From contig NZ_WODC01000001.1 in the NCBI RefSeq assembly GCF_009729555.1, forward strand, positions 248,001-312,000: DNA of 64,000 bases. The letters run 5' to 3'. The notes under the pieces were generated by a model that was not told the DNA's origin, did no database searches, and was given only the letters and a program-made list of their open reading frames with translations. The DNA is from Pseudodesulfovibrio alkaliphilus. Lineage in GTDB: Bacteria; Desulfobacterota; Desulfovibrionia; Desulfovibrionales; Desulfovibrionaceae. This document shows positions 1 through 64,000 of the stretch, piece by piece (the stretch's first letter is position 1; each line of letters opens with the position of its first letter). The position numbers and the translations under genes are program-made.

Positions 1-2
1 CT

Positions 3-488
3 CCCTGGGGAGCCGTGTACGGCAGCATCCGCGACGAACGCAGCGTGGCCGACCAGGCCGTGGACAAGAAGATTTCCCTGAGCATCAAAAAGGCCATGGC
101 CGACCGCGACGCCAAGAAGGCTCTCAAGATCCATGTGTACTGCTTTCTACGCCATGTCTATCTGGTAGGAGCCATCGATGACCGGGACTTCCGCGACTTT
201 GCCGCGGACTCCGCCCGGAAGACCGAGGGCGTCGATCAGGTTTACACCCACCTGGTGAATGAAACCGACACCCTGACCGATGATTTGGAGATCGCTGCCA
301 GGGTTCGCGCCGCCCTCATCGCCGAGAAGCAGCTGAGTTCCACCCAGATCGAGACCGAGACCATGAACGGCGAAGTGGTCATGATCGGCATGGTCCGCAG
401 CCAGGCGGACGCCCAGCTGGCGGTGCGCATCGCCCGGGGCGTCCAGGGCGTTCGCAAGGTGACATCCTATCTGATCCCGCCCAGATAG
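3..488 (+). CDS. BON-domain protein, 5' end outside window
   Basis: The frame is open to the left edge (the codons before the first GTG at 15 read P-W-G-A), so the true start and probably a lipoprotein signal lie upstream of the window. The visible part carries two BON-type repeats, each with a charged helix followed by a G-x-V pattern: roughly residues 25-85, with VYLVGAIDD, and 90-150, with EVVMIGMVRS followed by VRIARGVQGVRKVTSYL. BON domains bind phospholipid or envelope components and usually occur in periplasmic or outer-membrane lipoproteins. A second BON lipoprotein lies at 14797-15501 on the other strand. The next gene starts 37 bases downstream on the same strand, so they may be cotranscribed. 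Confidence 0.8.
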   Translation, partial: PWGAVYGSIRDERSVADQAVDKKISLSIKKAMADRDAKKALKIHVYCFLRHVYLVGAIDDRDFRDFAADSARKTEGVDQVYTHLVNETDTLTDDLEIAARVRAALIAEKQLSSTQIETETMNGEVVMIGMVRSQADAQLAVRIARGVQGVRKVTSYLIPPR

Positions 489-525
489 ACGCGACACAAC
501 CATATCATTAAACAATGGAGAACTC

Positions 526-1848
526 GTGCCAAAAACCTGTGTCATGATCGTGCTCGACGGCCTGGGGGACCGGGCCCACGGCGAGCTTGGCCATCAAACC
601 CCCTTGCAGGCGGCGCAGACCCCGACGCTGGACCGCCTCGCCGCCCTGGGCAGCGCCGGTCTGTATCACGCGGGCAAGCTGGGCCGTCCCATGCCCAGCG
701 AAGACGCCCATTTCGCCATGTTCGGCTCGCCCAGAGCAGAGTTTCCCGGACGCGGACCGCTGGAGGCACTGGGGGCCGGGGTGAACCTGGACGGCGACGC
801 CATTGCCATGCTCGCCCACTTCACCTGCGTGCTTGAATCCCTGGAGGGGCAGCTCATCGTCAAACACGACCGCATCTGCGGCACGCCTGACGAAATCGAC
901 GCCTTCCACGCGGCTGTGGCCAACTATTCCCGCAACGGCATCGCCATCGACCTCCACCGCACCGGGGGCATGTCCAGCGTACTGACCATGCGCGGCGACG
1001 TGTCGCCATTCATCACCGATTCCAACCCCATGGCCGACGGCCGGTTCGTTTCTGCGCTACGCCCCCTGGCCTCCCACGCCGACGACCCGGCCGCCATACG
1101 CACGGCAGACGCTCTGACAGAGTATCTTCGCTGGGCCTACGCCCGGCTGTGCGACCTGCCGCAGAACAAGCAACGGGTGCGCCAGACCCTGCCCCCCATC
1201 AACGGGCTGGTCACCCAACGAGCCGGCAAGCTCAGCCAGGGCGTGTCCATGCGCGACCGCTTTGGCCTGCGCGGCCTGTCCATGGCCAGCGGCTTCATGT
1301 ACAAGGGTTTGGCAGCCTTTCTGGGGCTGGATTTCCGCAAGGTGCGCGACAGCCGGGACCCGGCCCGCGATCTGGCCGAACGGGTGCGGCTGGCCACCGA
1401 ATTTCTGGACCGCTACGACTTCATCCACATCCACCACAAGGCCGCCGACCGCGCCGCCCACACCAAGAGCCCCCGGGGCAAGGTCAAGGCCATCGAAGCC
1501 CTTGACCGCGGCCTGGGCGAGACCGTGGACCCGCTGTTGATGAATGAGGATGTTCTGCTGGTGGTGACTTCCGATCACTCCACCCCGAGCCGGGGTACAC
1601 TGATCCACTCGGGCGAGCCGGTGCCGGTCCTGTTCGCGGGCGAGGGGGTGCGCCGCGACGCTGTGGCCGCCTTCGACGAGACGGCGGTGGCGGCCGGCGC
1701 CCTGGGCCTGCTGCGCGGCGACGAGATGATGCACATGGTCCTCAATTATCTCGACCGCGCCCGCATGGAGGGCACCCACGACACACCCATGCCCCAGGAA
1801 TTCTGGCCCGGCGACTACGACCCCTTCCTGGTCCGGCCGGAGGGATGA
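526..1848 (+). CDS. apgM: 2,3-bisphosphoglycerate-independent phosphoglycerate mutase, archaeal type (alkaline phosphatase superfamily)
   Basis: Predicted to interconvert 3- and 2-phosphoglycerate in glycolysis and gluconeogenesis, cytosolic and metal dependent. Superfamily motifs are visible: the metal aspartate in VLDGLGD (D11), the likely nucleophile Ser58 in MPSEDAHFAMFG, HIHHKAADRAAH about two-thirds along, and VVTSDHSTPS near the C-terminus. Its 440 residues are close to the ApgM length. The GTG at 526 is chosen because GGAG lies five bases upstream. A related phosphomutase specificity cannot be excluded from motifs alone. The gene ends at a hairpin shared with the convergent gene at 1944. 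Confidence 0.8.
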   Translation: MPKTCVMIVLDGLGDRAHGELGHQTPLQAAQTPTLDRLAALGSAGLYHAGKLGRPMPSEDAHFAMFGSPRAEFPGRGPLEALGAGVNLDGDAIAMLAHFTCVLESLEGQLIVKHDRICGTPDEIDAFHAAVANYSRNGIAIDLHRTGGMSSVLTMRGDVSPFITDSNPMADGRFVSALRPLASHADDPAAIRTADALTEYLRWAYARLCDLPQNKQRVRQTLPPINGLVTQRAGKLSQGVSMRDRFGLRGLSMASGFMYKGLAAFLGLDFRKVRDSRDPARDLAERVRLATEFLDRYDFIHIHHKAADRAAHTKSPRGKVKAIEALDRGLGETVDPLLMNEDVLLVVTSDHSTPSRGTLIHSGEPVPVLFAGEGVRRDAVAAFDETAVAAGALGLLRGDEMMHMVLNYLDRARMEGTHDTPMPQEFWPGDYDPFLVRPEG

Positions 1849-1891
1849 CGGGCGCGGTGGGTAAAAGCTGCTGAGAGAAGAGACAACAGGA

Positions 1892-1914
1892 CCGCGCCGG
1901 TTCACCCGGCGCGG
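1892..1914. terminator. Hairpin between convergent genes
   Basis: A perfect 9-bp stem, CCGCGCCGG with CCGGCGCGG, encloses the loop TTCAC between the ends of two convergent genes. There is no clear T run, so its role as a bidirectional terminator is inferred from position. Confidence 0.5.
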
Positions 1915-1943
1915 CCCACGACAGCGCATGACTTTTTTGAGGA

Positions 1944-2909
1944 TCAGTCTTGCAACGCCAGCGTCCATTGACGCAGGAAGTCAGGATAGTCCAGCAAATC
2001 CGCCGCCACATAGAACGGCAGGGTGAAAACCGCTCTGTTTTTGATGGCCGGGACATCGGCAAGCCCGGGATCCCGGACCAGGGCGCCTTGCAACGCCTTT
2101 TGCACGGCAAAGGCGTTGCCGACCATGACAATGACATCGGGGTTGGCCTGTTTGAGTCCGTGAAGCCTCGGTGTGGAGGCATGCCCCTTTGAGACCGCCG
2201 ACGGATCGGGAATCATCGGCGCAGCAGCGTTGACGCAACCCAGGCGGGAGAGAAAGAACTGATCCGAGTAGCCGCCAGGGGCTTCCACGTTGACAAATGT
2301 TTTTCCAGTGGACGACGAATAGGTGCCGCTCAGAACCACCACCCTTTTCCCAAGAGGCTTGCCTGGAAGGGCCGTCTCAGCCTGCTTCATGTTCTCTTCG
2401 TAGGCGGAAATAAGCTCCTTGCCGCGCTCCTCTTTGCCGAATTTGGCCGCTATGTCCGCCACGGCAGAATCCAGCCCGCTGTCAAAATCCACATACTCCA
2501 CTGTCGCGCCCGGAACATCTTTGACCAGATCCGGAATCTTGCCGAAGTCAATGTCCTTGTAAAGGCATGTCGGAGTGTATTTTTCCACGATAACCCGCGT
2601 CACGCCGGTTTTCTTCATGAACGTGGAAAGCGACGCAGGCGCCATGACAGTGACCTTGTTGGCGCAACCCAGAGCCTGGGCCACCAGAGCGACCTCGCGC
2701 CCCTTGGACCAGAGGCTCAAACGACTGACCATGCCCGTAGGGGCAATGCCGAGCTTCCAGGCAACATCCACCAGCCTGTCGCCGACCATGACCACCTTGA
2801 CCTTCTGCAGCGTCTTGGGCGGCCCGGCAGCCAAAACCGGATTCAGGGCCAAAACGACAAACAGGGCCATAAACGCAAGGGTCCTCGCGGACCAACTGCA
2901 AACCTTCAT
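1944..2909 (-). CDS. Periplasmic metal/siderophore-type ABC transporter substrate-binding protein
   Basis: 321 residues with a signal peptide (hydrophobic stretch to about residue 27, cleavage after VLAAG). The body has the two-lobe layout of iron-siderophore/cobalamin-type binding proteins: a VGDRLVDVAWKLG start, a long central helix near GKELISAYEENMKQAE, and a C-terminal NPDVIVMVGNAFAVQKAL segment. It follows the outer-membrane barrel gene at 2927-4036 by 17 bases, so the two should form one transcript. That transcript would be under the Fur-type sites upstream of the barrel gene. No permease or ATPase gene is next to it, so its membrane partner is elsewhere or it serves another purpose. 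The metal or ligand cannot be told from sequence. Confidence 0.7.
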   Translation of the reverse strand: MKVCSWSARTLAFMALFVVLALNPVLAAGPPKTLQKVKVVMVGDRLVDVAWKLGIAPTGMVSRLSLWSKGREVALVAQALGCANKVTVMAPASLSTFMKKTGVTRVIVEKYTPTCLYKDIDFGKIPDLVKDVPGATVEYVDFDSGLDSAVADIAAKFGKEERGKELISAYEENMKQAETALPGKPLGKRVVVLSGTYSSSTGKTFVNVEAPGGYSDQFFLSRLGCVNAAAPMIPDPSAVSKGHASTPRLHGLKQANPDVIVMVGNAFAVQKALQGALVRDPGLADVPAIKNRAVFTLPFYVAADLLDYPDFLRQWTLALQD

Positions 2910-2926
2910 TGAAACACTCCTTGCGG

Positions 2927-4036
2927 CTAGAAATGATAGGACAGGCTGGTGACGATCCTGTAGTCCTCACCAAGATTGAACTTGCTGCTTCGCTCCGGCG
3001 TCCGTGGCTCGCCCCGCAGGTTGCGGTAGACCACCACGGGGACACCCACGGCAAGCCGGGTGCTGTCGGTAATTTTCCAGTGTACTCCGGGGGTGATGAA
3101 GATGAAGTGCCCCCCAGTGTTGACCGTTTTTTCTCCATTGTGCGTCACTGGCTGTTGGTCCACCCCGTTAAGCTCGATTTCCAAGTCAAAATACTTGTTC
3201 AAAGCATAGCCGTAGCCGAAATCGTACTTGAACTGGTTCCCCCCACGCGAATCGTGGGCTCCGTCGCCAGCTATGGTGTACATGAAATGTGCATCGACCC
3301 TGGACCTGCCCAGCATCTTGGTTGCGCCAATCTCCATCTTGGGGTCCCATGAGCCTGTGCTCAACTGGAAGTTCGGCCCCATGTACTCAGCCGAAGAAGC
3401 CCCGCCAGGAGGAGTTTTTTTATCGGTATTGCTCAAGGGGACTTTCACGCCCGCTCCAACTGCCAGACTGAAGGGATCACCATTGCGCTCGGAGAGCAGT
3501 GCATACCTGCCCATAATGATCGGATCGCCAAATCCGCTGTTGCGCACCGTGGCTGAGTGTGCAGGAGGATTGCCGGACTTCTGCTTCTGCTCGCGGTTAA
3601 TCAGTGGAACCTGAATCCTGGCCTCAAAATCATCGAACAATCCGGCCTTGGCGGTGAGATTGACCACATTGTCGACCCGTTTGTACTTCCCGTTGTAGTT
3701 TCCGGTCTTCCGGTCCTGGCCGTCATAGAGCTTGTCCTTGCTCACATGCACATACTTGAGGCTGACGGAATACTTGCCAACAGGCAAAACCATGCCGTTG
3801 GACATGTTCACGAGTCCTGCGCAGCGCAGGGGTTTTTCTCCAGCCTGACCACCCTTTGGGCCACCACCCTTTCCCTTGCCACCCGCCATCCTGCCCTTGG
3901 CTCCTGCCCCACCGCCGAGTTCGCCCACCACGGCATCGCCAGCGCCGTGGTCATGCGCTGACTCTTCCGCGACGGACGCTCCCGGGCTGGCCATGCCCAT
4001 GATCAGGGCGACAACCAATGCGTAAAGTATCTTCAC
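2927..4036 (-). CDS. Outer-membrane beta-barrel protein, MetA-pathway/transporter family
   Basis: 369 residues. The N-terminus is a signal peptide, with cleavage likely near GASVAEE. A low-complexity linker follows, with a His patch (AHDHGAG) and a run of Gly/Lys repeats (about residues 45-68). The remainder is alternating-residue beta strand, ending in Phe (SLSYHF), the outer-membrane assembly signature. The strand pattern resembles the Phenol_MetA_deg/transporter barrel family. It is the first gene of a two-gene unit with the substrate-binding protein and has Fur-box-like sequence over its promoter, so a role in metal passage or sensing is inferred, not shown. Confidence 0.65.
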   Translation of the reverse strand: MKILYALVVALIMGMASPGASVAEESAHDHGAGDAVVGELGGGAGAKGRMAGGKGKGGGPKGGQAGEKPLRCAGLVNMSNGMVLPVGKYSVSLKYVHVSKDKLYDGQDRKTGNYNGKYKRVDNVVNLTAKAGLFDDFEARIQVPLINREQKQKSGNPPAHSATVRNSGFGDPIIMGRYALLSERNGDPFSLAVGAGVKVPLSNTDKKTPPGGASSAEYMGPNFQLSTGSWDPKMEIGATKMLGRSRVDAHFMYTIAGDGAHDSRGGNQFKYDFGYGYALNKYFDLEIELNGVDQQPVTHNGEKTVNTGGHFIFITPGVHWKITDSTRLAVGVPVVVYRNLRGEPRTPERSSKFNLGEDYRIVTSLSYHF

Positions 4037-4080
4037 AACATCCTCTCCTCGCAGGCGCGCTCAATGGGCGCACCCGCAGA

Positions 4081-4101
4081 TGAAATTGAAACTCATGTTC
4101 A
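4081..4101 (-). promoter_or_regulatory. Two overlapping Fur-box-like sites upstream of the outer-membrane barrel gene
   Basis: TGAAACTCATGTTCA (4087-4101) matches the Desulfovibrio-type Fur consensus as I recall it (TGAAAAT n ATTTTCA) at 12 of 14 positions. An overlapping TGAAATTGAAACTCA (4081-4095) matches at 10 of 14. They abut and overlap the predicted -10 element, which would fit repression. Confidence 0.5.
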
Positions 4102-4128
4102 TATGATACGCGTCGGGAAATAAGTCAA
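4100..4128 (-). promoter_or_regulatory. Sigma70-type promoter of the barrel/binding-protein unit
   Basis: On the minus strand, TTGACT (4128-4123) is separated by 17 bases from CATATG (4105-4100). The element lies about 64 bases before the ATG at 4036 and is overlapped by Fur-box-like sequence. Confidence 0.45.
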
Positions 4129-4467
4129 CAAAAACAGATGGATGACAACAATGCCTCTGCCGCGACAAGAATGGCGGGTGCAGAGGGCTGGCGTTGAGAA
4201 CGCTGTCATTCGCGCAGGGGCAGCAATCGAAAAGCGCTACAGGCGTGTCCGCCCAATGTGAACACCCCGAACGTACGACATGTCGTTCAGGCCAACACAG
4301 CCAGCGCCAGCCGAGTCCGCCGCACCAACGCATAAAAGCAGAAGCGAACGGCATCCCTCGCGCAAACAGGCGAGCCGACGAATGGCTTCCCCAGAGCAGT
4401 CAAGCCGCCGGGATTATGGTCGGGAAACCGGCAGGGCAGCGGAATCCACAGTTGAACCGGCTAGATG
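4129..4467. other. Intergenic stretch between metal-uptake genes, no gene supported
   Basis: Beyond the promoter and Fur-like sites described separately, I see no convincing gene here. A 97-codon minus-strand frame (4354-4061) is rich in Cys and Trp, has no ribosome binding site and runs through the promoter. A GGGAAACCGG stretch near 4421 recalls part of a cobalamin riboswitch but lacks the rest of that fold. Confidence 0.5.
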
Positions 4468-5040
4468 TCAGTCCAGCCCAGACTTGATGCCGTGCCGGGT
4501 GCCGCAGTCCGGGCATAGCCCGTAATATCGGGCCGTGCAGTGGCGCAAGACAAATCCTTCCTGTAGTGCAGCCACCTCGCGCATGCTTTCGAGAAACGGG
4601 TTGCTCACTGACACGCGACGACCGCAGTTCTCACAGACGAGTTGGCAGGAATGACCGGAAACGACTTCGTAAAGGCATGAAACTCCTGCCTGTCCCACGC
4701 GCCTGGCAAGACCGGCCCCCTGAAGATGGGAAAGCGCCCTGTAAAGAGTGGACAGACTGATACCGCTTTCGACACCGCCCGACGCGGCCAGCAGTTCCTC
4801 GGCGCTGAAAGGTTCCCTCATCGCAAGAAAAGCCATGAGGATACGCCGTCGCTGCGGCGTAAGTTTCAGGTTGTTGCTCTCGAGATACTCCTTGAACTGG
4901 TCAATTCCGTCATCAACTTCCCGAGAAGCAGACTTGAACCTTGGTCGGCCACTCCTGCTGCGAATATTCTCATTGAGACGCGCAACAGGCAAAGAACTGG
5001 CGGCAACCCCCTGACAATCAACGCAATAGTCCTTTTTCAT
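4468..5040 (-). CDS. Fur-family metal-responsive transcriptional regulator
   Basis: 190 residues from the chosen start. After about 55 residues of extension with a CVDC pair, the winged-helix domain (KLTPQRRRILMAF ... STLYRALSHLQ) and the C-terminal metal domain follow. The structural zinc pairs CENC and CPDC are present. The His-rich sensing stretch of classical Fur is reduced to SGHSCQLVCENC, so metal specificity may differ from Fe(II). An ATG at 5046 is only two bases from GGGGGAG, whereas the ATG at 5040 has an eight-base spacing, so I prefer 5040. A Fur-box-like site overlaps its own -35, suggesting autoregulation. It probably also controls the barrel and binding-protein genes downstream on the same strand. 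Confidence 0.85.
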   Translation of the reverse strand: MKKDYCVDCQGVAASSLPVARLNENIRSRSGRPRFKSASREVDDGIDQFKEYLESNNLKLTPQRRRILMAFLAMREPFSAEELLAASGGVESGISLSTLYRALSHLQGAGLARRVGQAGVSCLYEVVSGHSCQLVCENCGRRVSVSNPFLESMREVAALQEGFVLRHCTARYYGLCPDCGTRHGIKSGLD

Positions 5041-5064
5041 TGACATTTCTCCCCCAACAAAAGT

Positions 5065-5093
5065 ATTGTACTGATATCGAATTTCATTTTCAA
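5065..5093 (-). promoter_or_regulatory. Sigma70-type promoter of the Fur-family gene
   Basis: Minus strand TTGAAA (5093-5088), a 17-base spacer and TACAAT (5070-5065), each five of six to consensus. It lies about 25 bases before the start codon. Confidence 0.6.
5078..5092 (-). promoter_or_regulatory. Fur-box-like operator
   Basis: On the minus strand TGAAAATGAAATTCG matches TGAAAAT n ATTTTCA at 11 of 14 positions, with a perfect left half. It overlaps the -35 element of the regulator gene. Confidence 0.45.
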
Positions 5094-5187
5094 AGGCAAT
5101 AAAAACATGTGTCGCGCATTCCTGGCCAAAACCCGGCAACGAACCCGCCCCGGAACCACGTAAGAGCTATAAACCTCTCAATGGTTG

Positions 5188-5204
5188 CGGTGTCGTTGAC
5201 ACCG
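5188..5204. promoter_or_regulatory. Inverted repeat, possible operator
   Basis: CGGTGTC GTT GACACCG is a perfect 7-bp inverted repeat with a 3-base centre, about 46 bases upstream of the small secreted protein gene at 5250. It contains TTGACA but I find no matching -10. No binding protein can be named. Confidence 0.35.
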
Positions 5205-5249
5205 GGCACAAGCGGGCTGTCTCAAAACTTACAAACAGGGAGTATTCAG

Positions 5250-5567
5250 ATGAAAAAAACCATGTTTTGCGCGGGGATCGCCGCCCTGCTTCTCTTCTCC
5301 ACATCCGTGTGGGCCCACACCCCTCTGTGCGACTGCTTCGATAACGGCGACGGAACCGTCACCTGCCAGGGCAGCTTTTCAGATGGTTCTTCGGCATCAG
5401 GCGTTACCATGCGGGTCCTTGATGCTGGAGGCAAGATCGTTGTGGAAGGAAAAATGGACAAAGTCAGCGAATTCTCCTTTGAAAAACCCCAGGGCGACTA
5501 CACCGTCCAGTTCGATGCCGGAGCTGGCCACACTCTGGACATCGGAAGTTCCAGAATCGTTCACTAG
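5250..5567 (+). CDS. Small secreted Cys-containing protein of the metal-uptake cluster
   Basis: 105 residues. A clear signal peptide (KK, hydrophobic core, cleavage after SVWA) exposes HTPLCDCF as the mature N-terminus. The His and two Cys there, plus a third Cys in VTCQGSF, could bind metal. The rest reads as a small beta-sandwich (GVTMRVLDAGGKIVVEG, then YTVQFDAGAGHTLDI), like the carrier-type domains that accompany some nickel/cobalt uptake systems. The assignment to such a family is tentative. The ATG at 5250 has AGGGAG seven bases upstream. It is divergent from the Fur-family gene, which supports a metal-related role. Confidence 0.6.
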   Translation: MKKTMFCAGIAALLLFSTSVWAHTPLCDCFDNGDGTVTCQGSFSDGSSASGVTMRVLDAGGKIVVEGKMDKVSEFSFEKPQGDYTVQFDAGAGHTLDIGSSRIVH

Positions 5568-5600
5568 CCCCGAGAAGCGACACACGGCAGCAGGCAACAC

Positions 5601-5638
5601 GCAAGGTCGCTTGTCCAGCGCTGGGCAAACGACCTTGC
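5601..5638. terminator. Long imperfect hairpin between convergent genes
   Basis: GCAAGGTCG-c-TTG pairs with CAA-a-CGACCTTGC around an inner CCAGCGCTGG palindrome. It lies between the small secreted protein gene and the convergent rhomboid gene. No T run, so termination is inferred from position. Confidence 0.5.
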
Positions 5639-5653
5639 CGCCCTTCCTCCGGC

Positions 5654-6382
5654 CTACTTGTCCTCAAGCTCCGGATCGTAGTCCCTGGTGGTCGGGTTGT
5701 AGCAGTAGCGGCATTTGCCGGGCCGACGGAACCAGTGGATCAGGCCGCTTCCGGCCACGAAGCCGCCCACGTGGGCCCACCAGGCCACGCTCTGTGCGCC
5801 GCCGCCCGAAACAAGTCCGGCCGCCACCTGGGACAAAAACCACACCCCGAGAAAAAGCCCCGAGGGAATGCGCAGGAACAGGGGAATGAAGACAATGGGC
5901 ACCAGGGTAAGCACCCGCCCGTGGGGATAGAGGATGATATAGGCACCCATGACCCCGGCCACGGCCCCGGATGCGCCGATGATGGGCACAGGCGAAGTCT
6001 GCTCGAAAAGCATCTGCAGCCCGACCGCGGCCAGCCCGCACAGCAGATAGAAGACCACGAACCCGAAATGGCCGGTGACATCCTCGATGTTGTCGCCGAA
6101 GATCCAGAGCATCCACATGTTCAAAATGACATGGACCCAGCCGCCATGCAGGAACATGTAGGAGAGCAGCGGCCAGCCCGAGATGTCGGGATACCCGGCC
6201 CGCACGGCCCAGACTGGCTCGAAGAAACGGGCCGGAACCACGCCATGAACGTGGAAGAGATGGGCCAGGGAGCGAGGATCAAGCCCGAGACTGTAGAGGA
6301 ATACCGCCGCGTTGAGCAGGATGATGGCCGAGACCGCCACGGGCGTGGTCACTCGCGGCACGTTGTCCCGGATGGGTATCAT
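5654..6382 (-). CDS. Rhomboid-family intramembrane serine protease
   Basis: 242 residues with about six membrane segments. The catalytic dyad is visible: Ser138 in IIGASGAVAGVMG and His204 in WWAHVGGFVAG. The conserved HVILNMWMLWIFG segment of the oxyanion region is at about residues 84-96. A short cytosolic tail has CRYCYNP, a Cys pair that might bind zinc. It would cleave membrane-embedded substrates, which are unknown. The ATG overlaps the stop codon of the upstream RluD-CoaE fusion (ATGA at 6379-6382), so translation is likely coupled. Confidence 0.9.
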   Translation of the reverse strand: MIPIRDNVPRVTTPVAVSAIILLNAAVFLYSLGLDPRSLAHLFHVHGVVPARFFEPVWAVRAGYPDISGWPLLSYMFLHGGWVHVILNMWMLWIFGDNIEDVTGHFGFVVFYLLCGLAAVGLQMLFEQTSPVPIIGASGAVAGVMGAYIILYPHGRVLTLVPIVFIPLFLRIPSGLFLGVWFLSQVAAGLVSGGGAQSVAWWAHVGGFVAGSGLIHWFRRPGKCRYCYNPTTRDYDPELEDK

Positions 6383-8139
6383 TGGTCGTCTGCCTCATCC
6401 GGGTCGCTCGTCCACGCTTCGTCCTGCGTCTCGTCCGCCTCTTCCCGCTCCGCCATCAGCGCGAGTTCTCCGGCCGCCTCGCGGTCCATGTTCGCGGCGA
6501 GTTCCGGCCAGAGGCCGACCAGCCAGGAACGGGTTGCCGCCGTCCGCTCCTCGTACCGGGCCAGGGCCGCCCCGTGCAGCCGGGCGGCCTCGGCCTCCAG
6601 GCGGTCCAGCCCGTCGTCGTTATCAAGGATCACATCGCAGACGGCCAGCTTGTCCGCCTCGGGCCACTGCCAGGAATCGAACACGGCCAGGGTTTCGGCG
6701 TCCAGCCCCCGCGCCAGGCGCAACGCTCCGGTGCGCAGGGCCTCCGGGCAGCGCACCCCGGCCACCATGTCCACCACTCCGTCGGTGTGCCAGCCCCCCT
6801 CCAGCAGCAGCGGCACCTCGGCATAGACCACGGACGCGTCACGGTGGGCGCGGAAGAACTCCTCGCAGCGGTGCCGGACCATGGGATGAATCATGTCCAT
6901 GACCTCGCGCCGAAGCCCTTCGGAGTTCCGCATGGCCGCCAGGAGGGCGGGGCGGTCCACCCCGCCGTCGCCGCGCAGATAGGCACTCCCGTAGCGTTGG
7001 CCGAGCATGGTCGCCCCGTCGCCGCCCGGCTCGTAGAGCCAGCCCACGGCCTCGTCGGCGCTGAAGCAGGCATGTCCCTGTCGGCAAAGAAACCCGAGCA
7101 GGGCCGACTTGCCGCTGCCCGGCATGCCCACGATGCCCACCCGCAGACACTCCCTGGGCAGGGCGGCCAGCAGGGAGCGGAAATCCTCTGGGGGCTCGCG
7201 CCACAGAATGAGCGGCTCCCCCGTGGCCGGATGACGCAGACCGAGATGAAAGGCGTGAAGCATCTGGCGCGGGGCCAGCCCGGCCAGAATGTCGGGTCTG
7301 CGCGTCCACTGGGCGTTCTCACGCGGCCCGTAGACCGCATCGCCCAGCAGAGGATGCCCCAGATGGGCCATGTGAACCCGAATCTGGTGGGTCCGTCCGG
7401 TGTGGATGCGCACGGCCACGAGGCTGGCCAGCCCACGCGGCCCGGTCCACAACACCCTGTAGTCGCTGCGGGCCTCGCGCCCCCCCCTTGGCGTGACAGC
7501 CATGCGCGTCTTGTGGGTCGGATGCCTGCCTATGGGGGCGTCGACGGTTCCCCTGGCCGGATCCGGCCGCCCGTGAACAATGGCCAGATAGGTCTTGCAC
7601 ACCCGACGCAACGCGAAATCGGCGGCCAGCCGCAGCCTGACCGCCTCGCTGCGGGCAACGGCAATGAGACCCGAGGTATCCTTGTCCAGCCGATGAACAA
7701 TGCCAGGCCGCTGACGGTCCATGCCCGAAAGTCCGGCAGCCATGTCCGGCCAGCGGTGCAGCAGGTGGTTGACCAGGGTGGGCCCCGGCTCGCCCGGCGC
7801 GGGGTGAGTGGTCAGCCCGGCCCGCTTGTCGACGACCGCGAGATGTTCATCCTCAAAGACCACGGCCACCTCGCCGGGCACGGCACGGGCCTCGGCATCG
7901 GCCGCGGGCGGCCCCCCGTCGCCCAGGCGCAAGGTCTCGCCGCCCGAGAGGACATGCTTGCCCCGGATCACGGCCTCGCCGTCCACCAGAGCCAGCCCGG
8001 CCTCGATCCACTCCTTGGCCCGGCCACGCGACACCCCCTCGTCCGCCAGCTCCCTCGCCCAAAACCTGTCAAGCCGCAGTCCCCGATCCGATGGCGCGAC
8101 CACGCGCTCCCAGCTCCGTTTTTCCGCTTTGATGCTCAT
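6379..8139 (-). CDS. coaE: Fusion: RluD-type 23S rRNA pseudouridine synthase + dephospho-CoA kinase
   Basis: 586 residues with two enzymes in one chain. Residues 10-80 are an S4-like RNA-binding domain. Residues 95-320 are the pseudouridine synthase, with catalytic Asp152 in HRLDKDTSG and RIHTGRTHQIRVH. From about 331 a dephospho-CoA kinase begins, with P-loop GMPGSGKS (338-345), FSADEAVGWLYEPGG, HPMVRHR and VPLLLEGGW, the last steps needed to phosphorylate the 3' hydroxyl of dephospho-CoA. An acidic tail ends the protein. Both halves keep their catalytic motifs, so both activities are expected. There is no stop or frame change at the junction. The ATG at 8139 lies in a divergent region shared with upp. 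Confidence 0.88.
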   Translation of the reverse strand: MSIKAEKRSWERVVAPSDRGLRLDRFWARELADEGVSRGRAKEWIEAGLALVDGEAVIRGKHVLSGGETLRLGDGGPPAADAEARAVPGEVAVVFEDEHLAVVDKRAGLTTHPAPGEPGPTLVNHLLHRWPDMAAGLSGMDRQRPGIVHRLDKDTSGLIAVARSEAVRLRLAADFALRRVCKTYLAIVHGRPDPARGTVDAPIGRHPTHKTRMAVTPRGGREARSDYRVLWTGPRGLASLVAVRIHTGRTHQIRVHMAHLGHPLLGDAVYGPRENAQWTRRPDILAGLAPRQMLHAFHLGLRHPATGEPLILWREPPEDFRSLLAALPRECLRVGIVGMPGSGKSALLGFLCRQGHACFSADEAVGWLYEPGGDGATMLGQRYGSAYLRGDGGVDRPALLAAMRNSEGLRREVMDMIHPMVRHRCEEFFRAHRDASVVYAEVPLLLEGGWHTDGVVDMVAGVRCPEALRTGALRLARGLDAETLAVFDSWQWPEADKLAVCDVILDNDDGLDRLEAEAARLHGAALARYEERTAATRSWLVGLWPELAANMDREAAGELALMAEREEADETQDEAWTSDPDEADDQ

Positions 8140-8215
8140 GCCTCACGATATACCGGGAATCATTGGAAAGCAAAAACCATTTTCCCGCGAGTTCCCGCAG
8201 ACGGCCAATTTACCC

Positions 8216-8244
8216 TTGACCCGACAGGGGCGGGAGACTAGAAA
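8216..8244 (+). promoter_or_regulatory. Predicted sigma70 promoter of upp
   Basis: TTGACC (8216-8221), a 17-base spacer and TAGAAA (8239-8244), about 70 bases before the upp start codon. Confidence 0.4.
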
Positions 8245-8316
8245 AGGAAAGTTTTGCACAGCGGCGTTCATCCGCCGTCCTTCATCCAACCCAACATCGC
8301 ACCAAGGGGGAGTTTC

Positions 8317-8943
8317 GTGGCCCTACACGTGGTTGACCACCCGCTCATCCGGCACAAGATCGGCATCCTTCGCAAACATGACATTTCCACCAGCCGCTTC
8401 CGCCAGTTGGCGAACGAAGTTACCCGGCTCCTGACATACGAGGCCACCAAGGACTTTGAGACGGAGAAGATCACCATTGAGGGATGGGCCGGCGAGGTGG
8501 AGGTGGACTCCATCAAGGGCAAGAAGGTCACGGTGGTGCCCATCCTGCGCGCCGGGCTCGGCATGATGGACGGCGTCTTCGACATGATCCCCGGCGCCAA
8601 GGCATCGGTGGTGGGCTTCTACCGCGACGAGGAGAGCCTGGAGCCTGTGCAGTACTACGTCAAGCTCGCCAGCCAGATGGAGGAGCGCACCGCCCTGATC
8701 CTGGACCCCATGCTGGCCACCGGGGGCACGCTGAATGCCACCATCAAGCTGCTCAAGGATTCGGGCTGCAAGTCCATCCGGGGGCTTTTCCTCTGCGCCG
8801 CGCCCGAGGGTATCGAACGCATCCTGGGCGAGCACCCGGACGTGGATATTTACGTTGCGGCCGTTGACGAAAAGCTCAACGACATCGGCTACATCATTCC
8901 CGGCCTCGGAGACGCCGGGGACAAGATATTCGGCACCAAATAG
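8317..8943 (+). CDS. upp: Uracil phosphoribosyltransferase
   Basis: 208 residues, the standard length when the GTG at 8317 is used; GGGGGAG lies just upstream. It makes UMP from uracil and PRPP in pyrimidine salvage. Visible are [15 protein letters not shown], the PRPP-binding loop [13 protein letters not shown], and the C-terminal uracil-binding [17 protein letters not shown]. The uracil permease gene follows, separated by a strong hairpin terminator, so import and salvage are physically linked. Confidence 0.96.
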
Positions 8944-8950
8944 GGAGTCG

Positions 8951-8978
8951 GGCACGCCGGGCGGCGTGCCTTTTTTTT
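8951..8978 (+). terminator. Rho-independent terminator between upp and uraA
   Basis: An 8-bp perfect stem GGCACGCC/GGCGTGCC with loop GGGC is followed by eight T. It would end or reduce upp transcripts before the permease gene. Confidence 0.85.
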
Positions 8979-9036
8979 GGGGGAGTCTTACCGGGGCCGA
9001 CGGGGTGTCGGCCGCAACACGAGGAGGAGTCGCAAG

Positions 9037-10407
9037 ATGCGTGAGGTTCATTCCACGGAGTACAGTTTCAAACCCAAGGATGCGCTGCTGGGCGCCCAGA
9101 TGCTCTTTGTCGCCTTCGGCGCACTGGTGCTGGTGCCGCTGCTCACCGGCCTTGACGCCAACGTGGCCCTGTTCACGGCCGGGGCGGGAACCCTGGTCTT
9201 CCAGGTCATCACCCGCGGCAGGGTGCCCGTGTTCCTGGCCTCAAGCTTCGCCTTCATCGCCCCCATCATCTACGGCGTCCAGACCTGGGGCATTCCCGCA
9301 ACCATGTGCGGCCTCTTCGGAGCGGGTGTCATGTACATGGTCATCAGCCTCCTGGTGCGTATCTTTGGCGTGGGCATGTTGCGTCGCATCCTCCCCCCGG
9401 TGGTCACCGGCCCGGTAATCATGGTCATCGGCCTGGTGCTGGCCCCGGTGGCCGTCCACATGGCCATGGGCCGTACCGGCGACGGCTCGGCATGGCTCGT
9501 GCCAAACGCCACGGCCATGATTATCGCGGGCGTGGCCCTTGTCACCACGGTCTTCGCCTCACTGCTCGGCAGGGGGTGGATCAAGCTCATCCCCATCCTG
9601 CTCGGCATCGTTGCAGGCTACACCACCTCCCTGGTCCTCGACTTCACCGGCTTCACCGCCGCCACCCAGGCCGCCTTCGATCCCGGCCAACTGCCCAACT
9701 GGACAGGCTCCGCCCTGATCGGCTTCGAGGCCGTGGCACAGGCACCCCTGCTGGCCGTGCCCAACTTCGTCTTCCCGGAATGGAGCGCCGAGGCGCTGCT
9801 GTTCATCGTGCCAGTGGCCATCGCCCCGGCCATCGAGCATTTCGGCGACATCCTGGCCATCGGCGGCATCTCGGGAAAAGACTACGTCAAAGACCCCGGC
9901 ATCCAGCGGACCATGCTCGGCGACGGCGTAGCCACCTCCCTGGCCGCCACCCTGGGCGGCCCGCCCAACACCACCTACTCCGAGGTCTCGGGCGCTGTGG
10001 CCCTGACCCGCGCCTTCAACCCGGCCATCATGACCTGGGCGGCCATCACGGCCATTGTCCTCGCCTTTGTGGGCAAACTCGGCGCGTTCCTCTCCACCAT
10101 CCCGACCCCGGTCATGGGCGGAATCATGATCCTGCTTTTCGGGGCCATCACCGTCATCGGCATCAACACCCTGGTCCGGGCAGGCAATGACCTGATGCTG
10201 CCGCGCAACCTGGCTATCGTGGCCATCATCCTGGTGGTCGGCATCGGCGGCATGACCTTTGACCTGGTCATCGTCAAGCTGGGCGGCATCGGCCTTGCGG
10301 GCATCGTGGGCGTACTGCTCAACCTCGTGCTCCCCTGCAAGGACTGCAACGACCCCCTGCCCGACGAAATCGCCCCGGCAGGCCCGGACCACCGTACCGA
10401 CCTCTAG
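9037..10407 (+). CDS. uraA: Uracil/xanthine permease (NCS2 family)
   Basis: 456 residues from the ATG at 9037, which has GAGGAGGAG upstream. It has about 12-14 hydrophobic segments. Family features: LLGAQMLFVAFGALVLVPLLTG at the start, the SFAFIAPII stretch of the substrate-binding repeat, AIEHFGDILAIGGISGKDY with its conserved glutamate, and GGPPNTTYSE. It should import uracil by proton symport. It lies directly after upp and beyond a terminator, so it probably depends partly on read-through or its own promoter. Confidence 0.93.
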   Translation: MREVHSTEYSFKPKDALLGAQMLFVAFGALVLVPLLTGLDANVALFTAGAGTLVFQVITRGRVPVFLASSFAFIAPIIYGVQTWGIPATMCGLFGAGVMYMVISLLVRIFGVGMLRRILPPVVTGPVIMVIGLVLAPVAVHMAMGRTGDGSAWLVPNATAMIIAGVALVTTVFASLLGRGWIKLIPILLGIVAGYTTSLVLDFTGFTAATQAAFDPGQLPNWTGSALIGFEAVAQAPLLAVPNFVFPEWSAEALLFIVPVAIAPAIEHFGDILAIGGISGKDYVKDPGIQRTMLGDGVATSLAATLGGPPNTTYSEVSGAVALTRAFNPAIMTWAAITAIVLAFVGKLGAFLSTIPTPVMGGIMILLFGAITVIGINTLVRAGNDLMLPRNLAIVAIILVVGIGGMTFDLVIVKLGGIGLAGIVGVLLNLVLPCKDCNDPLPDEIAPAGPDHRTDL

Positions 10408-10410
10408 CAG

Positions 10411-10630
10411 ACAGTTGAAAAATGGCCATCTGCGTCGTTGCTTCAAAAAGGTCACACCTCCGCAGGACAGCGGATTTGGACGTCGGCCCAGCCGACGCCC
10501 CGAAGGGGTGAGCCCCAGGACGGGGCGAATCAACCCCCCGCGTGCAGGGAGTACACTTCGGCCTTGACCTTTTTCCGCGCCTCGCTTCTCACCATTTTTA
10601 AACAATCTGCATGTTCTGACTTTTCCAACG
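10411..10630. repeat. Dispersed intergenic palindromic repeat, copy A (with insertion)
   Basis: The segment shares long near-identical blocks with 37566-37708: TGCGTCGTTGCTTCAAAAAG, the AGTAC.CTTCGGCCTTGA block, and CTCACCATTTTT. The ends, GTTGAAAAATGG and CCATTTTTAAAC, are imperfect inverted repeats, so the unit can fold on itself. This copy carries about 80 extra bases (around 10460-10538) containing the hairpins CGTCGGC-CCA-GCCGACG and CCCCG...CGGGG. It has no coding frame and behaves like a MITE- or REP-like element. Confidence 0.7.
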
Positions 10631-10651
10631 ACCAGCCAAGCCCCTACCACC

Positions 10652-10683
10652 GGCCGGGAGCGCGACGCTCCCGGCCATTTTTT
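10652..10683 (+). terminator. Rho-independent terminator
   Basis: A perfect 10-bp stem GGCCGGGAGC/GCTCCCGGCC is followed by A and six T. It is the likely end of the uraA transcript, beyond the repeat element. Confidence 0.8.
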
Positions 10684-10743
10684 GCATTGGACCCGGCCAA
10701 GGGAACCCGGTATGAAAAAGCGATCCATCCAAGGGAGACGACA

Positions 10744-11502
10744 ATGCGCGAAACCGTGACCGGACTGGTCCTGACCCTCAACGGCGAACGGCTGCTCGAA
10801 AAATGCCTCACCTCGCTCGACTTCTGCGACGAACTGCTGGTGGTGGATTCGGGCTCATCCGACCGCACCCGCGAGATAGCCGAGGCATGCGGGGCCAGAA
10901 TCATCGTCAACCCCTGGCCCGGGCCGGTGGCCCAGTTCGCACTCGCTCTGGCCCAAGTGCGGACCGACTGGGTCGTTTCCTTAGACCAGGACGAATACCT
11001 GACCGACGAGCTGCGCCAGACCATCGTGGCCCGGCTGGCCATGCAGGAGCAGGTGGCAGGATACTATGTGTCGCGCAGTTCCTTTTATTTCAACAGGTTC
11101 ATGAAGCACTCTGGCTGGTATCCAGACCTTCTGCTGCGCGTGTTCCGCCTGGGGCGCATGGAGGTCTCGGCCAGCGGGGCCCACTACCACTTCACCCCGC
11201 AGGGCGAAACGGGCAGGCTCGCGGGCGACATCCACCACTATCCCTACGAGTCCTTCCGACAGCACATGGACAAGATCAACTACTACGCGGAGGAAGGAGC
11301 CAAGGCCCTGCGAGAGAAGGGACGCCGGGGCGGCCCAGCCGCAGCCCTGCTCCACGGCGCGGGCCGCTTCCTCAAGCTCTATCTGCTCAAGCTCGGACTG
11401 CTCGACGGCAAGGCCGGATTCTACAACGCCATGGCCGGATTCTACTACGCCTTCCAGAAATACGTCCGCATTGAGGAAACCAACAAATGGGGCAATAACT
11501 GA
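10744..11502 (+). CDS. Family 2 glycosyltransferase (WaaE/KdtX-like)
   Basis: 252 residues. The GT-A fold is evident: TGLVLTLNGERLLEKCLTSL at the N-terminus, VVDSGSSDRTREIAE, then SLDQDEYLTDEL, whose D-x-D is the metal/nucleotide-sugar site. The C-terminal part (HHYPYESFRQHMDKINYYAEEGA) resembles LPS-core glucosyltransferases of the WaaE type. It probably adds a sugar to the lipopolysaccharide core on the cytoplasmic face; donor and acceptor are unknown. AAGGGAG precedes the ATG by about seven bases. It stands alone between a terminator and mscS. Confidence 0.8.
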   Translation: MRETVTGLVLTLNGERLLEKCLTSLDFCDELLVVDSGSSDRTREIAEACGARIIVNPWPGPVAQFALALAQVRTDWVVSLDQDEYLTDELRQTIVARLAMQEQVAGYYVSRSSFYFNRFMKHSGWYPDLLLRVFRLGRMEVSASGAHYHFTPQGETGRLAGDIHHYPYESFRQHMDKINYYAEEGAKALREKGRRGGPAAALLHGAGRFLKLYLLKLGLLDGKAGFYNAMAGFYYAFQKYVRIEETNKWGNN

Positions 11503-11629
11503 CCTGAATTTCCTTCATTATTTTGCCGGGAGTACTCCACACCCTGCCAGGTCGTGCCAGGGTCCGCCATGAAAGGCCGCGACGACTGACCGCTCCCGGC
11601 GCAACACCACCAGCCCTTCAGGAGGCGTC

Positions 11630-12466
11630 ATGAATCCCCTGGACACCCAGACCGTGCAATCCCTGCTCGAACAGACCGTCACTCTTGTCTCCATTCACGG
11701 ACTCAACCTCGTTATCGCCCTGATCATCTTCTTCGTGGGGCGGGCCGTGGCGGACAAGGTGGCCGGACTGGCCCGAACCATGATGATCAAGACCCATGTG
11801 GACGACACCCTGCGCTCGTTTTTGCGCAATGTCATCTATTACGCCCTGCTGGCCGCGGTCACGGTCATGGCGCTGGGCCAGGCGGGACTGAACGTGACCT
11901 CCTTCCTGGCCGTGCTGGGTGCCGCGGGTCTGGCTGTGGGTCTGGCTCTCAAGGACTCGCTCTCGAACTTTGCGGCCGGAGTCATGCTCATCATGCTCAA
12001 GTTCTTCAAGCGCGGAGACTGGGTGACTGTGGCCGGGGAGTCGGGCACGGTAAAATCCGTGAGCATCTTCAACACCATCCTGACCACCGCCGACAACCGC
12101 ATGGTCATCGTACCGAACTCGGCCATCCTTGCTGGCACCATCGTCAACGTCACGGCCAACGAGACGCGCCGCGTGGATATGGTCATGGGCATCGGCTACG
12201 GCGACGACCTGCTCAAGGCCAAGGAGCTGCTCCGCAAGATCGTCACCGAAGACCCCAGGGTGCTGCCCGAGCCCGCCCCGGTCATCCAGGTCCTTGAGCT
12301 GGGTGAATCGTCGGTCAACTTCGCGGTCAGGCCGTGGGTCAAGACCTCGGACTACTGGGCCGTCTACTTCGCCATCACCGAGAAGGTGAAACTCGTCTTT
12401 GACCAGGAAGGCATCTCCATCCCCTTCCCGCAGCGCGACGTGCACATCTATCCTGTCGAAAAATAA
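11630..12466 (+). CDS. mscS: Small-conductance mechanosensitive channel (MscS family)
   Basis: 278 residues. Three membrane segments lie at about 20-40, 60-85 and 90-125, the third being the Gly/Ala-rich pore helix (FLAVLGAAGLAVGLALKDSLSNFAAGVML). The soluble beta domain follows, with FKRGDWVTVAGESGTVKSV and NRMVIVPNSAILAGTIVN, and a C-terminal alpha/beta domain ending in GISIPFPQRDVHI. It opens under membrane tension to release solutes during osmotic downshock. AGGAGG lies upstream of the ATG. A bidirectional terminator follows, shared with lpxB. Confidence 0.93.
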   Translation: MNPLDTQTVQSLLEQTVTLVSIHGLNLVIALIIFFVGRAVADKVAGLARTMMIKTHVDDTLRSFLRNVIYYALLAAVTVMALGQAGLNVTSFLAVLGAAGLAVGLALKDSLSNFAAGVMLIMLKFFKRGDWVTVAGESGTVKSVSIFNTILTTADNRMVIVPNSAILAGTIVNVTANETRRVDMVMGIGYGDDLLKAKELLRKIVTEDPRVLPEPAPVIQVLELGESSVNFAVRPWVKTSDYWAVYFAITEKVKLVFDQEGISIPFPQRDVHIYPVEK

Positions 12467-12492
12467 AAAAAGGGAGCCGGAAGGCTCCCTTC
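12464..12492. terminator. Bidirectional terminator between mscS and lpxB
   Basis: AGGGAGCC-GGAA-GGCTCCCT is a perfect 8-bp stem with a stable tetraloop. A run of A on its left serves as a T run for the minus-strand lpxB transcript; TTCT follows on the plus strand. Confidence 0.75.
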
Positions 12493-12513
12493 TCCCGTGC
12501 AGCCAGAAAGGAA

Positions 12514-13650
12514 TCAGTCGAGGGATGCCAGATCGTCCAGAATGATGGCCGCGGCCCGCGCCGCAGCCCCTGGCTCACCCACCATGGATCGCAGCCCGGC
12601 AAGATCGCGCCGGACCGAGGCGAGGGCGTCCGGCGAATCGAGCCAGACGGTGGCGGCAGCGGCCAGTTGCCGGGCCGTGGCCCGCTCTTGGACAAGCTCC
12701 GGGTACACCTCCCGTCCAGCGATGAGATTGGGAAGACTGATGTGGGGCACCCGAATCAGCATCCGGCCCATCAGTGCCGAAAGTGCCGAGACCCGGTAGG
12801 CCACCACCACCGGGGTGCCGATGAGGGCGGTCTCAAGAGTGACCGTGCCAGAGGCCGCAAGCATCATCGAACAAACGCGAAAGGTCTCGTACCGGGCCTC
12901 GGGTCCGACTATCTCGACCTCAATATCGCTGCCCCACAACGAGCGCAGCCGCTCGGCATCCATGCCCGGAGCGCGGACGATGACAAAACGCAAGCCAGGT
13001 CGTTTCTCGCGCAGGAGGCGCGCCGCCTTGGCAAACTCGGGCAGCAGGGTCGAGACCTCCCTGGTCCGGCTGCCGGGCAGCAGGCCGACGAGGTTTTCAT
13101 CCACGGCCATGGCGTCGAGCCGCTCAAGGGGCAACACGTCCATGAGCGGATGGCCCACATACTCCACATCCATGGCGTGGCGGGCATAAAAATCCTTCTC
13201 AAAGGGCAGGATGCAGACGACCCGGCGGACATGCTCGCGCAAGAACTCCACCCGCTTCGGTCGCCATGCCCAGAGCTGGGGGCTGATGTAGTAGTAGACC
13301 GGGATACCCAGCTCCCGAGCCATCCTGGCAACGCGAAAGTTGAACTCCGGGCAGTCGATGAGCACCACGGCCCGAGGCCGTACGGCCATGAAGGCCAGCC
13401 GGATGCGCCGCAAAAGAAGCAGGATGCGCGGCAGACCCCCCAGAATTTCGGTGATGCCCACCAGCGAAATAAGGCCCATGTCGTATCGGGTCTCGAAGCC
13501 CAGGGCACCCATGGCCGGACCGCCCATGCCGGTGAAGCGCAGACAGGGTTCCCGTTCACGCAGCTGCTTCATCAACTCGGCCCCGTGCAGGTCGCCCGAT
13601 GCCTCGCCGACGTTGAACCAGATGGGGGCGTGTGCATTTTCCTTCAGCAT
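12514..13650 (-). CDS. lpxB: Lipid-A-disaccharide synthase
   Basis: 378 residues from the ATG at 13650. It joins lipid X and UDP-diacylglucosamine to make the lipid A disaccharide at the inner membrane. The N-terminal IWFNVGEASGDLHGAELM is the LpxB signature. GITEILGGLPRI, PEFNFRVARMA, YYISPQLWAWRPKRV, LLPGSRTREV and ASGTVTLETALIGTPVVVAYR follow in family order. The frame stays open to 13740 with further possible starts (13668, 13740), but 13650 gives the normal length. A Gfo/Idh oxidoreductase gene is divergent, beyond 144 bases. Confidence 0.93.
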   Translation of the reverse strand: MLKENAHAPIWFNVGEASGDLHGAELMKQLREREPCLRFTGMGGPAMGALGFETRYDMGLISLVGITEILGGLPRILLLLRRIRLAFMAVRPRAVVLIDCPEFNFRVARMARELGIPVYYYISPQLWAWRPKRVEFLREHVRRVVCILPFEKDFYARHAMDVEYVGHPLMDVLPLERLDAMAVDENLVGLLPGSRTREVSTLLPEFAKAARLLREKRPGLRFVIVRAPGMDAERLRSLWGSDIEVEIVGPEARYETFRVCSMMLAASGTVTLETALIGTPVVVAYRVSALSALMGRMLIRVPHISLPNLIAGREVYPELVQERATARQLAAAATVWLDSPDALASVRRDLAGLRSMVGEPGAAARAAAIILDDLASLD

Positions 13651-13794
13651 GTCCGCTGAGTATCCCATGTCCGGCTTGGGGGCAAGGAGGGTGTACCCTC
13701 GTCGGGAAAGCGCTGCGGCCGGGGGTTGCCAATCGTGCACCGAGGGCGTAGTAAGGCGGGCTCAAGCACGAACTCTCAACAAGGAAACCCTGTC

Positions 13795-14715
13795 ATGCTG
13801 AAAGTCGGAGTTGTCGGTCTGGGCTGGATGGGACGCGTCCATCTGCGCAACTACACCGAAATGGCCGGAGTCCAGGTTATCGGCGTGGTCGATGTGGACT
13901 CCAAGGCGCGGGAAGAGGTCGCCACCCAGTTCGGCGTTGCTGCCTTCGCCACCCTTGAGGACCTGCTCGAACACGAGCTTGACGCCATCAGCGTCTGCGT
14001 GCCCACCAGCCTGCACCACGAGGCCGGGCTCAAGATCATTGAAAAGAAAATCAACCTGATCATCGAAAAACCCCTGGCCGCCACCGCCGCAGAAGGCGAA
14101 GAGCTGGTCCGCCGGGCCGGCGACATGGGCGTGGCCCTCATGGTCGGCCATGTCGAGCGGTTCAACCCGGCCGTGGCACGGGTCAAGGAACTGGTGGGCG
14201 ACGATGTCATCTCCATCCAGATCGAGCGCGTTGGCCCCTATCCGCCGCGCATCCAGGACGTGGGCGTGGTCAAGGATCTCGGCTCCCACGATATCGACCT
14301 CATCCGCCACATCACCGGCTCGGAGTTCAAGTCGGTCAACGCGGTCATGTCCACCACCCTGGGCAAGCACGAGGACAGTGCGCTGATAACCGCCCAGATG
14401 GAGAACGGCGCCCTGGCCAGCATCTCCACCAACTGGGTCACGCCATACAAGAGCCGCAAGATCCTGGTGGCCTGCGAATCCAAGTATATCGAAGCCAACC
14501 TGATCACCCAGGAGGTCAAGGAATACTCGGCCTTCTCCACCTACGACAAGAGCTATTCGGTGCGCGAATGGCCGCTGATGTTCCGCGAGCCGGTCAAGGA
14601 GGAGCTGACCCGGTTCCTGGCCGCCCTGCGCAACAACACGCCAGTGCCCATCCCCGGCGAGGACGGCTTGGCCGTGCTCCGGGTCTTCGAGCGCATATTC
14701 AGCCGCCAAGGGTAA
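13795..14715 (+). CDS. Gfo/Idh/MocA-family NAD(P)-dependent oxidoreductase
   Basis: 306 residues. The N-terminal Rossmann fold has VGVVGLGWMGRVHLRNY. The EKPLAA motif with its active-site lysine is at about residues 93-98, and the downstream domain contains GHVERFNPAV and the DLGSHDIDLIRHI helix. It likely oxidises or reduces a sugar, possibly a nucleotide sugar for lipopolysaccharide, because it sits next to lpxB. A GnnA-like UDP-GlcNAc 3-dehydrogenase role is conceivable, but no GnnB-type aminotransferase is adjacent. AAGGAAA lies upstream of the ATG at 13795. Confidence 0.85.
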   Translation: MLKVGVVGLGWMGRVHLRNYTEMAGVQVIGVVDVDSKAREEVATQFGVAAFATLEDLLEHELDAISVCVPTSLHHEAGLKIIEKKINLIIEKPLAATAAEGEELVRRAGDMGVALMVGHVERFNPAVARVKELVGDDVISIQIERVGPYPPRIQDVGVVKDLGSHDIDLIRHITGSEFKSVNAVMSTTLGKHEDSALITAQMENGALASISTNWVTPYKSRKILVACESKYIEANLITQEVKEYSAFSTYDKSYSVREWPLMFREPVKEELTRFLAALRNNTPVPIPGEDGLAVLRVFERIFSRQG

Positions 14716-14738
14716 TCCCGCTCCGGCAACACGAAAAA

Positions 14739-14774
14739 CGGCCCCGGCCCCTGCGCAATCAGGAGGCCGGGGCC
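14739..14774. terminator. Hairpin between convergent genes
   Basis: A perfect 11-bp stem, CGGCCCCGGCC with GGCCGGGGCCG, lies between the Gfo/Idh gene and the convergent BON lipoprotein gene. AAAAA lies on its left side, so it should work best for the minus-strand transcript. Confidence 0.65.
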
Positions 14775-14796
14775 GCTCTTCGTGGACAAGACGCTC

Positions 14797-15501
14797 TCAG
14801 TCGCGGACCGCTCGGGCGGACTGGGCAGATTGAATGGTCGGGTTCACCGCGATATAGTCCACCACGTCCCGAACGCCCCACACTTCTCCGGCAATGGCCA
14901 GAGCGGCGGTTTTTTGACTGTGATCGGCTGTGGCGCCTATGAGGATGGCCGTGCCGCCGATGACCTCCACCCGCAGGTAGGCACTCTCGAGCCGCTTGGT
15001 ATCGGACAGCTTCCTGCTGACCGAGTACAGGAGCGAGGCGTCGCTCCTGGCTTCGGCCGGGGTCGAGGGCGGGAAGAATTTGCAGGTGACGAACTTGAGC
15101 CCCTCCACGTTCCGGGCTGTGGATACCGCCCTGTCCGCCTGGCCCCGGTTGTCCAACTGGCCCACGAGGTAGGCATGACCGCCGATGACATGGGCGGAAA
15201 CCTGGGGCACGCCGCCCATGATCAGCCGCTCGCGCAGACGGCGTTCGAGCATCCTGTCTGAATCGCAGACCAGCTGACCGCCCGACACACTGTTCTTTGG
15301 GATGTATTCGTCGGCCAGCACCACGGCATCGTAGCCGGTCATGGCCCCGCTGGCCACCTGGACGGCAGGATACACGGCACACCCGGCCAGCACGAGGACG
15401 GCAAGCAACGCGGCCGCCGGGGCAGCGAAAGCCCCCAGGCTCCGGCCACGGGATGCGCCCCAGGGGCGATCAAAGGGATGCGACTGGCGTTTCATGAACA
15501 T
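14797..15501 (-). CDS. BON-domain lipoprotein
   Basis: 234 residues. A charged N-terminus and a long Ala/Leu core lead to a lipobox, VLAGC, at about residues 37-41, so the mature protein should be lipid-anchored. Two BON repeats follow: MLERRLRERLIMGGVPQVSAHVIGGHAYLVGQL, and a second around RVEVIGGTAILIGATADHSQKTAAL to VWGVRDVVDYI. It resembles the BON protein at the left edge of the window. The initial ATG (15501) and one two codons later (15495) are both possible, with no strong ribosome binding site for either. Confidence 0.8.
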   Translation of the reverse strand: MFMKRQSHPFDRPWGASRGRSLGAFAAPAAALLAVLVLAGCAVYPAVQVASGAMTGYDAVVLADEYIPKNSVSGGQLVCDSDRMLERRLRERLIMGGVPQVSAHVIGGHAYLVGQLDNRGQADRAVSTARNVEGLKFVTCKFFPPSTPAEARSDASLLYSVSRKLSDTKRLESAYLRVEVIGGTAILIGATADHSQKTAALAIAGEVWGVRDVVDYIAVNPTIQSAQSARAVRD

Positions 15502-15600
15502 TCTGCGCCATGAGCGACTTGTCTGGACTTTATCTCAACAACCTCTGCCCCAAGTCTCGGTCCCGGTCAAGCATATTGCAAAAACCGTACACATCCCTTG

Positions 15601-17247
15601 TCAGTCCCGCACGGCCAGCACATAGGTCATACCTGCGATTTCCTGACTGTCGATGACCCGCAGCCCGGTCGGTCGGCCGGGCCACTCGTCCCAGTGCCTG
15701 TCGCGGATGACGAGGATGACCCGTCCACGCCGGGCCATGAGGGCGGCCAGCTCGTCATAGTCGCCGGTCTCCTCGATGTCATGCCCGGCATAGTAGGTGA
15801 AGATGCCGGAATAGACCTTGTAGGCCAGGGGCGCGTAGCCCTGGTCGACATGCTGGCCGATCATTTCCCCCTGCCGCCTGGGGCTCATGGCGTCGTCCAG
15901 GGACGGGGCGACCATCAACCCCACAGGGTAAAGCCACAGGGTCACTGCCAGCACCGACCAGAGCAGACAGGTCTTGCTCCCCCGACGGCGCAGCCAGACA
16001 AGCCCCAGCCCGCCAACCAGCAGCAGGCAGGCCGAGAGGCCCAGCCCGCGCACCGGCACCGGAAACGGCAGCAGATCGCCCGCAATCAGCAGCCCCGCGC
16101 CCAAAGCCAGCCACAGCCCGGCCACCCAGGCCCAGAAACGGGCCGAGCGGACCGCGTCGAGGCGGGTCATGGCCTGGGCCGTGAGCAGGGCCAGAGGGGG
16201 AAACATGGGCAGGATGTAGATGAGCACCTTGCCGCTCAGGCTGGAGAGAAAGACGAAGGTGGAGAGGACCATGATCCACAGGAAGGGCATAGGCGTCGCC
16301 TCGCGCCGCCCGGCCCAGATCGCGCCCCACGCCTCGAGCGAGAAAAACCGCCTGGCCGGGGCGGACACGGCAAAAAGCGTCCAGGGCAACCAGGCCAGGG
16401 GAAGGGCGATGAAATAGTAGGTTAGGGGTTCCCGATGGTGAAAGGTGTGTGTGGCCCGCTGCAACACATGCTTGCCAAGGACGGTATCCAGAAGAAAAGA
16501 CGGTCCTTCGGCCAGGGCCACCCCGACCACCCAGAGGGTCAGCATGGACAACATGGCCAACAGACCGAGCCCCATGGCCCTGGTGAAAAGCCTGCGCACC
16601 TCTCCCCGCCACGCGAGATAGAGAACAAGGGTCAGCAGCGGCAGGATGAAGCCGATGGGCCCCTTGGTCAGCGTGGCCAGCCCGGCCAGGAGAAAGGCGG
16701 CCAGTGGCCATCCCCCCTGCCTTGGCCCGGACACGGCCCGGTACAGGCAGGCGTGGCTGAGGATGATCAGCCCGGCAAAGAGCAGGTCCATGCGCGAGTA
16801 ATGGAACAGCCCCACCAGAAAGAAATTGGCAAGGAGCATGAGCACACAGGCCAGACACACGGAGCGGTCGAAACCCAGCGTCCGGGCCAGCACATGGGCC
16901 GAGGCCACGAAGAAGAGCCCGGACAGGGCCGCGCCGAGGAAGAACACGGCGGGCATGTCCGCCGGAGTCAGGGTGTCGATGAGCCACAGGAACCAGAAAT
17001 AGACCGGCGGCTTGTCCGGGTAGGGCTGGCCGTTGAGGGAGAGGACCAGCCATTTGCCGCGCTCCGCCAGATTCTGGTAGGCGTTGGCGTAGCGCACCTC
17101 GTCAGAAAACCACAGAGCTCGGTTGCCCAGGGTGAACCATGTCTGAGCCGCCACGGCGAGGATCATGGTCAGCCAAGGGTGGTCCCTGAGCAGGGACCAC
17201 AGCCGGGAGGCCGGGCGCTTTTGGGAGTTGCAGCAGTCCATGAGCAT
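15601..17247 (-). CDS. ArnT-like lipid-linked sugar transferase (GT83/PMT-type membrane glycosyltransferase)
   Basis: 548 residues with about 12 membrane segments and a soluble C-terminus. The first periplasmic loop has the family acidic motif SDEVRYANAYQNLAERGKWL, then PYPDKPPVYFWFLWL. LATLTKGPIGFILPLL and SSLSGKVLIYILPMFPPLALL follow in ArnT order. Such enzymes use undecaprenyl-phosphate sugars to modify lipid A or other periplasmic acceptors; the sugar here is unknown. Its ATG at 17247 overlaps the stop of the PAP2 gene (TGATG), showing coupling. An ATG six bases further in (17241) is better spaced from AGGGG. Confidence 0.85.
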   Translation of the reverse strand: MLMDCCNSQKRPASRLWSLLRDHPWLTMILAVAAQTWFTLGNRALWFSDEVRYANAYQNLAERGKWLVLSLNGQPYPDKPPVYFWFLWLIDTLTPADMPAVFFLGAALSGLFFVASAHVLARTLGFDRSVCLACVLMLLANFFLVGLFHYSRMDLLFAGLIILSHACLYRAVSGPRQGGWPLAAFLLAGLATLTKGPIGFILPLLTLVLYLAWRGEVRRLFTRAMGLGLLAMLSMLTLWVVGVALAEGPSFLLDTVLGKHVLQRATHTFHHREPLTYYFIALPLAWLPWTLFAVSAPARRFFSLEAWGAIWAGRREATPMPFLWIMVLSTFVFLSSLSGKVLIYILPMFPPLALLTAQAMTRLDAVRSARFWAWVAGLWLALGAGLLIAGDLLPFPVPVRGLGLSACLLLVGGLGLVWLRRRGSKTCLLWSVLAVTLWLYPVGLMVAPSLDDAMSPRRQGEMIGQHVDQGYAPLAYKVYSGIFTYYAGHDIEETGDYDELAALMARRGRVILVIRDRHWDEWPGRPTGLRVIDSQEIAGMTYVLAVRD

Positions 17248-17870
17248 CACCCCTTTTTCCTGAACAACGAGGAGTCCGCCAGGACCATGGTGGCCATACC
17301 GCCAAAGCTGCCGAGCATCCAGCCAAAGAAGACATCGCTCGGATGATGCCAGCCAAGATAGACACGAGAGAGCCCTACCAGGGCGGCAGCGACACCCGTC
17401 AGCACGGTCAGGCCGGTTCTGCCCAGGCGCAGGGCGAAAGGCACGGCCCAGCCCATGAACTCCGTGGTGTGGCCCGACGGGAGCGAATGAAAGGCCCCCC
17501 GTGTGGTGATGGGGTCGAACCACACCCCCTGGCCCGGCCGGGGGCGGCCCACGGTGTGCTTGACGAAATGGACGGCCAACCCGGCCACCACCGCCTGCAC
17601 GGCCACCAGGATGCCCATGAAGCGGAGGGTCTCCCTGTCGCCGGAGCGCCACGCCCGAAAGAGCACCCAGCCGAACAGGCCGTAGAAAACCGGGTTGCAC
17701 CAGTCGGTGATCAGGGTGAAGGCCAGGGTCAGACCGGGATGCGCCTCGCGATGCTCCTGGAAGAATCCGGCCACTGCCTCCTCCGAGGGGAACACGAGCC
17801 AGAGTGCTGCAAGCAGGAACAGCAGGGGCGCAGAGAGCAAGGCCAGATGTCTCAGATGAAAAATACGCAT
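17247..17870 (-). CDS. PAP2-family membrane phosphatase
   Basis: 207 residues, about six membrane segments. All three phosphatase motifs are present: KHTVGRPRP, LPSGHTTEF and SRVYLGWHHPSDV, with the catalytic His in the second and third. Likely substrates are undecaprenyl pyrophosphate or lipid A phosphates on the periplasmic face. It is coupled to the ArnT-like gene by a TGATG overlap, which suggests that the phosphatase and the sugar transferase act in one pathway of envelope modification or carrier-lipid recycling. Confidence 0.9.
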   Translation of the reverse strand: MRIFHLRHLALLSAPLLFLLAALWLVFPSEEAVAGFFQEHREAHPGLTLAFTLITDWCNPVFYGLFGWVLFRAWRSGDRETLRFMGILVAVQAVVAGLAVHFVKHTVGRPRPGQGVWFDPITTRGAFHSLPSGHTTEFMGWAVPFALRLGRTGLTVLTGVAAALVGLSRVYLGWHHPSDVFFGWMLGSFGGMATMVLADSSLFRKKG

Positions 17871-17879
17871 GCGGACTCC

Positions 17880-18227
17880 CTAGGCCATCCGAGCCGGATG
17901 GGCAAGGTCGGCCTCCGAGGGCAGCGGCTGTTCGTCGTCGAGTCCGTCTTCCGGGTCATCGGTTTCGTCGCCAAACCCTTCCGCGTCCGCATTATCGGCT
18001 ATCATCTGCTGCGGCGCCCCGGCATCGGAAGCGCCTCGGGCGGCTGCGGTGCCTGGGTACGGAACATGGGTGTAGTCGTCCCATACCGCCTCGTCCACGC
18101 CCAGTTCGGTCAGGATGCCGGCCAGGGGCCGACCCTCCTGCTTCCAATACTTGTAGCCGTGATCGGCGCACGCAAAGGGAATGACCAGGGTGCCGTCCTC
18201 GTCCAGGTAGGGTATGGTTTTGTCCAT
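17880..18227 (-). CDS. Acidic hypothetical protein upstream of the PAP2/ArnT pair
   Basis: 115 residues from the ATG at 18227, nine bases after GAAAGAG; a GTG at 18245 is also in frame. The first 55 residues look folded (IPYLDEDGTLVIPFACADHGYKYWKQEG, ILTELGVDEAVWDDYTHVP). The C-terminal half is low-complexity and strongly acidic (DNADAEGFGDETDDPEDGLDDE). I do not recognise a family. It lies nine bases upstream of the PAP2 gene and is probably cotranscribed. Confidence 0.65.
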   Translation of the reverse strand: MDKTIPYLDEDGTLVIPFACADHGYKYWKQEGRPLAGILTELGVDEAVWDDYTHVPYPGTAAARGASDAGAPQQMIADNADAEGFGDETDDPEDGLDDEQPLPSEADLAHPARMA

Positions 18228-18324
18228 GGACGGGGACTCTTTCACCTTTCGCGAAAAAATTCAACTGAACTCGCGCCCGTCCGCATATGCGGGGCTGGAC
18301 GCCAACAGAGGCTCGTCAAAACGG

Positions 18325-20106
18325 TCAGGCCACGGCCTGCCCTTTGTCGGAATTGGCGTCGGCCAGGCAGACCAGCCTGTCGATCTCGCGGACCTTCTTG
18401 AGCACGCAGCGCATGATGCGTCTGAATTCAGGATAATCGCGCTGCGCGTATCGCTTTTTGGCACGGGTCAGTCCGGCCAGATCCACCAGCTCGTTATAGA
18501 GGTAGGGAGTATACAGCGGGTCCTGGTTCAGGAATATCTCGACCCGGCCCATGGCCTCGTGCACTGCGGTCTGGTTGGCTCCAAGGTTGCGAAAGAGCTT
18601 ACCCAGGTGCTTTTCGATATTGCGCAGCGATGTGGACCACGCCGGTCCACGCGGCTCGAAACGCATCGGGACCATGGTCCCCCGGCTGGCCGCAAGCTCG
18701 GCCATGAACCGCATCACCCCGCCCGGAGCCGAGGCGAACAACCCCTCGACGTAGGCGGTTTCCAGGTCCACCACGCGGGTTCCCTCAATGGGTACGCCGC
18801 CTCCGTAGACGTTGAAGACCGGCACCGGCGACTGCTTCAAATCCTCTTCCAGTTCGCGCTTGGCGGTCATGTACTGCACCGTGGTCAGGATCTCCTCGCC
18901 TTCCATGTTGCGGGTGGTCTGATGAAAGCTGCGGCGGGTCATGTTGGTGGTGTGGCCGTGGTGACCGGCTGCGTGGGAACGGTTGCCGATCCAGGCGTAA
19001 TCCTGGCCGACGAGAACCATATGGCTGACGCCCATCCAACGCAGCAGGCGCGAGAGAGTCACCGAGACGTTGCCGCCCGCGTCAATGACCAGCTCGTGGT
19101 CCTTCATGACATACGTTCCCATGCCACCCACGGTCCACAGGGGAAAGGTCGGCCCGGCATATCGGGCCACAGCCTCGGGCTGAACCTTGGTGGAATAGAT
19201 GAGCGGAATGTCTTGCACGAAATCGGGATCAAGACGGCTGAAGATGTTGAGCATGGACACGTCGTAGTCGATGGCCACGCAGAAGTGGGGCCTGATGCCA
19301 AGCGCCTGGAGGGCGGGCACTGTCTGCAAGGCGCAGGTATAAAGGGCCTGTCCAGGGTTGTCCCGCAGCCGCGCAGCCGATTTCTCGAGGCTCGGCCCGG
19401 CGCCGAGAATGACCCCGCCCAGTCCGGCCGCCCTGCCCTCAAGCCCCCTGATGGACCCCTCGGCCATGGCCCGACGGAAGTTGCGCACCTCGTTGCCGAC
19501 CATCACGTCCTGGCGAAAACGCAGGGTCGTCAGTTCCAAGGAAAAATTCTCCAGCTTGTTGCGCATCCAGGTGGTCCAGCGGGCGTACTCCGGCCCCAAC
19601 TGCTGGCTGGGCAGATCGCCCTTGAGATGAATCTGGCCATAGACGAACTGGAGATCAAGGTTCTTGACCACCTCATGGACATACCGCTCATCGGGCATGA
19701 GAATATGAAACTTCCTCGCCTCGAAAAAGGGGCGGTAATCGGTCTGGCCCAGGCAGGCCAGGAGCATCTCCGGCCGCGGCTCGAGCAACATGACCTTGTG
19801 GCTGTCTGGCGTGTTCTTGAGTACGTGATTGACGCCGTAGCCCAGATTGCAGCCCACGATGAAGGTGGCCGAGGTGTCGGGCTTGTCGCCTTCGGTCCAC
19901 GAGGAGTAAAGCCCCACGGGCGGCAGAGACTCGAACATGCCCTTGCCGCTCTCCATGCGCCAGTCGTGGATGCCGTATTCATTGATGAACAGGTTGTTGA
20001 GCAGCGCCTCTTCACCAAAGGGATGAGTGGAAAGCCACTGAAAAACGGGATGCCCCTTGGCCTGGAGGTACTCGATGTTGTCCTTGAGAAAGGGATATGC
20101 GGTCAT
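18325..20106 (-). CDS. Maf-type motility-associated factor / MptE-like (DUF115) protein
   Basis: 593 residues. The central DUF115 domain is recognisable by GVILGAGPSLEKSAARLRD, the CALQTVPALQALGIRPHFCVAIDYD segment, then GGNVSVTLSRLLRWMG and VLVGQDYAW. The N-terminal domain has a Rossmann-like FIVGCNLGYGVNHVLKN followed by VMLLEPRPEMLLACL. Proteins of this family transfer nonulosonic acids such as pseudaminic acid onto flagellin. The ATG at 20106 is preceded by AAAAGGAA. No flagellin gene is nearby, so the target is inferred only from the family. The adjacent 172-base region is divergent with the CysK fusion. Confidence 0.85.
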   Translation of the reverse strand: MTAYPFLKDNIEYLQAKGHPVFQWLSTHPFGEEALLNNLFINEYGIHDWRMESGKGMFESLPPVGLYSSWTEGDKPDTSATFIVGCNLGYGVNHVLKNTPDSHKVMLLEPRPEMLLACLGQTDYRPFFEARKFHILMPDERYVHEVVKNLDLQFVYGQIHLKGDLPSQQLGPEYARWTTWMRNKLENFSLELTTLRFRQDVMVGNEVRNFRRAMAEGSIRGLEGRAAGLGGVILGAGPSLEKSAARLRDNPGQALYTCALQTVPALQALGIRPHFCVAIDYDVSMLNIFSRLDPDFVQDIPLIYSTKVQPEAVARYAGPTFPLWTVGGMGTYVMKDHELVIDAGGNVSVTLSRLLRWMGVSHMVLVGQDYAWIGNRSHAAGHHGHTTNMTRRSFHQTTRNMEGEEILTTVQYMTAKRELEEDLKQSPVPVFNVYGGGVPIEGTRVVDLETAYVEGLFASAPGGVMRFMAELAASRGTMVPMRFEPRGPAWSTSLRNIEKHLGKLFRNLGANQTAVHEAMGRVEIFLNQDPLYTPYLYNELVDLAGLTRAKKRYAQRDYPEFRRIMRCVLKKVREIDRLVCLADANSDKGQAVA

Positions 20107-20278
20107 GCTCGTTCCTTTTCGCGGCAGGGCGCGATGCTGCGACTCATTGCCGGGTCCGCCCGGACTGCTTGTTCTGGCTGAAAATTGCATGATGCGTGCC
20201 AGTTGCGCCCCCCGGTTTTTTACCATACGGTGCCTGGGTCGAACACGAATCCTTTTTCCGCTATTTCAGGGAACTGTC

Positions 20279-22576
20279 ATGACCAAAGACCTGCTGGCGC
20301 TCATCGGGAACACCCCGCTGGTGGAGATTCGCCACCTCAACCCGAACCCGAATGTCAAGATTTTGGCCAAGCTCGAGGCGCAGAATCCAGGCGGATCGGT
20401 CAAGGACCGCGTGGCCGCGGCCATGATCGAGGCGGCCGAACGCTCGGGCGAGCTGACCAAGGACAAGATCATCATCGAGGCCACCTCGGGCAATACCGGC
20501 GTGGGGCTGGCCATGGTCGCGGCCATCAAGGGATACCGCATCAAGCTGCTCATGCCCGAGACGGCCAGCGAGGAGCGCAAGATGATCATGGCCGCCTACG
20601 GGGCGGAGCTGGAACTGACGCCCGGCCATCTCTCCACCGACGGAGCCATCGAACGCGCCTACCGCTACGCCCGCGAGGAGCCGGACACCTATGTGCTCAT
20701 GGACCAGTTCAACAACCCTGCCTCCATTGACGCCCACTACCACGGCACGGGCCTCGAGATATGGGAGCAGACCGGCGGCGCTGTGACCCATTGCGTCATG
20801 GCGCTTGGCACCTCGGGCACGGCCATGGGCATCGCCAGGCGGCTGCACGAGATGGGCCAAGTCCATGTGGCTGCCGTGGAACCTTACGCGGGCCACAAGA
20901 TTCAAGGCCTCAAAAACATGCTGGAATCCTATCCTCCCGGCATATATAACAAGACCTGGCTTGATGAAATCCTGCACGTGGACGACGAGACCGCCTTCGA
21001 GAACTGCCGCAGACTGGCCCGGTCCGAGGGCATCTTCGCGGGCATGAGCTCGGGCGCGGCCCTGGGCGGGGCCGTCCAGCTTGCGGAGCGCATCGACTCC
21101 GGCCTTATCGTGGTCCTCTTCCCGGACTCGGGCGAGCGCTACCTGAGCACCCATCTTTACCGCCAACAGGCGGGCAGCGGCATCAGCGTCTTCGACATGG
21201 CCACGGGCGCGACCAAACCCCTGGCCACCCAGGCCGGCCTCGGTCTCTACTCCATGGGACCGAGCCTGGACAATCCCGACGGCCTCGACGCATGGCGGCG
21301 CGTGGTGGTCCTCGACGTGCTCACCCGGCATCTGCGGGCAAACGGGGTGGATGTCCACGCCGCTGTGGGGCTGACCGACATGGATGACCGCACCCTGGCC
21401 GCGGCGAGGCACGCGGATATAGACCGGGCCGCCTTCGCCGCCAGCCGACGGGCCATGATCGTGGACCGCGCCCGAAGCATGGGCGTTGACGCGGCCGAAA
21501 CAGGGGGCGCGGGCGTGGCCTTCCCCCTCTCCTCCACTGGCGAGGACAAGGCCCTCGCCCTCTGCCGCAAGCTGCTCGGCAAGGGACTGGCCTACGAGAA
21601 ACTGCGCTCGGTCTACTTCGACGTGTTCCGCGACAAGCGCTACGGCGAAATCGGGGCCATGGACATGGACAAGGTCTCGGGCGGTCGCACCGTGGACCTG
21701 GACGCCTACGTCAAGGACAACCCGCTTGACTTCACCCTGCTCAAGCGGGCCACCCTGCTCGACCTCAAGCGCGGCGAGGTGCTGGAAACCGAATGGGGCA
21801 ACGTGCGCCCCTCCTGGTTCCTGCAGCACGCGGCCACGGCCCTGACCGTCCTGCCCCGCATCGACGTGATGATCGGCAGCGAGAAGCACCGCTTCCCCCA
21901 CCTTGAGAATCTCAGGGCCATCTGGTCCACTTCCGGGCGCGAGCTGCAGGCGTGGCTCATCTACCATCAGACCACGGAGTGCAGCGACGAGACGCTGCCC
22001 ACCGTGGCCGAAAAGCTCGGCGGCTACCGGGCGGCCCGCTTCTGGCTGCTCTCCTCGGCCTGCCGCAAGCCCCTGTGCGCCAGCGCCGAAAACCTCTCCA
22101 TGTGGTCGCGCAACTGGCGGCGGGTGCAGGAGGCGGCCGCATCCCTCATGACCGGACGCACCGACAAGGGAGAAGCCGTTTCCGCCGAGGTCAGCCAGGC
22201 CGCCTTTGATCTGCGGGCCGGATTCAAGACGGCCATGAGCGAGGATTTCGCCCTGCACCGCTTCTGGCCCGCGCTCTTCCGCTTCGTCAAGCAGGTCAAC
22301 GCCTGGGCCGCTGCCGCGACCCTGACCGGGGCCGAGGCCGCCACCTGCCTTGAGGAGCTGCTGGCCGTGGATTCCATCCTCGGCATCCTCGACCACGCGC
22401 AGATGCCCCTCTCCCTCTCGGAGCTACCCCGCGAGGTGCAGGGCATGCTGGCCGACCGCCAGAAGGCCCGGGAGACCCGCGACTTCGCCGCCTCCGACGC
22501 CCTGCGCGACATGATCGCCGAGGCAGGCTACCGCCTGGAGGACACCGCGGGGGCGCCCAGGGTTTTCAGGATGTGA
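20279..22576 (+). CDS. cysK: Fusion: cysteine synthase + catalytically degenerate cysteinyl-tRNA synthetase
   Basis: 765 residues. Residues 1-300 are a complete cysteine synthase: PLP lysine K42 in NPGGSVKDR, substrate loop TSGNTG (69-74), and phosphate loop GTSGT (177-181). Residues 320-765 follow the order of cysteinyl-tRNA synthetase: LYSMGPS for MYVCGPT, VVLDVLTRHLRANGVDV, LTDMDD (365-370), YFDVFRDKRYGE, NPLDFTLLK, RPSW (510-513), FPHLEN (539-544) and a final DFAASDALRD...YRLEDT tail. The class I HIGH and KMSKS motifs and three of four zinc-ligand positions are missing, so aminoacylation is not expected. The synthase half should make cysteine from O-acetylserine or a related donor. The ATG at 20279 starts a normal CysK N-terminus. 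Confidence 0.92.
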   Translation: MTKDLLALIGNTPLVEIRHLNPNPNVKILAKLEAQNPGGSVKDRVAAAMIEAAERSGELTKDKIIIEATSGNTGVGLAMVAAIKGYRIKLLMPETASEERKMIMAAYGAELELTPGHLSTDGAIERAYRYAREEPDTYVLMDQFNNPASIDAHYHGTGLEIWEQTGGAVTHCVMALGTSGTAMGIARRLHEMGQVHVAAVEPYAGHKIQGLKNMLESYPPGIYNKTWLDEILHVDDETAFENCRRLARSEGIFAGMSSGAALGGAVQLAERIDSGLIVVLFPDSGERYLSTHLYRQQAGSGISVFDMATGATKPLATQAGLGLYSMGPSLDNPDGLDAWRRVVVLDVLTRHLRANGVDVHAAVGLTDMDDRTLAAARHADIDRAAFAASRRAMIVDRARSMGVDAAETGGAGVAFPLSSTGEDKALALCRKLLGKGLAYEKLRSVYFDVFRDKRYGEIGAMDMDKVSGGRTVDLDAYVKDNPLDFTLLKRATLLDLKRGEVLETEWGNVRPSWFLQHAATALTVLPRIDVMIGSEKHRFPHLENLRAIWSTSGRELQAWLIYHQTTECSDETLPTVAEKLGGYRAARFWLLSSACRKPLCASAENLSMWSRNWRRVQEAAASLMTGRTDKGEAVSAEVSQAAFDLRAGFKTAMSEDFALHRFWPALFRFVKQVNAWAAAATLTGAEAATCLEELLAVDSILGILDHAQMPLSLSELPREVQGMLADRQKARETRDFAASDALRDMIAEAGYRLEDTAGAPRVFRM

Positions 22577-22678
22577 GGGGGGCAACATAGTACCCGAACA
22601 TTTTCGAAACTATCTTGACAATCTCAACAAAAAAAATGAAACTATATCCAAACCACTTTTTCCACGAGGGTACACTTG

Positions 22679-22933
22679 ATGAGAAAGCATGTTTGGGGGA
22701 TTATCATTGTTGCTGCGGCTGCTCTGGTGGGATTGTTTAGTCTATACAAACTATACTCTGCCTATCAAGCATACAAGTACATATCTTTTTATAAAATGGA
22801 TGAATTCTTCATGGATCCCGTCAAAGAAGCTTTTGTCATTTATTCAGTTCTTTTTGTTACTGCCTTTATTGCAGCCAGAAAGGGAACAAAGTTGATCGAT
22901 AAAGAGTCGTTGCAGAACATCGTGAAGGAATAA
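22679..22933 (+). CDS. AT-rich orphan small membrane protein
   Basis: 84 residues with two predicted membrane segments (about 5-27, with IIIVAAAALVGLFSLY, and 50-68, with FVIYSVLFVTAFIAA) and a basic C-terminal tail. ACGAGGG lies eight bases before the ATG; a TTG directly before it is also possible. The gene and its upstream region are clearly AT-rich, near 40% GC by eye, against well over 60% for the neighbours, and use codons the neighbours avoid (ATA, TTT, AAA). This suggests recent acquisition. No family recognised. It is convergent with proA. Confidence 0.6.
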   Translation: MRKHVWGIIIVAAAALVGLFSLYKLYSAYQAYKYISFYKMDEFFMDPVKEAFVIYSVLFVTAFIAARKGTKLIDKESLQNIVKE

Positions 22934-22998
22934 GTATCTTGGGGGCTGACCTGACAAGGCACTCCGCTTTGCTAGGACAGCCTCCACCTTACCCCCCC

Positions 22999-24258
22999 CT
23001 ACTCCCGCACCTGGCCCTCGCCCAGGAGGACGAACTTGGCGCTGGTCAGCTCGTGTACGCCCATGGGGCCGTAGGCGTGGAGCTTGGAGGTGGAGATGCC
23101 GATTTCGGCACCCAGGCCGAGCTGAGCGCCGTCGTTGAAGCGGGTGGTGGCGTTGGCCACCACCAGGGAGGCGTCCACCTCGCGCAGAAAGCGCATGCAG
23201 TGCTCGTAGTTCTCGCTGAGGATGGCCTCGGTGTGGTTGGAGCCGTGCTCGGCGATGAAGTCCAGGGCCTCGTCCAGGGAATCCACCACCCGCACCGCCA
23301 GGACCAGATCGAGGAACTCGCATCCCCAGTCGGCGGGCGCGGCCGGTTCGGCGCTCTCGCCCAGCAGGGGCAGGGAGCGCGGGCACGCCCTGAAACGCAC
23401 CCCCTTGGCGCTCAGGGCCTTGTCCACGCGGGGCAGGAGCACCTCGGCCACGTCGCGGTGGACCAGCAGGCACTCCAGGGCGTTGCAGCCGCTGGGGTAC
23501 TGGGTCTTGGCGTTGTCGATGATGGGTACGGCCCGGGTGATGTCGCAGGAGGCGTCGGCAAAGAGGTGGCAGACGCCCTTGTAGTGCTTGAGCACCGGCA
23601 TGGTGGCCTGCTCGGTCACGGCCCGGATCAGCCCCTCGCCGCCGCGGGGAATGACCACGTCGATGTAGTCGGCGAGCTTGAGCAGCTCGGCCACGGCCTC
23701 GCGGTCCGTGGTGGCGGGCACCTGGACCGCGTCACGCGGCAGCCCGGCCGCTTCCAGGGCGCGGTGCATGAGCCCTGCCAGACAGGCGTTGGAATGGAAC
23801 GCCTCGGACCCTCCGCGCAGGATGACCGCGTTGCCCGCCTTGAGGCAGAGGATGCCCGCGTCCACCGTGGCGTTTGGCCGCGACTCGTAGATCATGGCCA
23901 CCACGCCGAGCGGGACGCGCATACGCCCCACCAGCATACCATTGGGCCTTCGGGTCATGGACTCGATGCCGCCCACAGGGTCGGCCATGGCCGCCACCTC
24001 GCGGCAACCGACGACCATGGAGCCCAACACCTTTTCGCTGATGGTCAGCCGCTGCACCCGGGCCTTGTCCAGCCCGCGCTCGGCGGCGACCGCAAGGTCC
24101 AGGGCGTTGGCTTCCGCCACGGCCACGGACTCGGATTCCAACAGATCGGCCAGCACCAGCAGCGCCTCGCTCCTGGCCTTGCCGGACGCCCCGGCCAGCG
24201 CCCGCGATGCCCGCCGGGCGCGCCTGCCCATGTCAATCATCTCCTGGCGTATGTCCAT
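22999..24258 (-). CDS. proA: Gamma-glutamyl phosphate reductase
   Basis: 419 residues from the ATG at 24258, which has GGAGGGGG directly upstream; the family norm is about 417. It reduces gamma-glutamyl phosphate to glutamate semialdehyde in proline synthesis with NADPH. Visible are RRPNGMLVGRMRVPLGVVAMIYESRPN, KAGNAVILRGGSEAFHSN, the catalytic Cys in YPSGCNALECLL, and HGSNHTEAI near the end. proB is not adjacent. Confidence 0.95.
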   Translation of the reverse strand: MDIRQEMIDMGRRARRASRALAGASGKARSEALLVLADLLESESVAVAEANALDLAVAAERGLDKARVQRLTISEKVLGSMVVGCREVAAMADPVGGIESMTRRPNGMLVGRMRVPLGVVAMIYESRPNATVDAGILCLKAGNAVILRGGSEAFHSNACLAGLMHRALEAAGLPRDAVQVPATTDREAVAELLKLADYIDVVIPRGGEGLIRAVTEQATMPVLKHYKGVCHLFADASCDITRAVPIIDNAKTQYPSGCNALECLLVHRDVAEVLLPRVDKALSAKGVRFRACPRSLPLLGESAEPAAPADWGCEFLDLVLAVRVVDSLDEALDFIAEHGSNHTEAILSENYEHCMRFLREVDASLVVANATTRFNDGAQLGLGAEIGISTSKLHAYGPMGVHELTSAKFVLLGEGQVRE

Positions 24259-24593
24259 GCCCCCTCCGTGCGCGGCTTGTCGATCATCTTGTGCATATCC
24301 GAAAACGCGGGTCGGACCGGAGGTCCGCCCGGTCAACAGTGCTAACCTCTGTACAGTCGCAAAGTCAAACCTTCCCGACGAACTCTGCCCTGGCTCCGAC
24401 ACAGGTGGTTTTACATATTTTGTCATTTAATCGACACCTGAGCCACAGCGGGACCGAAAATCAGACCCAAAAACCCTGTTTCAACGAAATAGGCTTTGAC
24501 CTTTTTTACAATTTTGCTTATCAAGCCCTCTGCGCCGTCAGGCCATAGAATCCAAGAGCTATCCAGACACCCACACGGAGGACACTGAAACCC
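24259..24593. other. Divergent intergenic region between proA and the ior operon
   Basis: No gene. It holds a CGGACC-GGA-GGTCCG hairpin near 24314-24328, a CAGGTG...CACCTG inverted repeat around 24400-24440, and the predicted promoter at 24496-24524, listed separately. Confidence 0.5.
24496..24524 (+). promoter_or_regulatory. Predicted sigma70 promoter of the ior operon
   Basis: TTGACC (24496-24501), a 17-base AT-rich spacer and TATCAA (24519-24524), about 70 bases before the start codon of the first gene. Confidence 0.45.
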
Positions 24594-25247
24594 ATGGTTG
24601 AAAGCAAGACCGCCGGACAGGCCACCCTTGACGAGATCGAGGCCCGCGTTCCCTCGTCCCTGCACCCCGTTCTCGAAGCGGCTTTCAAGTACAGAAAGCA
24701 GATTGTGGCGGGCGTGGCGGCCATCATCCTCGCGGCCGCGGCCTACGCGGCATACAGCGGCTACGCGGCGCGGACCCTGGCCGAGGCCCAGAGCCAGCTC
24801 GGCGTCATCGTCATCGAGGCATCGGGCCAGGACAGGCTCGACAGGCTCGAAACGCTGCTCGGCACAGCGCCCTCGTCGGCCAAAGCCGCCGTGCTCTCGG
24901 AACTGGCCCAGTCGGCCATGAAGCTTGAGGACTGGGACAAGGCCGCCAACGCCTGGAGCCGTCTTGCGGGGGTGGCTGACAAGGAGATGAAGATCGTGGC
25001 CCGCCTTGGCGAGGCCAAGTGCCTGCTGCTGGCGGGCAGGGCCGACGAGGCTCTGACCAATCTCAAGAGTCTGGCGGGCATGGTTCCGACAGGATTCGCC
25101 GCCCCCGTCTACCGCCAGTTGGCCCTGGCCGCCGAGAAGGCGGGCGATACGGCCCAGGCGCTCCAGGCCTATCGCCGACTGGCCGGGGAGCAGGTGTCCG
25201 ACAAGCCCTTTATCGACCACAAGATCGCCCAGTTGGAAGCGAACTGA
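24594..25247 (+). CDS. YfgM-like single-pass membrane protein with TPR-type repeats
   Basis: 217 residues. A cytoplasmic N-terminus of about 35 residues leads to one membrane helix (QIVAGVAAIILAAAAYAAYSGY) and then Ala-rich helical pairs typical of tetratricopeptide repeats (LSELAQSAMKLEDWDKAANAWSRL, then GEAKCLLLAGRADEALTNLKSL, then LALAAEKAGDTAQALQAYRRL). Such proteins act as periplasmic chaperone adaptors at the translocon, but this role is only inferred. GGAGG lies 12 bases before the ATG. It is 38 bases upstream of iorA and likely in its operon. Confidence 0.7.
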   Translation: MVESKTAGQATLDEIEARVPSSLHPVLEAAFKYRKQIVAGVAAIILAAAAYAAYSGYAARTLAEAQSQLGVIVIEASGQDRLDRLETLLGTAPSSAKAAVLSELAQSAMKLEDWDKAANAWSRLAGVADKEMKIVARLGEAKCLLLAGRADEALTNLKSLAGMVPTGFAAPVYRQLALAAEKAGDTAQALQAYRRLAGEQVSDKPFIDHKIAQLEAN

Positions 25248-25285
25248 TCGCGCTCACCCGATCCTATCAATTACGGAGAGATTTC

Positions 25286-27121
25286 ATGGCACATTCCCTC
25301 CTGGCCGACACCCCCGGCCACATAGACCTTCTGCTCGGCAACGAGGCCATCGTCCGCGGAGCGGTCGAGGCCGGCCTGCAAGTGGCCACCTGCTACCCCG
25401 GCACCCCATCTTCCGAGGTGCCCGACACCCTTTTCCGGCTCTCGCCCGAAGCCGGGTATTCCTTCGAGTACTCGGTCAACGAAAAGGTCGCCCTTGAAGT
25501 GGCAGGAGGCGCGACCCTGGCCGGAGCGATGACCCTGTGCACCATGAAGCATGTCGGGGTCAACGTGGCCGCCGACCCGCTCATGACCCTGTGCTACACA
25601 GGCACCCCGGGGGGCCTGCTCCTGCTCTCGGCCGACGACCCCGGCTGCCATTCGAGCCAGAACGAACAGGACAACCGCTACTACGCACGGCTGGCGTGCA
25701 TGCCTGTCCTCGAACCGACCACGGCCCAGGAGGCCAAGGACATGACCCGCGACGGGTTGCTCCTGAGCAAAAAACACGGCGCACCCTTCATGCTGCGCAC
25801 CACCACCAGGGTCAACCACCTGCGCGGCCCGGTGGAGTTCGGCCCGGCGCCCGCTCCGGGCAAACCCGACGGCTTTCAGCGCAACCCCTCGAAATTCGTC
25901 CCCATCCCGGCCTTTTCCCGGCCCATGCACGTGGCCCTGCTGGAGCGGCTCGAAGCCTTGCGCCAGGAAGCAGAGAACTCTCCCTACAACACCGTCACCG
26001 GCAACGGCCCGCTGGGCATCGTCTGTTCGAGCATCAGCCGCGCCTATGTGGCCGACGCCCTGACCCAATCAGGCCTGACCGACAAGGTTCGGGTGCTTGG
26101 ACTCGGCTTCAGCCACCCCCTGCCCGAGACCCTGTGTCTCGACTTCCTCTCGGGTGTCTCCAAGGTGCTCGTGGTGGAGGAGCTGGAACCCATTCTCGAA
26201 AACGACCTGCGGGCACTGGCCCAGAAAAACGCGTTGAACGTCGAAATTCTGGGCAAGAACGTGCTGCCCCGCTGTAATGAATTCACGGTGACCATGGTCG
26301 AGGACGCCATCCGCACCCTGACCGGCGACCCCGCTCCGGTGCGTAACGCCTGCCAGCCCGCCGCCCTGCCCATGCGGCCGCCCAATCTCTGCGCAGGCTG
26401 TCCCCATCGCGGCACCTACTTCGCGGCCCGCAAGGTCTTTGGCGACGACGCCATCTATTCCTCCGACATCGGCTGCTACACCCTGGGGCTGCTGCCCCCC
26501 CTCCAGGCGGCCGACTTCCTGCTGTGCATGGGCTCGTCCATCTCGGCGGGCGGCGGGGCGGCCCTGGCCTCGGGAAAGGCCGTGGTGGCCTTCATCGGCG
26601 ACTCCACCTACTTCCACTCGGGCCTTACCGGCGTGGCCAACGCCGTGTTCAACAAGCACAACGTGCTCATCGTGGTGCTGGACAACCGGACCACGGCCAT
26701 GACCGGCCATCAACCGCATCCGGGCGTGGACAAGACCATCCTCGGCGACAACGAATCACGGCTGGACATTGAGGCATCGGTGCGCGGGCTCGGCGTGACC
26801 GAGGTGCGCGAAGTCAACCCCTTCAACCAGAAGAAGACTCAGGCCGCCCTTGAGGAACTCAAGGCCATGAAGGGCGTACGGGTGCTCATCGCCAAGGAGC
26901 CGTGCCCGCTGTTCACCCGCCGGGTCTACAAGAAGGTCGCGCCCCAGGTGGCCTATGTGGCGGAAAGCTGCACCGGCCGATTCGAGTGTCTGGACACCCT
27001 GGCCTGCCCGGCCATGTACCGCGACGGCGACCGAGCTGCGGTCAATCCCATCCTGTGCAACGGCTGCATGCTCTGTCTGCAGGTCTGTGGGCACATCAAA
27101 GCCAAGAAAAGGGGCAGCTAG
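25286..27121 (+). CDS. iorA: Indolepyruvate:ferredoxin oxidoreductase, alpha subunit
   Basis: 611 residues. It oxidatively decarboxylates aryl pyruvates to aryl-acetyl-CoA, passing electrons to ferredoxin, with the beta subunit. The N-terminal pyrimidine-binding domain starts with GNEAIVRGAVEAGLQVATCYPGTPSSEV. The thiamine diphosphate domain has CAGCPHRGTY, then SDIGCYTLG, and GDSTYFHSGLTG...LDN. The C-terminus holds Cys pairs for an iron-sulfur cluster (CTGRFECLDTLACP and ILCNGCMLCLQVC). The ATG at 25286 has CGGAGAG upstream. iorB follows after one base. Confidence 0.95.
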   Translation: MAHSLLADTPGHIDLLLGNEAIVRGAVEAGLQVATCYPGTPSSEVPDTLFRLSPEAGYSFEYSVNEKVALEVAGGATLAGAMTLCTMKHVGVNVAADPLMTLCYTGTPGGLLLLSADDPGCHSSQNEQDNRYYARLACMPVLEPTTAQEAKDMTRDGLLLSKKHGAPFMLRTTTRVNHLRGPVEFGPAPAPGKPDGFQRNPSKFVPIPAFSRPMHVALLERLEALRQEAENSPYNTVTGNGPLGIVCSSISRAYVADALTQSGLTDKVRVLGLGFSHPLPETLCLDFLSGVSKVLVVEELEPILENDLRALAQKNALNVEILGKNVLPRCNEFTVTMVEDAIRTLTGDPAPVRNACQPAALPMRPPNLCAGCPHRGTYFAARKVFGDDAIYSSDIGCYTLGLLPPLQAADFLLCMGSSISAGGGAALASGKAVVAFIGDSTYFHSGLTGVANAVFNKHNVLIVVLDNRTTAMTGHQPHPGVDKTILGDNESRLDIEASVRGLGVTEVREVNPFNQKKTQAALEELKAMKGVRVLIAKEPCPLFTRRVYKKVAPQVAYVAESCTGRFECLDTLACPAMYRDGDRAAVNPILCNGCMLCLQVCGHIKAKKRGS

Positions 27122-27122
27122 A

Positions 27123-27719
27123 ATGCACCACGTCAAGCCCATACGCATATTCATGACCGGCGTGGGCGGCCAGGGAACCCTGACCGCCACCACCCTTCTG
27201 GCCAGGACCGTGCTCGCCGCCGGTCTGCCCGTCACCTCCGGGGAAATCCACGGCATGGCCCAGCGCGGCGGTGTGGTCGAATCCACCGTGCTCATTGGCT
27301 GCAAGTCGCCCAAGATCGGCCACGGCGAGGCGGACATCCTCCTGGGTTTTGAACCCATGGAGACCGTGCGCGCCCTGCCCTACCTCAAGCGCGGCGGCTT
27401 GGCGCTCTCCAGCACCGAGTTCATGCCCCCGCTCTCGGTGGCCATGGGCAAGCAGGAGTGCCCGAGCCTTGACGAGATCAAGGCCCAGGTAGCCGCCTGC
27501 ACGGATCAGGCTCGCTTCATGAACAGCCAGACGCTGGGCATCCAGGCGGGGGCTGTCCAAAGCGGCAACATCGCCCTGCTTGGCGCCCTGTGCGCCACCG
27601 GGGCGCTGCCCTTCGGCCCTGAGGCCCTTGCGGCGACCATCAAGGCAAACTTCCCGGCCAAGATCCAGGCCGTCAACCTCAAAGCGCTGGAACTCGGCGT
27701 GGCCGCGCTCAACGCCTAG
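27123..27719 (+). CDS. iorB: Indolepyruvate:ferredoxin oxidoreductase, beta subunit
   Basis: 198 residues, gamma-type domain of 2-oxoacid:acceptor oxidoreductases: FMTGVGGQGTLTATTLLARTVLAAGLPV followed by GEIHGMAQRGGVVESTV. It pairs with IorA, whose stop lies one base upstream, so translation is closely linked. The sigma54 regulator gene begins 12 bases downstream. Confidence 0.95.
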   Translation: MHHVKPIRIFMTGVGGQGTLTATTLLARTVLAAGLPVTSGEIHGMAQRGGVVESTVLIGCKSPKIGHGEADILLGFEPMETVRALPYLKRGGLALSSTEFMPPLSVAMGKQECPSLDEIKAQVAACTDQARFMNSQTLGIQAGAVQSGNIALLGALCATGALPFGPEALAATIKANFPAKIQAVNLKALELGVAALNA

Positions 27720-27731
27720 AGAAAGAAACCC

Positions 27732-29312
27732 ATGGCACACACCACACAAGGCGACTCCGACCTCAGTTATCTGGTCACCCTCAAGACCATTCAGGAAACC
27801 CTCAAGCGGGACGCCCCGCTCGAGGAGTCCCTGAACCAGCTCCTGAGGATACTGGCGCAGGATATGGAGTACGTCAGGGCGTTCATGGTCATCATGGACC
27901 CCAAGACCGAGAACCTGAAGCTCTCCCTGACCTACAGCCCGGCCCAGACCGACGATGTGACCTATTCACCGGGCCGGGGAGTCATCGGCCGCGTCTTCGG
28001 CTCGGGCCAATCCATCACCGTGCCGCGCATGTCCGACGACAAGGAATTCCTCAACAAAGCCTTCGGCCGTAGCGAGGAGGAGTTGCGCAAGCTCGGTTTC
28101 ATCTGCGTGCCGGTCATCAGCCGTGGCGCGGGCGACCATGAGGTCATCGGTGCGCTTTCGGTGGACGTGCCCCTCATCCCTGCCGAGGACCTCGACGCCC
28201 ACCGCCAGTTCCTGGAGGTGGTGGCGGGCATCATCGCGGGCCATGTGGCCCAGCTTCAGGAAGAGATGGCCGCCCAGAACCACCTGCTCACCCAGGGACT
28301 GTTGGCGGGCAGCGCGGACTCCACGCCACCCAAGGACTTTGTGGCGGCGAGCAAGGCCATGCGCCTGGTGCTGCGCCAGTCGCGCCAGGTTGCCCCCAGC
28401 CGGGCCACGGCCCTGCTGCGCGGCCAGTCCGGCACGGGCAAGGAGCTTCTGGCAGAGGCCATCCATTCCGCCAGCCCCAGGGCGGACAAACCCCTCATCC
28501 GACTCAACTGCGCGGCCCTGCCCTCGGAGCTCATCGAGTCCGAGCTGTTCGGACACCAGAAGGGCGCTTTCACCGGAGCTTTCCAGACCAAGCGCGGCCT
28601 GTTCGAGGTGGCTGACCAGGGAACCCTGTTCCTCGACGAGATAGGCGAACTGTCCATGGACGCCCAGGCCAAGGTGCTGCGCGCCATCCAGGAAAAGGAA
28701 ATCCAGCGCGTTGGCAGCGAGCAGACCATCACCGTGGATGTGCGCCTCATCTGCGCCACGCACCAGCCCCTTGAGGAACTGCTTGAAAAAGGCAAATTCC
28801 GCGAGGACCTCTACTACCGCATCAACGTCTTCCCCATTTTCATTCCGCCTCTGCACGAGCGCCGCGAGGACATCCTGCCCCTGGCCGAACATTTTCTTAG
28901 CGAGTTTTCCAGCGAGTACGGCAAGGAGGTCAAGCGCATCTCCACACCTGCCATCGAGCTGCTGGTCATGTACCACTGGCCCGGCAATGTGCGCGAACTC
29001 AAGAACTGCATCGAACGCGCCGTGTTGTTGTGCGAGGAGTCGGTCATCCGCACCTACCACCTGCCGCCAACGCTCCAGTCGGCCGAAAGCTCGGCCACTG
29101 GCATCAACCTCTCCTTTGGCGAGGCGGTGGCCAAGTTCGAACAGGAACTGCTGGTGGACTCGCTCAAGAAGACCGGCGGCAACATGCTCCAATCCGCCCG
29201 CGATCTGCGCGTCTCCTACCGTATCGTCAACTACAAGGTGAAGAAATACAACATCGACGTGAAGAAGTTCTCGCAGACCAAGAAGAAGCCTCGCAGAAAG
29301 CTGGAGAACTGA
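27732..29312 (+). CDS. Sigma54-dependent activator with GAF sensor domain (NifA-like architecture)
   Basis: 526 residues. An N-terminal GAF domain (about 25-175) is followed by an AAA+ domain with Walker A GQSGTGKE (231-238), the sigma54-contact loop GAFTGA (278-283) and Walker B LFLDEIGE (299-306). The C-terminal Fis-type helix-turn-helix is near KKTGGNMLQSARDLRVSYRIVNYKVKKYN. It would open sigma54 promoters in response to a small ligand bound by GAF. It is 12 bases after iorB, so it may regulate aryl-pyruvate metabolism. I found no clear -24/-12 promoter directly before the operon. A terminator follows. Confidence 0.92.
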   Translation: MAHTTQGDSDLSYLVTLKTIQETLKRDAPLEESLNQLLRILAQDMEYVRAFMVIMDPKTENLKLSLTYSPAQTDDVTYSPGRGVIGRVFGSGQSITVPRMSDDKEFLNKAFGRSEEELRKLGFICVPVISRGAGDHEVIGALSVDVPLIPAEDLDAHRQFLEVVAGIIAGHVAQLQEEMAAQNHLLTQGLLAGSADSTPPKDFVAASKAMRLVLRQSRQVAPSRATALLRGQSGTGKELLAEAIHSASPRADKPLIRLNCAALPSELIESELFGHQKGAFTGAFQTKRGLFEVADQGTLFLDEIGELSMDAQAKVLRAIQEKEIQRVGSEQTITVDVRLICATHQPLEELLEKGKFREDLYYRINVFPIFIPPLHERREDILPLAEHFLSEFSSEYGKEVKRISTPAIELLVMYHWPGNVRELKNCIERAVLLCEESVIRTYHLPPTLQSAESSATGINLSFGEAVAKFEQELLVDSLKKTGGNMLQSARDLRVSYRIVNYKVKKYNIDVKKFSQTKKKPRRKLEN

Positions 29313-29332
29313 TCCCTGCCCAGCCAGACAAC

Positions 29333-29367
29333 AAGCCCCCGGAAGCCATCGCCTCCGGGGGCTTTCC
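29333..29367 (+). terminator. Terminator of the ior operon
   Basis: AAGCCCCCGGA and TCCGGGGGCTT form an 11-bp perfect stem with a 10-base loop, followed by TCCCTT. Confidence 0.7.
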
Positions 29368-29397
29368 CTTGGCAGGCCAAGTCTGCTACACCGGGGC

Positions 29398-31041
29398 ATG
29401 CACAACGCCGCCCGCCTCGTCTCGCGTCTGGTGAGCCGCACCCGAAACAGCGGGTATCTCCCCCCGGACCACGCCACGGCCGCAGCCGCGACCCTGCTTG
29501 AAGCCCGGCCCCTGACCCCGCCCCTGGCGGCCCTGGGCAGCGCCCTGGTACGCCATGCCGCCACCTTTGACCCCTTTGACCGCGACACCTTGAGGCTGGC
29601 CGGGGACGTGAACCGGACCCTGGGCCACCCGCCCATGGACAATTGGCTGGCCAAGGCCCAACGGTTGACTGCCGGCGAACCCGTGCCGGAAAACATCGCG
29701 CCGCCCGACCCGCGTTCAGCCGGACCCGCCGATCTGCTTGCCCATGTGCAGGCCCAGCCCGCCAATGCCCACCGCTACCCGCTCCTGCTCGCTCTGTGGC
29801 GCCTTGGAGCTCGCGACCAGTTGATCAGGGCCATCGAAATCGTGGCCGCCTCCCCCTCGGGGCTGTTGGCCGGAACCATGCTCGCCTGGGGAGCCTGGAA
29901 CGCGGGCGAACCGCTGCTGGCCCGGATGCTGCTCGACGAGGCGGTGCCGGCCTTTCCCGGTCACAACCTTCGCGCCCGCATGGCCCTGGACCAGGGCGAC
30001 AGGGCCACGGCCCGCGCCCACCTGCTGGCATCCCTTGACGCCGAGCCGTTCCAGCCCGCCGTTATCGAGCAGTTGGCCGAGATGGCAACGGACCGCGCCG
30101 GGACCAACCCCGGACCGGACACCCACATCTGCCTCTACTCCTGGAACAAACCGGACATGCTGGCCGACACCATGGCCTCTCTGGCTGCCACGCGGCTTGG
30201 ACAGGCGCAGGTGACCGTCCTCAACAACGGCACCACCGTCTGCCCGCCGGACGAGTTGGAACGCCGGGTGCTACAGGCCGCGCCCGGACTCGCCGCATCG
30301 CTTGCCTTTGTCCACCTGCCGGTCAACGTGGGCGCTCCGGCTGCCCGAAATTGGCTGCTCGCCCTGCCCGATGTGCGCTCCGCCCGTTTGGTGGCCTTTC
30401 TCGACGACGATGTGCTCCTGCCGCCCCACTGGCTGACCCGGCTCACGTCCAGCCTGACCCGCTTCCCCGAGGCCGCCGCCGCAGGCTGCAAATGCGTCAA
30501 CCAAGGAGTGCGGACCATCCAGTACGCCTTCCGCAACCTCGCTGAGGTGGGCCAGCGCAGAATCCGTTTTACGCCCAATGCGCCCACCCTCATGGACATG
30601 GGGCAGTTCGATGCGGCCCGCCCCTGCCTGACGGTCATGGGCTGCTGCCACCTGCTCCACAGGGAGCGGCTGGACCGGCTCGGCGTACCGGACTTTGGCG
30701 TGCGCTTCTCCCCATCCCAGGTGGACGACATTGAGCATGACATGCAGATATGGAAGGCGGGCGGCCAGGTGGTCTACGATGGCGGCGTGTCCGTGGTCCA
30801 CCTCCAGGAAACCGGCGCCACGCGTACCAGGGCCTCCCTGGCCCAGGCCCACGCCAACCACCACAAGCTCGAACACACCTTTGACCCTGACGACCTCGTA
30901 CGCATGGACAAGGCCACTGGCCGCGCCGACCGGCTCCACTTCACACGCTCCCTGGGAGCGGTGCTGCCCGCCCTGGGCGGCCCGGCAGGAGCGTTCTGGC
31001 GCATGCTCCATCCCCTGCTCCTCGAAGCCCTGGCCGACTGA
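29398..31041 (+). CDS. Large family 2 glycosyltransferase, YSWNK paralogue 1
   Basis: 547 residues. The N-terminal 240 residues are Ala/Leu-rich helices that look like solenoid (TPR-like) repeats. From YSWNK (247-251) a GT-A glycosyltransferase begins: VTVLNNGTT, LPVNVGAPAARNWLLALPDV, the acidic FLDDDVLLP metal motif, RPCLTVMGCCHL and VRFSPSQVDDIEHDMQ. Two paralogues lie at 31827 and 33542 with the same architecture. Substrates are unknown; a surface-glycan or protein-glycosylation role is inferred. The ATG has no strong ribosome binding site. Confidence 0.75.
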   Translation: MHNAARLVSRLVSRTRNSGYLPPDHATAAAATLLEARPLTPPLAALGSALVRHAATFDPFDRDTLRLAGDVNRTLGHPPMDNWLAKAQRLTAGEPVPENIAPPDPRSAGPADLLAHVQAQPANAHRYPLLLALWRLGARDQLIRAIEIVAASPSGLLAGTMLAWGAWNAGEPLLARMLLDEAVPAFPGHNLRARMALDQGDRATARAHLLASLDAEPFQPAVIEQLAEMATDRAGTNPGPDTHICLYSWNKPDMLADTMASLAATRLGQAQVTVLNNGTTVCPPDELERRVLQAAPGLAASLAFVHLPVNVGAPAARNWLLALPDVRSARLVAFLDDDVLLPPHWLTRLTSSLTRFPEAAAAGCKCVNQGVRTIQYAFRNLAEVGQRRIRFTPNAPTLMDMGQFDAARPCLTVMGCCHLLHRERLDRLGVPDFGVRFSPSQVDDIEHDMQIWKAGGQVVYDGGVSVVHLQETGATRTRASLAQAHANHHKLEHTFDPDDLVRMDKATGRADRLHFTRSLGAVLPALGGPAGAFWRMLHPLLLEALAD

Positions 31042-31053
31042 GGAGCGCCCGCG

Positions 31054-31085
31054 AAAAAAGGCGGCCCGGCAACCCCGGACCGCCC
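31054..31085 (-). terminator. Terminator of the minus-strand SLOG-like gene
   Basis: On the minus strand, a 10-bp stem with one mismatch (GGCGGTCCGG/CCGGGCCGCC) is followed by six T (31059-31054). Confidence 0.7.
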
Positions 31086-31111
31086 CTGATGACGACAGAA
31101 ACTATTTTCGC

Positions 31112-31663
31112 CTACTTGAAGGAGCGGGCAAAGAGGTCCACAATGGCCTTGCGGCCGTTTTCCTCAAGAAAACGGGTGCCGGTGCCCGTGAAATGGGTCT
31201 CGGTAATCAGCGGATCGGTCACGGCAGACCACTGGCCGGAATCCCAGCGGAACCAGCCGTTCTTCACCTGACCGAAGACATAGAGATCCTTGTTGCAGAT
31301 CTTGGCGAACTCCGCGCCCCATCCTGTGCCGCCCTTGACTGTCCCGTCTTCCTGGATGGTCCCGACAACGAACACCTGATGGGAGGATTCCACCTGATAC
31401 ATGATGGTCTGGAGCACCTTGCGCATCTTCTCCGCGTTGGTGAACTTGCGGTTAAGGAGTTTGGAGACGTAGGTAAGGCTGACATCCTTGCGGACCAGCT
31501 CCTCTCCCGTCAGAACCCGGATTCCCCGGGTACGCTCGATCTTGTGTCCCTCGAAGGTATAATTGACCTCGGCCAGGCCGTATTGTTCGGCCAGACGACC
31601 GAACTCGGCCTCGGCGCCCTGTGCGCCGCCGCTGAACAGCGTGTAGGAATCGAATCTGGACAT
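31112..31663 (-). CDS. SLOG/Rossmann-like nucleotide-binding-type protein of unknown function
   Basis: 183 residues, no signal or membrane segment. The pattern LFSGGAQGAEAEFGRLAEQYG near the N-terminus and VKGGTGWGAEFAKICNKDLYVFGQ in the second half fit the SLOG superfamily (glycine loops binding a nucleotide or nucleotide-derived ligand). HQVFVVGTI between them would be a central strand. SLOG proteins range from cytokinin-activating LOG enzymes to sensors, so no reaction can be named. It sits between two paralogous glycosyltransferase genes and has its own terminator. AAGGAGAA lies just before the ATG. Confidence 0.6.
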   Translation of the reverse strand: MSRFDSYTLFSGGAQGAEAEFGRLAEQYGLAEVNYTFEGHKIERTRGIRVLTGEELVRKDVSLTYVSKLLNRKFTNAEKMRKVLQTIMYQVESSHQVFVVGTIQEDGTVKGGTGWGAEFAKICNKDLYVFGQVKNGWFRWDSGQWSAVTDPLITETHFTGTGTRFLEENGRKAIVDLFARSFK

Positions 31664-31826
31664 GCGTTCTCCTTGGTATGGATCGATATGCGTGGCGTGG
31701 ACGGCCGTATCGACACGGCCCGGATTTCACTGATGCTCATTATGCACACGCCCGGCGCACGGAGCAATGGCCTCTGCAACACTTTTTCCCAAAAATCCAC
31801 TCTTTTCTCAGGCGGCCATGCCCCTG

Positions 31827-33440
31827 TCACTCGCCCAAGGCCCGCATCTTCGCGGTCAGGTCCGCCAGCAGGATGCTGTCCATGCTCCGGGCCATGCGCT
31901 CGAAATCCTCGGGCTCGTATTTGCCCAAGAGCTTGCGCATGTTGGCCGCGGCCCCTGCCGCCTGACCGCCGCCCACGTCGCTCTGCGCACCCGAGACACG
32001 CTTGTGGCGCACGGCCAGAAACCCCTGGTACACGGCGTACCCCCCGCCAAGGACCATGCGCAGGTCGCGCTCCAGGTCGTCATATTGGGTGGGCGAGAAG
32101 CGTAGATCAAAGGGGCCGGTCTCAAGCAACCGCTCTGCCCTGAAAAGATGCACGCAGCCCGTGACCGAGGCGCAGGGACGGATGTAGTCCGCCTGACCGA
32201 AATCCGCCTCCTGGAGCATCAGGGTGGTCATCAGTGCCTGCCCGCGTCCGGCCGGGTCCGGGGTCAGGTTGTGCTCGCCGCACTGGACCCGGGCCGGGCC
32301 ATCGAAATCCACCACCTTGCAGCCCCACACCCCGGCGTCCGGGTATCGGCCCACAGCCCCGCCAAGGCGAGGCAGCCAATCCGGCGGCAGGGCAATGTCG
32401 TCGTCGATGAAGGCGGCGAAATCGCACGCCTGCACTTCCGGCAGGTGCATCAGCCAGTTGCGGGCAGCCGGAGCGCCCACGTTGACCGGAAGCCTGACCA
32501 GGGCGGCCCGGTCAGAACCCACCCTGTCAATGAAGCGGCGCACCACCTCGGCCGTGCCGTCGGTGCTACCGTTGTCGAGGAGCCGCACATGGGCTTCGCC
32601 CAGCTCGGAGCGAGCCAACGAGTCGAGGGTCACGGCCAGATCGGCCGCCTTGTTCCAACTGTAGCCCAGAACCATCACCCGCCCGGCCAGAGGGCGCAGA
32701 TCATGCAGGCCGTCCGCGCTCAACTCGAAAAGACGCAACCACAATCCGGGATGCCACGGACGTGAACGGGCACACTGGCGCAGCAGCCCGGTCCCCTCGT
32801 CGAGCCTGCCCGAGCGCAGCCAGGCGGTAGCCAGCCGTTCACGCACCAGGGGCAAGGGCAGCGACTCCCCCAGATGGCGGTAGATTCCGGCCGCGGACAG
32901 CGCCTCGCCCGACACCAGCAATGCGTTGGCCCTGGCAAAGGCGAAAAGCGGACCAAGCCCCTCGGGCTCGACCCCGGCGGCCAGGGCGGTGGAAAGGGGC
33001 GACCAGTCGCCCCGGATGCGACAGAACTCGTAAAGATGATGCCACCAGAAGAGATTGCGCGGGGCATGGCGCAACTGCCCGGTGATGCAGGCCAATTGAT
33101 CCTGAGGCGATCCGGCCATGGCCAGCCGCGTCTCGGGCGTGATCTCGGGTTGCCAGTGGGCCATGGCCGAACGAAGCATGGGCACCAGCGGTCCGGGCAG
33201 GGCGGGCAGCCTCCCCATGGATTGGGCCAGCCGGGCCGCACACTGGCCGTCAAAGGGATTCTCACCCCAGGCCGCCAGCATCAGGTCCGCGGCGATCATG
33301 GAAAAGAGATCGTCCCGATTGCGGCTGTGGGCCAGGGCCGTGGCCGCCGTGGAATGCAGATGTTCCCTGCCGGTGCAGCCCAGCAGCAGCGGGCGCAGCA
33401 AATCGCCCGGAAGCCTGACAAGATCGCTGGAATGAGCCAT
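31827..33440 (-). CDS. Large family 2 glycosyltransferase, YSWNK paralogue 2
   Basis: 537 residues from the ATG at 33440, which has AGGGGGA close upstream; the frame is open to 33461. The architecture is as in its neighbours: about 270 residues of helical repeats, then YSWNK, VRLLDNGSTDGTAEV, LPVNVGAPAARNWLMHLPEV, FIDDDIALP, RPCASVTGCVHLF and LRFSPTQYDDLERDLR. The active-site acidic triplet is intact. It is on the opposite strand to the two flanking paralogues, so the three are not one operon. Confidence 0.75.
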   Translation of the reverse strand: MAHSSDLVRLPGDLLRPLLLGCTGREHLHSTAATALAHSRNRDDLFSMIAADLMLAAWGENPFDGQCAARLAQSMGRLPALPGPLVPMLRSAMAHWQPEITPETRLAMAGSPQDQLACITGQLRHAPRNLFWWHHLYEFCRIRGDWSPLSTALAAGVEPEGLGPLFAFARANALLVSGEALSAAGIYRHLGESLPLPLVRERLATAWLRSGRLDEGTGLLRQCARSRPWHPGLWLRLFELSADGLHDLRPLAGRVMVLGYSWNKAADLAVTLDSLARSELGEAHVRLLDNGSTDGTAEVVRRFIDRVGSDRAALVRLPVNVGAPAARNWLMHLPEVQACDFAAFIDDDIALPPDWLPRLGGAVGRYPDAGVWGCKVVDFDGPARVQCGEHNLTPDPAGRGQALMTTLMLQEADFGQADYIRPCASVTGCVHLFRAERLLETGPFDLRFSPTQYDDLERDLRMVLGGGYAVYQGFLAVRHKRVSGAQSDVGGGQAAGAAANMRKLLGKYEPEDFERMARSMDSILLADLTAKMRALGE

Positions 33441-33541
33441 GCTTCCCCCTATGCGCCGCATGGCGAAAAGTCAACGGCCTCCACGGAACACAGCGTGTAG
33501 CCTCTTTCGGAGCACCCGGATTTCTGCTAGGAATCGGCATC

Positions 33542-35278
33542 ATGGACACGCCGGAAACCTCTGCCCCTCCGGGCCTCGACGAAGCCGCCGCTCCCCCGGC
33601 CGCGTGGGCCGGAATCCTGCCCACCTTCCGGGAGCGCTTTTCAGGCTGGCATCTGGGCATGGGCACTCCAGACGTTCTGGCCGGACTGCTGCGGGGCCTC
33701 GCCGCCCTTGGGGCCAGCGAGCCCGGATGCCACGACACGGCCAGGGCAATGGGCCTGTGGGGAGCGCAGGCATACCCCCTTTCGGCCTCCCTTGCGGCGT
33801 CCATGCCCCCGGACGCTGTTGCCGATCATCCCGCCCTGCACGCGCTTCTGGCCCGGCTGGCCGACACCCCGCCGCCCGAGCAGGCGGACAGGGAGGCCGC
33901 CGCCACCTGGCACACCCTGGTCAGGGGCAACGACCACGAACTGACCCTGCGCTTTCTGACCCTGACCCTGCGCGACCCGCTCCGCTGGCCCGCATGGCTC
34001 CGCCACTGCTGGCAGGATCTGCTCTTTCTGAACCGACCGGATCTGGCCGAAGCCGCCCTGGACATGGTCCCCTGGGACGCTCCCTCATTGCCTCTCAAGG
34101 CGCGGCTGACGGCCGAACTGGCCTTCCATTCGCAGCCGCCCGACAAGGCGCTGCCCCTGGTGGCTGCCCTGGACCCCGCCCAATGGGGGCTCTGGCGCAT
34201 CCAGGCGGGCAGCGAGCTGCTGCTGCGCCTCGGAGAAGCGGAAAGGGGACGCGATCTCCTGGCCACGCTCTGGCGGGCCATCCCCTGGCATGTCAATCTG
34301 ACCCTCAAGCTGCACGCCCTTTACGCCCAACCGATCCGGGAAACGAACGACGAGGAGACCTCCTCCGTGGCCGTGCTGCTGTACTCGTGGAACAAGGCGG
34401 ACCTGCTGGCCTCCACCCTGGAGAGCCTGGCCGCCAGCCAACTGGGACAGGCGCGGATATTTGTCCTGGACAACGGGTCCGCGGACCATACCCCCCAGGT
34501 GCTCGAGCAGGCCAGAAACCTCTTCCATCGGCCAAGCGGCGGCCCGGCCCTGCATGTGACCACCCTGCCGGTCAACGTGGGCGCTCCGGCGGCTCGAAAC
34601 TGGCTGCTCTCCCTGCCCGAGGTGCGCCCCATGACCTGGGCCGCCTTCCTGGACGACGATGTGATCCTGCCCCAGGACTGGCTGATGAAGCTGCTGGGCG
34701 CGGCGCGGGAGCACGGCGGCGCGGACCGCATCGGGGCCGTGGGCTGCCGCATCACCTCGGCCACCGCGCCCCACGGGCTGCAATCGGCGGACTACAATCT
34801 CTTCCCCAGACCGCCCAAAGCCCCGGAACCGGGCGCACTGCCCAACCGGGTGGCCATCTTCGACAACTGCACGGGCTCGCCGGACACCGGGCTATTCACC
34901 TATGTCCGGCCCTGCCTGTCGGTTTCGGGCTGCTGTCACCTCGTGTCCATGGCGGCCATTGCCAGGGCGGGCGGCTTTGACCTGCGCTTCACCCCTTCCC
35001 AGTTCGACGATCTGGACCGCGACCTGCGCTCGGCCCTGGCCGGGATGCCCGCCCTGTACGCCGGAAACCTGGCCGTGCGCCACGTCCAGCATTCCAGTCT
35101 GGCCAAGGCCCAGACCCTGCGCCAGACCGGCCACGTCATGGGCAACAAGCTCAAGCTCGACACCAAGCACTCGGACGAGGAACTGGCCGGACTGGCCCGC
35201 GATACCTCCCGGATGCTCTGGGACGACCTCGCTGCAAAGCACGACACCCTGGTTGACCGGCTCGGCCGCAATGCTTAG
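33542..35278 (+). CDS. Large family 2 glycosyltransferase, YSWNK paralogue 3
   Basis: 578 residues. About 270 residues of helical repeats are followed by LLYSWNKADLLASTLESL, FVLDNGSADHT, LPVNVGAPAARNWLLSLPEV, FLDDDVILP, RPCLSVSGCCHLV and LRFTPSQFDDLDRDLR. A Gly/Pro-rich insertion around LFPRPPKAPEPGALPNR is not in paralogue 2. The gene is divergent from paralogue 2 across 101 bases, which must contain both promoters. Function inferred as glycan transfer; donor and acceptor unknown. Confidence 0.75.
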   Translation: MDTPETSAPPGLDEAAAPPAAWAGILPTFRERFSGWHLGMGTPDVLAGLLRGLAALGASEPGCHDTARAMGLWGAQAYPLSASLAASMPPDAVADHPALHALLARLADTPPPEQADREAAATWHTLVRGNDHELTLRFLTLTLRDPLRWPAWLRHCWQDLLFLNRPDLAEAALDMVPWDAPSLPLKARLTAELAFHSQPPDKALPLVAALDPAQWGLWRIQAGSELLLRLGEAERGRDLLATLWRAIPWHVNLTLKLHALYAQPIRETNDEETSSVAVLLYSWNKADLLASTLESLAASQLGQARIFVLDNGSADHTPQVLEQARNLFHRPSGGPALHVTTLPVNVGAPAARNWLLSLPEVRPMTWAAFLDDDVILPQDWLMKLLGAAREHGGADRIGAVGCRITSATAPHGLQSADYNLFPRPPKAPEPGALPNRVAIFDNCTGSPDTGLFTYVRPCLSVSGCCHLVSMAAIARAGGFDLRFTPSQFDDLDRDLRSALAGMPALYAGNLAVRHVQHSSLAKAQTLRQTGHVMGNKLKLDTKHSDEELAGLARDTSRMLWDDLAAKHDTLVDRLGRNA

Positions 35279-35317
35279 TTCCCGTTTCGGAACATCAGCC
35301 TGAAGAGGAAGAGTGGC

Positions 35318-35641
35318 ATGGAAGATGTCAGGGTTTACGGCGATTTTCACCGCGTTTCCCCGGAGCTTTACGAGCGGATCAGGGATGCGATCCCCTTTGA
35401 TCAGGTGGAATACGACGGCGACGTGCTGCGCCTGGACCACGAGGGCGTCTACCTGATGATCGACGATTTTCTGGAGCTGATGCGCGACTCGCTGCCCGAG
35501 GGCGGCTACGGCCACGTCGAATACATCGACAACCTCGAATGGGCCGTGACCCGCTACACCATCACTCCGGGCAGGATCGACGAAAAACACGTCCCCGTGG
35601 ACAACGTCCTCGACGCCCACATGCGCGACCACGGGCTGTAG
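35318..35641 (+). CDS. Hypothetical 107-residue protein
   Basis: 107 residues, acidic, no membrane segment or signal peptide. Sequence such as FHRVSPELYERIRDAIPFDQVEYDGDVLRLDHEG reads as a compact alpha/beta fold. I do not recognise a family. GAGGAAGAG precedes the ATG. It follows glycosyltransferase paralogue 3 by 39 bases and is probably cotranscribed. It converges on the cold-shock gene, with only 14 bases between the ends. Confidence 0.65.
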   Translation: MEDVRVYGDFHRVSPELYERIRDAIPFDQVEYDGDVLRLDHEGVYLMIDDFLELMRDSLPEGGYGHVEYIDNLEWAVTRYTITPGRIDEKHVPVDNVLDAHMRDHGL

Positions 35642-35655
35642 GCGAACGACCCCCG

Positions 35656-35904
35656 CTACAGCAGCGTCCGGCGCCCACCTTCTTCGACCAGGTGAACGTC
35701 CACGGCCTTGGGGGCGATCTCCTCGTCGGTCACGGCGTAAGCGACGCGCTCGCCCGGCTCCAGGCTCTGGAAGCCGTCGCGCACGATCTCTGTGTAGTGG
35801 ACGAAGACATCCACTCCATCGTCGCCGGTAATGAAGCCGAATCCCTTCTTGTCGTTGAACCAGGTCACTTTGCCTTCGCGCCGCACGGGAACCTCCGGTT
35901 GCAT
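35656..35904 (-). CDS. Cold-shock-domain protein
   Basis: 82 residues from the ATG at 35904. The cold-shock fold is clear: GKVTWFNDKKGFGFITGDDG contains RNP1 (KGFGFI) and VDVFVHYTEI contains RNP2. It then departs from the commonest form (RDGFQSLEPGERVAYAVTDE). It should bind single-stranded RNA or DNA as an RNA chaperone. The frame extends upstream to 36024 inside the ABC gene, but the shorter form has the usual CspA-like start. Confidence 0.88.
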   Translation of the reverse strand: MQPEVPVRREGKVTWFNDKKGFGFITGDDGVDVFVHYTEIVRDGFQSLEPGERVAYAVTDEEIAPKAVDVHLVEEGGRRTLL

Positions 35905-35959
35905 GAGCCGCCTGCAGTCCACCCTACCCCGCGACGGAATCCTTGGCAATGGCCGCGCC

Positions 35960-37492
35960 TCACGAACCCCGAAGCCTCTCATGCTCCTCGCGGGTGCCGG
36001 AAAAGACCACCCGGCCCGCATCAAGCGCCAGGACGCGGTTCACAGCCCCGATCATGTCGGCCTCATTGTGGGAGATGAGGATGAAGGGCACCCCGGCCCC
36101 GGCCAGTCTGTCCAACACCCGGCGCACAAGGGCTCGCGAGGGTGCATCCAACCCTGACAGCGGCTCGTCGAGCAGGAGCACGTCCGGCCCCGGAGCCATG
36201 GCCCGGGCCAGAAAAACCCGCCGCTGCTGCCCATAGGACATGCGCCGCAGGGAGCGCCCGGCCAGATGGGCCAATCCCACCCGCGCCAACCACTCGCGAG
36301 CGGCGAGCAGCTCGTTGCCCGTGGGTTGGTCGAGCATGCCCACGCTGCCCCGAAAGCCCGAAAGCACGGTTTCCAGCGCGGTCACTTCCCAGCCCAGCTC
36401 CCGAGCGTATCCGGCCTGAAGCGCGGGCGAAACCACACCGAGCCGCGATCGCGCCTGATCCATGGACATGCCGCCCAAGCGCTCGACCGTCCCGGTTCCG
36501 TTCCCGGCATCGTCGGCATAGGGAGCCAGCTCCGAGGTGATCAACCGCAGCAGGCTCGACTTGCCCGCCCCGTTGGGACCGACCACGGCCCAGCACTCGC
36601 CGGGAAGCACCTGCCAATGGACGGAGTGCAGGATGCGCGTGCCGCCAACGACCACGCTGACGTTATCCATACGCACCAGAAAAGGATACCCGGCAGCCGA
36701 AGGCTGGACGGACTGCCGCGTAGGCAAGTCGCAGGCGGCCAGCCCGGCCGGTTCGTCGGCCAGAACCTGCAGGGCCGTCTGGCGGTCGCCCTCGGCCTTC
36801 ACCTGCCCGCCTTCAAGTATCGTGAACCGCTCGACGCACCCCGGCACGTCGCCCGCCCGGTGGGCCACGCAAACCAGGGTGGACCGGGCCGAAGCCGCGT
36901 CGATCAGGGCCAGCACCTCCCGATGCGCTGCGGCGTCGAGCCCCTCCAGACATTCGTCGAGCAGGAGCACTTCCGGCCCGGTAGCCAGGGCGCGGGCAAC
37001 GAGGACCATGCGCGTCTGCCCGGTGGAAAGAGTGCCCATCTCCCGGCCCGCCAGATGGCCGATGCCGAGTTCGTGGATGACCGCCCCGGCCATGGCCCGC
37101 TGGGCCTCGGTCGGCTCGTCGTAGAGCAACGGGGTGTCAAAGAGTCCGGCCAGGATCACGGAACGGGCCGTGGCCCGGCGGGCATGGAGAAAGTAAAAAT
37201 CCTGCATGTCCGAGGAGACCAGTCCGATGCGCTGGCGCAGACCGATGGGCGAGGATTGGGGACCGTGGCCGAAGTCGTAGGTCCGGGTCTGGGTCTGGCC
37301 CGGAGTCTGGTCGGTCGCCAATTCCCCGCGCAGAAGCTTGAGCAGCGTGGTCTTCCCCGAGCCGTTATCCCCGATGACCGCGGCGTGGCGGCCTCGCCTG
37401 AGTTGCCATGAGATGGGGCCGAGCAAGCGGGATGCGCCACGCGTGACCGTGGCGTCGCGCAGCTCGATAAGGCAGTTGTCACAAGAGCGCAT
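35960..37492 (-). CDS. Double ABC ATPase, ModF-like
   Basis: 510 residues with two full ABC cassettes. The first has Walker A GDNGSGKTT, signature LSTGQTRM and Walker B VLLLDECLEGLD. The second has GPNGAGKSS, RRMSYGQQRRV and VLLLDEPLSGLD. There is no membrane domain. Such tandem cassettes of the ModF type accompany molybdate metabolism or act as soluble ATPases of unclear function. The ATG at 37492 lies ten bases after AAGGAA. It is upstream of the cold-shock gene on the same strand, with 55 bases between. Confidence 0.82.
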   Translation of the reverse strand: MRSCDNCLIELRDATVTRGASRLLGPISWQLRRGRHAAVIGDNGSGKTTLLKLLRGELATDQTPGQTQTRTYDFGHGPQSSPIGLRQRIGLVSSDMQDFYFLHARRATARSVILAGLFDTPLLYDEPTEAQRAMAGAVIHELGIGHLAGREMGTLSTGQTRMVLVARALATGPEVLLLDECLEGLDAAAHREVLALIDAASARSTLVCVAHRAGDVPGCVERFTILEGGQVKAEGDRQTALQVLADEPAGLAACDLPTRQSVQPSAAGYPFLVRMDNVSVVVGGTRILHSVHWQVLPGECWAVVGPNGAGKSSLLRLITSELAPYADDAGNGTGTVERLGGMSMDQARSRLGVVSPALQAGYARELGWEVTALETVLSGFRGSVGMLDQPTGNELLAAREWLARVGLAHLAGRSLRRMSYGQQRRVFLARAMAPGPDVLLLDEPLSGLDAPSRALVRRVLDRLAGAGVPFILISHNEADMIGAVNRVLALDAGRVVFSGTREEHERLRGS

Positions 37493-37565
37493 GGCGGCAT
37501 TGTTCCTTTTCGCTTCACGCTTGGCAACACTTTTGCCTTGAAGGTTCACGGGGTTCCGGCCATGA

Positions 37566-37708
37566 GGCTGTTGAAAACGGCGGCCTGCGTCGTTGCTTCA
37601 AAAAGATCAAACCCTCGCGTACAGGAAGTACGCTTCGGCCTTGAGCTTTTTTCGCGCCTAGCAGCTCACCATTTTTGAACAGCCTCCAGGTTTTGACTTT
37701 TTCAACGG
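37566..37708. repeat. Dispersed intergenic palindromic repeat, copy B
   Basis: This shorter form of the element at 10411-10630 lacks the roughly 80-base insertion. It starts GGCTGTTGAAAA and ends ATTTTTGAACAGCC, imperfect terminal inverted repeats, with AAAAAGATCAAA pairing against TTGAGCTTTTTT inside. It lies between the divergent ABC and DUF362 genes. Confidence 0.75.
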
Positions 37709-37726
37709 TCGGCCTATGCTCGGGCC

Positions 37727-38665
37727 ATGAGGAAAAACCCGCCCCAGCCCATGGTCGCCATGATCCATCTGCCCGGCTACGCCCCGGTCCGGCTCGGCGA
37801 CGCCGTGGCCCGGCTGCTCGAGGCAAGCGGCCTGGGCCTGACGCCAGGCATTCGCGTCCTGGTCAAGCCCAACCTCGTGGCCGCCAGAAACGCCCGCCAC
37901 TGCACCACCCATCCCGGCGTGGTCAGGGCCGTCTGCGCATATCTGCTTGATGGCGGTGCCAGGGTGACGGTGGCCGACTCCCCGGCCTTTGGCCCGGCAG
38001 GCCAGGTGGCCCGCGCCTCGGGGCTGGCCGAAGCCGTGGCCGGACTGGGCCTGAAGGTGACAACCTTGAGCCGCCCGGTGCCGATCCCCCTGACACGGGG
38101 CGGCAGCATCGGCCTCTCGCGGGACGCCCTTGAGGTGGACGCCATTCTCAACCTGCCCAAGCTCAAGGTTCACTGCCAGATGGTCATGTCCGGCGCGGTC
38201 AAGAACCTCTTCGGCTGCGTGGTCGGATTTCGCAAGGCCGTGGCCCATCACACCATGGGCGACGACCGTGATATGTTCACCGCCATGCTCATGGATGTGT
38301 ACACTGCCCTGCCCCGGACACACCACCTCATGGACGGAGTGGAGACCCTGCACCGCGACGGTCCCACCGGGGGCGTCCCCTTTCCCTTGGGCCTGCTGGC
38401 CGCGTCCGACTGCGGAGTTGCCCTCGATACCGCCGCCTACACCATTTTCGGCCTTGACCCCGACCAGGTGCCCCTGTGGCGCGAGGCCATGAGCCGGGAC
38501 ATGGCCGGGGCAGTTCCCCTCGGCCTCGCCTACCCCCTGGACACCCCGGAGCGGTTCGACCCGGCCGGATTCCTCATGGCACCCCAACGCGCCCTGAAAT
38601 TCGAACCGATGCGCCTGCTCAAGGGACGGGTGCGCAGCCTGTTGAAACACTTCACGAAATCCTGA
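37727..38665 (+). CDS. DUF362-domain protein
   Basis: 312 residues. The DUF362 core is recognised by RVLVKPNLVAARNARHCTTHPGVVRAV, VADSPAFGPAG and LPKLKVHCQMVMSGAVKNLFGCVVG. Unlike many relatives it has no C-terminal ferredoxin domain. Function unknown; DUF362 proteins often accompany iron-sulfur or corrinoid enzymes. hypF follows 40 bases downstream on the same strand. The upstream repeat element ends close to its start codon. Confidence 0.8.
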   Translation: MRKNPPQPMVAMIHLPGYAPVRLGDAVARLLEASGLGLTPGIRVLVKPNLVAARNARHCTTHPGVVRAVCAYLLDGGARVTVADSPAFGPAGQVARASGLAEAVAGLGLKVTTLSRPVPIPLTRGGSIGLSRDALEVDAILNLPKLKVHCQMVMSGAVKNLFGCVVGFRKAVAHHTMGDDRDMFTAMLMDVYTALPRTHHLMDGVETLHRDGPTGGVPFPLGLLAASDCGVALDTAAYTIFGLDPDQVPLWREAMSRDMAGAVPLGLAYPLDTPERFDPAGFLMAPQRALKFEPMRLLKGRVRSLLKHFTKS

Positions 38666-38705
38666 TTCCCCTTGCGCTCGCCCGCTGGGGGCGCTACGGT
38701 AAGCC

Positions 38706-41033
38706 ATGTCCTTGCTCTCGCGCCACCGCTTCATCGTTACCGGCCAGGTGCAGGGGGTCGGATTCCGGCCCTTCGTCTACCGCATAGCCTCGGCCAACTC
38801 GGTCACGGGCACGGTCAACAACTCGAGCCAGGGCGTGGTCATCGAGGTGCAGGGCACTGCCGCCCAGGTGGAAGCCTTCGGCTTTGACCTGACCGAGACC
38901 CTGCCGCCCCTGGCCCGCGTCGTCAGCCTGCATTCCGAGCCGGTGGAGCCGGTGGAAGGCGAAAACGGATTCACCATCCTCAAGTCCACGGACGGGGCAG
39001 GACACTCGGTGCTCATCAGCGCGGACGTGGCCACCTGCCCGGACTGCATGGCCGACATCTCCAACCCCGGCAACCGTCGCCACCGCTACCCCTTCACCAA
39101 CTGCACCAACTGCGGACCGCGCTACACCATCACCCGGTCCATCCCCTATGACCGGCCCATGACCTCCATGGCCTGCTTCCCCCAGTGCCCCGAATGCCAG
39201 GCCGAGTACGACGATCCGCTGGACCGCCGCTTCCACGCCCAGCCCAACGCCTGCCCGGCCTGCGGTCCCGAGGTGTGGCTGGCCGACCCGGCCGGGACCA
39301 CCCTGGCCCGTGGCGACGAGGCCATCCGCGAGCTGGCCCGTTCCCTGGCACAGGGAAACATCGCGGCGGTCAAGGGGCTGGGCGGCTTTCACCTGGTCTG
39401 CGACGCAGCGTCGGACCGGGCCGTGGCCGAACTGCGCCGCCGCAAGCACCGGCCGGACAAGCCCCTGGCCATCATGACCTCCGACCTGGAGGCGGCCCGG
39501 CGTCTGGCCAGCCTGATCCCGGCCGAAGAGCAGTGGCTGACCGGCATCCGCCGCCCCATCGTCCTGGCCGCCAAGCGGGAGCCGTCGCCAGTATCCGCCC
39601 TGATCGCACCAAACACCAACTTTCTCGGGGTGATGCTCCCCTACACGCCGCTGCACCACATCCTGCTCGAGACCTTCGCCACCGCGAGCGGCCACGAAAC
39701 GCCCGCCCTGATCATGACCTCCGGCAACCTCTCGTCCGAGCCCATCGCCCTGGGCAACCGCGAGGCCCTGGCCCGATTGTACGGGCTGGCGGACGTGTTC
39801 CTTCTCCACAACCGCGACATCCTCATACGCACCGACGACTCGGTGGTGCGGGTCAACCCGGATACCGCAGGACCCATACTCCTTCGCCGGGCGCGGGGTT
39901 TCGCGCCCGAGCCGGTGTTTCTGGCCAAGTCCGGCCCCACAGTGCTCGGCACCGGGCCGGAACTGAAATGCACCCTGACCCTGACCAAGGGCGACCTCGC
40001 CTTTCCCAGCCAGCACATCGGCGACATGGCCAACCTCGAATCCCTGGCCTTTTACAGGGAAATCCTCGACCACATGCAGGACATCCTGCGCGTGACGCCG
40101 ACCCTCATCGTGCGCGACCTGCACCCGGACTACATGACCAGCACCCTGGCCGACGATCTGGGACAGCGGCTGGACATCCCGATCCTGAAGCTCCAGCACC
40201 ACGTGGCCCATATCCACGCCGTGCTGGCAGAAAACCGCTTCAACGACCCGGTCATCGGGCTGGCGCTGGACGGCACCGGCCTTGGCGAGGACGGAACCAT
40301 CTGGGGAGGCGAGTGTCTGCTGGTGGACCCGCAAAGCCTGGAGCATCAACGCCTGGCGCATTTCGCCCAGATCCGGCTGCCCGGCGGCGAGGCCGCGGTG
40401 CGCCAACCGTGGCGCATTGCCCAAGCCGCCCTATGGGAACTTGGCGTGACGGAGTCCGGGGCATATCACTGGCCGTGGCTCGATCGATTCGGCCAGGAGA
40501 GCGCCTTTCTGCCGCAGATGCTGACCCGGGGCATCAACTCGCCGCGCACCAGCAGCTGCGGCCGCCTCTTCGACGCCATGGCCGCCCTGTGCGGACTGTG
40601 TTCGACCATCTCCTACGAGGGTCAGGCCGCCATCCTTCTCGAAAAGGCCCAGGACATGACTGAAACCGGGGCCTATCCCTGCCCGCTCAAATCGGCGGAC
40701 CCGGTCTCGCTGAACACTCTGGAACTGGTGGCCGCCGCCCTCGGCGACCTGAACCGGGGAACATCGGTGGGCAAGGTGGCCCGCCGCTTCCACCTTGGAC
40801 TAATCCGCGGACTGACCGAAATGGCCTTCGCCTTCTCCACCCTGCTCGATACCCACCATGTGGCCCTGTCGGGCGGGGTGATGCAGAATCTGACCCTGGC
40901 CACCGAACTGCCCCGAGCCCTGGAGAGCGCCGGACTCATCCCCCTCATCCACCACCACCTTCCGCCCAACGACGGGTGCATCTCGCTTGGGCAGGCCGTC
41001 TGGGGCCAGCGCCGGATGCTGCTGGACGGATAG
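38706..41033 (+). CDS. hypF: [NiFe]-hydrogenase maturation carbamoyltransferase HypF
   Basis: 775 residues, full length. Domain order: acylphosphatase (VQGVGFRPFVYRIA, 1-95), two zinc fingers (CPDCMADI...CTNCGPRY and CPQCPECQ...CPACGPE, 105-180), a YrdC domain (from about 195), and a Kae1-like carbamoyltransferase domain (HHVAHIHAVLAEN ... VALSGGVMQNL). It converts carbamoyl phosphate to carbamoyl-AMP and transfers it to HypE for the cyanide ligands of [NiFe] hydrogenases. No other hyp or hydrogenase gene is in the window. Confidence 0.96.
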   Translation: MSLLSRHRFIVTGQVQGVGFRPFVYRIASANSVTGTVNNSSQGVVIEVQGTAAQVEAFGFDLTETLPPLARVVSLHSEPVEPVEGENGFTILKSTDGAGHSVLISADVATCPDCMADISNPGNRRHRYPFTNCTNCGPRYTITRSIPYDRPMTSMACFPQCPECQAEYDDPLDRRFHAQPNACPACGPEVWLADPAGTTLARGDEAIRELARSLAQGNIAAVKGLGGFHLVCDAASDRAVAELRRRKHRPDKPLAIMTSDLEAARRLASLIPAEEQWLTGIRRPIVLAAKREPSPVSALIAPNTNFLGVMLPYTPLHHILLETFATASGHETPALIMTSGNLSSEPIALGNREALARLYGLADVFLLHNRDILIRTDDSVVRVNPDTAGPILLRRARGFAPEPVFLAKSGPTVLGTGPELKCTLTLTKGDLAFPSQHIGDMANLESLAFYREILDHMQDILRVTPTLIVRDLHPDYMTSTLADDLGQRLDIPILKLQHHVAHIHAVLAENRFNDPVIGLALDGTGLGEDGTIWGGECLLVDPQSLEHQRLAHFAQIRLPGGEAAVRQPWRIAQAALWELGVTESGAYHWPWLDRFGQESAFLPQMLTRGINSPRTSSCGRLFDAMAALCGLCSTISYEGQAAILLEKAQDMTETGAYPCPLKSADPVSLNTLELVAAALGDLNRGTSVGKVARRFHLGLIRGLTEMAFAFSTLLDTHHVALSGGVMQNLTLATELPRALESAGLIPLIHHHLPPNDGCISLGQAVWGQRRMLLDG

Positions 41034-41058
41034 CCGCCACGCCCCCGAAACCACGCAC

Positions 41059-41092
41059 AAAAAAAAGGGCCGGAACCCGCGTCCCGGCCCTT
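41059..41092. terminator. Bidirectional terminator between hypF and serA
   Basis: AAGGGCCGG/CCGGCCCTT is a 9-bp stem. On the minus strand it is followed by a run of eight T (the A run at 41059-41066), so it clearly terminates the serA transcript. Confidence 0.75.
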
Positions 41093-41119
41093 GGTACCTG
41101 TTCCGATGCAACCAGGCTG

Positions 41120-42304
41120 CTAGAAAGAAACCCGGCTGACGCCATCAATGGCGTTCAGAGCCTCCCGCACCGCCTCGCCCGGCTGGGTGTGCACGATGTA
41201 CACGGTCTGGACATGGTCGCCCAGACGGCGGGAATTGCTCTCGCGGATGTTCACGCCCAGTTCGCCCATGGCCGTGCCGAACTTGCCGAACATTCCCGGC
41301 GTGTCTTCATGGGTGATGAAGATGGTATAGACATCCGCCCCCTCATCATCCACGGTCTGGCCGACGTTGACCGAGTTGTTGAACTCGCCGCGACGCAGAT
41401 AGCCCGTGACCACCTCGGCGATCTCCATCCCGGTGCGGATGCCCGCGTTGCGGGTGGACGCCCCGAGGTGGGCGGAGAGCACGATGTTGTCGAGCTCGCG
41501 CAAGCGGCATTCAAAGGGCATTCCCTCGCGCTTGGGCTCGGATTCGTAGCAGTCGAGCGCGGCCCCGGCGATGGCTCCGGTCTTGAGCGCGTTGTACAGG
41601 GCATCCTCGCTCACGTTCATACCCCGCGAGGCGTTGACCAGGAAGGCGGTGTCCTTCATGATCTTCAACTCCTCCTCGCCAATGACCACCTCGCAACCAC
41701 CGCAGTGCAGGCTGACGAAATCCGAGCGCTGGAGCAGTTCGGGGATGGTGTCCACATACTCAAGCGGCGCGTCGATGGAGCGGTACATGTCAAAGCCGAT
41801 GACCTTCATGCCCAGGGCGCCCGCCTTGGCCGCCAGGGCCTGACCGATACGGCCGCAACCGATGATGCCCAGAGTCTTGCCGAAGAGTTCCACGCCGCCG
41901 AACCGCTTCTTGTGCCAGACCCCGTTCATCAGGGTGTGGTGGGCAAAGGGCACCCGCCGGGCGATGGCGAACATCAGCCCCAGGGCGTGCTCGGCCGTGG
42001 CATTGGTATTGCCGTTGGGCGCGAACTTGACGATAATCCCGAGCTCCTTGGCGGCCTCAAGGTCGATATTGTCCGTGCCAACGCCGCCGCGGCCCACTAT
42101 CTTGAGCCGCCCGCCGTTGCGAACGCCCGCCTCCATCACCATGCGGGTGACTTTGGTGGCCGAGCGCACCAGAAGCGCGTCAAAGGAACCGATCTCGCTG
42201 ATCAGGTCGTCTTCGTCGCGTTTCTCGGTTTCAACAGTAAAACCTTCCTTTTTCAAATACTTGACGGCCTCGTCCACCAATCCGTCATTGGCCAGTATGC
42301 GCAT
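41120..42304 (-). CDS. serA: D-3-phosphoglycerate dehydrogenase
   Basis: 394 residues. The D-2-hydroxyacid dehydrogenase fold is clear: KIVGRGGVGTDNIDLEAA, the NAD loop LGIIGCGRIGQALAAKAGALGMKVIGFD, NASRGMNV, and VLSAHLGASTRNAG with the catalytic His. A short ACT-type domain at the C-terminus (FITHEDTPGMFGKFGTAMGELGVNI) may sense serine. It oxidises 3-phosphoglycerate in the first step of serine synthesis. It lies 21 bases after the class V aminotransferase gene, the probable partner for the second step. Confidence 0.93.
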   Translation of the reverse strand: MRILANDGLVDEAVKYLKKEGFTVETEKRDEDDLISEIGSFDALLVRSATKVTRMVMEAGVRNGGRLKIVGRGGVGTDNIDLEAAKELGIIVKFAPNGNTNATAEHALGLMFAIARRVPFAHHTLMNGVWHKKRFGGVELFGKTLGIIGCGRIGQALAAKAGALGMKVIGFDMYRSIDAPLEYVDTIPELLQRSDFVSLHCGGCEVVIGEEELKIMKDTAFLVNASRGMNVSEDALYNALKTGAIAGAALDCYESEPKREGMPFECRLRELDNIVLSAHLGASTRNAGIRTGMEIAEVVTGYLRRGEFNNSVNVGQTVDDEGADVYTIFITHEDTPGMFGKFGTAMGELGVNIRESNSRRLGDHVQTVYIVHTQPGEAVREALNAIDGVSRVSF

Positions 42305-42325
42305 GCGCCTTCCCCCCTCGGGTTC

Positions 42326-43465
42326 CTAAAGTTTCTTCAGTTCGGCTTCGAGCTTGCCGAGATAATCGGCCAGCATGTCGGGCATGATGTCGCCCATGTG
42401 GCCGATGCGGATGACCAGCCTGCGGCCCTCGGCCTCCAGGGCCGCGTTGAGCTTGCCGTAGCCCGGGTCCATAAGGTAGCCCTGGCCGCGCAGCGACTCC
42501 TTGACGCCCTTCTTCAGCTGGGCAGCACTCACGCCGGCCGGGCAGAGCACGGCGGACACCGTGGGCGAACGATAGCCCTCGGGTGCGAACATCTCGAATC
42601 CGTTGAGACGGGCCGCCCAGGCCTCGACCATGCCGCGCATCTCAATATGCCGGGCAAAACGGGCGGCCACGCCCTCTTCCTTGACGATGCGCTCCAGCTG
42701 CACGAACATCTGGTTGGCCAGGGTGCAGTTGGGCGTGGTCAGGGTCTGGTTCTTGCGGGCGCGCTCCAGCTGCTTGGTGATGTCCGTGGTGTGGCCCTTG
42801 CAGGTCACGGCCTTTGCCTTTTCCTCGGCCTCGCGGCTGATGAAGCCAATGCCGAACCCAGCGGGCAGGGCCAGGGATTTCTGGGTGGCCGTGGAGTACA
42901 TGGCCGCCCCGGAATTGATCAGATCAAGGTCCGCCCCGCCGAAGATGGACACGCCGTCCACCAGGGGCATGGCCCCGTGCTTGCGGATCATGGCGCAGAC
43001 CGACTTCATGTCGTTGGTCACGCCGGTTGAGGTCTCGTTGTGGGTGAAGGAGACCACCGCAGGCTTGAGTTCGCGCAGTTTCGCCTCAAGCACGGTCAGG
43101 TCGATGGCCTGACCGTATTCGAACTTGAGATTCTCGGCCTTCTTGCCGTTGGCCACCGCGATATTGAAGTAATGGTCGCCAAACGCGCCCACCGAGACGT
43201 TGAGCAGGGTCTCGTTCTCGGCCACCAGCGAGCGGATGGACGCCTCCATGGCCGTGGAGCCGGACCCCAGGAAGAGGACCGGCTCATAGGCGTCGCCCGC
43301 CCCGGCCAGTATCCGCAGATTTTCCCGGATGGGAGCGAAACGCAGGTCGTTCTCGCTGTCGCGATGCCCGAACTCGGGCAGCAGCGCGGCCTGCTTGACA
43401 TCGTCGCGAATATACGTCGGGCCGGTGATGAAGAGTTTCAGGGGTGCAAAATTTGGGGTGTTCAT
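42326..43465 (-). CDS. Class V PLP aminotransferase (serine-pathway, AGT/SPT type)
   Basis: 379 residues. Features are FITGPTYIRDDVKQA, GSGSTAMEASIRSL (PLP phosphate loop), HNETSTGV, LVDGVSIFGG, and the PLP lysine in ATQKSLALPAGFG. It belongs to the alanine-glyoxylate/serine-pyruvate type rather than classical SerC. Being cotranscribed with serA, it probably serves as phosphoserine aminotransferase, as such enzymes do in some archaea and deeply branching bacteria. It is the first gene of the pair. Confidence 0.88.
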   Translation of the reverse strand: MNTPNFAPLKLFITGPTYIRDDVKQAALLPEFGHRDSENDLRFAPIRENLRILAGAGDAYEPVLFLGSGSTAMEASIRSLVAENETLLNVSVGAFGDHYFNIAVANGKKAENLKFEYGQAIDLTVLEAKLRELKPAVVSFTHNETSTGVTNDMKSVCAMIRKHGAMPLVDGVSIFGGADLDLINSGAAMYSTATQKSLALPAGFGIGFISREAEEKAKAVTCKGHTTDITKQLERARKNQTLTTPNCTLANQMFVQLERIVKEEGVAARFARHIEMRGMVEAWAARLNGFEMFAPEGYRSPTVSAVLCPAGVSAAQLKKGVKESLRGQGYLMDPGYGKLNAALEAEGRRLVIRIGHMGDIMPDMLADYLGKLEAELKKL

Positions 43466-43780
43466 GGCTCGTGTCCTTCGGTGAATTTGACGAAAAATGG
43501 GAATTTCCGCCTGGCGCGCGGAAAATGTCCCCGTTCATATAACGGGAAGAACCCAATGTCCAGACGGGCCAAGACCCGACAGGACCTTCGCGGATGCGGG
43601 GGCTGGGGAGAATTTCATGCAGCAGAAAGGGGAGACAAGTCGATTTTCCCCTGGGGATGGGGGTGAAGGATGAAGAGCCGTCGCTGTCGCTCCTCCCCTC
43701 TCCCGCCCATGCACAGCCTCTCCCTTGCCACCCCCGCCCATCCGCTGTATTTTGCGGGCACAATCACGCAAGGAGACCCC
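43466..43780. other. Divergent intergenic region between the serine operon and nadD
   Basis: No gene supported. It contains TTTCCGC-N7-GCGGAAA (43504-43524) and the perfect inverted repeat CCCGTT-CATAT-AACGGG (43530-43546) close to the serine operon start. These could be hairpins in its leader or an operator over a -10-like TATATG on the minus strand. Confidence 0.45.
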
Positions 43781-44437
43781 ATGAAGATCGGCATCCTCGG
43801 CGGCAGCTTCAACCCCGTCCATGTGGGCCATGCGCGCGCGGCCATAGAAGTCCTGGAACGGCTCGGGCTGGACCGGGTCGAACTGGTCCCGGCCAAGCGG
43901 CCGCCCCACAAGGAAGGCGCGGATATCCTGCCCTTTGACTTGCGCATGGAGCTTGTGGGCCGGGCCATCGAGGGCATCCCAGGGCTCGGCTCCAACCCGC
44001 TTGAGGGGGCGCGGCCCGGCCCTTCGTTCACCTGCGACACCCTGACCTGTTTCCGGGCGGAGCAGCCCGAGTCCGAGATATTCTTCATCCTGGGCGCATC
44101 CACTTTCCTTGATCTGCCATCCTGGCGGCGCGGGCTGGAAATCCCGTCCATGGCCTCCCTGGCCGTGGTCAACCGCTGGGAGGCGGCCGACAAGGTGGCG
44201 GGATTCATCGAATCCCAGTGGCCCGAGGCCAGGCGCGAGGCTGACGACACCTGGACCTTCCCAGGCGGCCGAATCGTGCGTGTGCTGGACATCCCCCGCC
44301 TCGACATCAAGGGCGGGCACATCCGCCGCCGCTGGCTCGAGCGCCGCTCCCTGCGCTACCTCGTGCCGCCGGGCGTGGAGGCCCTGCTCGAAGAGCGGGA
44401 CGACGAAGTGGCCGTCTACTGGGGCAAACGGGCCTGA
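43781..44437 (+). CDS. nadD: Nicotinate-nucleotide adenylyltransferase
   Basis: 218 residues from the ATG at 43781, which follows AAGGAGA. GILGGSFNPVHVGHARAA is the nucleotidyltransferase signature with its H-x-G-H; VPAKRPPHKE and ILGASTFLDLPSW follow in NadD order. The usual C-terminal ISSTxIR is altered to IKGGHIRRRW but keeps the Arg. It adenylates nicotinate mononucleotide in NAD synthesis. Convergent with the GT9 gene. Confidence 0.93.
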   Translation: MKIGILGGSFNPVHVGHARAAIEVLERLGLDRVELVPAKRPPHKEGADILPFDLRMELVGRAIEGIPGLGSNPLEGARPGPSFTCDTLTCFRAEQPESEIFFILGASTFLDLPSWRRGLEIPSMASLAVVNRWEAADKVAGFIESQWPEARREADDTWTFPGGRIVRVLDIPRLDIKGGHIRRRWLERRSLRYLVPPGVEALLEERDDEVAVYWGKRA

Positions 44438-44489
44438 TTAATGTATTGAACCGCCCTGACGGGGGGAGGGGCGCGAGCCTGATCCGCTT

Positions 44490-45509
44490 CTAGGCTTTCT
44501 TTCCGGCGAGCATCTGCCGGACCACGGCCATGACCGCCTCGGGGCGGATGGTGGTCAGACATGCCTGGGCCTTGGCGCAGGGTTTGCCTCCGTGCAGTGA
44601 GCAGGGGCGGCAGTCGAGATCGGCCTCGATGATCCGGTCGTGCGCCCCCGCCGGGAAGAACCCCCAGGCGCGTACGGTGGGACCGAAAAGCGCGGCCGCG
44701 GGCGTGCCCACGCCGCCGGCCAGGTGCATGGGTCCGGAGTCGGCCGTTATCAGCAGATCGGCCCGTGCCATGAGGGCGCAGGTCTCGCGCAGGCTGGTGG
44801 CGTTGGTGTAGTCCCGCCGATTGTCCCGGACCAGAGGCGCTGCATCACGCCCGACCACGAACCAGCCCATGCCCGCCGCAGTCAGCAGGCGGGTCAGCTC
44901 CTGCCAGTGCCCGCGTGGCCACTGCTTGGCCGGATGAGTGGCGTAGGGATGCAGGGCGATACGCGGCTTGTGCCGGTTCATGCCCGTCAGGCGCTCGTCG
45001 GCCCCGGCCAGTTCGGCCTCGGTCAGGAAGAGGCGCGGGGTGATGACGGCTGCCTCGGGCGCGTCGGAATCACGGGCCAGGGCGTAACGCTGGGGCACGG
45101 TGGTGGCCTCGAGTTTTATCCGCAATCGGTCCAAGCGGCTCAAGCCGAAGAGCCGCCGCGTGATCCCCTGTTTGGGATAGCGGCGCACCGGGCCGCGCCA
45201 CAACCAACCGAGCACCCGCGAACGCAGGGTGCCGTGCAGGTCGATCAACTCGTGGCGGGCGAACTCCCGGGCCAGCTCGCGTGCCGTGGCGGGCCACGCA
45301 TCCCTGAGGTGACGGTCTTCGAGGCCGACGACGCGGACCACGGCGGGATGATTATCGAACAGGGGCGCGTTGGCCGTCCGGGTGACGAAGACAAAGGTGT
45401 CGCCCCTGACGGCGTGCCAGTGGGCGAGCACCCCGGTGGTCAGGGCCACATCACCAAGATGACCCAGGCGAAAGACGACACCGGGCATCGCCGCGCTAGA
45501 GGATTTCAT
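44490..45509 (-). CDS. Family 9 glycosyltransferase (heptosyltransferase-like)
   Basis: 339 residues from the ATG at 45509; the frame is open to 45545. The GT-B pattern includes FRLGHLGDVALTTGVLAHW at the N-terminus, the IALHPYATHPAKQWP phosphate-region loop, and ADLLITADSGPMHLAGGVGTPAAALFGPT. A Cys-rich C-terminus (CRPCSLHGGKPCAKAQAC) is typical of GT9 heptosyltransferases. It should transfer a heptose or related sugar to lipopolysaccharide core in the cytoplasm. Confidence 0.88.
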   Translation of the reverse strand: MKSSSAAMPGVVFRLGHLGDVALTTGVLAHWHAVRGDTFVFVTRTANAPLFDNHPAVVRVVGLEDRHLRDAWPATARELAREFARHELIDLHGTLRSRVLGWLWRGPVRRYPKQGITRRLFGLSRLDRLRIKLEATTVPQRYALARDSDAPEAAVITPRLFLTEAELAGADERLTGMNRHKPRIALHPYATHPAKQWPRGHWQELTRLLTAAGMGWFVVGRDAAPLVRDNRRDYTNATSLRETCALMARADLLITADSGPMHLAGGVGTPAAALFGPTVRAWGFFPAGAHDRIIEADLDCRPCSLHGGKPCAKAQACLTTIRPEAVMAVVRQMLAGKKA

Positions 45510-45638
45510 GCCCTTTCCGTTCGCCTCAATCCACCCGGAAGTCAAGGCGATTCCATATTGCGCCGCAGGTTGGCATCTGGTATGTTTCAGGCTCCAGACT
45601 CCGGCCCGACCCGGACTGACAGGAAGTGACAGAGCCGT

Positions 45639-46688
45639 ATGATCGAACTCGTAATTGCGGTCGGCGTGGCCGTTTTCGTTTCCATGTTCTGCTCCCTGGC
45701 CGAGGCGGCCCTCTATTCCATGAGCTGGGCGGACATCGAAAAGCTCACGTCAACCGGCAGCAAGTCGGCAAAGATGCTGCACAGGCTGCGCACCAAGGTG
45801 GACGAGCCCATCACCGCCATCCTGACGCTGAACACCTGCGCCCACACGGCGGGAGCGGCCGTGGCTGGCTGGGCCTGGGCCAATGTCTACGGCAAGGAGA
45901 CGCTCTGGCTCTTTACATTGGTCTTCACAGTAATTATTCTCGTCTTCACGGAGATACTGCCCAAGACCCTCGGCGTGGTGTACAGTGACCGCATCGCCCC
46001 GCCCCTGGCAAGGCCACTGAACGCCCTGGTGTGGGTATTCAGGCCGGTCATCTCGGTGATGCGGCTGCTGTCCAAGGCCGTGAGCCGGAAGACGGAAGGC
46101 CCGAACCACACCGAGGACGACATCAGGGCAATTGTCTCGCTGACGAGGCGCTCGGGCTCCATCAAGCCGTACGAGGAGCAGTCCATACGCAACATCCTGC
46201 TGCTGGACCTCAAGACGGTGGAAGAGATCATGACGCCCAGAACCGTGGTCTTTTCGCTCCCGGCAGAACTGACCGTGGCCCAGGCGCGGCAGCAGCACCC
46301 GGAATGGCCGCACAGCCGCATCCCTGTCTGGGCGGACGACCCGGAGGATATTGTGGGCGTGGTCTACCGGCGGCAGGTGCTTGAGGCCCTGGCCGACGAC
46401 CAGGACGACCTGCGGCTTGCAGACATCATGCGGCCCGTACGCTTCGTGCTCGAGAGTGTCACGCTGGACAAGCTGCTGGTGAAGTTCCTTGGCAGCCGCA
46501 ACCATCTCTGCGTTGTGCTTGACGAATACGGCGGTGTGGCTGGCGTTGTCACCCTTGAGGACGTGCTGGAAGAGATACTGGGCAGCGAGATCGTGGACGA
46601 AACGGACCGCGTGGTGGACATGCGGGAGTTTGCCAGGGCGCAGCGTAACGCGCTGGCCACATCGGGCGACGACACCGTGGAAAAATAG
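45639..46688 (+). CDS. CNNM/CBS-domain transporter-like protein (CorC/HlyC family)
   Basis: 349 residues. The N-terminal CNNM domain has four hydrophobic segments (EAALYSMSWADIEKL, ILTLNTCAHTAGAAVAGWAWAN, FTEILPKTLGVVYSD). Two CBS domains follow: one from VEEIMTPRTVVFSLPAELTV and one from LADIMRPVRFVLESVTLDKLLVKF through VVLDEYGGVAGVVTLEDVLEEILG. It probably moves or senses magnesium or cobalt. It lies 31 bases upstream of ccmE. Confidence 0.9.
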   Translation: MIELVIAVGVAVFVSMFCSLAEAALYSMSWADIEKLTSTGSKSAKMLHRLRTKVDEPITAILTLNTCAHTAGAAVAGWAWANVYGKETLWLFTLVFTVIILVFTEILPKTLGVVYSDRIAPPLARPLNALVWVFRPVISVMRLLSKAVSRKTEGPNHTEDDIRAIVSLTRRSGSIKPYEEQSIRNILLLDLKTVEEIMTPRTVVFSLPAELTVAQARQQHPEWPHSRIPVWADDPEDIVGVVYRRQVLEALADDQDDLRLADIMRPVRFVLESVTLDKLLVKFLGSRNHLCVVLDEYGGVAGVVTLEDVLEEILGSEIVDETDRVVDMREFARAQRNALATSGDDTVEK

Positions 46689-46719
46689 GCGCGGCCAACC
46701 GCGCCCGGAGCAACGAATA

Positions 46720-47151
46720 ATGGCAAAAAAGTCGAACAAGACAGTGTATGCGGTAGCGCTGACGCTCTTCCTGGGCGGCCTTGGCTACCTGATTTTTTCC
46801 GGCCTGACCCAGGACAGCATGTATTTCCTCAACGTGTCCGAGGCCCTGGCCGTGGAACCTGGGGAGGTGCGTCAGGCGCGTCTGTTCGGCAAGGTCTCGC
46901 CCGAGGGACTGGTGCTCGACCCGGACAACCTCGGTGCGGCCTTCAACCTCATCGACAAGATGGACCCGACCAAGATCCTGCGCGTGGAGTACCGGGGAGC
47001 GCTGCCCGACACCTTCAAGGAGGATGTCGAGGTCATCGTGGAAGGCGGACTCGACCCTGCCGCCACGGTGTTCACGGCCCGGACCCTGGTGACCAAATGT
47101 CCCTCCAAGTACGAGGAGGAGAGCCGCCAGATGGAGCAGGCCAAAGGCTGA
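46720..47151 (+). CDS. ccmE: Cytochrome c maturation heme chaperone CcmE, CxxxY variant
   Basis: 143 residues. One N-terminal membrane helix (YAVALTLFLGGLGYLIF) anchors a periplasmic OB-fold with ARLFGKVSPEGL and LRVEYRGALPDTFKEDVEVIVEG. The heme-binding site reads KCPSKY: Cys in place of the His of HxxxY, as in the System I* variant of Desulfovibrio and archaea. It would carry heme covalently from CcmC to CcmF. The ATG at 46720 has CCCGGAG upstream. The rest of the ccm operon begins 584 bases further on. Confidence 0.93.
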   Translation: MAKKSNKTVYAVALTLFLGGLGYLIFSGLTQDSMYFLNVSEALAVEPGEVRQARLFGKVSPEGLVLDPDNLGAAFNLIDKMDPTKILRVEYRGALPDTFKEDVEVIVEGGLDPAATVFTARTLVTKCPSKYEEESRQMEQAKG

Positions 47152-47290
47152 TCCCCGCCGGGTACCGGGGCCGCCTGAGCGCCGCGGCCACGGCCGCCTC
47201 CCGCAGCTTGCGGACGGGGGAAAATGGGGTATGCCCCAAAGCGGCTCCGGGGGTAAGGCAATGCGCCCCCCCCCGCTGACCGGGCGCGGA

Positions 47291-47477
47291 CGGATTTCTT
47301 CCGGTCAGCAGTTCCGCGAAATCACTGTGAGCGGTTGTGGTCACCGACCAGAATGGCTGAAGCAATAAAATCAAAGGATGGCGCCCCACAAGAGTGCGCG
47401 AGGGCCTGCCCGGTTTGAGGCAGCCTCGCAAGCGGGCATGGGACGACAACCCGACCGGGCGGAATCCGCCTTTTTTT
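47291..47477 (+). ncRNA. Structured RNA candidate, possibly 6S-like (SsrS)
   Basis: A 15-base segment (47292-47306) pairs with 47453-47467 at 14 of 15 positions, counting G-U, closing a region of about 180 bases. Just inside, GGTTGTGGTC (47333-47342) pairs with GACGACAACC (47442-47451) at nine of ten. A CGAGG(GC)CTGCC/GGCAGCCTCG hairpin and a CAGT/ACTG hairpin branch within. The 3' end closes at GGCGG-AAT-CCGCC followed by seven T (47471-47477), an intrinsic terminator. Size, long closing stem and end match 6S RNA, but the large bulge is on the 5' side, so the name is tentative. No coding frame explains it. Confidence 0.5.
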
Positions 47478-47649
47478 ATGCCAGCGCGATTGGTGAAATT
47501 TTGTTCACATGCTTGCCAGGAAGGGAATCAGGGGCATATCGCCTCCTGACACTGCTCCGGGGCGGGTGCCCCGGCTCGCGGAGAGCGTTTCCGGCACCCG
47601 GAAAAAACTCATACCATCCCGGTAAAAAGTCGAGTATGCAGACCGGGGA
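47478..47649 (+). other. Hairpin-rich leader region before ccmF
   Basis: No gene. It contains GTGAA-N6-TTCAC (47493-47508), CCGGGGC-GGGT-GCCCCGG (47557-47574) and TTTCCGG-CAC-CCGGAAA (around 47589-47605). No clear promoter was found, so the ccmF transcript start is unknown. Confidence 0.4.
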
Positions 47650-47711
47650 ACACGGTTCGAGCGTGTCCAAAACGCCCATCGGGCGAAGCCGACCTCCGGC
47701 GTGAACCGTGT
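47650..47711 (+). promoter_or_regulatory. Possibly bistable ccmF leader structure
   Basis: ACACGGTTC (47650-47658) can pair perfectly with GAACCGTGT (47703-47711), enclosing hairpins CGCCC-ATC-GGGCG (47673-47685) and GCCG-ACCTC-CGGC (47688-47700). The same left segment can instead pair locally as ACACG-GTTCGAG-CGTGT (47650-47666). The two folds exclude each other, and the structure ends 13 bases before the AAGGAG of ccmF. Confidence 0.4.
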
Positions 47712-47735
47712 CCGACCATCTGCCAAGGAGCCTTT

Positions 47736-49631
47736 ATGCATCTGACAGGTTACGTGGCCCTGCTGTTCTCCCTGCTGTCATTTCTCTTTCTTGCCGCCTG
47801 GGCCGGATTCGCGGCCTGGAGCCGCAAGGACGAGGCCCTGGTCCTTGTGGAGCGGGGACAGATTCTCGCCGCTGCGGGCGTGGCCTTCTCCTCCCTGCTG
47901 CTGCTCATAGCCCTGGGCTCGCGCGACTACTCCTTCCGCTATGTCTACGACACTGTGGACAACGCCCTTCCCTTCATCTACACCCTGACCGCCTTCTGGG
48001 GCGGCCGCGAGGGATCGCTGCTTTTTTGGGAGCTGCTCATCGCCGTGTCCGGCGTCATTTTTCTCTATTCACCGAGCTACAAGATGCTGGCCCCGAGGAC
48101 CAAGCTCTTTTTCTGGATGTTCTTCCTTACAGTGCAGGGCTTCTTCCTGCTCCTGCTGACCGGGTGGAGCAATCCCTTCATCGAGATCGTACCTGCCCCG
48201 GCAGACGGGCGCGGCCTCAACCCGCTGCTGCGCAACCCGGGCATGATCTTCCACCCCCCGCTCCTGTTCATCGGCTTTGCCTGGTACACCGTTCCGGCTG
48301 CCTGCGCCCTGGCCGCAAGCATCGCTGGCGAGGAGAAATCCTGGGTCACCATCTGTCGCAACTGGAACATCCTGGCCTGGGCATTTTTGGGCGCAGGCAT
48401 CATCCTGGGCGGCTGGTGGTCGTACATGGAGCTTGGCTGGGGCGGCTACTGGGCATGGGACCCGGTGGAAAACGCCTCCATCATCCCCTGGTTCGTGGGC
48501 ACGGCCCTGCTCCACACGGCGCTGATCGAAGCGAGACGCAACGCCCTGCAGCGGACCAACGTGTTTCTCATGTCACTGACCTTCCTGCTGTGCATCTTCG
48601 CCACCTACCTGACCCGCTCCGGCGTCATCGACTCCCTGCACACCTTTGGCGAGTCCCCCGTTTCCGCGCCCCTGTTCTGGAGCATGGTCTTCTGGCTGGT
48701 GCTGACCACACTGATCGTCTTTGTCAGCGAACGCCACACCCGCCGCACCCTGTCCGATTTCATGAGCCGACAGGGAATACTGGTGATCACGGCCTGGTTC
48801 CTGCTGGCGCTGGGAGCGGTGGTGACCATCGGTACCATGTGGCCGGTCATCAGCAGGCTGTGGACCGCACACCCCATGGGGCTCGACGCCAACTTCTACA
48901 ACCGCGTCTGCCTGCCCTTCATGGCCGTACTGGTGCTGATATTCAGCTACTGCCCCTGGCTGGGCTGGAAGGGCGGTCTGCGCGACACCAGGGGCGTCAT
49001 CATCGTGACCGTGGCCCTGGTTGCATCCCTGGCCGGATTCCTGGCCATGGGCTTCACCAAACCCCTGGCGGCCTTTTCCGCCGCCTCGTCCGTGGCGGCA
49101 CTGGTCAGCATTGCGACCCTCTTCGCGCTTCAACCCGCCATGCGTACCTCCCGCCAATCCTGGGGGGCTTACGGCATCCACCTCGGCATGGTGCTCATGG
49201 CACTGGGCATCACCTTTTCCGGCCCCTACAAGGTTGAGAGCGAATATGTCATGAGCGAAGGCGATACTGTGGTCCTGGAAGACTACGAGATCACCTACGT
49301 CAGTGTGGCCGAGGACTCGACCCCGGAGCTGCGGGCCAGAGCCACGGCAGTGCTTGAGGTCTCGCGGGACGGGAAGGTGCTCGGACAAATGCGTCCTGAC
49401 AAGCGCATCTACGTCAACTTCGAACGCCAGCAGTTCGCCGAGGCGGACACGGTCTTCAGTCTGGGCAACGAACTGTACGCCACCCTGCTAGGATTCACCG
49501 AAGACCACAAGGCGAGCTTCAAACTCAGCGTCAATCCCCTGGTCAACTGGATATGGATCGGCGGCACCATCCTCTGCATGATGCCCCTGCTCATCCTCAG
49601 GCGGATACGACGCCCGGAGGCGCACGGCTGA
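47736..49631 (+). CDS. ccmF: Cytochrome c heme lyase component CcmF
   Basis: 631 residues, about 14-15 membrane segments. The tryptophan-rich WWD domain reads WGGYWAWDPVENASIIPW, preceded by FHPPLLFIGFAWYTVPAA and flanked by conserved His (HTALIEARR). A large periplasmic C-terminal domain (DTVVLEDYEITYVSVAED) precedes the last helix. It joins heme from CcmE to apocytochrome CxxCH motifs. AAGGAG precedes the ATG. Its stop overlaps the ccmA start (TGATG). Confidence 0.95.
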   Translation: MHLTGYVALLFSLLSFLFLAAWAGFAAWSRKDEALVLVERGQILAAAGVAFSSLLLLIALGSRDYSFRYVYDTVDNALPFIYTLTAFWGGREGSLLFWELLIAVSGVIFLYSPSYKMLAPRTKLFFWMFFLTVQGFFLLLLTGWSNPFIEIVPAPADGRGLNPLLRNPGMIFHPPLLFIGFAWYTVPAACALAASIAGEEKSWVTICRNWNILAWAFLGAGIILGGWWSYMELGWGGYWAWDPVENASIIPWFVGTALLHTALIEARRNALQRTNVFLMSLTFLLCIFATYLTRSGVIDSLHTFGESPVSAPLFWSMVFWLVLTTLIVFVSERHTRRTLSDFMSRQGILVITAWFLLALGAVVTIGTMWPVISRLWTAHPMGLDANFYNRVCLPFMAVLVLIFSYCPWLGWKGGLRDTRGVIIVTVALVASLAGFLAMGFTKPLAAFSAASSVAALVSIATLFALQPAMRTSRQSWGAYGIHLGMVLMALGITFSGPYKVESEYVMSEGDTVVLEDYEITYVSVAEDSTPELRARATAVLEVSRDGKVLGQMRPDKRIYVNFERQQFAEADTVFSLGNELYATLLGFTEDHKASFKLSVNPLVNWIWIGGTILCMMPLLILRRIRRPEAHG

Positions 49632-50302
49632 TGTCCCACTGCGGCGGCGAGGCCCTGCTGACGGTCAGGCGGGCGGCCAAGTTCTACGGCGGCAAGCTCG
49701 TCTTCAAGGACGTGTCCTGCGAGGTGCGGGCCGGCGAAATACTGCTGGTTGCCGGGCCCAACGGCGCGGGCAAATCCACCCTCATGCGCATGATGGCCGG
49801 GCTCTCCAGGCCCTCGGCCGGGGAGGTGGTCACCCACGCCGAGCCGGAACGCACCGCCTATCTTGGCCACGCCACCTTCATCTATCCGGGCATGACCGCC
49901 CTGGCCAACCTCGGCTTCTGGGGAACCATGTACGGCCTGACCCCCTCACGCGACGAACTGATGGCCCTGCTCAACCGGGTGGGCCTGGAGCGCGCTGCCG
50001 AGGAAAAGGCCGGATCGTTCTCGCGGGGCATGGCCCAGCGGCTGAATCTGGCCCGGGTCTACATGGTGCGGCCCGCCCTGCTCTTCCTCGACGAGCCGGG
50101 AACCGGGCTTGATCCCCGCTCCCTGGCCCTGCTGCGCCGGGAGATTACCGGGTTTCGAGACCAGGGTACCGGAGTGGTCTGGATCAGCCATCACATCGGC
50201 GAGGACGCGGCTCTGGCCGATACAGTCCTCGCCCTGGGCGGACGCCGGGTGGAGTACCTTGGCCCGGCACGGGAGTATGCGACGGAGGCCGGAACATGCT
50301 GA
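49631..50302 (+). CDS. ccmA: Heme exporter ATPase CcmA
   Basis: 223 residues. Walker A is GPNGAGKST, the signature is the CcmA-typical SFSRGMAQRLNLAR, Walker B is LLFLDEPGTGLD, and the H-loop is in ISHHIGE. With CcmB it powers release of heme-loaded CcmE from CcmC. It overlaps ccmF by one base and ccmB by seven. Confidence 0.95.
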   Translation: MSHCGGEALLTVRRAAKFYGGKLVFKDVSCEVRAGEILLVAGPNGAGKSTLMRMMAGLSRPSAGEVVTHAEPERTAYLGHATFIYPGMTALANLGFWGTMYGLTPSRDELMALLNRVGLERAAEEKAGSFSRGMAQRLNLARVYMVRPALLFLDEPGTGLDPRSLALLRREITGFRDQGTGVVWISHHIGEDAALADTVLALGGRRVEYLGPAREYATEAGTC

Positions 50303-50973
50303 AGCGCTCGGCAGCCATGGCCGCCAAGGATCTGCGGCTCTCGGTCTCCGGCGGGCAGGGGCTGGTGCAGGCCATGCTTCTGGGCCTGCTGCTCATTTTT
50401 CTGTTCAGCCTGTCCAAGCCCCTAGGCGGCGTGATAACGGCCCAGGCGGCAGGAGCCATCTTCTGGCTGGCATCGGCCTTCGGACTGGTCCTGGTGTTCA
50501 ACGACCTCTTTGCCATCGAGGAGGCCAACGGCGCACGGGTGGGCATTCTCTCGTCACCCGCGCCCGTCCATGCGGTATGGGTGGGCAAGGGGCTGGCCGG
50601 GCTGTGCCTGCTCCTGGTCTCGCAGCTGGTATTTCTCCCGGCCACCGCGGCCTTCCTGGGCCAGACCGTGTATGGTCCGTGGTGGCTGCTGCTCACGACC
50701 CTGATCGGGGCGGACATCGGGCTGGTGGTCATCGGGGCGCTGCTTGGCGCACTGTCCCAGGGGCAGGCGGCCAGGGAATCGCTGCTCTCGGTCATCGTGT
50801 TCCCGCTGCTGCTGCCCGTGCTGCTGGCGGGCATCACCCTGTTCGCCCTCTGTTTTTCGCCGGAACCCGCTGAAGGTCCCGGCAGCTGGCTCGGGTTGAT
50901 CCTCGCCTTTGACGCCCTGTTCGCGGGGGCCGGATTGTTCCTCTTTCCCTTTGTCTACAGCGGTGAGGAGTAG
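50296..50973 (+). CDS. ccmB: Heme exporter membrane subunit CcmB
   Basis: 225 residues with six hydrophobic segments. The start MLKRSAAMAAKDLRL, the FSLSKPLGG turn and the LFNDLFAIEEANGARVGILSSP loop match CcmB. Its ATG lies inside the end of ccmA; ccmC starts three bases after its stop. Confidence 0.93.
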   Translation: MLKRSAAMAAKDLRLSVSGGQGLVQAMLLGLLLIFLFSLSKPLGGVITAQAAGAIFWLASAFGLVLVFNDLFAIEEANGARVGILSSPAPVHAVWVGKGLAGLCLLLVSQLVFLPATAAFLGQTVYGPWWLLLTTLIGADIGLVVIGALLGALSQGQAARESLLSVIVFPLLLPVLLAGITLFALCFSPEPAEGPGSWLGLILAFDALFAGAGLFLFPFVYSGEE

Positions 50974-50976
50974 CCA

Positions 50977-51642
50977 ATGAAGGTGAAGATTCTGGCCGCA
51001 TCGGCCGCCGTGGCCCTGCTGGCTCACCAGTATATGATCTGGTTCTACGCGCCCGTGGCCCAATCCGGGCCGGTGCAGAAGATTTTCTACATGCACCTGC
51101 CGTGCTCCTGGTGGGCGCTGGCGAGTTTTTTCGTGGTCTTTCTCGCCTCGCTGCTCTACCTCTTCCGGCGCGATCCCGCCTATGACCGCATGGCCGGGGC
51201 CGCCGCCGAGCTGGGGGTGCTCTTCGCCACCTTGAGCCTGATCACCGGCTCCATCTGGGCCAGGGCCGAATGGGGACACTGGTGGATATGGGACCCCAAG
51301 CTGACCACCTCGCTTATCATGTGGTATGTGTACGCGGGCTATCTGGTCCTGCGCTCCACGCCCATGGGCCGCGAGCGCAAGGCTTTGGTCTGCGCCGTGC
51401 TCGGCATCGTGGCTTTTCTGGACGTACCTCTGGTCTTTTTCGCCGCCAAGCTGTGGGGCAGCGCCCATCCCGATGGCGTGGCCAGGGAGAGTTCGGGCAT
51501 GGCTCCGCGCATGTGGCACACGATATTCACCGGCCTCGCCGCCTTTGGCCTTGTCTGGGGGGCCATGCTCCTGACCCGTGCCGGGCAGTTGGCCCGGCTG
51601 GCCCGGCTGGAGGCCATGCTGATATGGGACGAAGAGGCGTGA
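50977..51642 (+). CDS. ccmC: Heme transfer protein CcmC
   Basis: 221 residues, six membrane segments. The WWD motif reads WGHWWIWDPKLTTSLIMW. The flanking heme-ligand His residues are in FYMHLPCSWWAL and in PRMWHTIF. It attaches heme to CcmE. Confidence 0.95.
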   Translation: MKVKILAASAAVALLAHQYMIWFYAPVAQSGPVQKIFYMHLPCSWWALASFFVVFLASLLYLFRRDPAYDRMAGAAAELGVLFATLSLITGSIWARAEWGHWWIWDPKLTTSLIMWYVYAGYLVLRSTPMGRERKALVCAVLGIVAFLDVPLVFFAAKLWGSAHPDGVARESSGMAPRMWHTIFTGLAAFGLVWGAMLLTRAGQLARLARLEAMLIWDEEA

Positions 51643-51713
51643 CCGCAAGGCAATAAATACCACACGTCCCAAAACCGGACGGCTTGAACACCCGATCAAA
51701 CCAAGGAATCCCT

Positions 51714-51863
51714 ATGTCTGCAACAACCTATATCTTTCTGGCCAATTGCGCGGTCTGGCTCGGCGTGACCGGCTATCTCGTATTCCTGGCCACCCGCTCG
51801 GCCGAACTCGAAAAACGCGTGCGGCAACTCGAACTGCTCGGAGGTGACGACAATGACCGCTAG
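51714..51863 (+). CDS. ccmD: CcmD-like small membrane protein
   Basis: 49 residues: one membrane helix (TYIFLANCAVWLGVTGYLVFLA) followed by a charged helix (SAELEKRVRQLELLGG). Size, topology and position directly after ccmC are those of CcmD, which helps release heme-CcmE. AAGGAA lies upstream of the ATG. Its last 11 bases overlap the next gene. Confidence 0.82.
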   Translation: MSATTYIFLANCAVWLGVTGYLVFLATRSAELEKRVRQLELLGGDDNDR

Positions 51864-52449
51864 CAATGTGGAACTGGGCCGCAAGGCCGTCATCGCCATG
51901 GTTTTCTTGGGCGTGGCCGCCATGTTCGTGGCAAGCTTCGTCTACCGGCTGAACAACCCGAACCTGTTCGTGGCGTCCCGGCAGACGCCCAACCAGGAGG
52001 TGTCTCCCGGCACCATGCCCCCGGGCATGGAGCAGATGGGCGGCAACATGGCCCGGATCAGGGATTATATGGCCCAGGTGGAGGCCAACCCCGACGACGT
52101 GGACGCCTTGATCGGCCTTGGCAACTCCTTTTTGATGATGCGCGCCTGGGAACGCGCCGTGGCCCCCCTCGACAGAGCCAACGAGCTGCGGCCCGGCGAC
52201 ATTGAGGTACTCAAGGGCATCGGCATCGCCCGGTTCAGTCTGGAGGACTACATCAAGGCGTCGGCCGCCTACGATGAGATCCTGGAGATCGCTCCCGATG
52301 ACACTCTGGCCCTTTTCAATCTGGGCGTTATTTTCAAGTATTACTTCGACAAGCCCGATCAGGCCCGCGCCTATTTCGAAAAAGTCCTTACCCTTGAACG
52401 CGAGGACTCGGAGATGATCAAGCTGGCAAAACAGGAACTTGAAAAGTAA
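51853..52449 (+). CDS. Membrane-anchored TPR protein of the ccm operon (CcmI-like C-terminal part)
   Basis: 198 residues. One N-terminal membrane helix (AVIAMVFLGVAAMFVASFVY), a linker rich in Pro/Met, and then three TPR units (NPDDVDALIGLGNSFLMMRAWERAV, GDIEVLKGIGIARFSLEDYIKA, DDTLALFNLGVIFKYYFDKPDQA). It may hold apocytochromes for CcmF, as the TPR part of CcmI does. GGAGGTGA precedes the ATG and lies inside ccmD. No ccmG or ccmH follows. Confidence 0.82.
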   Translation: MTASNVELGRKAVIAMVFLGVAAMFVASFVYRLNNPNLFVASRQTPNQEVSPGTMPPGMEQMGGNMARIRDYMAQVEANPDDVDALIGLGNSFLMMRAWERAVAPLDRANELRPGDIEVLKGIGIARFSLEDYIKASAAYDEILEIAPDDTLALFNLGVIFKYYFDKPDQARAYFEKVLTLEREDSEMIKLAKQELEK

Positions 52450-52500
52450 AAGTCCTTGAATACCAGGATTTTGCCCACAGCACGCCGAGGCGTTATCCTA

Positions 52501-52528
52501 TTGACAAGATTCGCGAAACATCTACAAT
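52501..52528 (+). promoter_or_regulatory. Strong predicted sigma70 promoter of the liv operon
   Basis: TTGACA (perfect, 52501-52506), a 16-base spacer and TACAAT (52523-52528, five of six), giving a leader of roughly 110 bases before livJ. Confidence 0.65.
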
Positions 52529-52647
52529 GACGCATTCATCCGCAGACGTGAGCGCACGTGCTGTGGCCCGTGGCGTTTCAGTGAAAAAATCGTCGCGGAA
52601 CAGTGTGTTGCTGAGAAAACTTATACTTTAGTGAGGAGAGAGGAAGT

Positions 52648-53814
52648 ATGCGCACCAAACTGCATTTGATCGTGCTGTGCCTCGCCATGGTCGCCATGCT
52701 GGCGGCCTGCGGCAGCGAAGAGAAAAAAGCCGATGAAAAGGCCGATGTCCAGACCGGCGAGGTCGCCCCGGCCGGCAAGCTGGTCCTCGGCGTGGCAGGC
52801 GCCCATTCCGGCGATCTGGCCTCCTACGGTCTGCCCAGCGTCAACGCCGCCAGACTGGTGGCCGCCAAATTGAACGCCGCGGGCGGCGTCAACGGCATGC
52901 AGGTGGAGGTTGTGGCCCAGGACGATCAGTGCAAGCCTGAGCTGGCCACCAATGTTGCCACCAAGATGGTCTCCGACAAGGTCTCCATCGTACTCGGGCA
53001 CATTTGCTCCGGCGCCACCAAGGCCGCCCTGCCCATCTACCTTGAGTCCAGAATCGTGGTCATGTCCCCCTCGGCCACCAACCCGCCCCTGACCCAATCC
53101 GGCGAGTACCCGAACTTCTTCCGCACCATCGCCCCGGACGATGCGCAGGCCGCCCTTGAGGTCTCCTTTGCCAAGAGCCTGGGCCTCAAAAAGCTGGCCG
53201 TCATTCATGACAAGGGCGACTACGGCATGGGCTTCGCCAACTTCTGCAAGCAGTTCATCGAGGCCGATGACGAGATGGAAGTGGTTCTGTACGAGGGAGT
53301 AACCCCCGGCGCGGTGGACTACTCCGCTGTGATCCAGAAGATCAGAAGCTCCGGTGCCGACGGCGTGATCTTCGGCGGCTACCACCCCGAGGCATCCAAA
53401 ATCGTCTCCGGCATGCGCAAGCGTGATCTTGCCATCCCCTTCCTCTCCGATGACGGCGTGAAGGACGATACCTTTATCAGGGTCGCTGGCGAGTTCGCCG
53501 AAGGCGTGTATGCCACCGGCCCCATGGACTTCTCCACCAACGCCATCTTCCAGGAGGCCGTGGCCGCCCACAAGGCCGAGTTCGGCTCCGACCCCGGCCC
53601 GTTCTTCCCCGAGGCCTACTCCGCCGCCCTGGCCCTGCTCACCGCGGTGCAGAACGCCGGTTCCACCGACTATGACAAGGTCATCGAGGCCCTGCGCACC
53701 CAGTATGTGGACACCCCGGTCGGCTCGATCAAGTTCGATGCCAAGGGCGACGCAGAAGGCGTCGGCTTCGCGGTTTACCAGGTGCAGGATGGCAAGTACG
53801 TGGAAATCAAATAG
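52648..53814 (+). CDS. livJ: Branched-chain amino acid-binding lipoprotein
   Basis: 388 residues. The lipobox LAAC (Cys at about 21) predicts a lipid-anchored periplasmic protein. The body is a type I periplasmic binding protein: LVLGVAGAHSGDLASYGLPSVNAARL, VLGHICSGATKAALPIY, VVMSPSATNPPLTQSG and RTIAPDDAQAALEVSFAKSLG. The ligand is likely leucine, isoleucine or valine from the operon. GAGAGAGGAAG precedes the ATG. Confidence 0.93.
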   Translation: MRTKLHLIVLCLAMVAMLAACGSEEKKADEKADVQTGEVAPAGKLVLGVAGAHSGDLASYGLPSVNAARLVAAKLNAAGGVNGMQVEVVAQDDQCKPELATNVATKMVSDKVSIVLGHICSGATKAALPIYLESRIVVMSPSATNPPLTQSGEYPNFFRTIAPDDAQAALEVSFAKSLGLKKLAVIHDKGDYGMGFANFCKQFIEADDEMEVVLYEGVTPGAVDYSAVIQKIRSSGADGVIFGGYHPEASKIVSGMRKRDLAIPFLSDDGVKDDTFIRVAGEFAEGVYATGPMDFSTNAIFQEAVAAHKAEFGSDPGPFFPEAYSAALALLTAVQNAGSTDYDKVIEALRTQYVDTPVGSIKFDAKGDAEGVGFAVYQVQDGKYVEIK

Positions 53815-53838
53815 GTTGTCATAATCAGATGCCTTTAT

Positions 53839-53868
53839 CCAGGGGACAGGCTCACGCCTGTCCCCTGG
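53839..53868 (+). promoter_or_regulatory. Strong intercistronic hairpin after livJ
   Basis: CCAGGGGACAGG and CCTGTCCCCTGG form a perfect 12-bp stem with loop CTCACG. The tail TGTATTT is a poor terminator, so it more likely protects livJ mRNA or partly reduces transcription of livHMGF, giving excess binding protein. Confidence 0.6.
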
Positions 53869-53895
53869 TGTATTTAACGTATAGGACCAACATCA

Positions 53896-54798
53896 ATGGA
53901 TTATTTTCTTGAACTCTTTTTCGGTGGCCTGACACGGGGGAGCATCTACGCCCTCATCGCCCTGGGCTACACCATGGTCTACGGCATCATCGAGCTGATC
54001 AACTTCGCCCACGGCGAAATCTACATGATAGGGGCCTTTACCGGCCTGATCGTGGCAGGCGTGCTGACCACCCTCGGGTTCCCCGAGGCTTCCATACTGG
54101 TCATCGCCCTGATCTGCGCCGTCATCTGGTCGGCCTCGTACGGCTACACCGTGGAGAAGATCGGCTACAAGCCCCTGCGCGGCGCACAACGCCTCTCTCC
54201 CCTCATCTCGGCCATCGGCATGTCCATCTTTCTTCAGAACTACGTCATGCTCGCCCAGACCCCGGACTTTCTGCCCTTCCCCTCGCTCACGCCTCAGTTC
54301 GATTTCATGCGGCCCTACAGTGCCATCATGAACTCCTCCGAGCTGGTCATCGTCGTGGCCACCATTGCGGTCTGCGTCGGCCTGACCCTGTTCATCAAGT
54401 ACACCAAGCTCGGCAAGGCCATGCGCGCCACGGCCCAGAACCGCAAGATGGCCATGCTCGTCGGCGTCAATGTCGACATGGTCATCTCGGCCACCTTTGT
54501 CATCGGGTCGAGCCTGGCCGCGGTGGGCGGAGTGCTCATCGCCTCCCACATCGGGCAGATCAACTACTTCATCGGCTTCATCGCGGGCATCAAGGCTTTT
54601 ACCGCCGCAGTGCTGGGCGGCATCGGGTCCATCCCCGGAGCCATGCTCGGCGCACTGGTTCTCGGTCTGACCGAGGCCTTTGCCACCGGCTACGTCTCCT
54701 CGGACTACGAGGACGTGTTCGCGTTCTGCCTGCTCGTGCTCATCCTGATCTTCCGGCCCGCTGGCATCATGGGCAAGGAAAAGGCACAGAAGGTGTAA
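53896..54798 (+). CDS. livH: Branched-chain amino acid permease LivH
   Basis: 300 residues, about eight membrane segments. The start FGGLTRGSIYALIALGYTMVYGIIELINFAHGEIYMIGAF is the LivH signature. GKAMRATAQNRKMAMLVGVNVD and FTAAVLGGIGSIPGAMLGALVLG contain the ATPase-contact and conserved turns. It forms the inner-membrane channel with LivM. Confidence 0.95.
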   Translation: MDYFLELFFGGLTRGSIYALIALGYTMVYGIIELINFAHGEIYMIGAFTGLIVAGVLTTLGFPEASILVIALICAVIWSASYGYTVEKIGYKPLRGAQRLSPLISAIGMSIFLQNYVMLAQTPDFLPFPSLTPQFDFMRPYSAIMNSSELVIVVATIAVCVGLTLFIKYTKLGKAMRATAQNRKMAMLVGVNVDMVISATFVIGSSLAAVGGVLIASHIGQINYFIGFIAGIKAFTAAVLGGIGSIPGAMLGALVLGLTEAFATGYVSSDYEDVFAFCLLVLILIFRPAGIMGKEKAQKV

Positions 54799-54846
54799 CC
54801 GGGCATTCACGGCGGCCTGACCGCCTTGCCTTACAAGGACTATCTC

Positions 54847-56139
54847 GTGAACAACACAATCAACGAAACAAGCCCGCTGGGGATACTACGCCACATCCTC
54901 TCGGCCGGATGCCGGAACATCCCCCACGCGTTCCAAAAATCCGTCATGGTAGCCGCATGGTTCGCCTTCCTGACCTTCCCCATCCTGGTCGTCAAGGTCA
55001 ACACCATTGACGGAACCATCCTCTGGCGCTGGGAGAACATGGTCTCCATCGCGGTGGCCACCTTCTTCGGCTCCTATCTCTGGCGCTGGCTGCTGGCCCG
55101 CAAGGAGCTCAAGCGCGATGAGGCGAAGCGGGAAACCCTGGCCGAAAGACTGCTGACGACAATCCAGTCCCATCCCGTGCTCAAGCTCGCCGGGCTCTGC
55201 GCCATTGCCGTCCCTGCAGTGCTCTATCCCCAGGTCTTTGACCTTTACCAGACCAACATCATGGTCTCCTGTCTGGTCTTCATCGTGCTCGGTCTCGGAC
55301 TGAACATCGTGGTGGGCCTGGCAGGTCTGCTGGACCTCGGCTACGTGGCCTTCTACGCCTCCGGCGCCTACGCCTACGCCCTGTGCAACATGCACTGGGA
55401 CATCGGATTCTGGACCATGCTGCCCATCGGCGCGGCCTTGGGCACCGTCATGGGTGTCCTTCTCGGCTTCCCGGTGCTGCGCCTTCGGGGCGACTATCTG
55501 GCCATCGTCACCCTCGGCTTCGGCGAGATCATCCGCCTCGTGCTCGAAAACTGGGGCGAAGTGACCAAAGGCCCCTCGGGCATCTCCAACATCTCGCGCC
55601 CCGAATTCTTCGGCATGAAGCTGACCATCGCTGAATCGACCATGTATATGTATTACATCATGCTCGGCCTCCTGGTTCTCACCATCTTCTGCGTGAACCG
55701 TCTGCAGTATTCGCGCATCGGCAGGGCATGGCTTGCCCTGCGCGAAGACGAGATCGCCTGTCAGGCCATGGGCATCGACAAGGTCAAGACCAAGCTCCTC
55801 GCCTTTGCCCTGGGGGCCACCTGGGCAGGCATGGCCGGAGTCGTGTTCGCGGCCAGAACCACCTTCATCAACCCGGCCTCCTTCACCTTCTGGGAATCGG
55901 CCATCATCCTTTCCATCGTGGTCATCGGCGGCATGGGCTCCATCCGGGGCGTCATCGCCGGAGCCATCATCCTCATCCTCGTGCCGGAATACCTGCGCGA
56001 ATTCTCTGAGTTCAGAATGCTCCTGTTCGGGGCCATCATGGTCATGGTCATGGTCTTTCGGCCTCAGGGACTGATCAGCGCCAAACGCAAGGTCTACACC
56101 TACAAGGGCGCAAACACAGCGGGGGCGGCCAATGAATAA
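54847..56139 (+). CDS. livM: Branched-chain amino acid permease LivM
   Basis: 430 residues from the GTG at 54847, eight bases after AAGGA. An N-terminal portion of about 120 residues with extra hydrophobic helices precedes the core, which starts near LGLGLNIVVGLAGLLDLGYVAFYASGAY. GDYLAIVTLGFGEIIRLVLENW, LREDEIACQAMGID and VVIGGMGSIRGVIAGAI are typical. It overlaps livG by eight bases. Confidence 0.94.
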   Translation: MNNTINETSPLGILRHILSAGCRNIPHAFQKSVMVAAWFAFLTFPILVVKVNTIDGTILWRWENMVSIAVATFFGSYLWRWLLARKELKRDEAKRETLAERLLTTIQSHPVLKLAGLCAIAVPAVLYPQVFDLYQTNIMVSCLVFIVLGLGLNIVVGLAGLLDLGYVAFYASGAYAYALCNMHWDIGFWTMLPIGAALGTVMGVLLGFPVLRLRGDYLAIVTLGFGEIIRLVLENWGEVTKGPSGISNISRPEFFGMKLTIAESTMYMYYIMLGLLVLTIFCVNRLQYSRIGRAWLALREDEIACQAMGIDKVKTKLLAFALGATWAGMAGVVFAARTTFINPASFTFWESAIILSIVVIGGMGSIRGVIAGAIILILVPEYLREFSEFRMLLFGAIMVMVMVFRPQGLISAKRKVYTYKGANTAGAANE

Positions 56140-56918
56140 CCCGGTTCTCAACGTTAAGGCCGTGGACAAGGACTTCGGCGGCATCCGCGCCCTGGACGAT
56201 GTCGATCTCGTGGTGCACCAAAAGGAGATTGTGGCCCTCATCGGTCCCAACGGGGCGGGCAAGACCACCTTCTTCAACTGCATCACCGGCATCTACACCC
56301 CCACCAGCGGCGACGTGCTGCTGGACCCGAAAGCCTCGGGCAAGCCCGTGCGCGTCAACGGCAAGAAGCCCAACAAGGTCACCGAGCTGGGCATGGCCAG
56401 AACCTTCCAGAACATCCGGCTCTTCCCCTCCATGACCGCCCTGGAAAACGTCATGATCGGCACCCACTGCCGGACCAAGTCCGCCGTATTCGGAGCCATC
56501 ACCCGCTGCAAGGCCACACGCAGGGAGGAGCAGGCCGTCATTGACCACAGCTATGAGCTGCTCGTGCTGATGGGGCTTGAAAAGTACGTCAACGAAACAT
56601 CGGCCAACATGCCCTACGGCAAGCAACGCCGACTGGAGATAGCCCGGGCCCTGGCCACCGACCCCTTCCTGCTGCTGCTCGACGAACCTGCAGCGGGCAT
56701 GAACCCCCAGGAGACCCATGATCTTGAAAAACTGATTGTAGACATCCGCGACCGCCTGGGCATCTCCATCATGCTCATTGAGCACGATATGAAGATGGTC
56801 ATGTCCATGTCCGACCGGATCTACGTTCTCGACTACGGACGGATGATCGCGGACGGCACTCCCCGCGAGATCGCCGAAAACCCGGCCGTGATCAAGGCCT
56901 ACCTCGGGGAGAGCGACG

Positions 56919-56926
<8 letters not shown>
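56132..56926 (+). CDS. livG: Branched-chain amino acid ABC ATPase LivG
   Basis: 264 residues. Walker A is GPNGAGKTT, Walker B LLLLDEPAAGMN, and the H-loop is in MLIEHDMK. The signature is changed from LSGGQ to MPYGKQRRLEIAR, normal for LivG. The C-terminal VIKAYLGE is also typical. It overlaps livF by eight bases. Confidence 0.95.
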
Positions 56927-59166
<2,240 letters not shown>

Positions 59167-59232
59167 CCCGAAGCAGGGCCAGGACCGGGTTTCACCTTTT
59201 CATTTTCCATGATGTGAAGTAAAGAGAGACAC

Positions 59233-60777
<1,545 letters not shown>

Positions 60778-60810
60778 TACGATTCTGTCTCCTGTAACCA
60801 GGGTGGATAT

Positions 60811-61137
60811 ATGTTTGGAATAGGCGGACCCGAACTTCTGATCATCTGCGTTGTGGCTCTCATCGTCATCGGCCCCAAGAAGCTGCCAGCCATGTTGCGG
60901 TCGCTGGGCAAGGGCATGGCCGAGTTCAAGCGCGTCACCACCGACGTGAAAAGCACTCTCGACGACGAGGTCAAAAAAGCCGAGGCAGCCGCACGCAAAC
61001 GCGAGGTGGACGAGGAAATGGAGCGGCGCAAGGCTGAAAAGGCCGCCGCTTCCGCCGACCAAAACACCGAAGCCTCTGCCGCGCCTGAAGGCACCTCTGC
61101 CGACGACTCGAAAACGGAGGCCAGGGACAAGGCATGA
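60811..61137 (+). CDS. tatB: Twin-arginine translocase subunit TatB (TatA/B family)
   Basis: 108 residues. The start [35 protein letters not shown] has the membrane helix, G-P hinge and amphipathic helix. The charged tail ([20 protein letters not shown]) and the glutamate in GPEL favour TatB over TatA. It precedes tatC with an ATGA overlap. Confidence 0.9.
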
Positions 61138-62441
61138 CCCCGGACAAGGAAGAGGCCAGAAACGGGGCCGTCGGAAAGCAGGAAACGGACCCCTCAGCCA
61201 CCGCTGCCACGGATGATCCCTCGCTGACCGAGCCCAATGGGCCGGTGATTTCCGACGAGGAGCTGGCCCAGGCCAGAGAGGCCCTGGACCGCGACCCGGC
61301 GGAGGGAGATCGGGGCGGAACCGACGAGCCTGGATCGGACGAGACCTCCGGCCCCGATGCGCCGGGCGGCAACAACGCCCCGCCTCCTGCCGTGCCCGGT
61401 GACGGCACCGCGGGTGACGCCGAACCAGAACCCGACTCCGAAGACGGGGAAGGCGCACAGATGAGTCTGCTCGACCACCTGGGCGAACTGCGCCTTCGGC
61501 TGACACGCAGCTTCATCGCCATCGCGGTGGGCACGGTCGCCTGCTACGGCTTTGCCGAGCAGATGTTCAACATCCTGATGCAGCCGATGATCGAGGTCTT
61601 CCAGCAGCGCATGGCGGACAAGCCCATGCTGCCCATCGGCTTTTACGACGATCTGCGGGACGCCCTGACCAAGCTCCTGGGCGAACAGGGATTCCAGCAC
61701 ACGGACAAGATCGACCTGTTTGTGGACGCCCTGCAGCGCTCTCTGGTGCAGATGGCCCAGGAGGGGCACTTTCAGTACACCTATCCGGCCGAGGCGTTTT
61801 TCTCGTACATCAAGATTTCCATCGTGGCCGGGCTCTTCCTGGTCAGCCCTTACGTCTTCGCCCAGATATGGGGCTTCATCGCCCCGGGCCTTTACGCCCA
61901 CGAGCGCAAATGGATGATACCCATGGCCGTGATCTCGGCCGCGTTCTTCACCTCCGGCGCCCTCTTCGGTTACTTTGTCGTCTTTCCCTTTGGTTTCGAG
62001 TTTTTTGCCAGCTTCTCCACCGAGGGCATCCAGTTCACGCCCAAACTCAATGAATACCTGAGTTTCTGCCTCAAGCTGCTCTTTGCCTTCGGGTTTGTCT
62101 TTGAACTGCCCCTGTTCATCTTCTTCCTGGCGCGCATGGGCATGGTCTCGTCCCAGGGGCTGCGCAAAAAACGCAAATACGCCATTCTTATCGGCTTTGT
62201 GCTGGCCGCCGTGCTCACCCCGCCCGATCCCTTCACCCAGTGCCTCATGGCCGGGCCGCTGATCGTTCTCTACGAGGTGGGCATCTGGGTCGCCTTCTTC
62301 TTCGGCAAGAACGAAAAACGCCACCTGGAACGACGCGCCAAGGCCGAGGAGGCCGCCCGGGCCGAGATGGACGCCGCCGCTGCCAACAGGCAGGACAAGG
62401 AAACGGCTGACAAAGAGGCGGGAGAACCGGACAAGGCATAG
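61134..62441 (+). CDS. tatC: Twin-arginine translocase subunit TatC with long N-terminal extension and enlarged first loop
   Basis: 435 residues, against about 250 for typical TatC. The first 109 residues are an acidic, Pro/Gly-rich extension. The core starts at Met110 ([13 protein letters not shown], with the conserved twin-arginine-binding Glu). The first periplasmic loop, between PMIEVF and AEAFFSYIK, is about 50 residues longer than in E. coli. [23 protein letters not shown] and [22 protein letters not shown] follow normally, and the tail is charged. The ATG overlaps the tatB stop, which supports the long form. It recognises Tat signal peptides in the inner membrane. Confidence 0.92.
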
Positions 62442-62555
62442 ACCAGCCGGACAGGGGTGGAACACGGCACATGGCGCAACTGCCCGGTTTCCTTTTCTAG
62501 AGTTTTACTATACACTCCTGCCCGAAGAGTGACGCTGCAACACAAGGAGAGGCCC

Positions 62556-63143
62556 ATGGGCAAGCGCACGGCCACGGTCAAGCGGGCCACCAAGGAAACG
62601 GACATCCTCCTGACGCTGACCCTCGAAGGCGAGGGCCGGGTGTCGGTGGACACAGGCATCGGCTTTGCCGACCACATGCTCACCCTGGCTGCCTTCTGGG
62701 CCGGATTCGATCTCGACCTCACCTGCCGGGGCGACCTTGAAATCGACTCGCACCACACCCTGGAGGACATTGGCCTGTGTCTTGGCCAGGCCCTGTCCGA
62801 GGCCCTGGAAGACAAGCACGGCATTGTCCGTGTGGCCTCGGCCAAAGTGCCCATGGACGAGGCCCTGGCCGAGGTGGTCATCGACCTCTCGGGCAGACCA
62901 TACATCGTCTACGACGACGCCCTGCTGCCGGACATCATCGCCGGGGACGAAAAGGACGTTTGGCGCGAATTTTTCAAATCGTTTGCCTACAGGGCTGGCA
63001 TGAACCTGCACATCCAGTTTGTTTACGGCCAAAACGGCCACCACCTGCTTGAAGCCGCCTTCAAGGCCCTGGGCATTGCCCTGTCCCAGGCTGTAAGGGT
63101 CGGACGTTCGGGGGTTTCCAGCACCAAAGGGAGTCTTGACTGA
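62556..63143 (+). CDS. hisB: Imidazoleglycerol-phosphate dehydratase
   Basis: 195 residues from the ATG after AAGGAGA. The two metal-binding motifs are [12 protein letters not shown] with [15 protein letters not shown], and [17 protein letters not shown]. It acts in histidine synthesis and is monofunctional, without a phosphatase domain. Its stop overlaps the next start (TGATG). Confidence 0.96.
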
Positions 63144-63793
63144 TGCGACGCACACGCCTTATCCCGGCCTTGGCCCTGTGCCTTGTTCTGCTCGTCACCG
63201 CAGGTTGCGGCACGCCCCAGCGCACGGCGGCCGTCCCCAGGCCCGAAGGCAAGCTGGCCGTAGTCGGGTTCACCAACCCCATCTACAACTGGCAGCTCCT
63301 GGCCGGATACCTGGATGAAGAAGGCCGCCCCGTACCCGACGGCACACTCTCGGCGCTTGATTCTGTCCTCATCGACACTTTGCACCGCCATCAGGTCTAC
63401 GATTTCATCACGCCCGACTCGGTGGCCCCCTGCCAGGAGCTGGTGGTCTTTGAAGAATCGGGCATGCCCAAGCTCTCTTCATGGAAATACTGGCTGGGCG
63501 TGGGCAAATGCGTCCAGGCGGACGTTCTCCTCGTACCCCAGGTCACTCACTGGCGCGAGCGCGAAGGCACCACCAGCGGGGTGACACACGCCGCCTCGGT
63601 GGCGCTTGAATTCTTTCTCATCGATGTGAAAAACGAGCGCATGACCCGAGCCCGGTATGAGGAAACCCAGGTCGGACTGCTGGAAAACCTCTTCACCGCC
63701 CGCAAATTCGCCGACCGGGGTGGCGCCTGGGTGACAGCCACCCGTCTGGCCTCGGACGGCATCGAAGAAAAACTCATGGAACTTGGCTTATGA
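63143..63793 (+). CDS. Lipoprotein of unknown function within the his operon
   Basis: 216 residues. The lipobox VTAGC (Cys at about 22) follows a Leu-rich signal. The mature part starts with [28 protein letters not shown] and contains [19 protein letters not shown] and [13 protein letters not shown], the pattern of GNA1162/curli-assembly-like envelope lipoproteins that begin with a KLAVVGF strand. No enzyme motif. It overlaps hisB by one base and hisA by four, so it is translated with them. Confidence 0.75.
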
Positions 63794-64000
63794 TTCTCTT
63801 TCCCGCCGTTGACATCAAGAACGGCCAGTGTGTCCGCCTCGCCCAGGGCAGGGAGGACCAGGTCACGGTCTTTAGCGCCGACCCTGTGGAGCAAGCCCTG
63901 CGCTGGGCCGACCAGGGCGCCCGCTACCTGCATGTGGTGGACCTCGACGGTGCCTTTTCGGGACTGCCCCGCAACTTCGAGCTGATCCGCTCCATCTGCG
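63790..64000 (+). CDS. hisA: HisA, 3' part outside window
   Basis: The first 70 residues are present: [19 protein letters not shown] with the catalytic Asp8, then [13 protein letters not shown]. It is the phosphoribosylformimino-5-aminoimidazole carboxamide ribotide isomerase, a TIM barrel of histidine synthesis. The ATG overlaps the stop of the lipoprotein gene (ATGA). The window ends within the gene. Confidence 0.93.

Follow-up and report, generated by a model that had tools for sequence, protein, structure and literature searches.

What does a synthetase that has lost its catalytic motifs do at the end of an enzyme that makes the same amino acid? The question is raised by an open reading frame of Pseudodesulfovibrio alkaliphilus, found in the window (the whole stretch of 64,000 nucleotides that was analysed), where a cysteine synthase is joined to a cysteinyl-tRNA synthetase (CysRS)-like body. 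The original prediction described this one fused protein and suggested that the dead half might bind tRNA-Cys or cysteine. The reading favoured here, with a probability of about 0.45 and thus somewhat below even odds, is that of an active cysteine synthase of the CysM type whose C-terminal pseudo-synthetase would bind tRNA-Cys and so tune or place cysteine synthesis.

One frame with two halves

The frame at 20279–22576 (+ strand) runs without interruption from the ATG at 20279 to the stop at 22574–22576 and encodes 765 amino acids, as had been claimed. Its features are collected in Table 1. Pfam places PALP at residues 8–283 (2e-69), tRNA-synt_1e at 318–549 (2.4e-21) and CysS_C at 715–756 (5.4e-5), with a DALR_2 match under the cut-off. 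The N-terminal half passes the NCBIfam cysKM model (349.8 bits, cut-off 344.15) and misses cysM (342.7 bits, cut-off 394.2) and cysK (311.4 bits, cut-off 350.95). The cysM score is the higher, although both are below their own cut-offs, and thus the PLP half is closer to CysM than to CysK. The fused protein misses the cysS model (125.4 bits, cut-off 340).

A fold search with the whole protein gave matches mostly to the PLP half, and the C-terminal half was therefore folded alone. Its fold is that of CysRS, anticodon domain included, and the proposed search of this segment against CysRS structures finds E. coli CysRS 1li5 as the closest solved structure by sequence (E 3.3e-26). The description of the second half as a full-length CysRS-like body is thus upheld for residues 301–765. 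A fold match to positions 1–405 of the MshC model was considered as a sign that MshC is without the anticodon domain, and dropped; the CysRS chains 1li5, 3tqo and 8qhp stop near 410.

In the synthase half, Lys42, TSGNTG, Q143, T178, G180 and S257 are essentially invariant in the fused proteins. Lys42 is presumably the lysine that forms the Schiff base with PLP, and TSGNTG is taken to be the substrate loop, which in cysteine synthases holds the free carboxylate. Outside the order Desulfovibrionales, TSGNTG is kept in 40 of 40 proteins apart from T69S in six. The predicted intact CysK is correct as far as the active site is concerned, with K42 and TSGNTG near-invariant across the fused rows, but by NCBIfam scores the half is closer to CysM.

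Cysteine synthases were surveyed in 50 hand-picked genomes, 30 with the fusion and 20 without. The fusion is the sole cysteine synthase over the cut-off in six of the 30 (G397, G487, G364, G493, G602 and G032), and all 20 genomes without it have a stand-alone enzyme over the cut-off. None of these stand-alone synthases is fused; their open frames reach 392 aa, to which is added one of 871 aa in G348. The latter was ruled out as a fusion, as the open frame at CysM merely extends upstream. The kept PLP site, together with this distribution of sole and stand-alone enzymes, indicates that the fused cysteine synthase is probably active.

Table 1. Features of the fused frame, all on the + strand. 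Counts refer to 182 fused Desulfovibrionales rows and, where given, to 157 fused rows outside the order, unless another number is stated.
Feature	Position	Residues	Remarks
Shine-Dalgarno-like AGGGA	20268..20272		6 bases 5′ of the ATG; by eye
CysM-like PLP cysteine synthase half	20279..21163	1–295	
Lys42	20402..20404	42	181/182 (1 gap); 40/40 outside the order
TSGNTG	20483..20500	69–74	every letter 181/182 (1 gap)
CysRS-like pseudo-synthetase half	21179..22573	301–765	full-length CysRS-like body
Met326, at zinc ligand C28	21254..21256	326	Cys fraction 0.00 of 182
PDGLDAW in place of HIGH	21275..21295	333–339	
Family-conserved insert, GLAYEKLRSVYFD ... GNVRPSWFLQ	21584..21829	436–517	densest run of invariant columns
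His517, at zinc ligand C209	21827..21829	517	Cys fraction 0.00 of 182
His541, at H234	21899..21901	541	only zinc-ligand position kept; 179/182, 157/157, 39/39 real CysRS
Leu545, at zinc ligand E238	21911..21913	545	Leu in 171/182
KMSKS deleted	21971..21997	around 565–573	alignment
Anticodon-binding domain (CysS_C)	22421..22573	715–765	Pfam
Arg727, at E. coli R423	22457..22459	727	182/182 and 157/157
Arg731, at E. coli R427	22469..22471	731	164 R, 16 K, 2 Q in 182; 155 R, 2 K in 157
Phe736, at E. coli W432	22484..22486	736	aromatic 182/182 and 157/157
Asp740, at E. coli D436	22496..22498	740	182/182 and 157/157
Asp755, at E. coli D451	22541..22543	755	181/182 (1 gap) and 157/157

Loss and retention in the synthetase half

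In CysRS, zinc ligands bind the thiol of cysteine. We take these ligands in the E. coli enzyme to be C28, C209, H234 and E238, and their positions here come from alignments. The substitutions proposed at C28, C209 and E238 all map to the predicted residues (M326, H517 and L545), with H234 kept as H541, so that one of the four ligands is left in Desulfovibrionales. The alignment also agrees with the replacement of HIGH by PDGLDAW, H36 and H39 being kept in a fraction of 0.00 of the 182 fused Desulfovibrionales rows. At about residues 565–573, where a replacement of KMSKS had been proposed, the motif is deleted, and each of its letters is kept in at most 0.03 of the 182 rows. An active CysRS in the Desulfovibrionales fusions is ruled out by the missing HIGH and KMSKS.

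Fused relatives outside the order are less changed. C28 is kept in 149 of 157 rows and C209 in 152, both being present in all 39 real CysRS; Glu stands at E238 in 138 rows, T68 is kept in 146, and all four zinc ligands occur together in 137. The last His of HIGH is found in only 17 of the 157, and no row among them has HxGH plus a KMSKS-like motif. HLGN or HMGN with KMSRS is present in 14 of the 157, 12 of these with all four zinc ligands. Three proteins are left out of these zinc, HIGH and KMSKS counts. Of 40 fused relatives from outside the order, 31 pass the NCBIfam cysS cut-off (hand count), as do five of five tested proteins. Active ligases may conceivably occur among these relatives. Read from the alignments, the family is a decay series in which the zinc pocket is mostly kept outside the order and is lost too in Desulfovibrionales. 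It should be pointed out that the 182 rows include duplicates, since two routes led to some of the genes (e.g. L112 and L118), and the numbers thus refer to rows rather than to species.

The anticodon side has fared differently. E. coli D451 is taken to be an anticodon contact, and its counterpart is listed in Table 1. According to a published account, E. coli CysRS contacts G34 through R423 (water network), R427 and D436 (hydrogen bonds) and W432 (stacking; PMC12684709). All 339 fused rows have R423 and D436 unchanged and an aromatic residue at position 432, and 337 of them have R or K at R427; in the 39 real CysRS, position 432 is F in 22 and W in 17. The residues with which a functional CysRS reads G34, as far as the contacts given there go, are therefore present in the fused protein. 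The tRNA-Cys of the organism has a GCA anticodon.

Retention can be compared over 110 positions at which 95% or more of the 39 real CysRS agree; all but two of these positions fall into six regions. In 90% or more of the 182 fused Desulfovibrionales rows, 35 of them are still unchanged. In the anticodon domain, this holds for 6/8 as against 29/102 elsewhere (Fisher one-sided p 0.012), the insert keeps 13/27 (Fisher p 0.033), and the remaining four regions keep 6/27, 8/27, 1/14 and, in the helical region, 1/5. For the three published G34 contacts that belong to the conserved set (R423, R427 and D436), p is 0.03; position 432 is outside the set. These p-values are rough, since the tests ignore that the rows are related and partly redundant, and the anticodon domain supplies only eight positions. 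Outside the order, 65/110 conserved positions are kept, and 7/8 in the anticodon domain, which is a milder decay. The C-terminal anticodon-side tail is thus retained, as predicted, with CysS_C and 6/8 of its conserved positions.

Both halves are under purifying selection, judged by dN/dS. The ratios for the CysM half and the CysRS-like half are 0.078 and 0.177 relative to L043, 0.060 and 0.216 relative to L047, and 0.137 and 0.319 relative to L045. Usable dS was obtained for these three pairs only (L044 is saturated in the C-terminal half and L097 has a dS >2). The anticodon domain gives 0.035 (L043), 0.249 (L047) and 0.233 (L045); as a whole it is not consistently below the C-terminal half, and the constraint therefore sits at single positions. 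There are 44 invariant columns in the C-terminal half across 66 aligned proteins. A frameshifted remnant, which was named at the outset as a finding that would undo the prediction, is ruled out by the single frame, the dN/dS of 0.18–0.32 and the conserved columns. Loss of catalysis with conservation of the scaffold describes the protein well: the motifs are gone and the scaffold is under purifying selection.

Distribution, ancestry and genome context

The fusion family is found in all 34 genomes of the genus, with the C-terminal half matched end to end or nearly so. In the order it is present in 155 of 297 genomes (C-terminal half as query, hand count), the weakest match accepted being 1.2e-60 and the next genome, at 1.8e-32, being at the level of true CysRS; the other 142 are without it. 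Elsewhere in the phylum, no fewer than 143 of 378 genomes have a match with an E of 2.9e-43 or lower (hand count); in two of these (G308 and G580), the match is limited to roughly half of the C-terminal half. Pseudodesulfovibrio, Humidesulfovibrio, Solidesulfovibrio, Fundidesulfovibrio, Desulfomicrobium and Desulfonatronospira are among the members named, and P. pelocollis is the closest named member (92%). Both halves are in one frame in 40 of 40 fetched loci outside the order, which were hand-picked from the 143 or more. Open frames outside the order range from 629 to 1403 aa, frames having been located for about the 150 best matches per survey. Ten loci (L084, L086, L087, L093, L095, L096, L113, L117, L119 and L120) and six proteins of <700 aa (contig ends or frame breaks) were dropped from the alignment. 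The protein of the original prediction thus belongs to a family that extends through the phylum and has decayed to different degrees.

Starting from a member outside the order, a database search lists 120 relatives, most of them from Thermodesulfobacteriota or Deltaproteobacteria. Where NCBI names are given, they are cysteine--tRNA ligase or cysteinyl-tRNA synthetase.

The tree that had been suggested as a check was built for both halves. In the CysRS tree (103 rows; a quick method, with some rows of unusual composition), the 39 true CysRS are on one side of a branch (SH-aLRT 100), the 24 fused Desulfovibrionales rows form a group of their own (100), and 40 other fused rows lie in between. In the CysM-half tree (86 rows), the fused rows stand apart from 22 stand-alone enzymes with modest support (83/82; 86% of 200 bootstrap trees), and five stand-alone CysM adjoin them. 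The same five rows from outside the order, L151, L152, L159, L169 and L171, join Desulfovibrionales in both trees (90 for CysRS; 95/88 for CysM), and thus the halves travelled together. These five are also without C28, C209 and E238. On the stem of the order, the CysRS half shows 1.42 changes per site and the CysM half 0.16; the former thus evolved rapidly ahead of the radiation of the order. Both trees fit a single old fusion.

A separate functional cysS had been proposed as a point to check, and the genome has one on another contig: a CysRS of 486 aa (L001) with HIGH and KMSKS present, which rules out the fusion as the only CysRS of the cell. Outside the order, 38 of 40 fusion genomes have a separate CysRS over the cut-off (hand count). 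The exceptions are G317, with only a 100-residue CysRS fragment, and G498 (82% complete), with none. A literal KMSKS is present in 29 of the 30 separate CysRS fetched from these fusion genomes. The genome also has a separate CysK, and cysE-like and nifS-like frames adjoin (by eye). A short pattern, which could miss others, and ARAGORN find only one tRNA-Cys gene, and no riboswitch or T-box is found at 17000–26000 at gathering score. Among the recurrent neighbours in 36 long loci, no cysteine gene or cysS was recognised. In 20 of these 36, a gene on the other strand, DUF115-like by eye, lies upstream of the fusion.

Possible functions and known systems

On the favoured reading, the C-terminal half would bind tRNA-Cys by its GCA anticodon and be unable to charge it. 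Bound tRNA-Cys might then, with less certainty, change the activity, assembly or location of the synthase. Most simply it would be uncharged tRNA-Cys that binds, as a sign of cysteine shortage, and cysteine output would follow demand; relatives outside the order that have the zinc pocket could sense cysteine too. Control or placement by tRNA-Cys appears the simplest account, since a putative tRNA reader unable to charge is joined to a probably working cysteine synthase. In its support, conserved positions are kept selectively in the anticodon domain, the G34 readers are near-fixed despite the stem of 1.42 in the CysRS half, both halves are under purifying selection, and the PLP site is intact in an enzyme that is the sole cysteine synthase over the cut-off in six of 30 fusion genomes. 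Against it, the kept arginines and aspartates could serve the fold, the enrichment comes from eight positions, and the dN/dS of the anticodon domain as a whole is not consistently low; the insert, also well kept, might form an interface or bind a new ligand. With the KMSKS loop missing near the acceptor end, full docking of the tRNA is unsure. The lack of a riboswitch at 17000–26000 and of a cluster with cysteine genes also counts against this reading, and with 142 of 297 genomes of the order lacking the fusion any such control is dispensable. Of the two ligands originally suggested, tRNA-Cys is the one favoured, its G34 readers being, along with the insert, among the most constant parts; binding of cysteine by the CysRS route is unsupported in Desulfovibrionales, as three of four zinc ligands are gone. 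A more specific form is possible but distinctly more tentative: the synthase would read the charging state of tRNA-Cys directly through its built-in pseudo-synthetase, and the family would trace how a reader of both cysteine and tRNA evolved into one of tRNA alone.

Perhaps the old cleft instead binds a metabolite and feeds back on the synthase with no role for tRNA, much as HisZ, an inactive HisRS paralogue, binds histidine and mediates inhibition of HisG (PMC10795190; PMC9437257). The ligand would be cysteine in relatives with the zinc ligands, and O-acetylserine, serine or another compound here. The zinc and pocket residues mostly kept outside the order, next to an incomplete HIGH and KMSKS, are the pattern of a protein that binds without activating, and for relatives with the zinc pocket this sensor is more likely. 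In Desulfovibrionales the loss of three zinc ligands makes CysRS-type recognition of the thiol unlikely, and the anticodon readers would have no need to stay fixed; for the present protein the sensor is an unlikely account. The same retained anticodon face would equally suit a scaffold or channel that keeps the synthase by the true CysRS or tRNA-Cys and passes new cysteine straight to charging without allostery, and in cells rich in sulfide this would keep free cysteine low. Of the 40 fusion genomes sampled outside the order, 38 also have a true CysRS, but no partner interface was found and no cysS was recognised among the recurrent neighbours of the 36 loci; we consider it rather doubtful.

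The CysRS fold might also serve only dimerisation or solubility, the anticodon residues being fixed for the folding of a small domain. The well conserved insert (13/27), an enrichment based on eight positions and the not unusually low dN/dS of the whole anticodon domain would agree with this, yet published contacts, including the aromatic residue that stacks on the base, are fixed while the helical region drifts (1/5 kept), and a purely structural role seems improbable. A PLP enzyme and a tRNA-Cys reader in one chain bring to mind chemistry on tRNA, the PLP half acting in the manner of SepCysS on an amino acid attached to tRNA-Cys held by the other half. RNA-dependent cysteine synthesis exists elsewhere (PMC5424206). 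However, the TSGNTG carboxylate loop is unchanged and a normal CysRS is present, and such chemistry is very improbable here. Equally remote is a decaying C-terminal half without function. The much faster change on the stem of the order and some broken members (L086, L096 and L113) are what decay would leave, but the C-terminal half has a dN/dS of 0.18–0.32 relative to L043, L047 and L045, 44 invariant columns over 66 proteins, and a match end to end or nearly so in 34 of 34 genus genomes.

Control of amino acid synthesis by a pseudo-synthetase is already known from HisZ. For a CysRS-derived pseudo-synthetase fused to the enzyme it serves, with tRNA readers kept and catalysis lost, no earlier description was found: a full-text literature search, outside of which most subscription papers lie, gave none of the fusion or of its dead CysRS part, and a review of duplicated synthetases covers MshC and CysRS* with no mention of the fusion in its accessible portion. 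Should the protein indeed bind tRNA-Cys, sulfate reducers would have in it an analogue of T-box control at the protein level, by which sulfur assimilation is tied to the demand of translation. The decay steps found across the phylum also form a natural series, in which the function kept last can be read. As to annotation, the fusions are named ‘cysteine--tRNA ligase’, ‘cysteinyl-tRNA synthetase’ or ‘cysteine synthase’, each of which is half right.

Among known systems, CysM and CysK share the PLP half, active-site motifs and fold with the fusion but are themselves stand-alone. Cystathionine beta-synthase is a PLP enzyme whose C-terminal sensor is a small domain pair; it has the same PLP fold and a regulatory domain, whereas the part added in the fusion is a synthetase body. 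Among relatives of the other half, MshC, the mycothiol cysteine ligase, is an active ligase, and the fused protein is far under its NCBIfam cut-off (48.3 bits, cut-off 485.1 for mycothiol_MshC). In a fused relative of 783 residues (P0128), the match to the 411-position MshC model stops at residue 717, before the anticodon domain. CysRS* of Desulfobacterales, in the same phylum, is a CysRS paralogue that reportedly charges SelC* and has no anticodon domain (PMC9437257). The fusion is the reverse, with the anticodon domain (CysS_C) kept and the catalytic motifs lost. The reported absence from CysRS* and the end of the MshC model suggest that the anticodon domain is dispensable when it is not needed, which makes its retention in the fusion a point in favour of tRNA binding.

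The nearest precedent is HisZ–HisG, the short-form ATP phosphoribosyltransferase, where an inactive synthetase paralogue serves an enzyme that makes the same amino acid. HisZ is a relative of HisRS, a class II enzyme. It is a separate chain that acts at the first step of its pathway and senses histidine. The present protein instead unites a PLP enzyme and a relative of CysRS, a class I enzyme, in one chain, with the anticodon domain retained. The fused protein has the fold and family of CysRS and not the HisRS homology of HisZ, and thus the likeness is only in the way the two may work.

Motifs of the CysRS-like half

The CysRS-like half of the fusion carries an insert with the family-specific invariant motif GLAYEKLRSVYFD...TVDLxxYVK...FTLLKRxTLxDLK...WGNVRPSW, and this insert is possibly an interface or a ligand site. 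Outside the Desulfovibrionales, 14 fused relatives (loci L173, L183 and L184; database proteins P0127, P0128, P0133, P0140, P0149, P0173, P0175, P0177, P0190, P0200 and P0236) have HLGN or HMGN together with KMSRS, and the full set of four zinc ligands is present in 12 of these. They are possible intermediates that might have retained cysteine activation.

Features in the window and in related genomes
Feature	Position	Strand	Remark
Insert, fusion residues 436-517	window 21584-21829	+	family-specific invariant motif
DUF115-like gene, upstream of fusion	window 18325-20226	-	opposite strand to fusion; assigned by eye
Small ORF directly downstream of fusion	window 22680-22933	+	hydrophobic start; read by eye
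Copy of CysRS-like half	G250:C8:26316-27689		
Extra CysRS-like match	G350:C27:36639-38012		438.5 bits; open frame 729 aa
Extra CysRS-like match	G314:C1:594025-595398		435.8 bits; open frame 742 aa
Partial CysRS match	G422:C61:164356-165615		model positions 1-409; in-frame stops
Partial CysRS match	G572:C32:31336-32607		model positions 1-410; in-frame stops

Genomic setting and copy number

The fusion is the sole cysteine synthase above the family cut-off in genomes G397, G487, G364, G493, G602 and G032. Of 36 long Desulfovibrionales loci, 20 have a relative of the DUF115-like gene close to the fusion, with no evident functional tie between the two. One Pseudodesulfovibrio genome (G250) has two copies of the CysRS-like half; the frame that holds one of them is just 503 aa long, and this copy may be cut short by a contig end or may be a separate gene. 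The fusion is split over several frames in Desulfothermus okinawensis (locus L096) and in locus L086, by either mutation or assembly error.

Additional CysRS-like genes

The extra matches of G350 and G314 are found beyond the fusion and the normal CysRS of each genome. The partial matches of G422 and G572 end at model positions 409 and 410, and therefore lack the anticodon domain; perhaps these sequences are relatives of CysRS*, the published Desulfobacterales paralogue.
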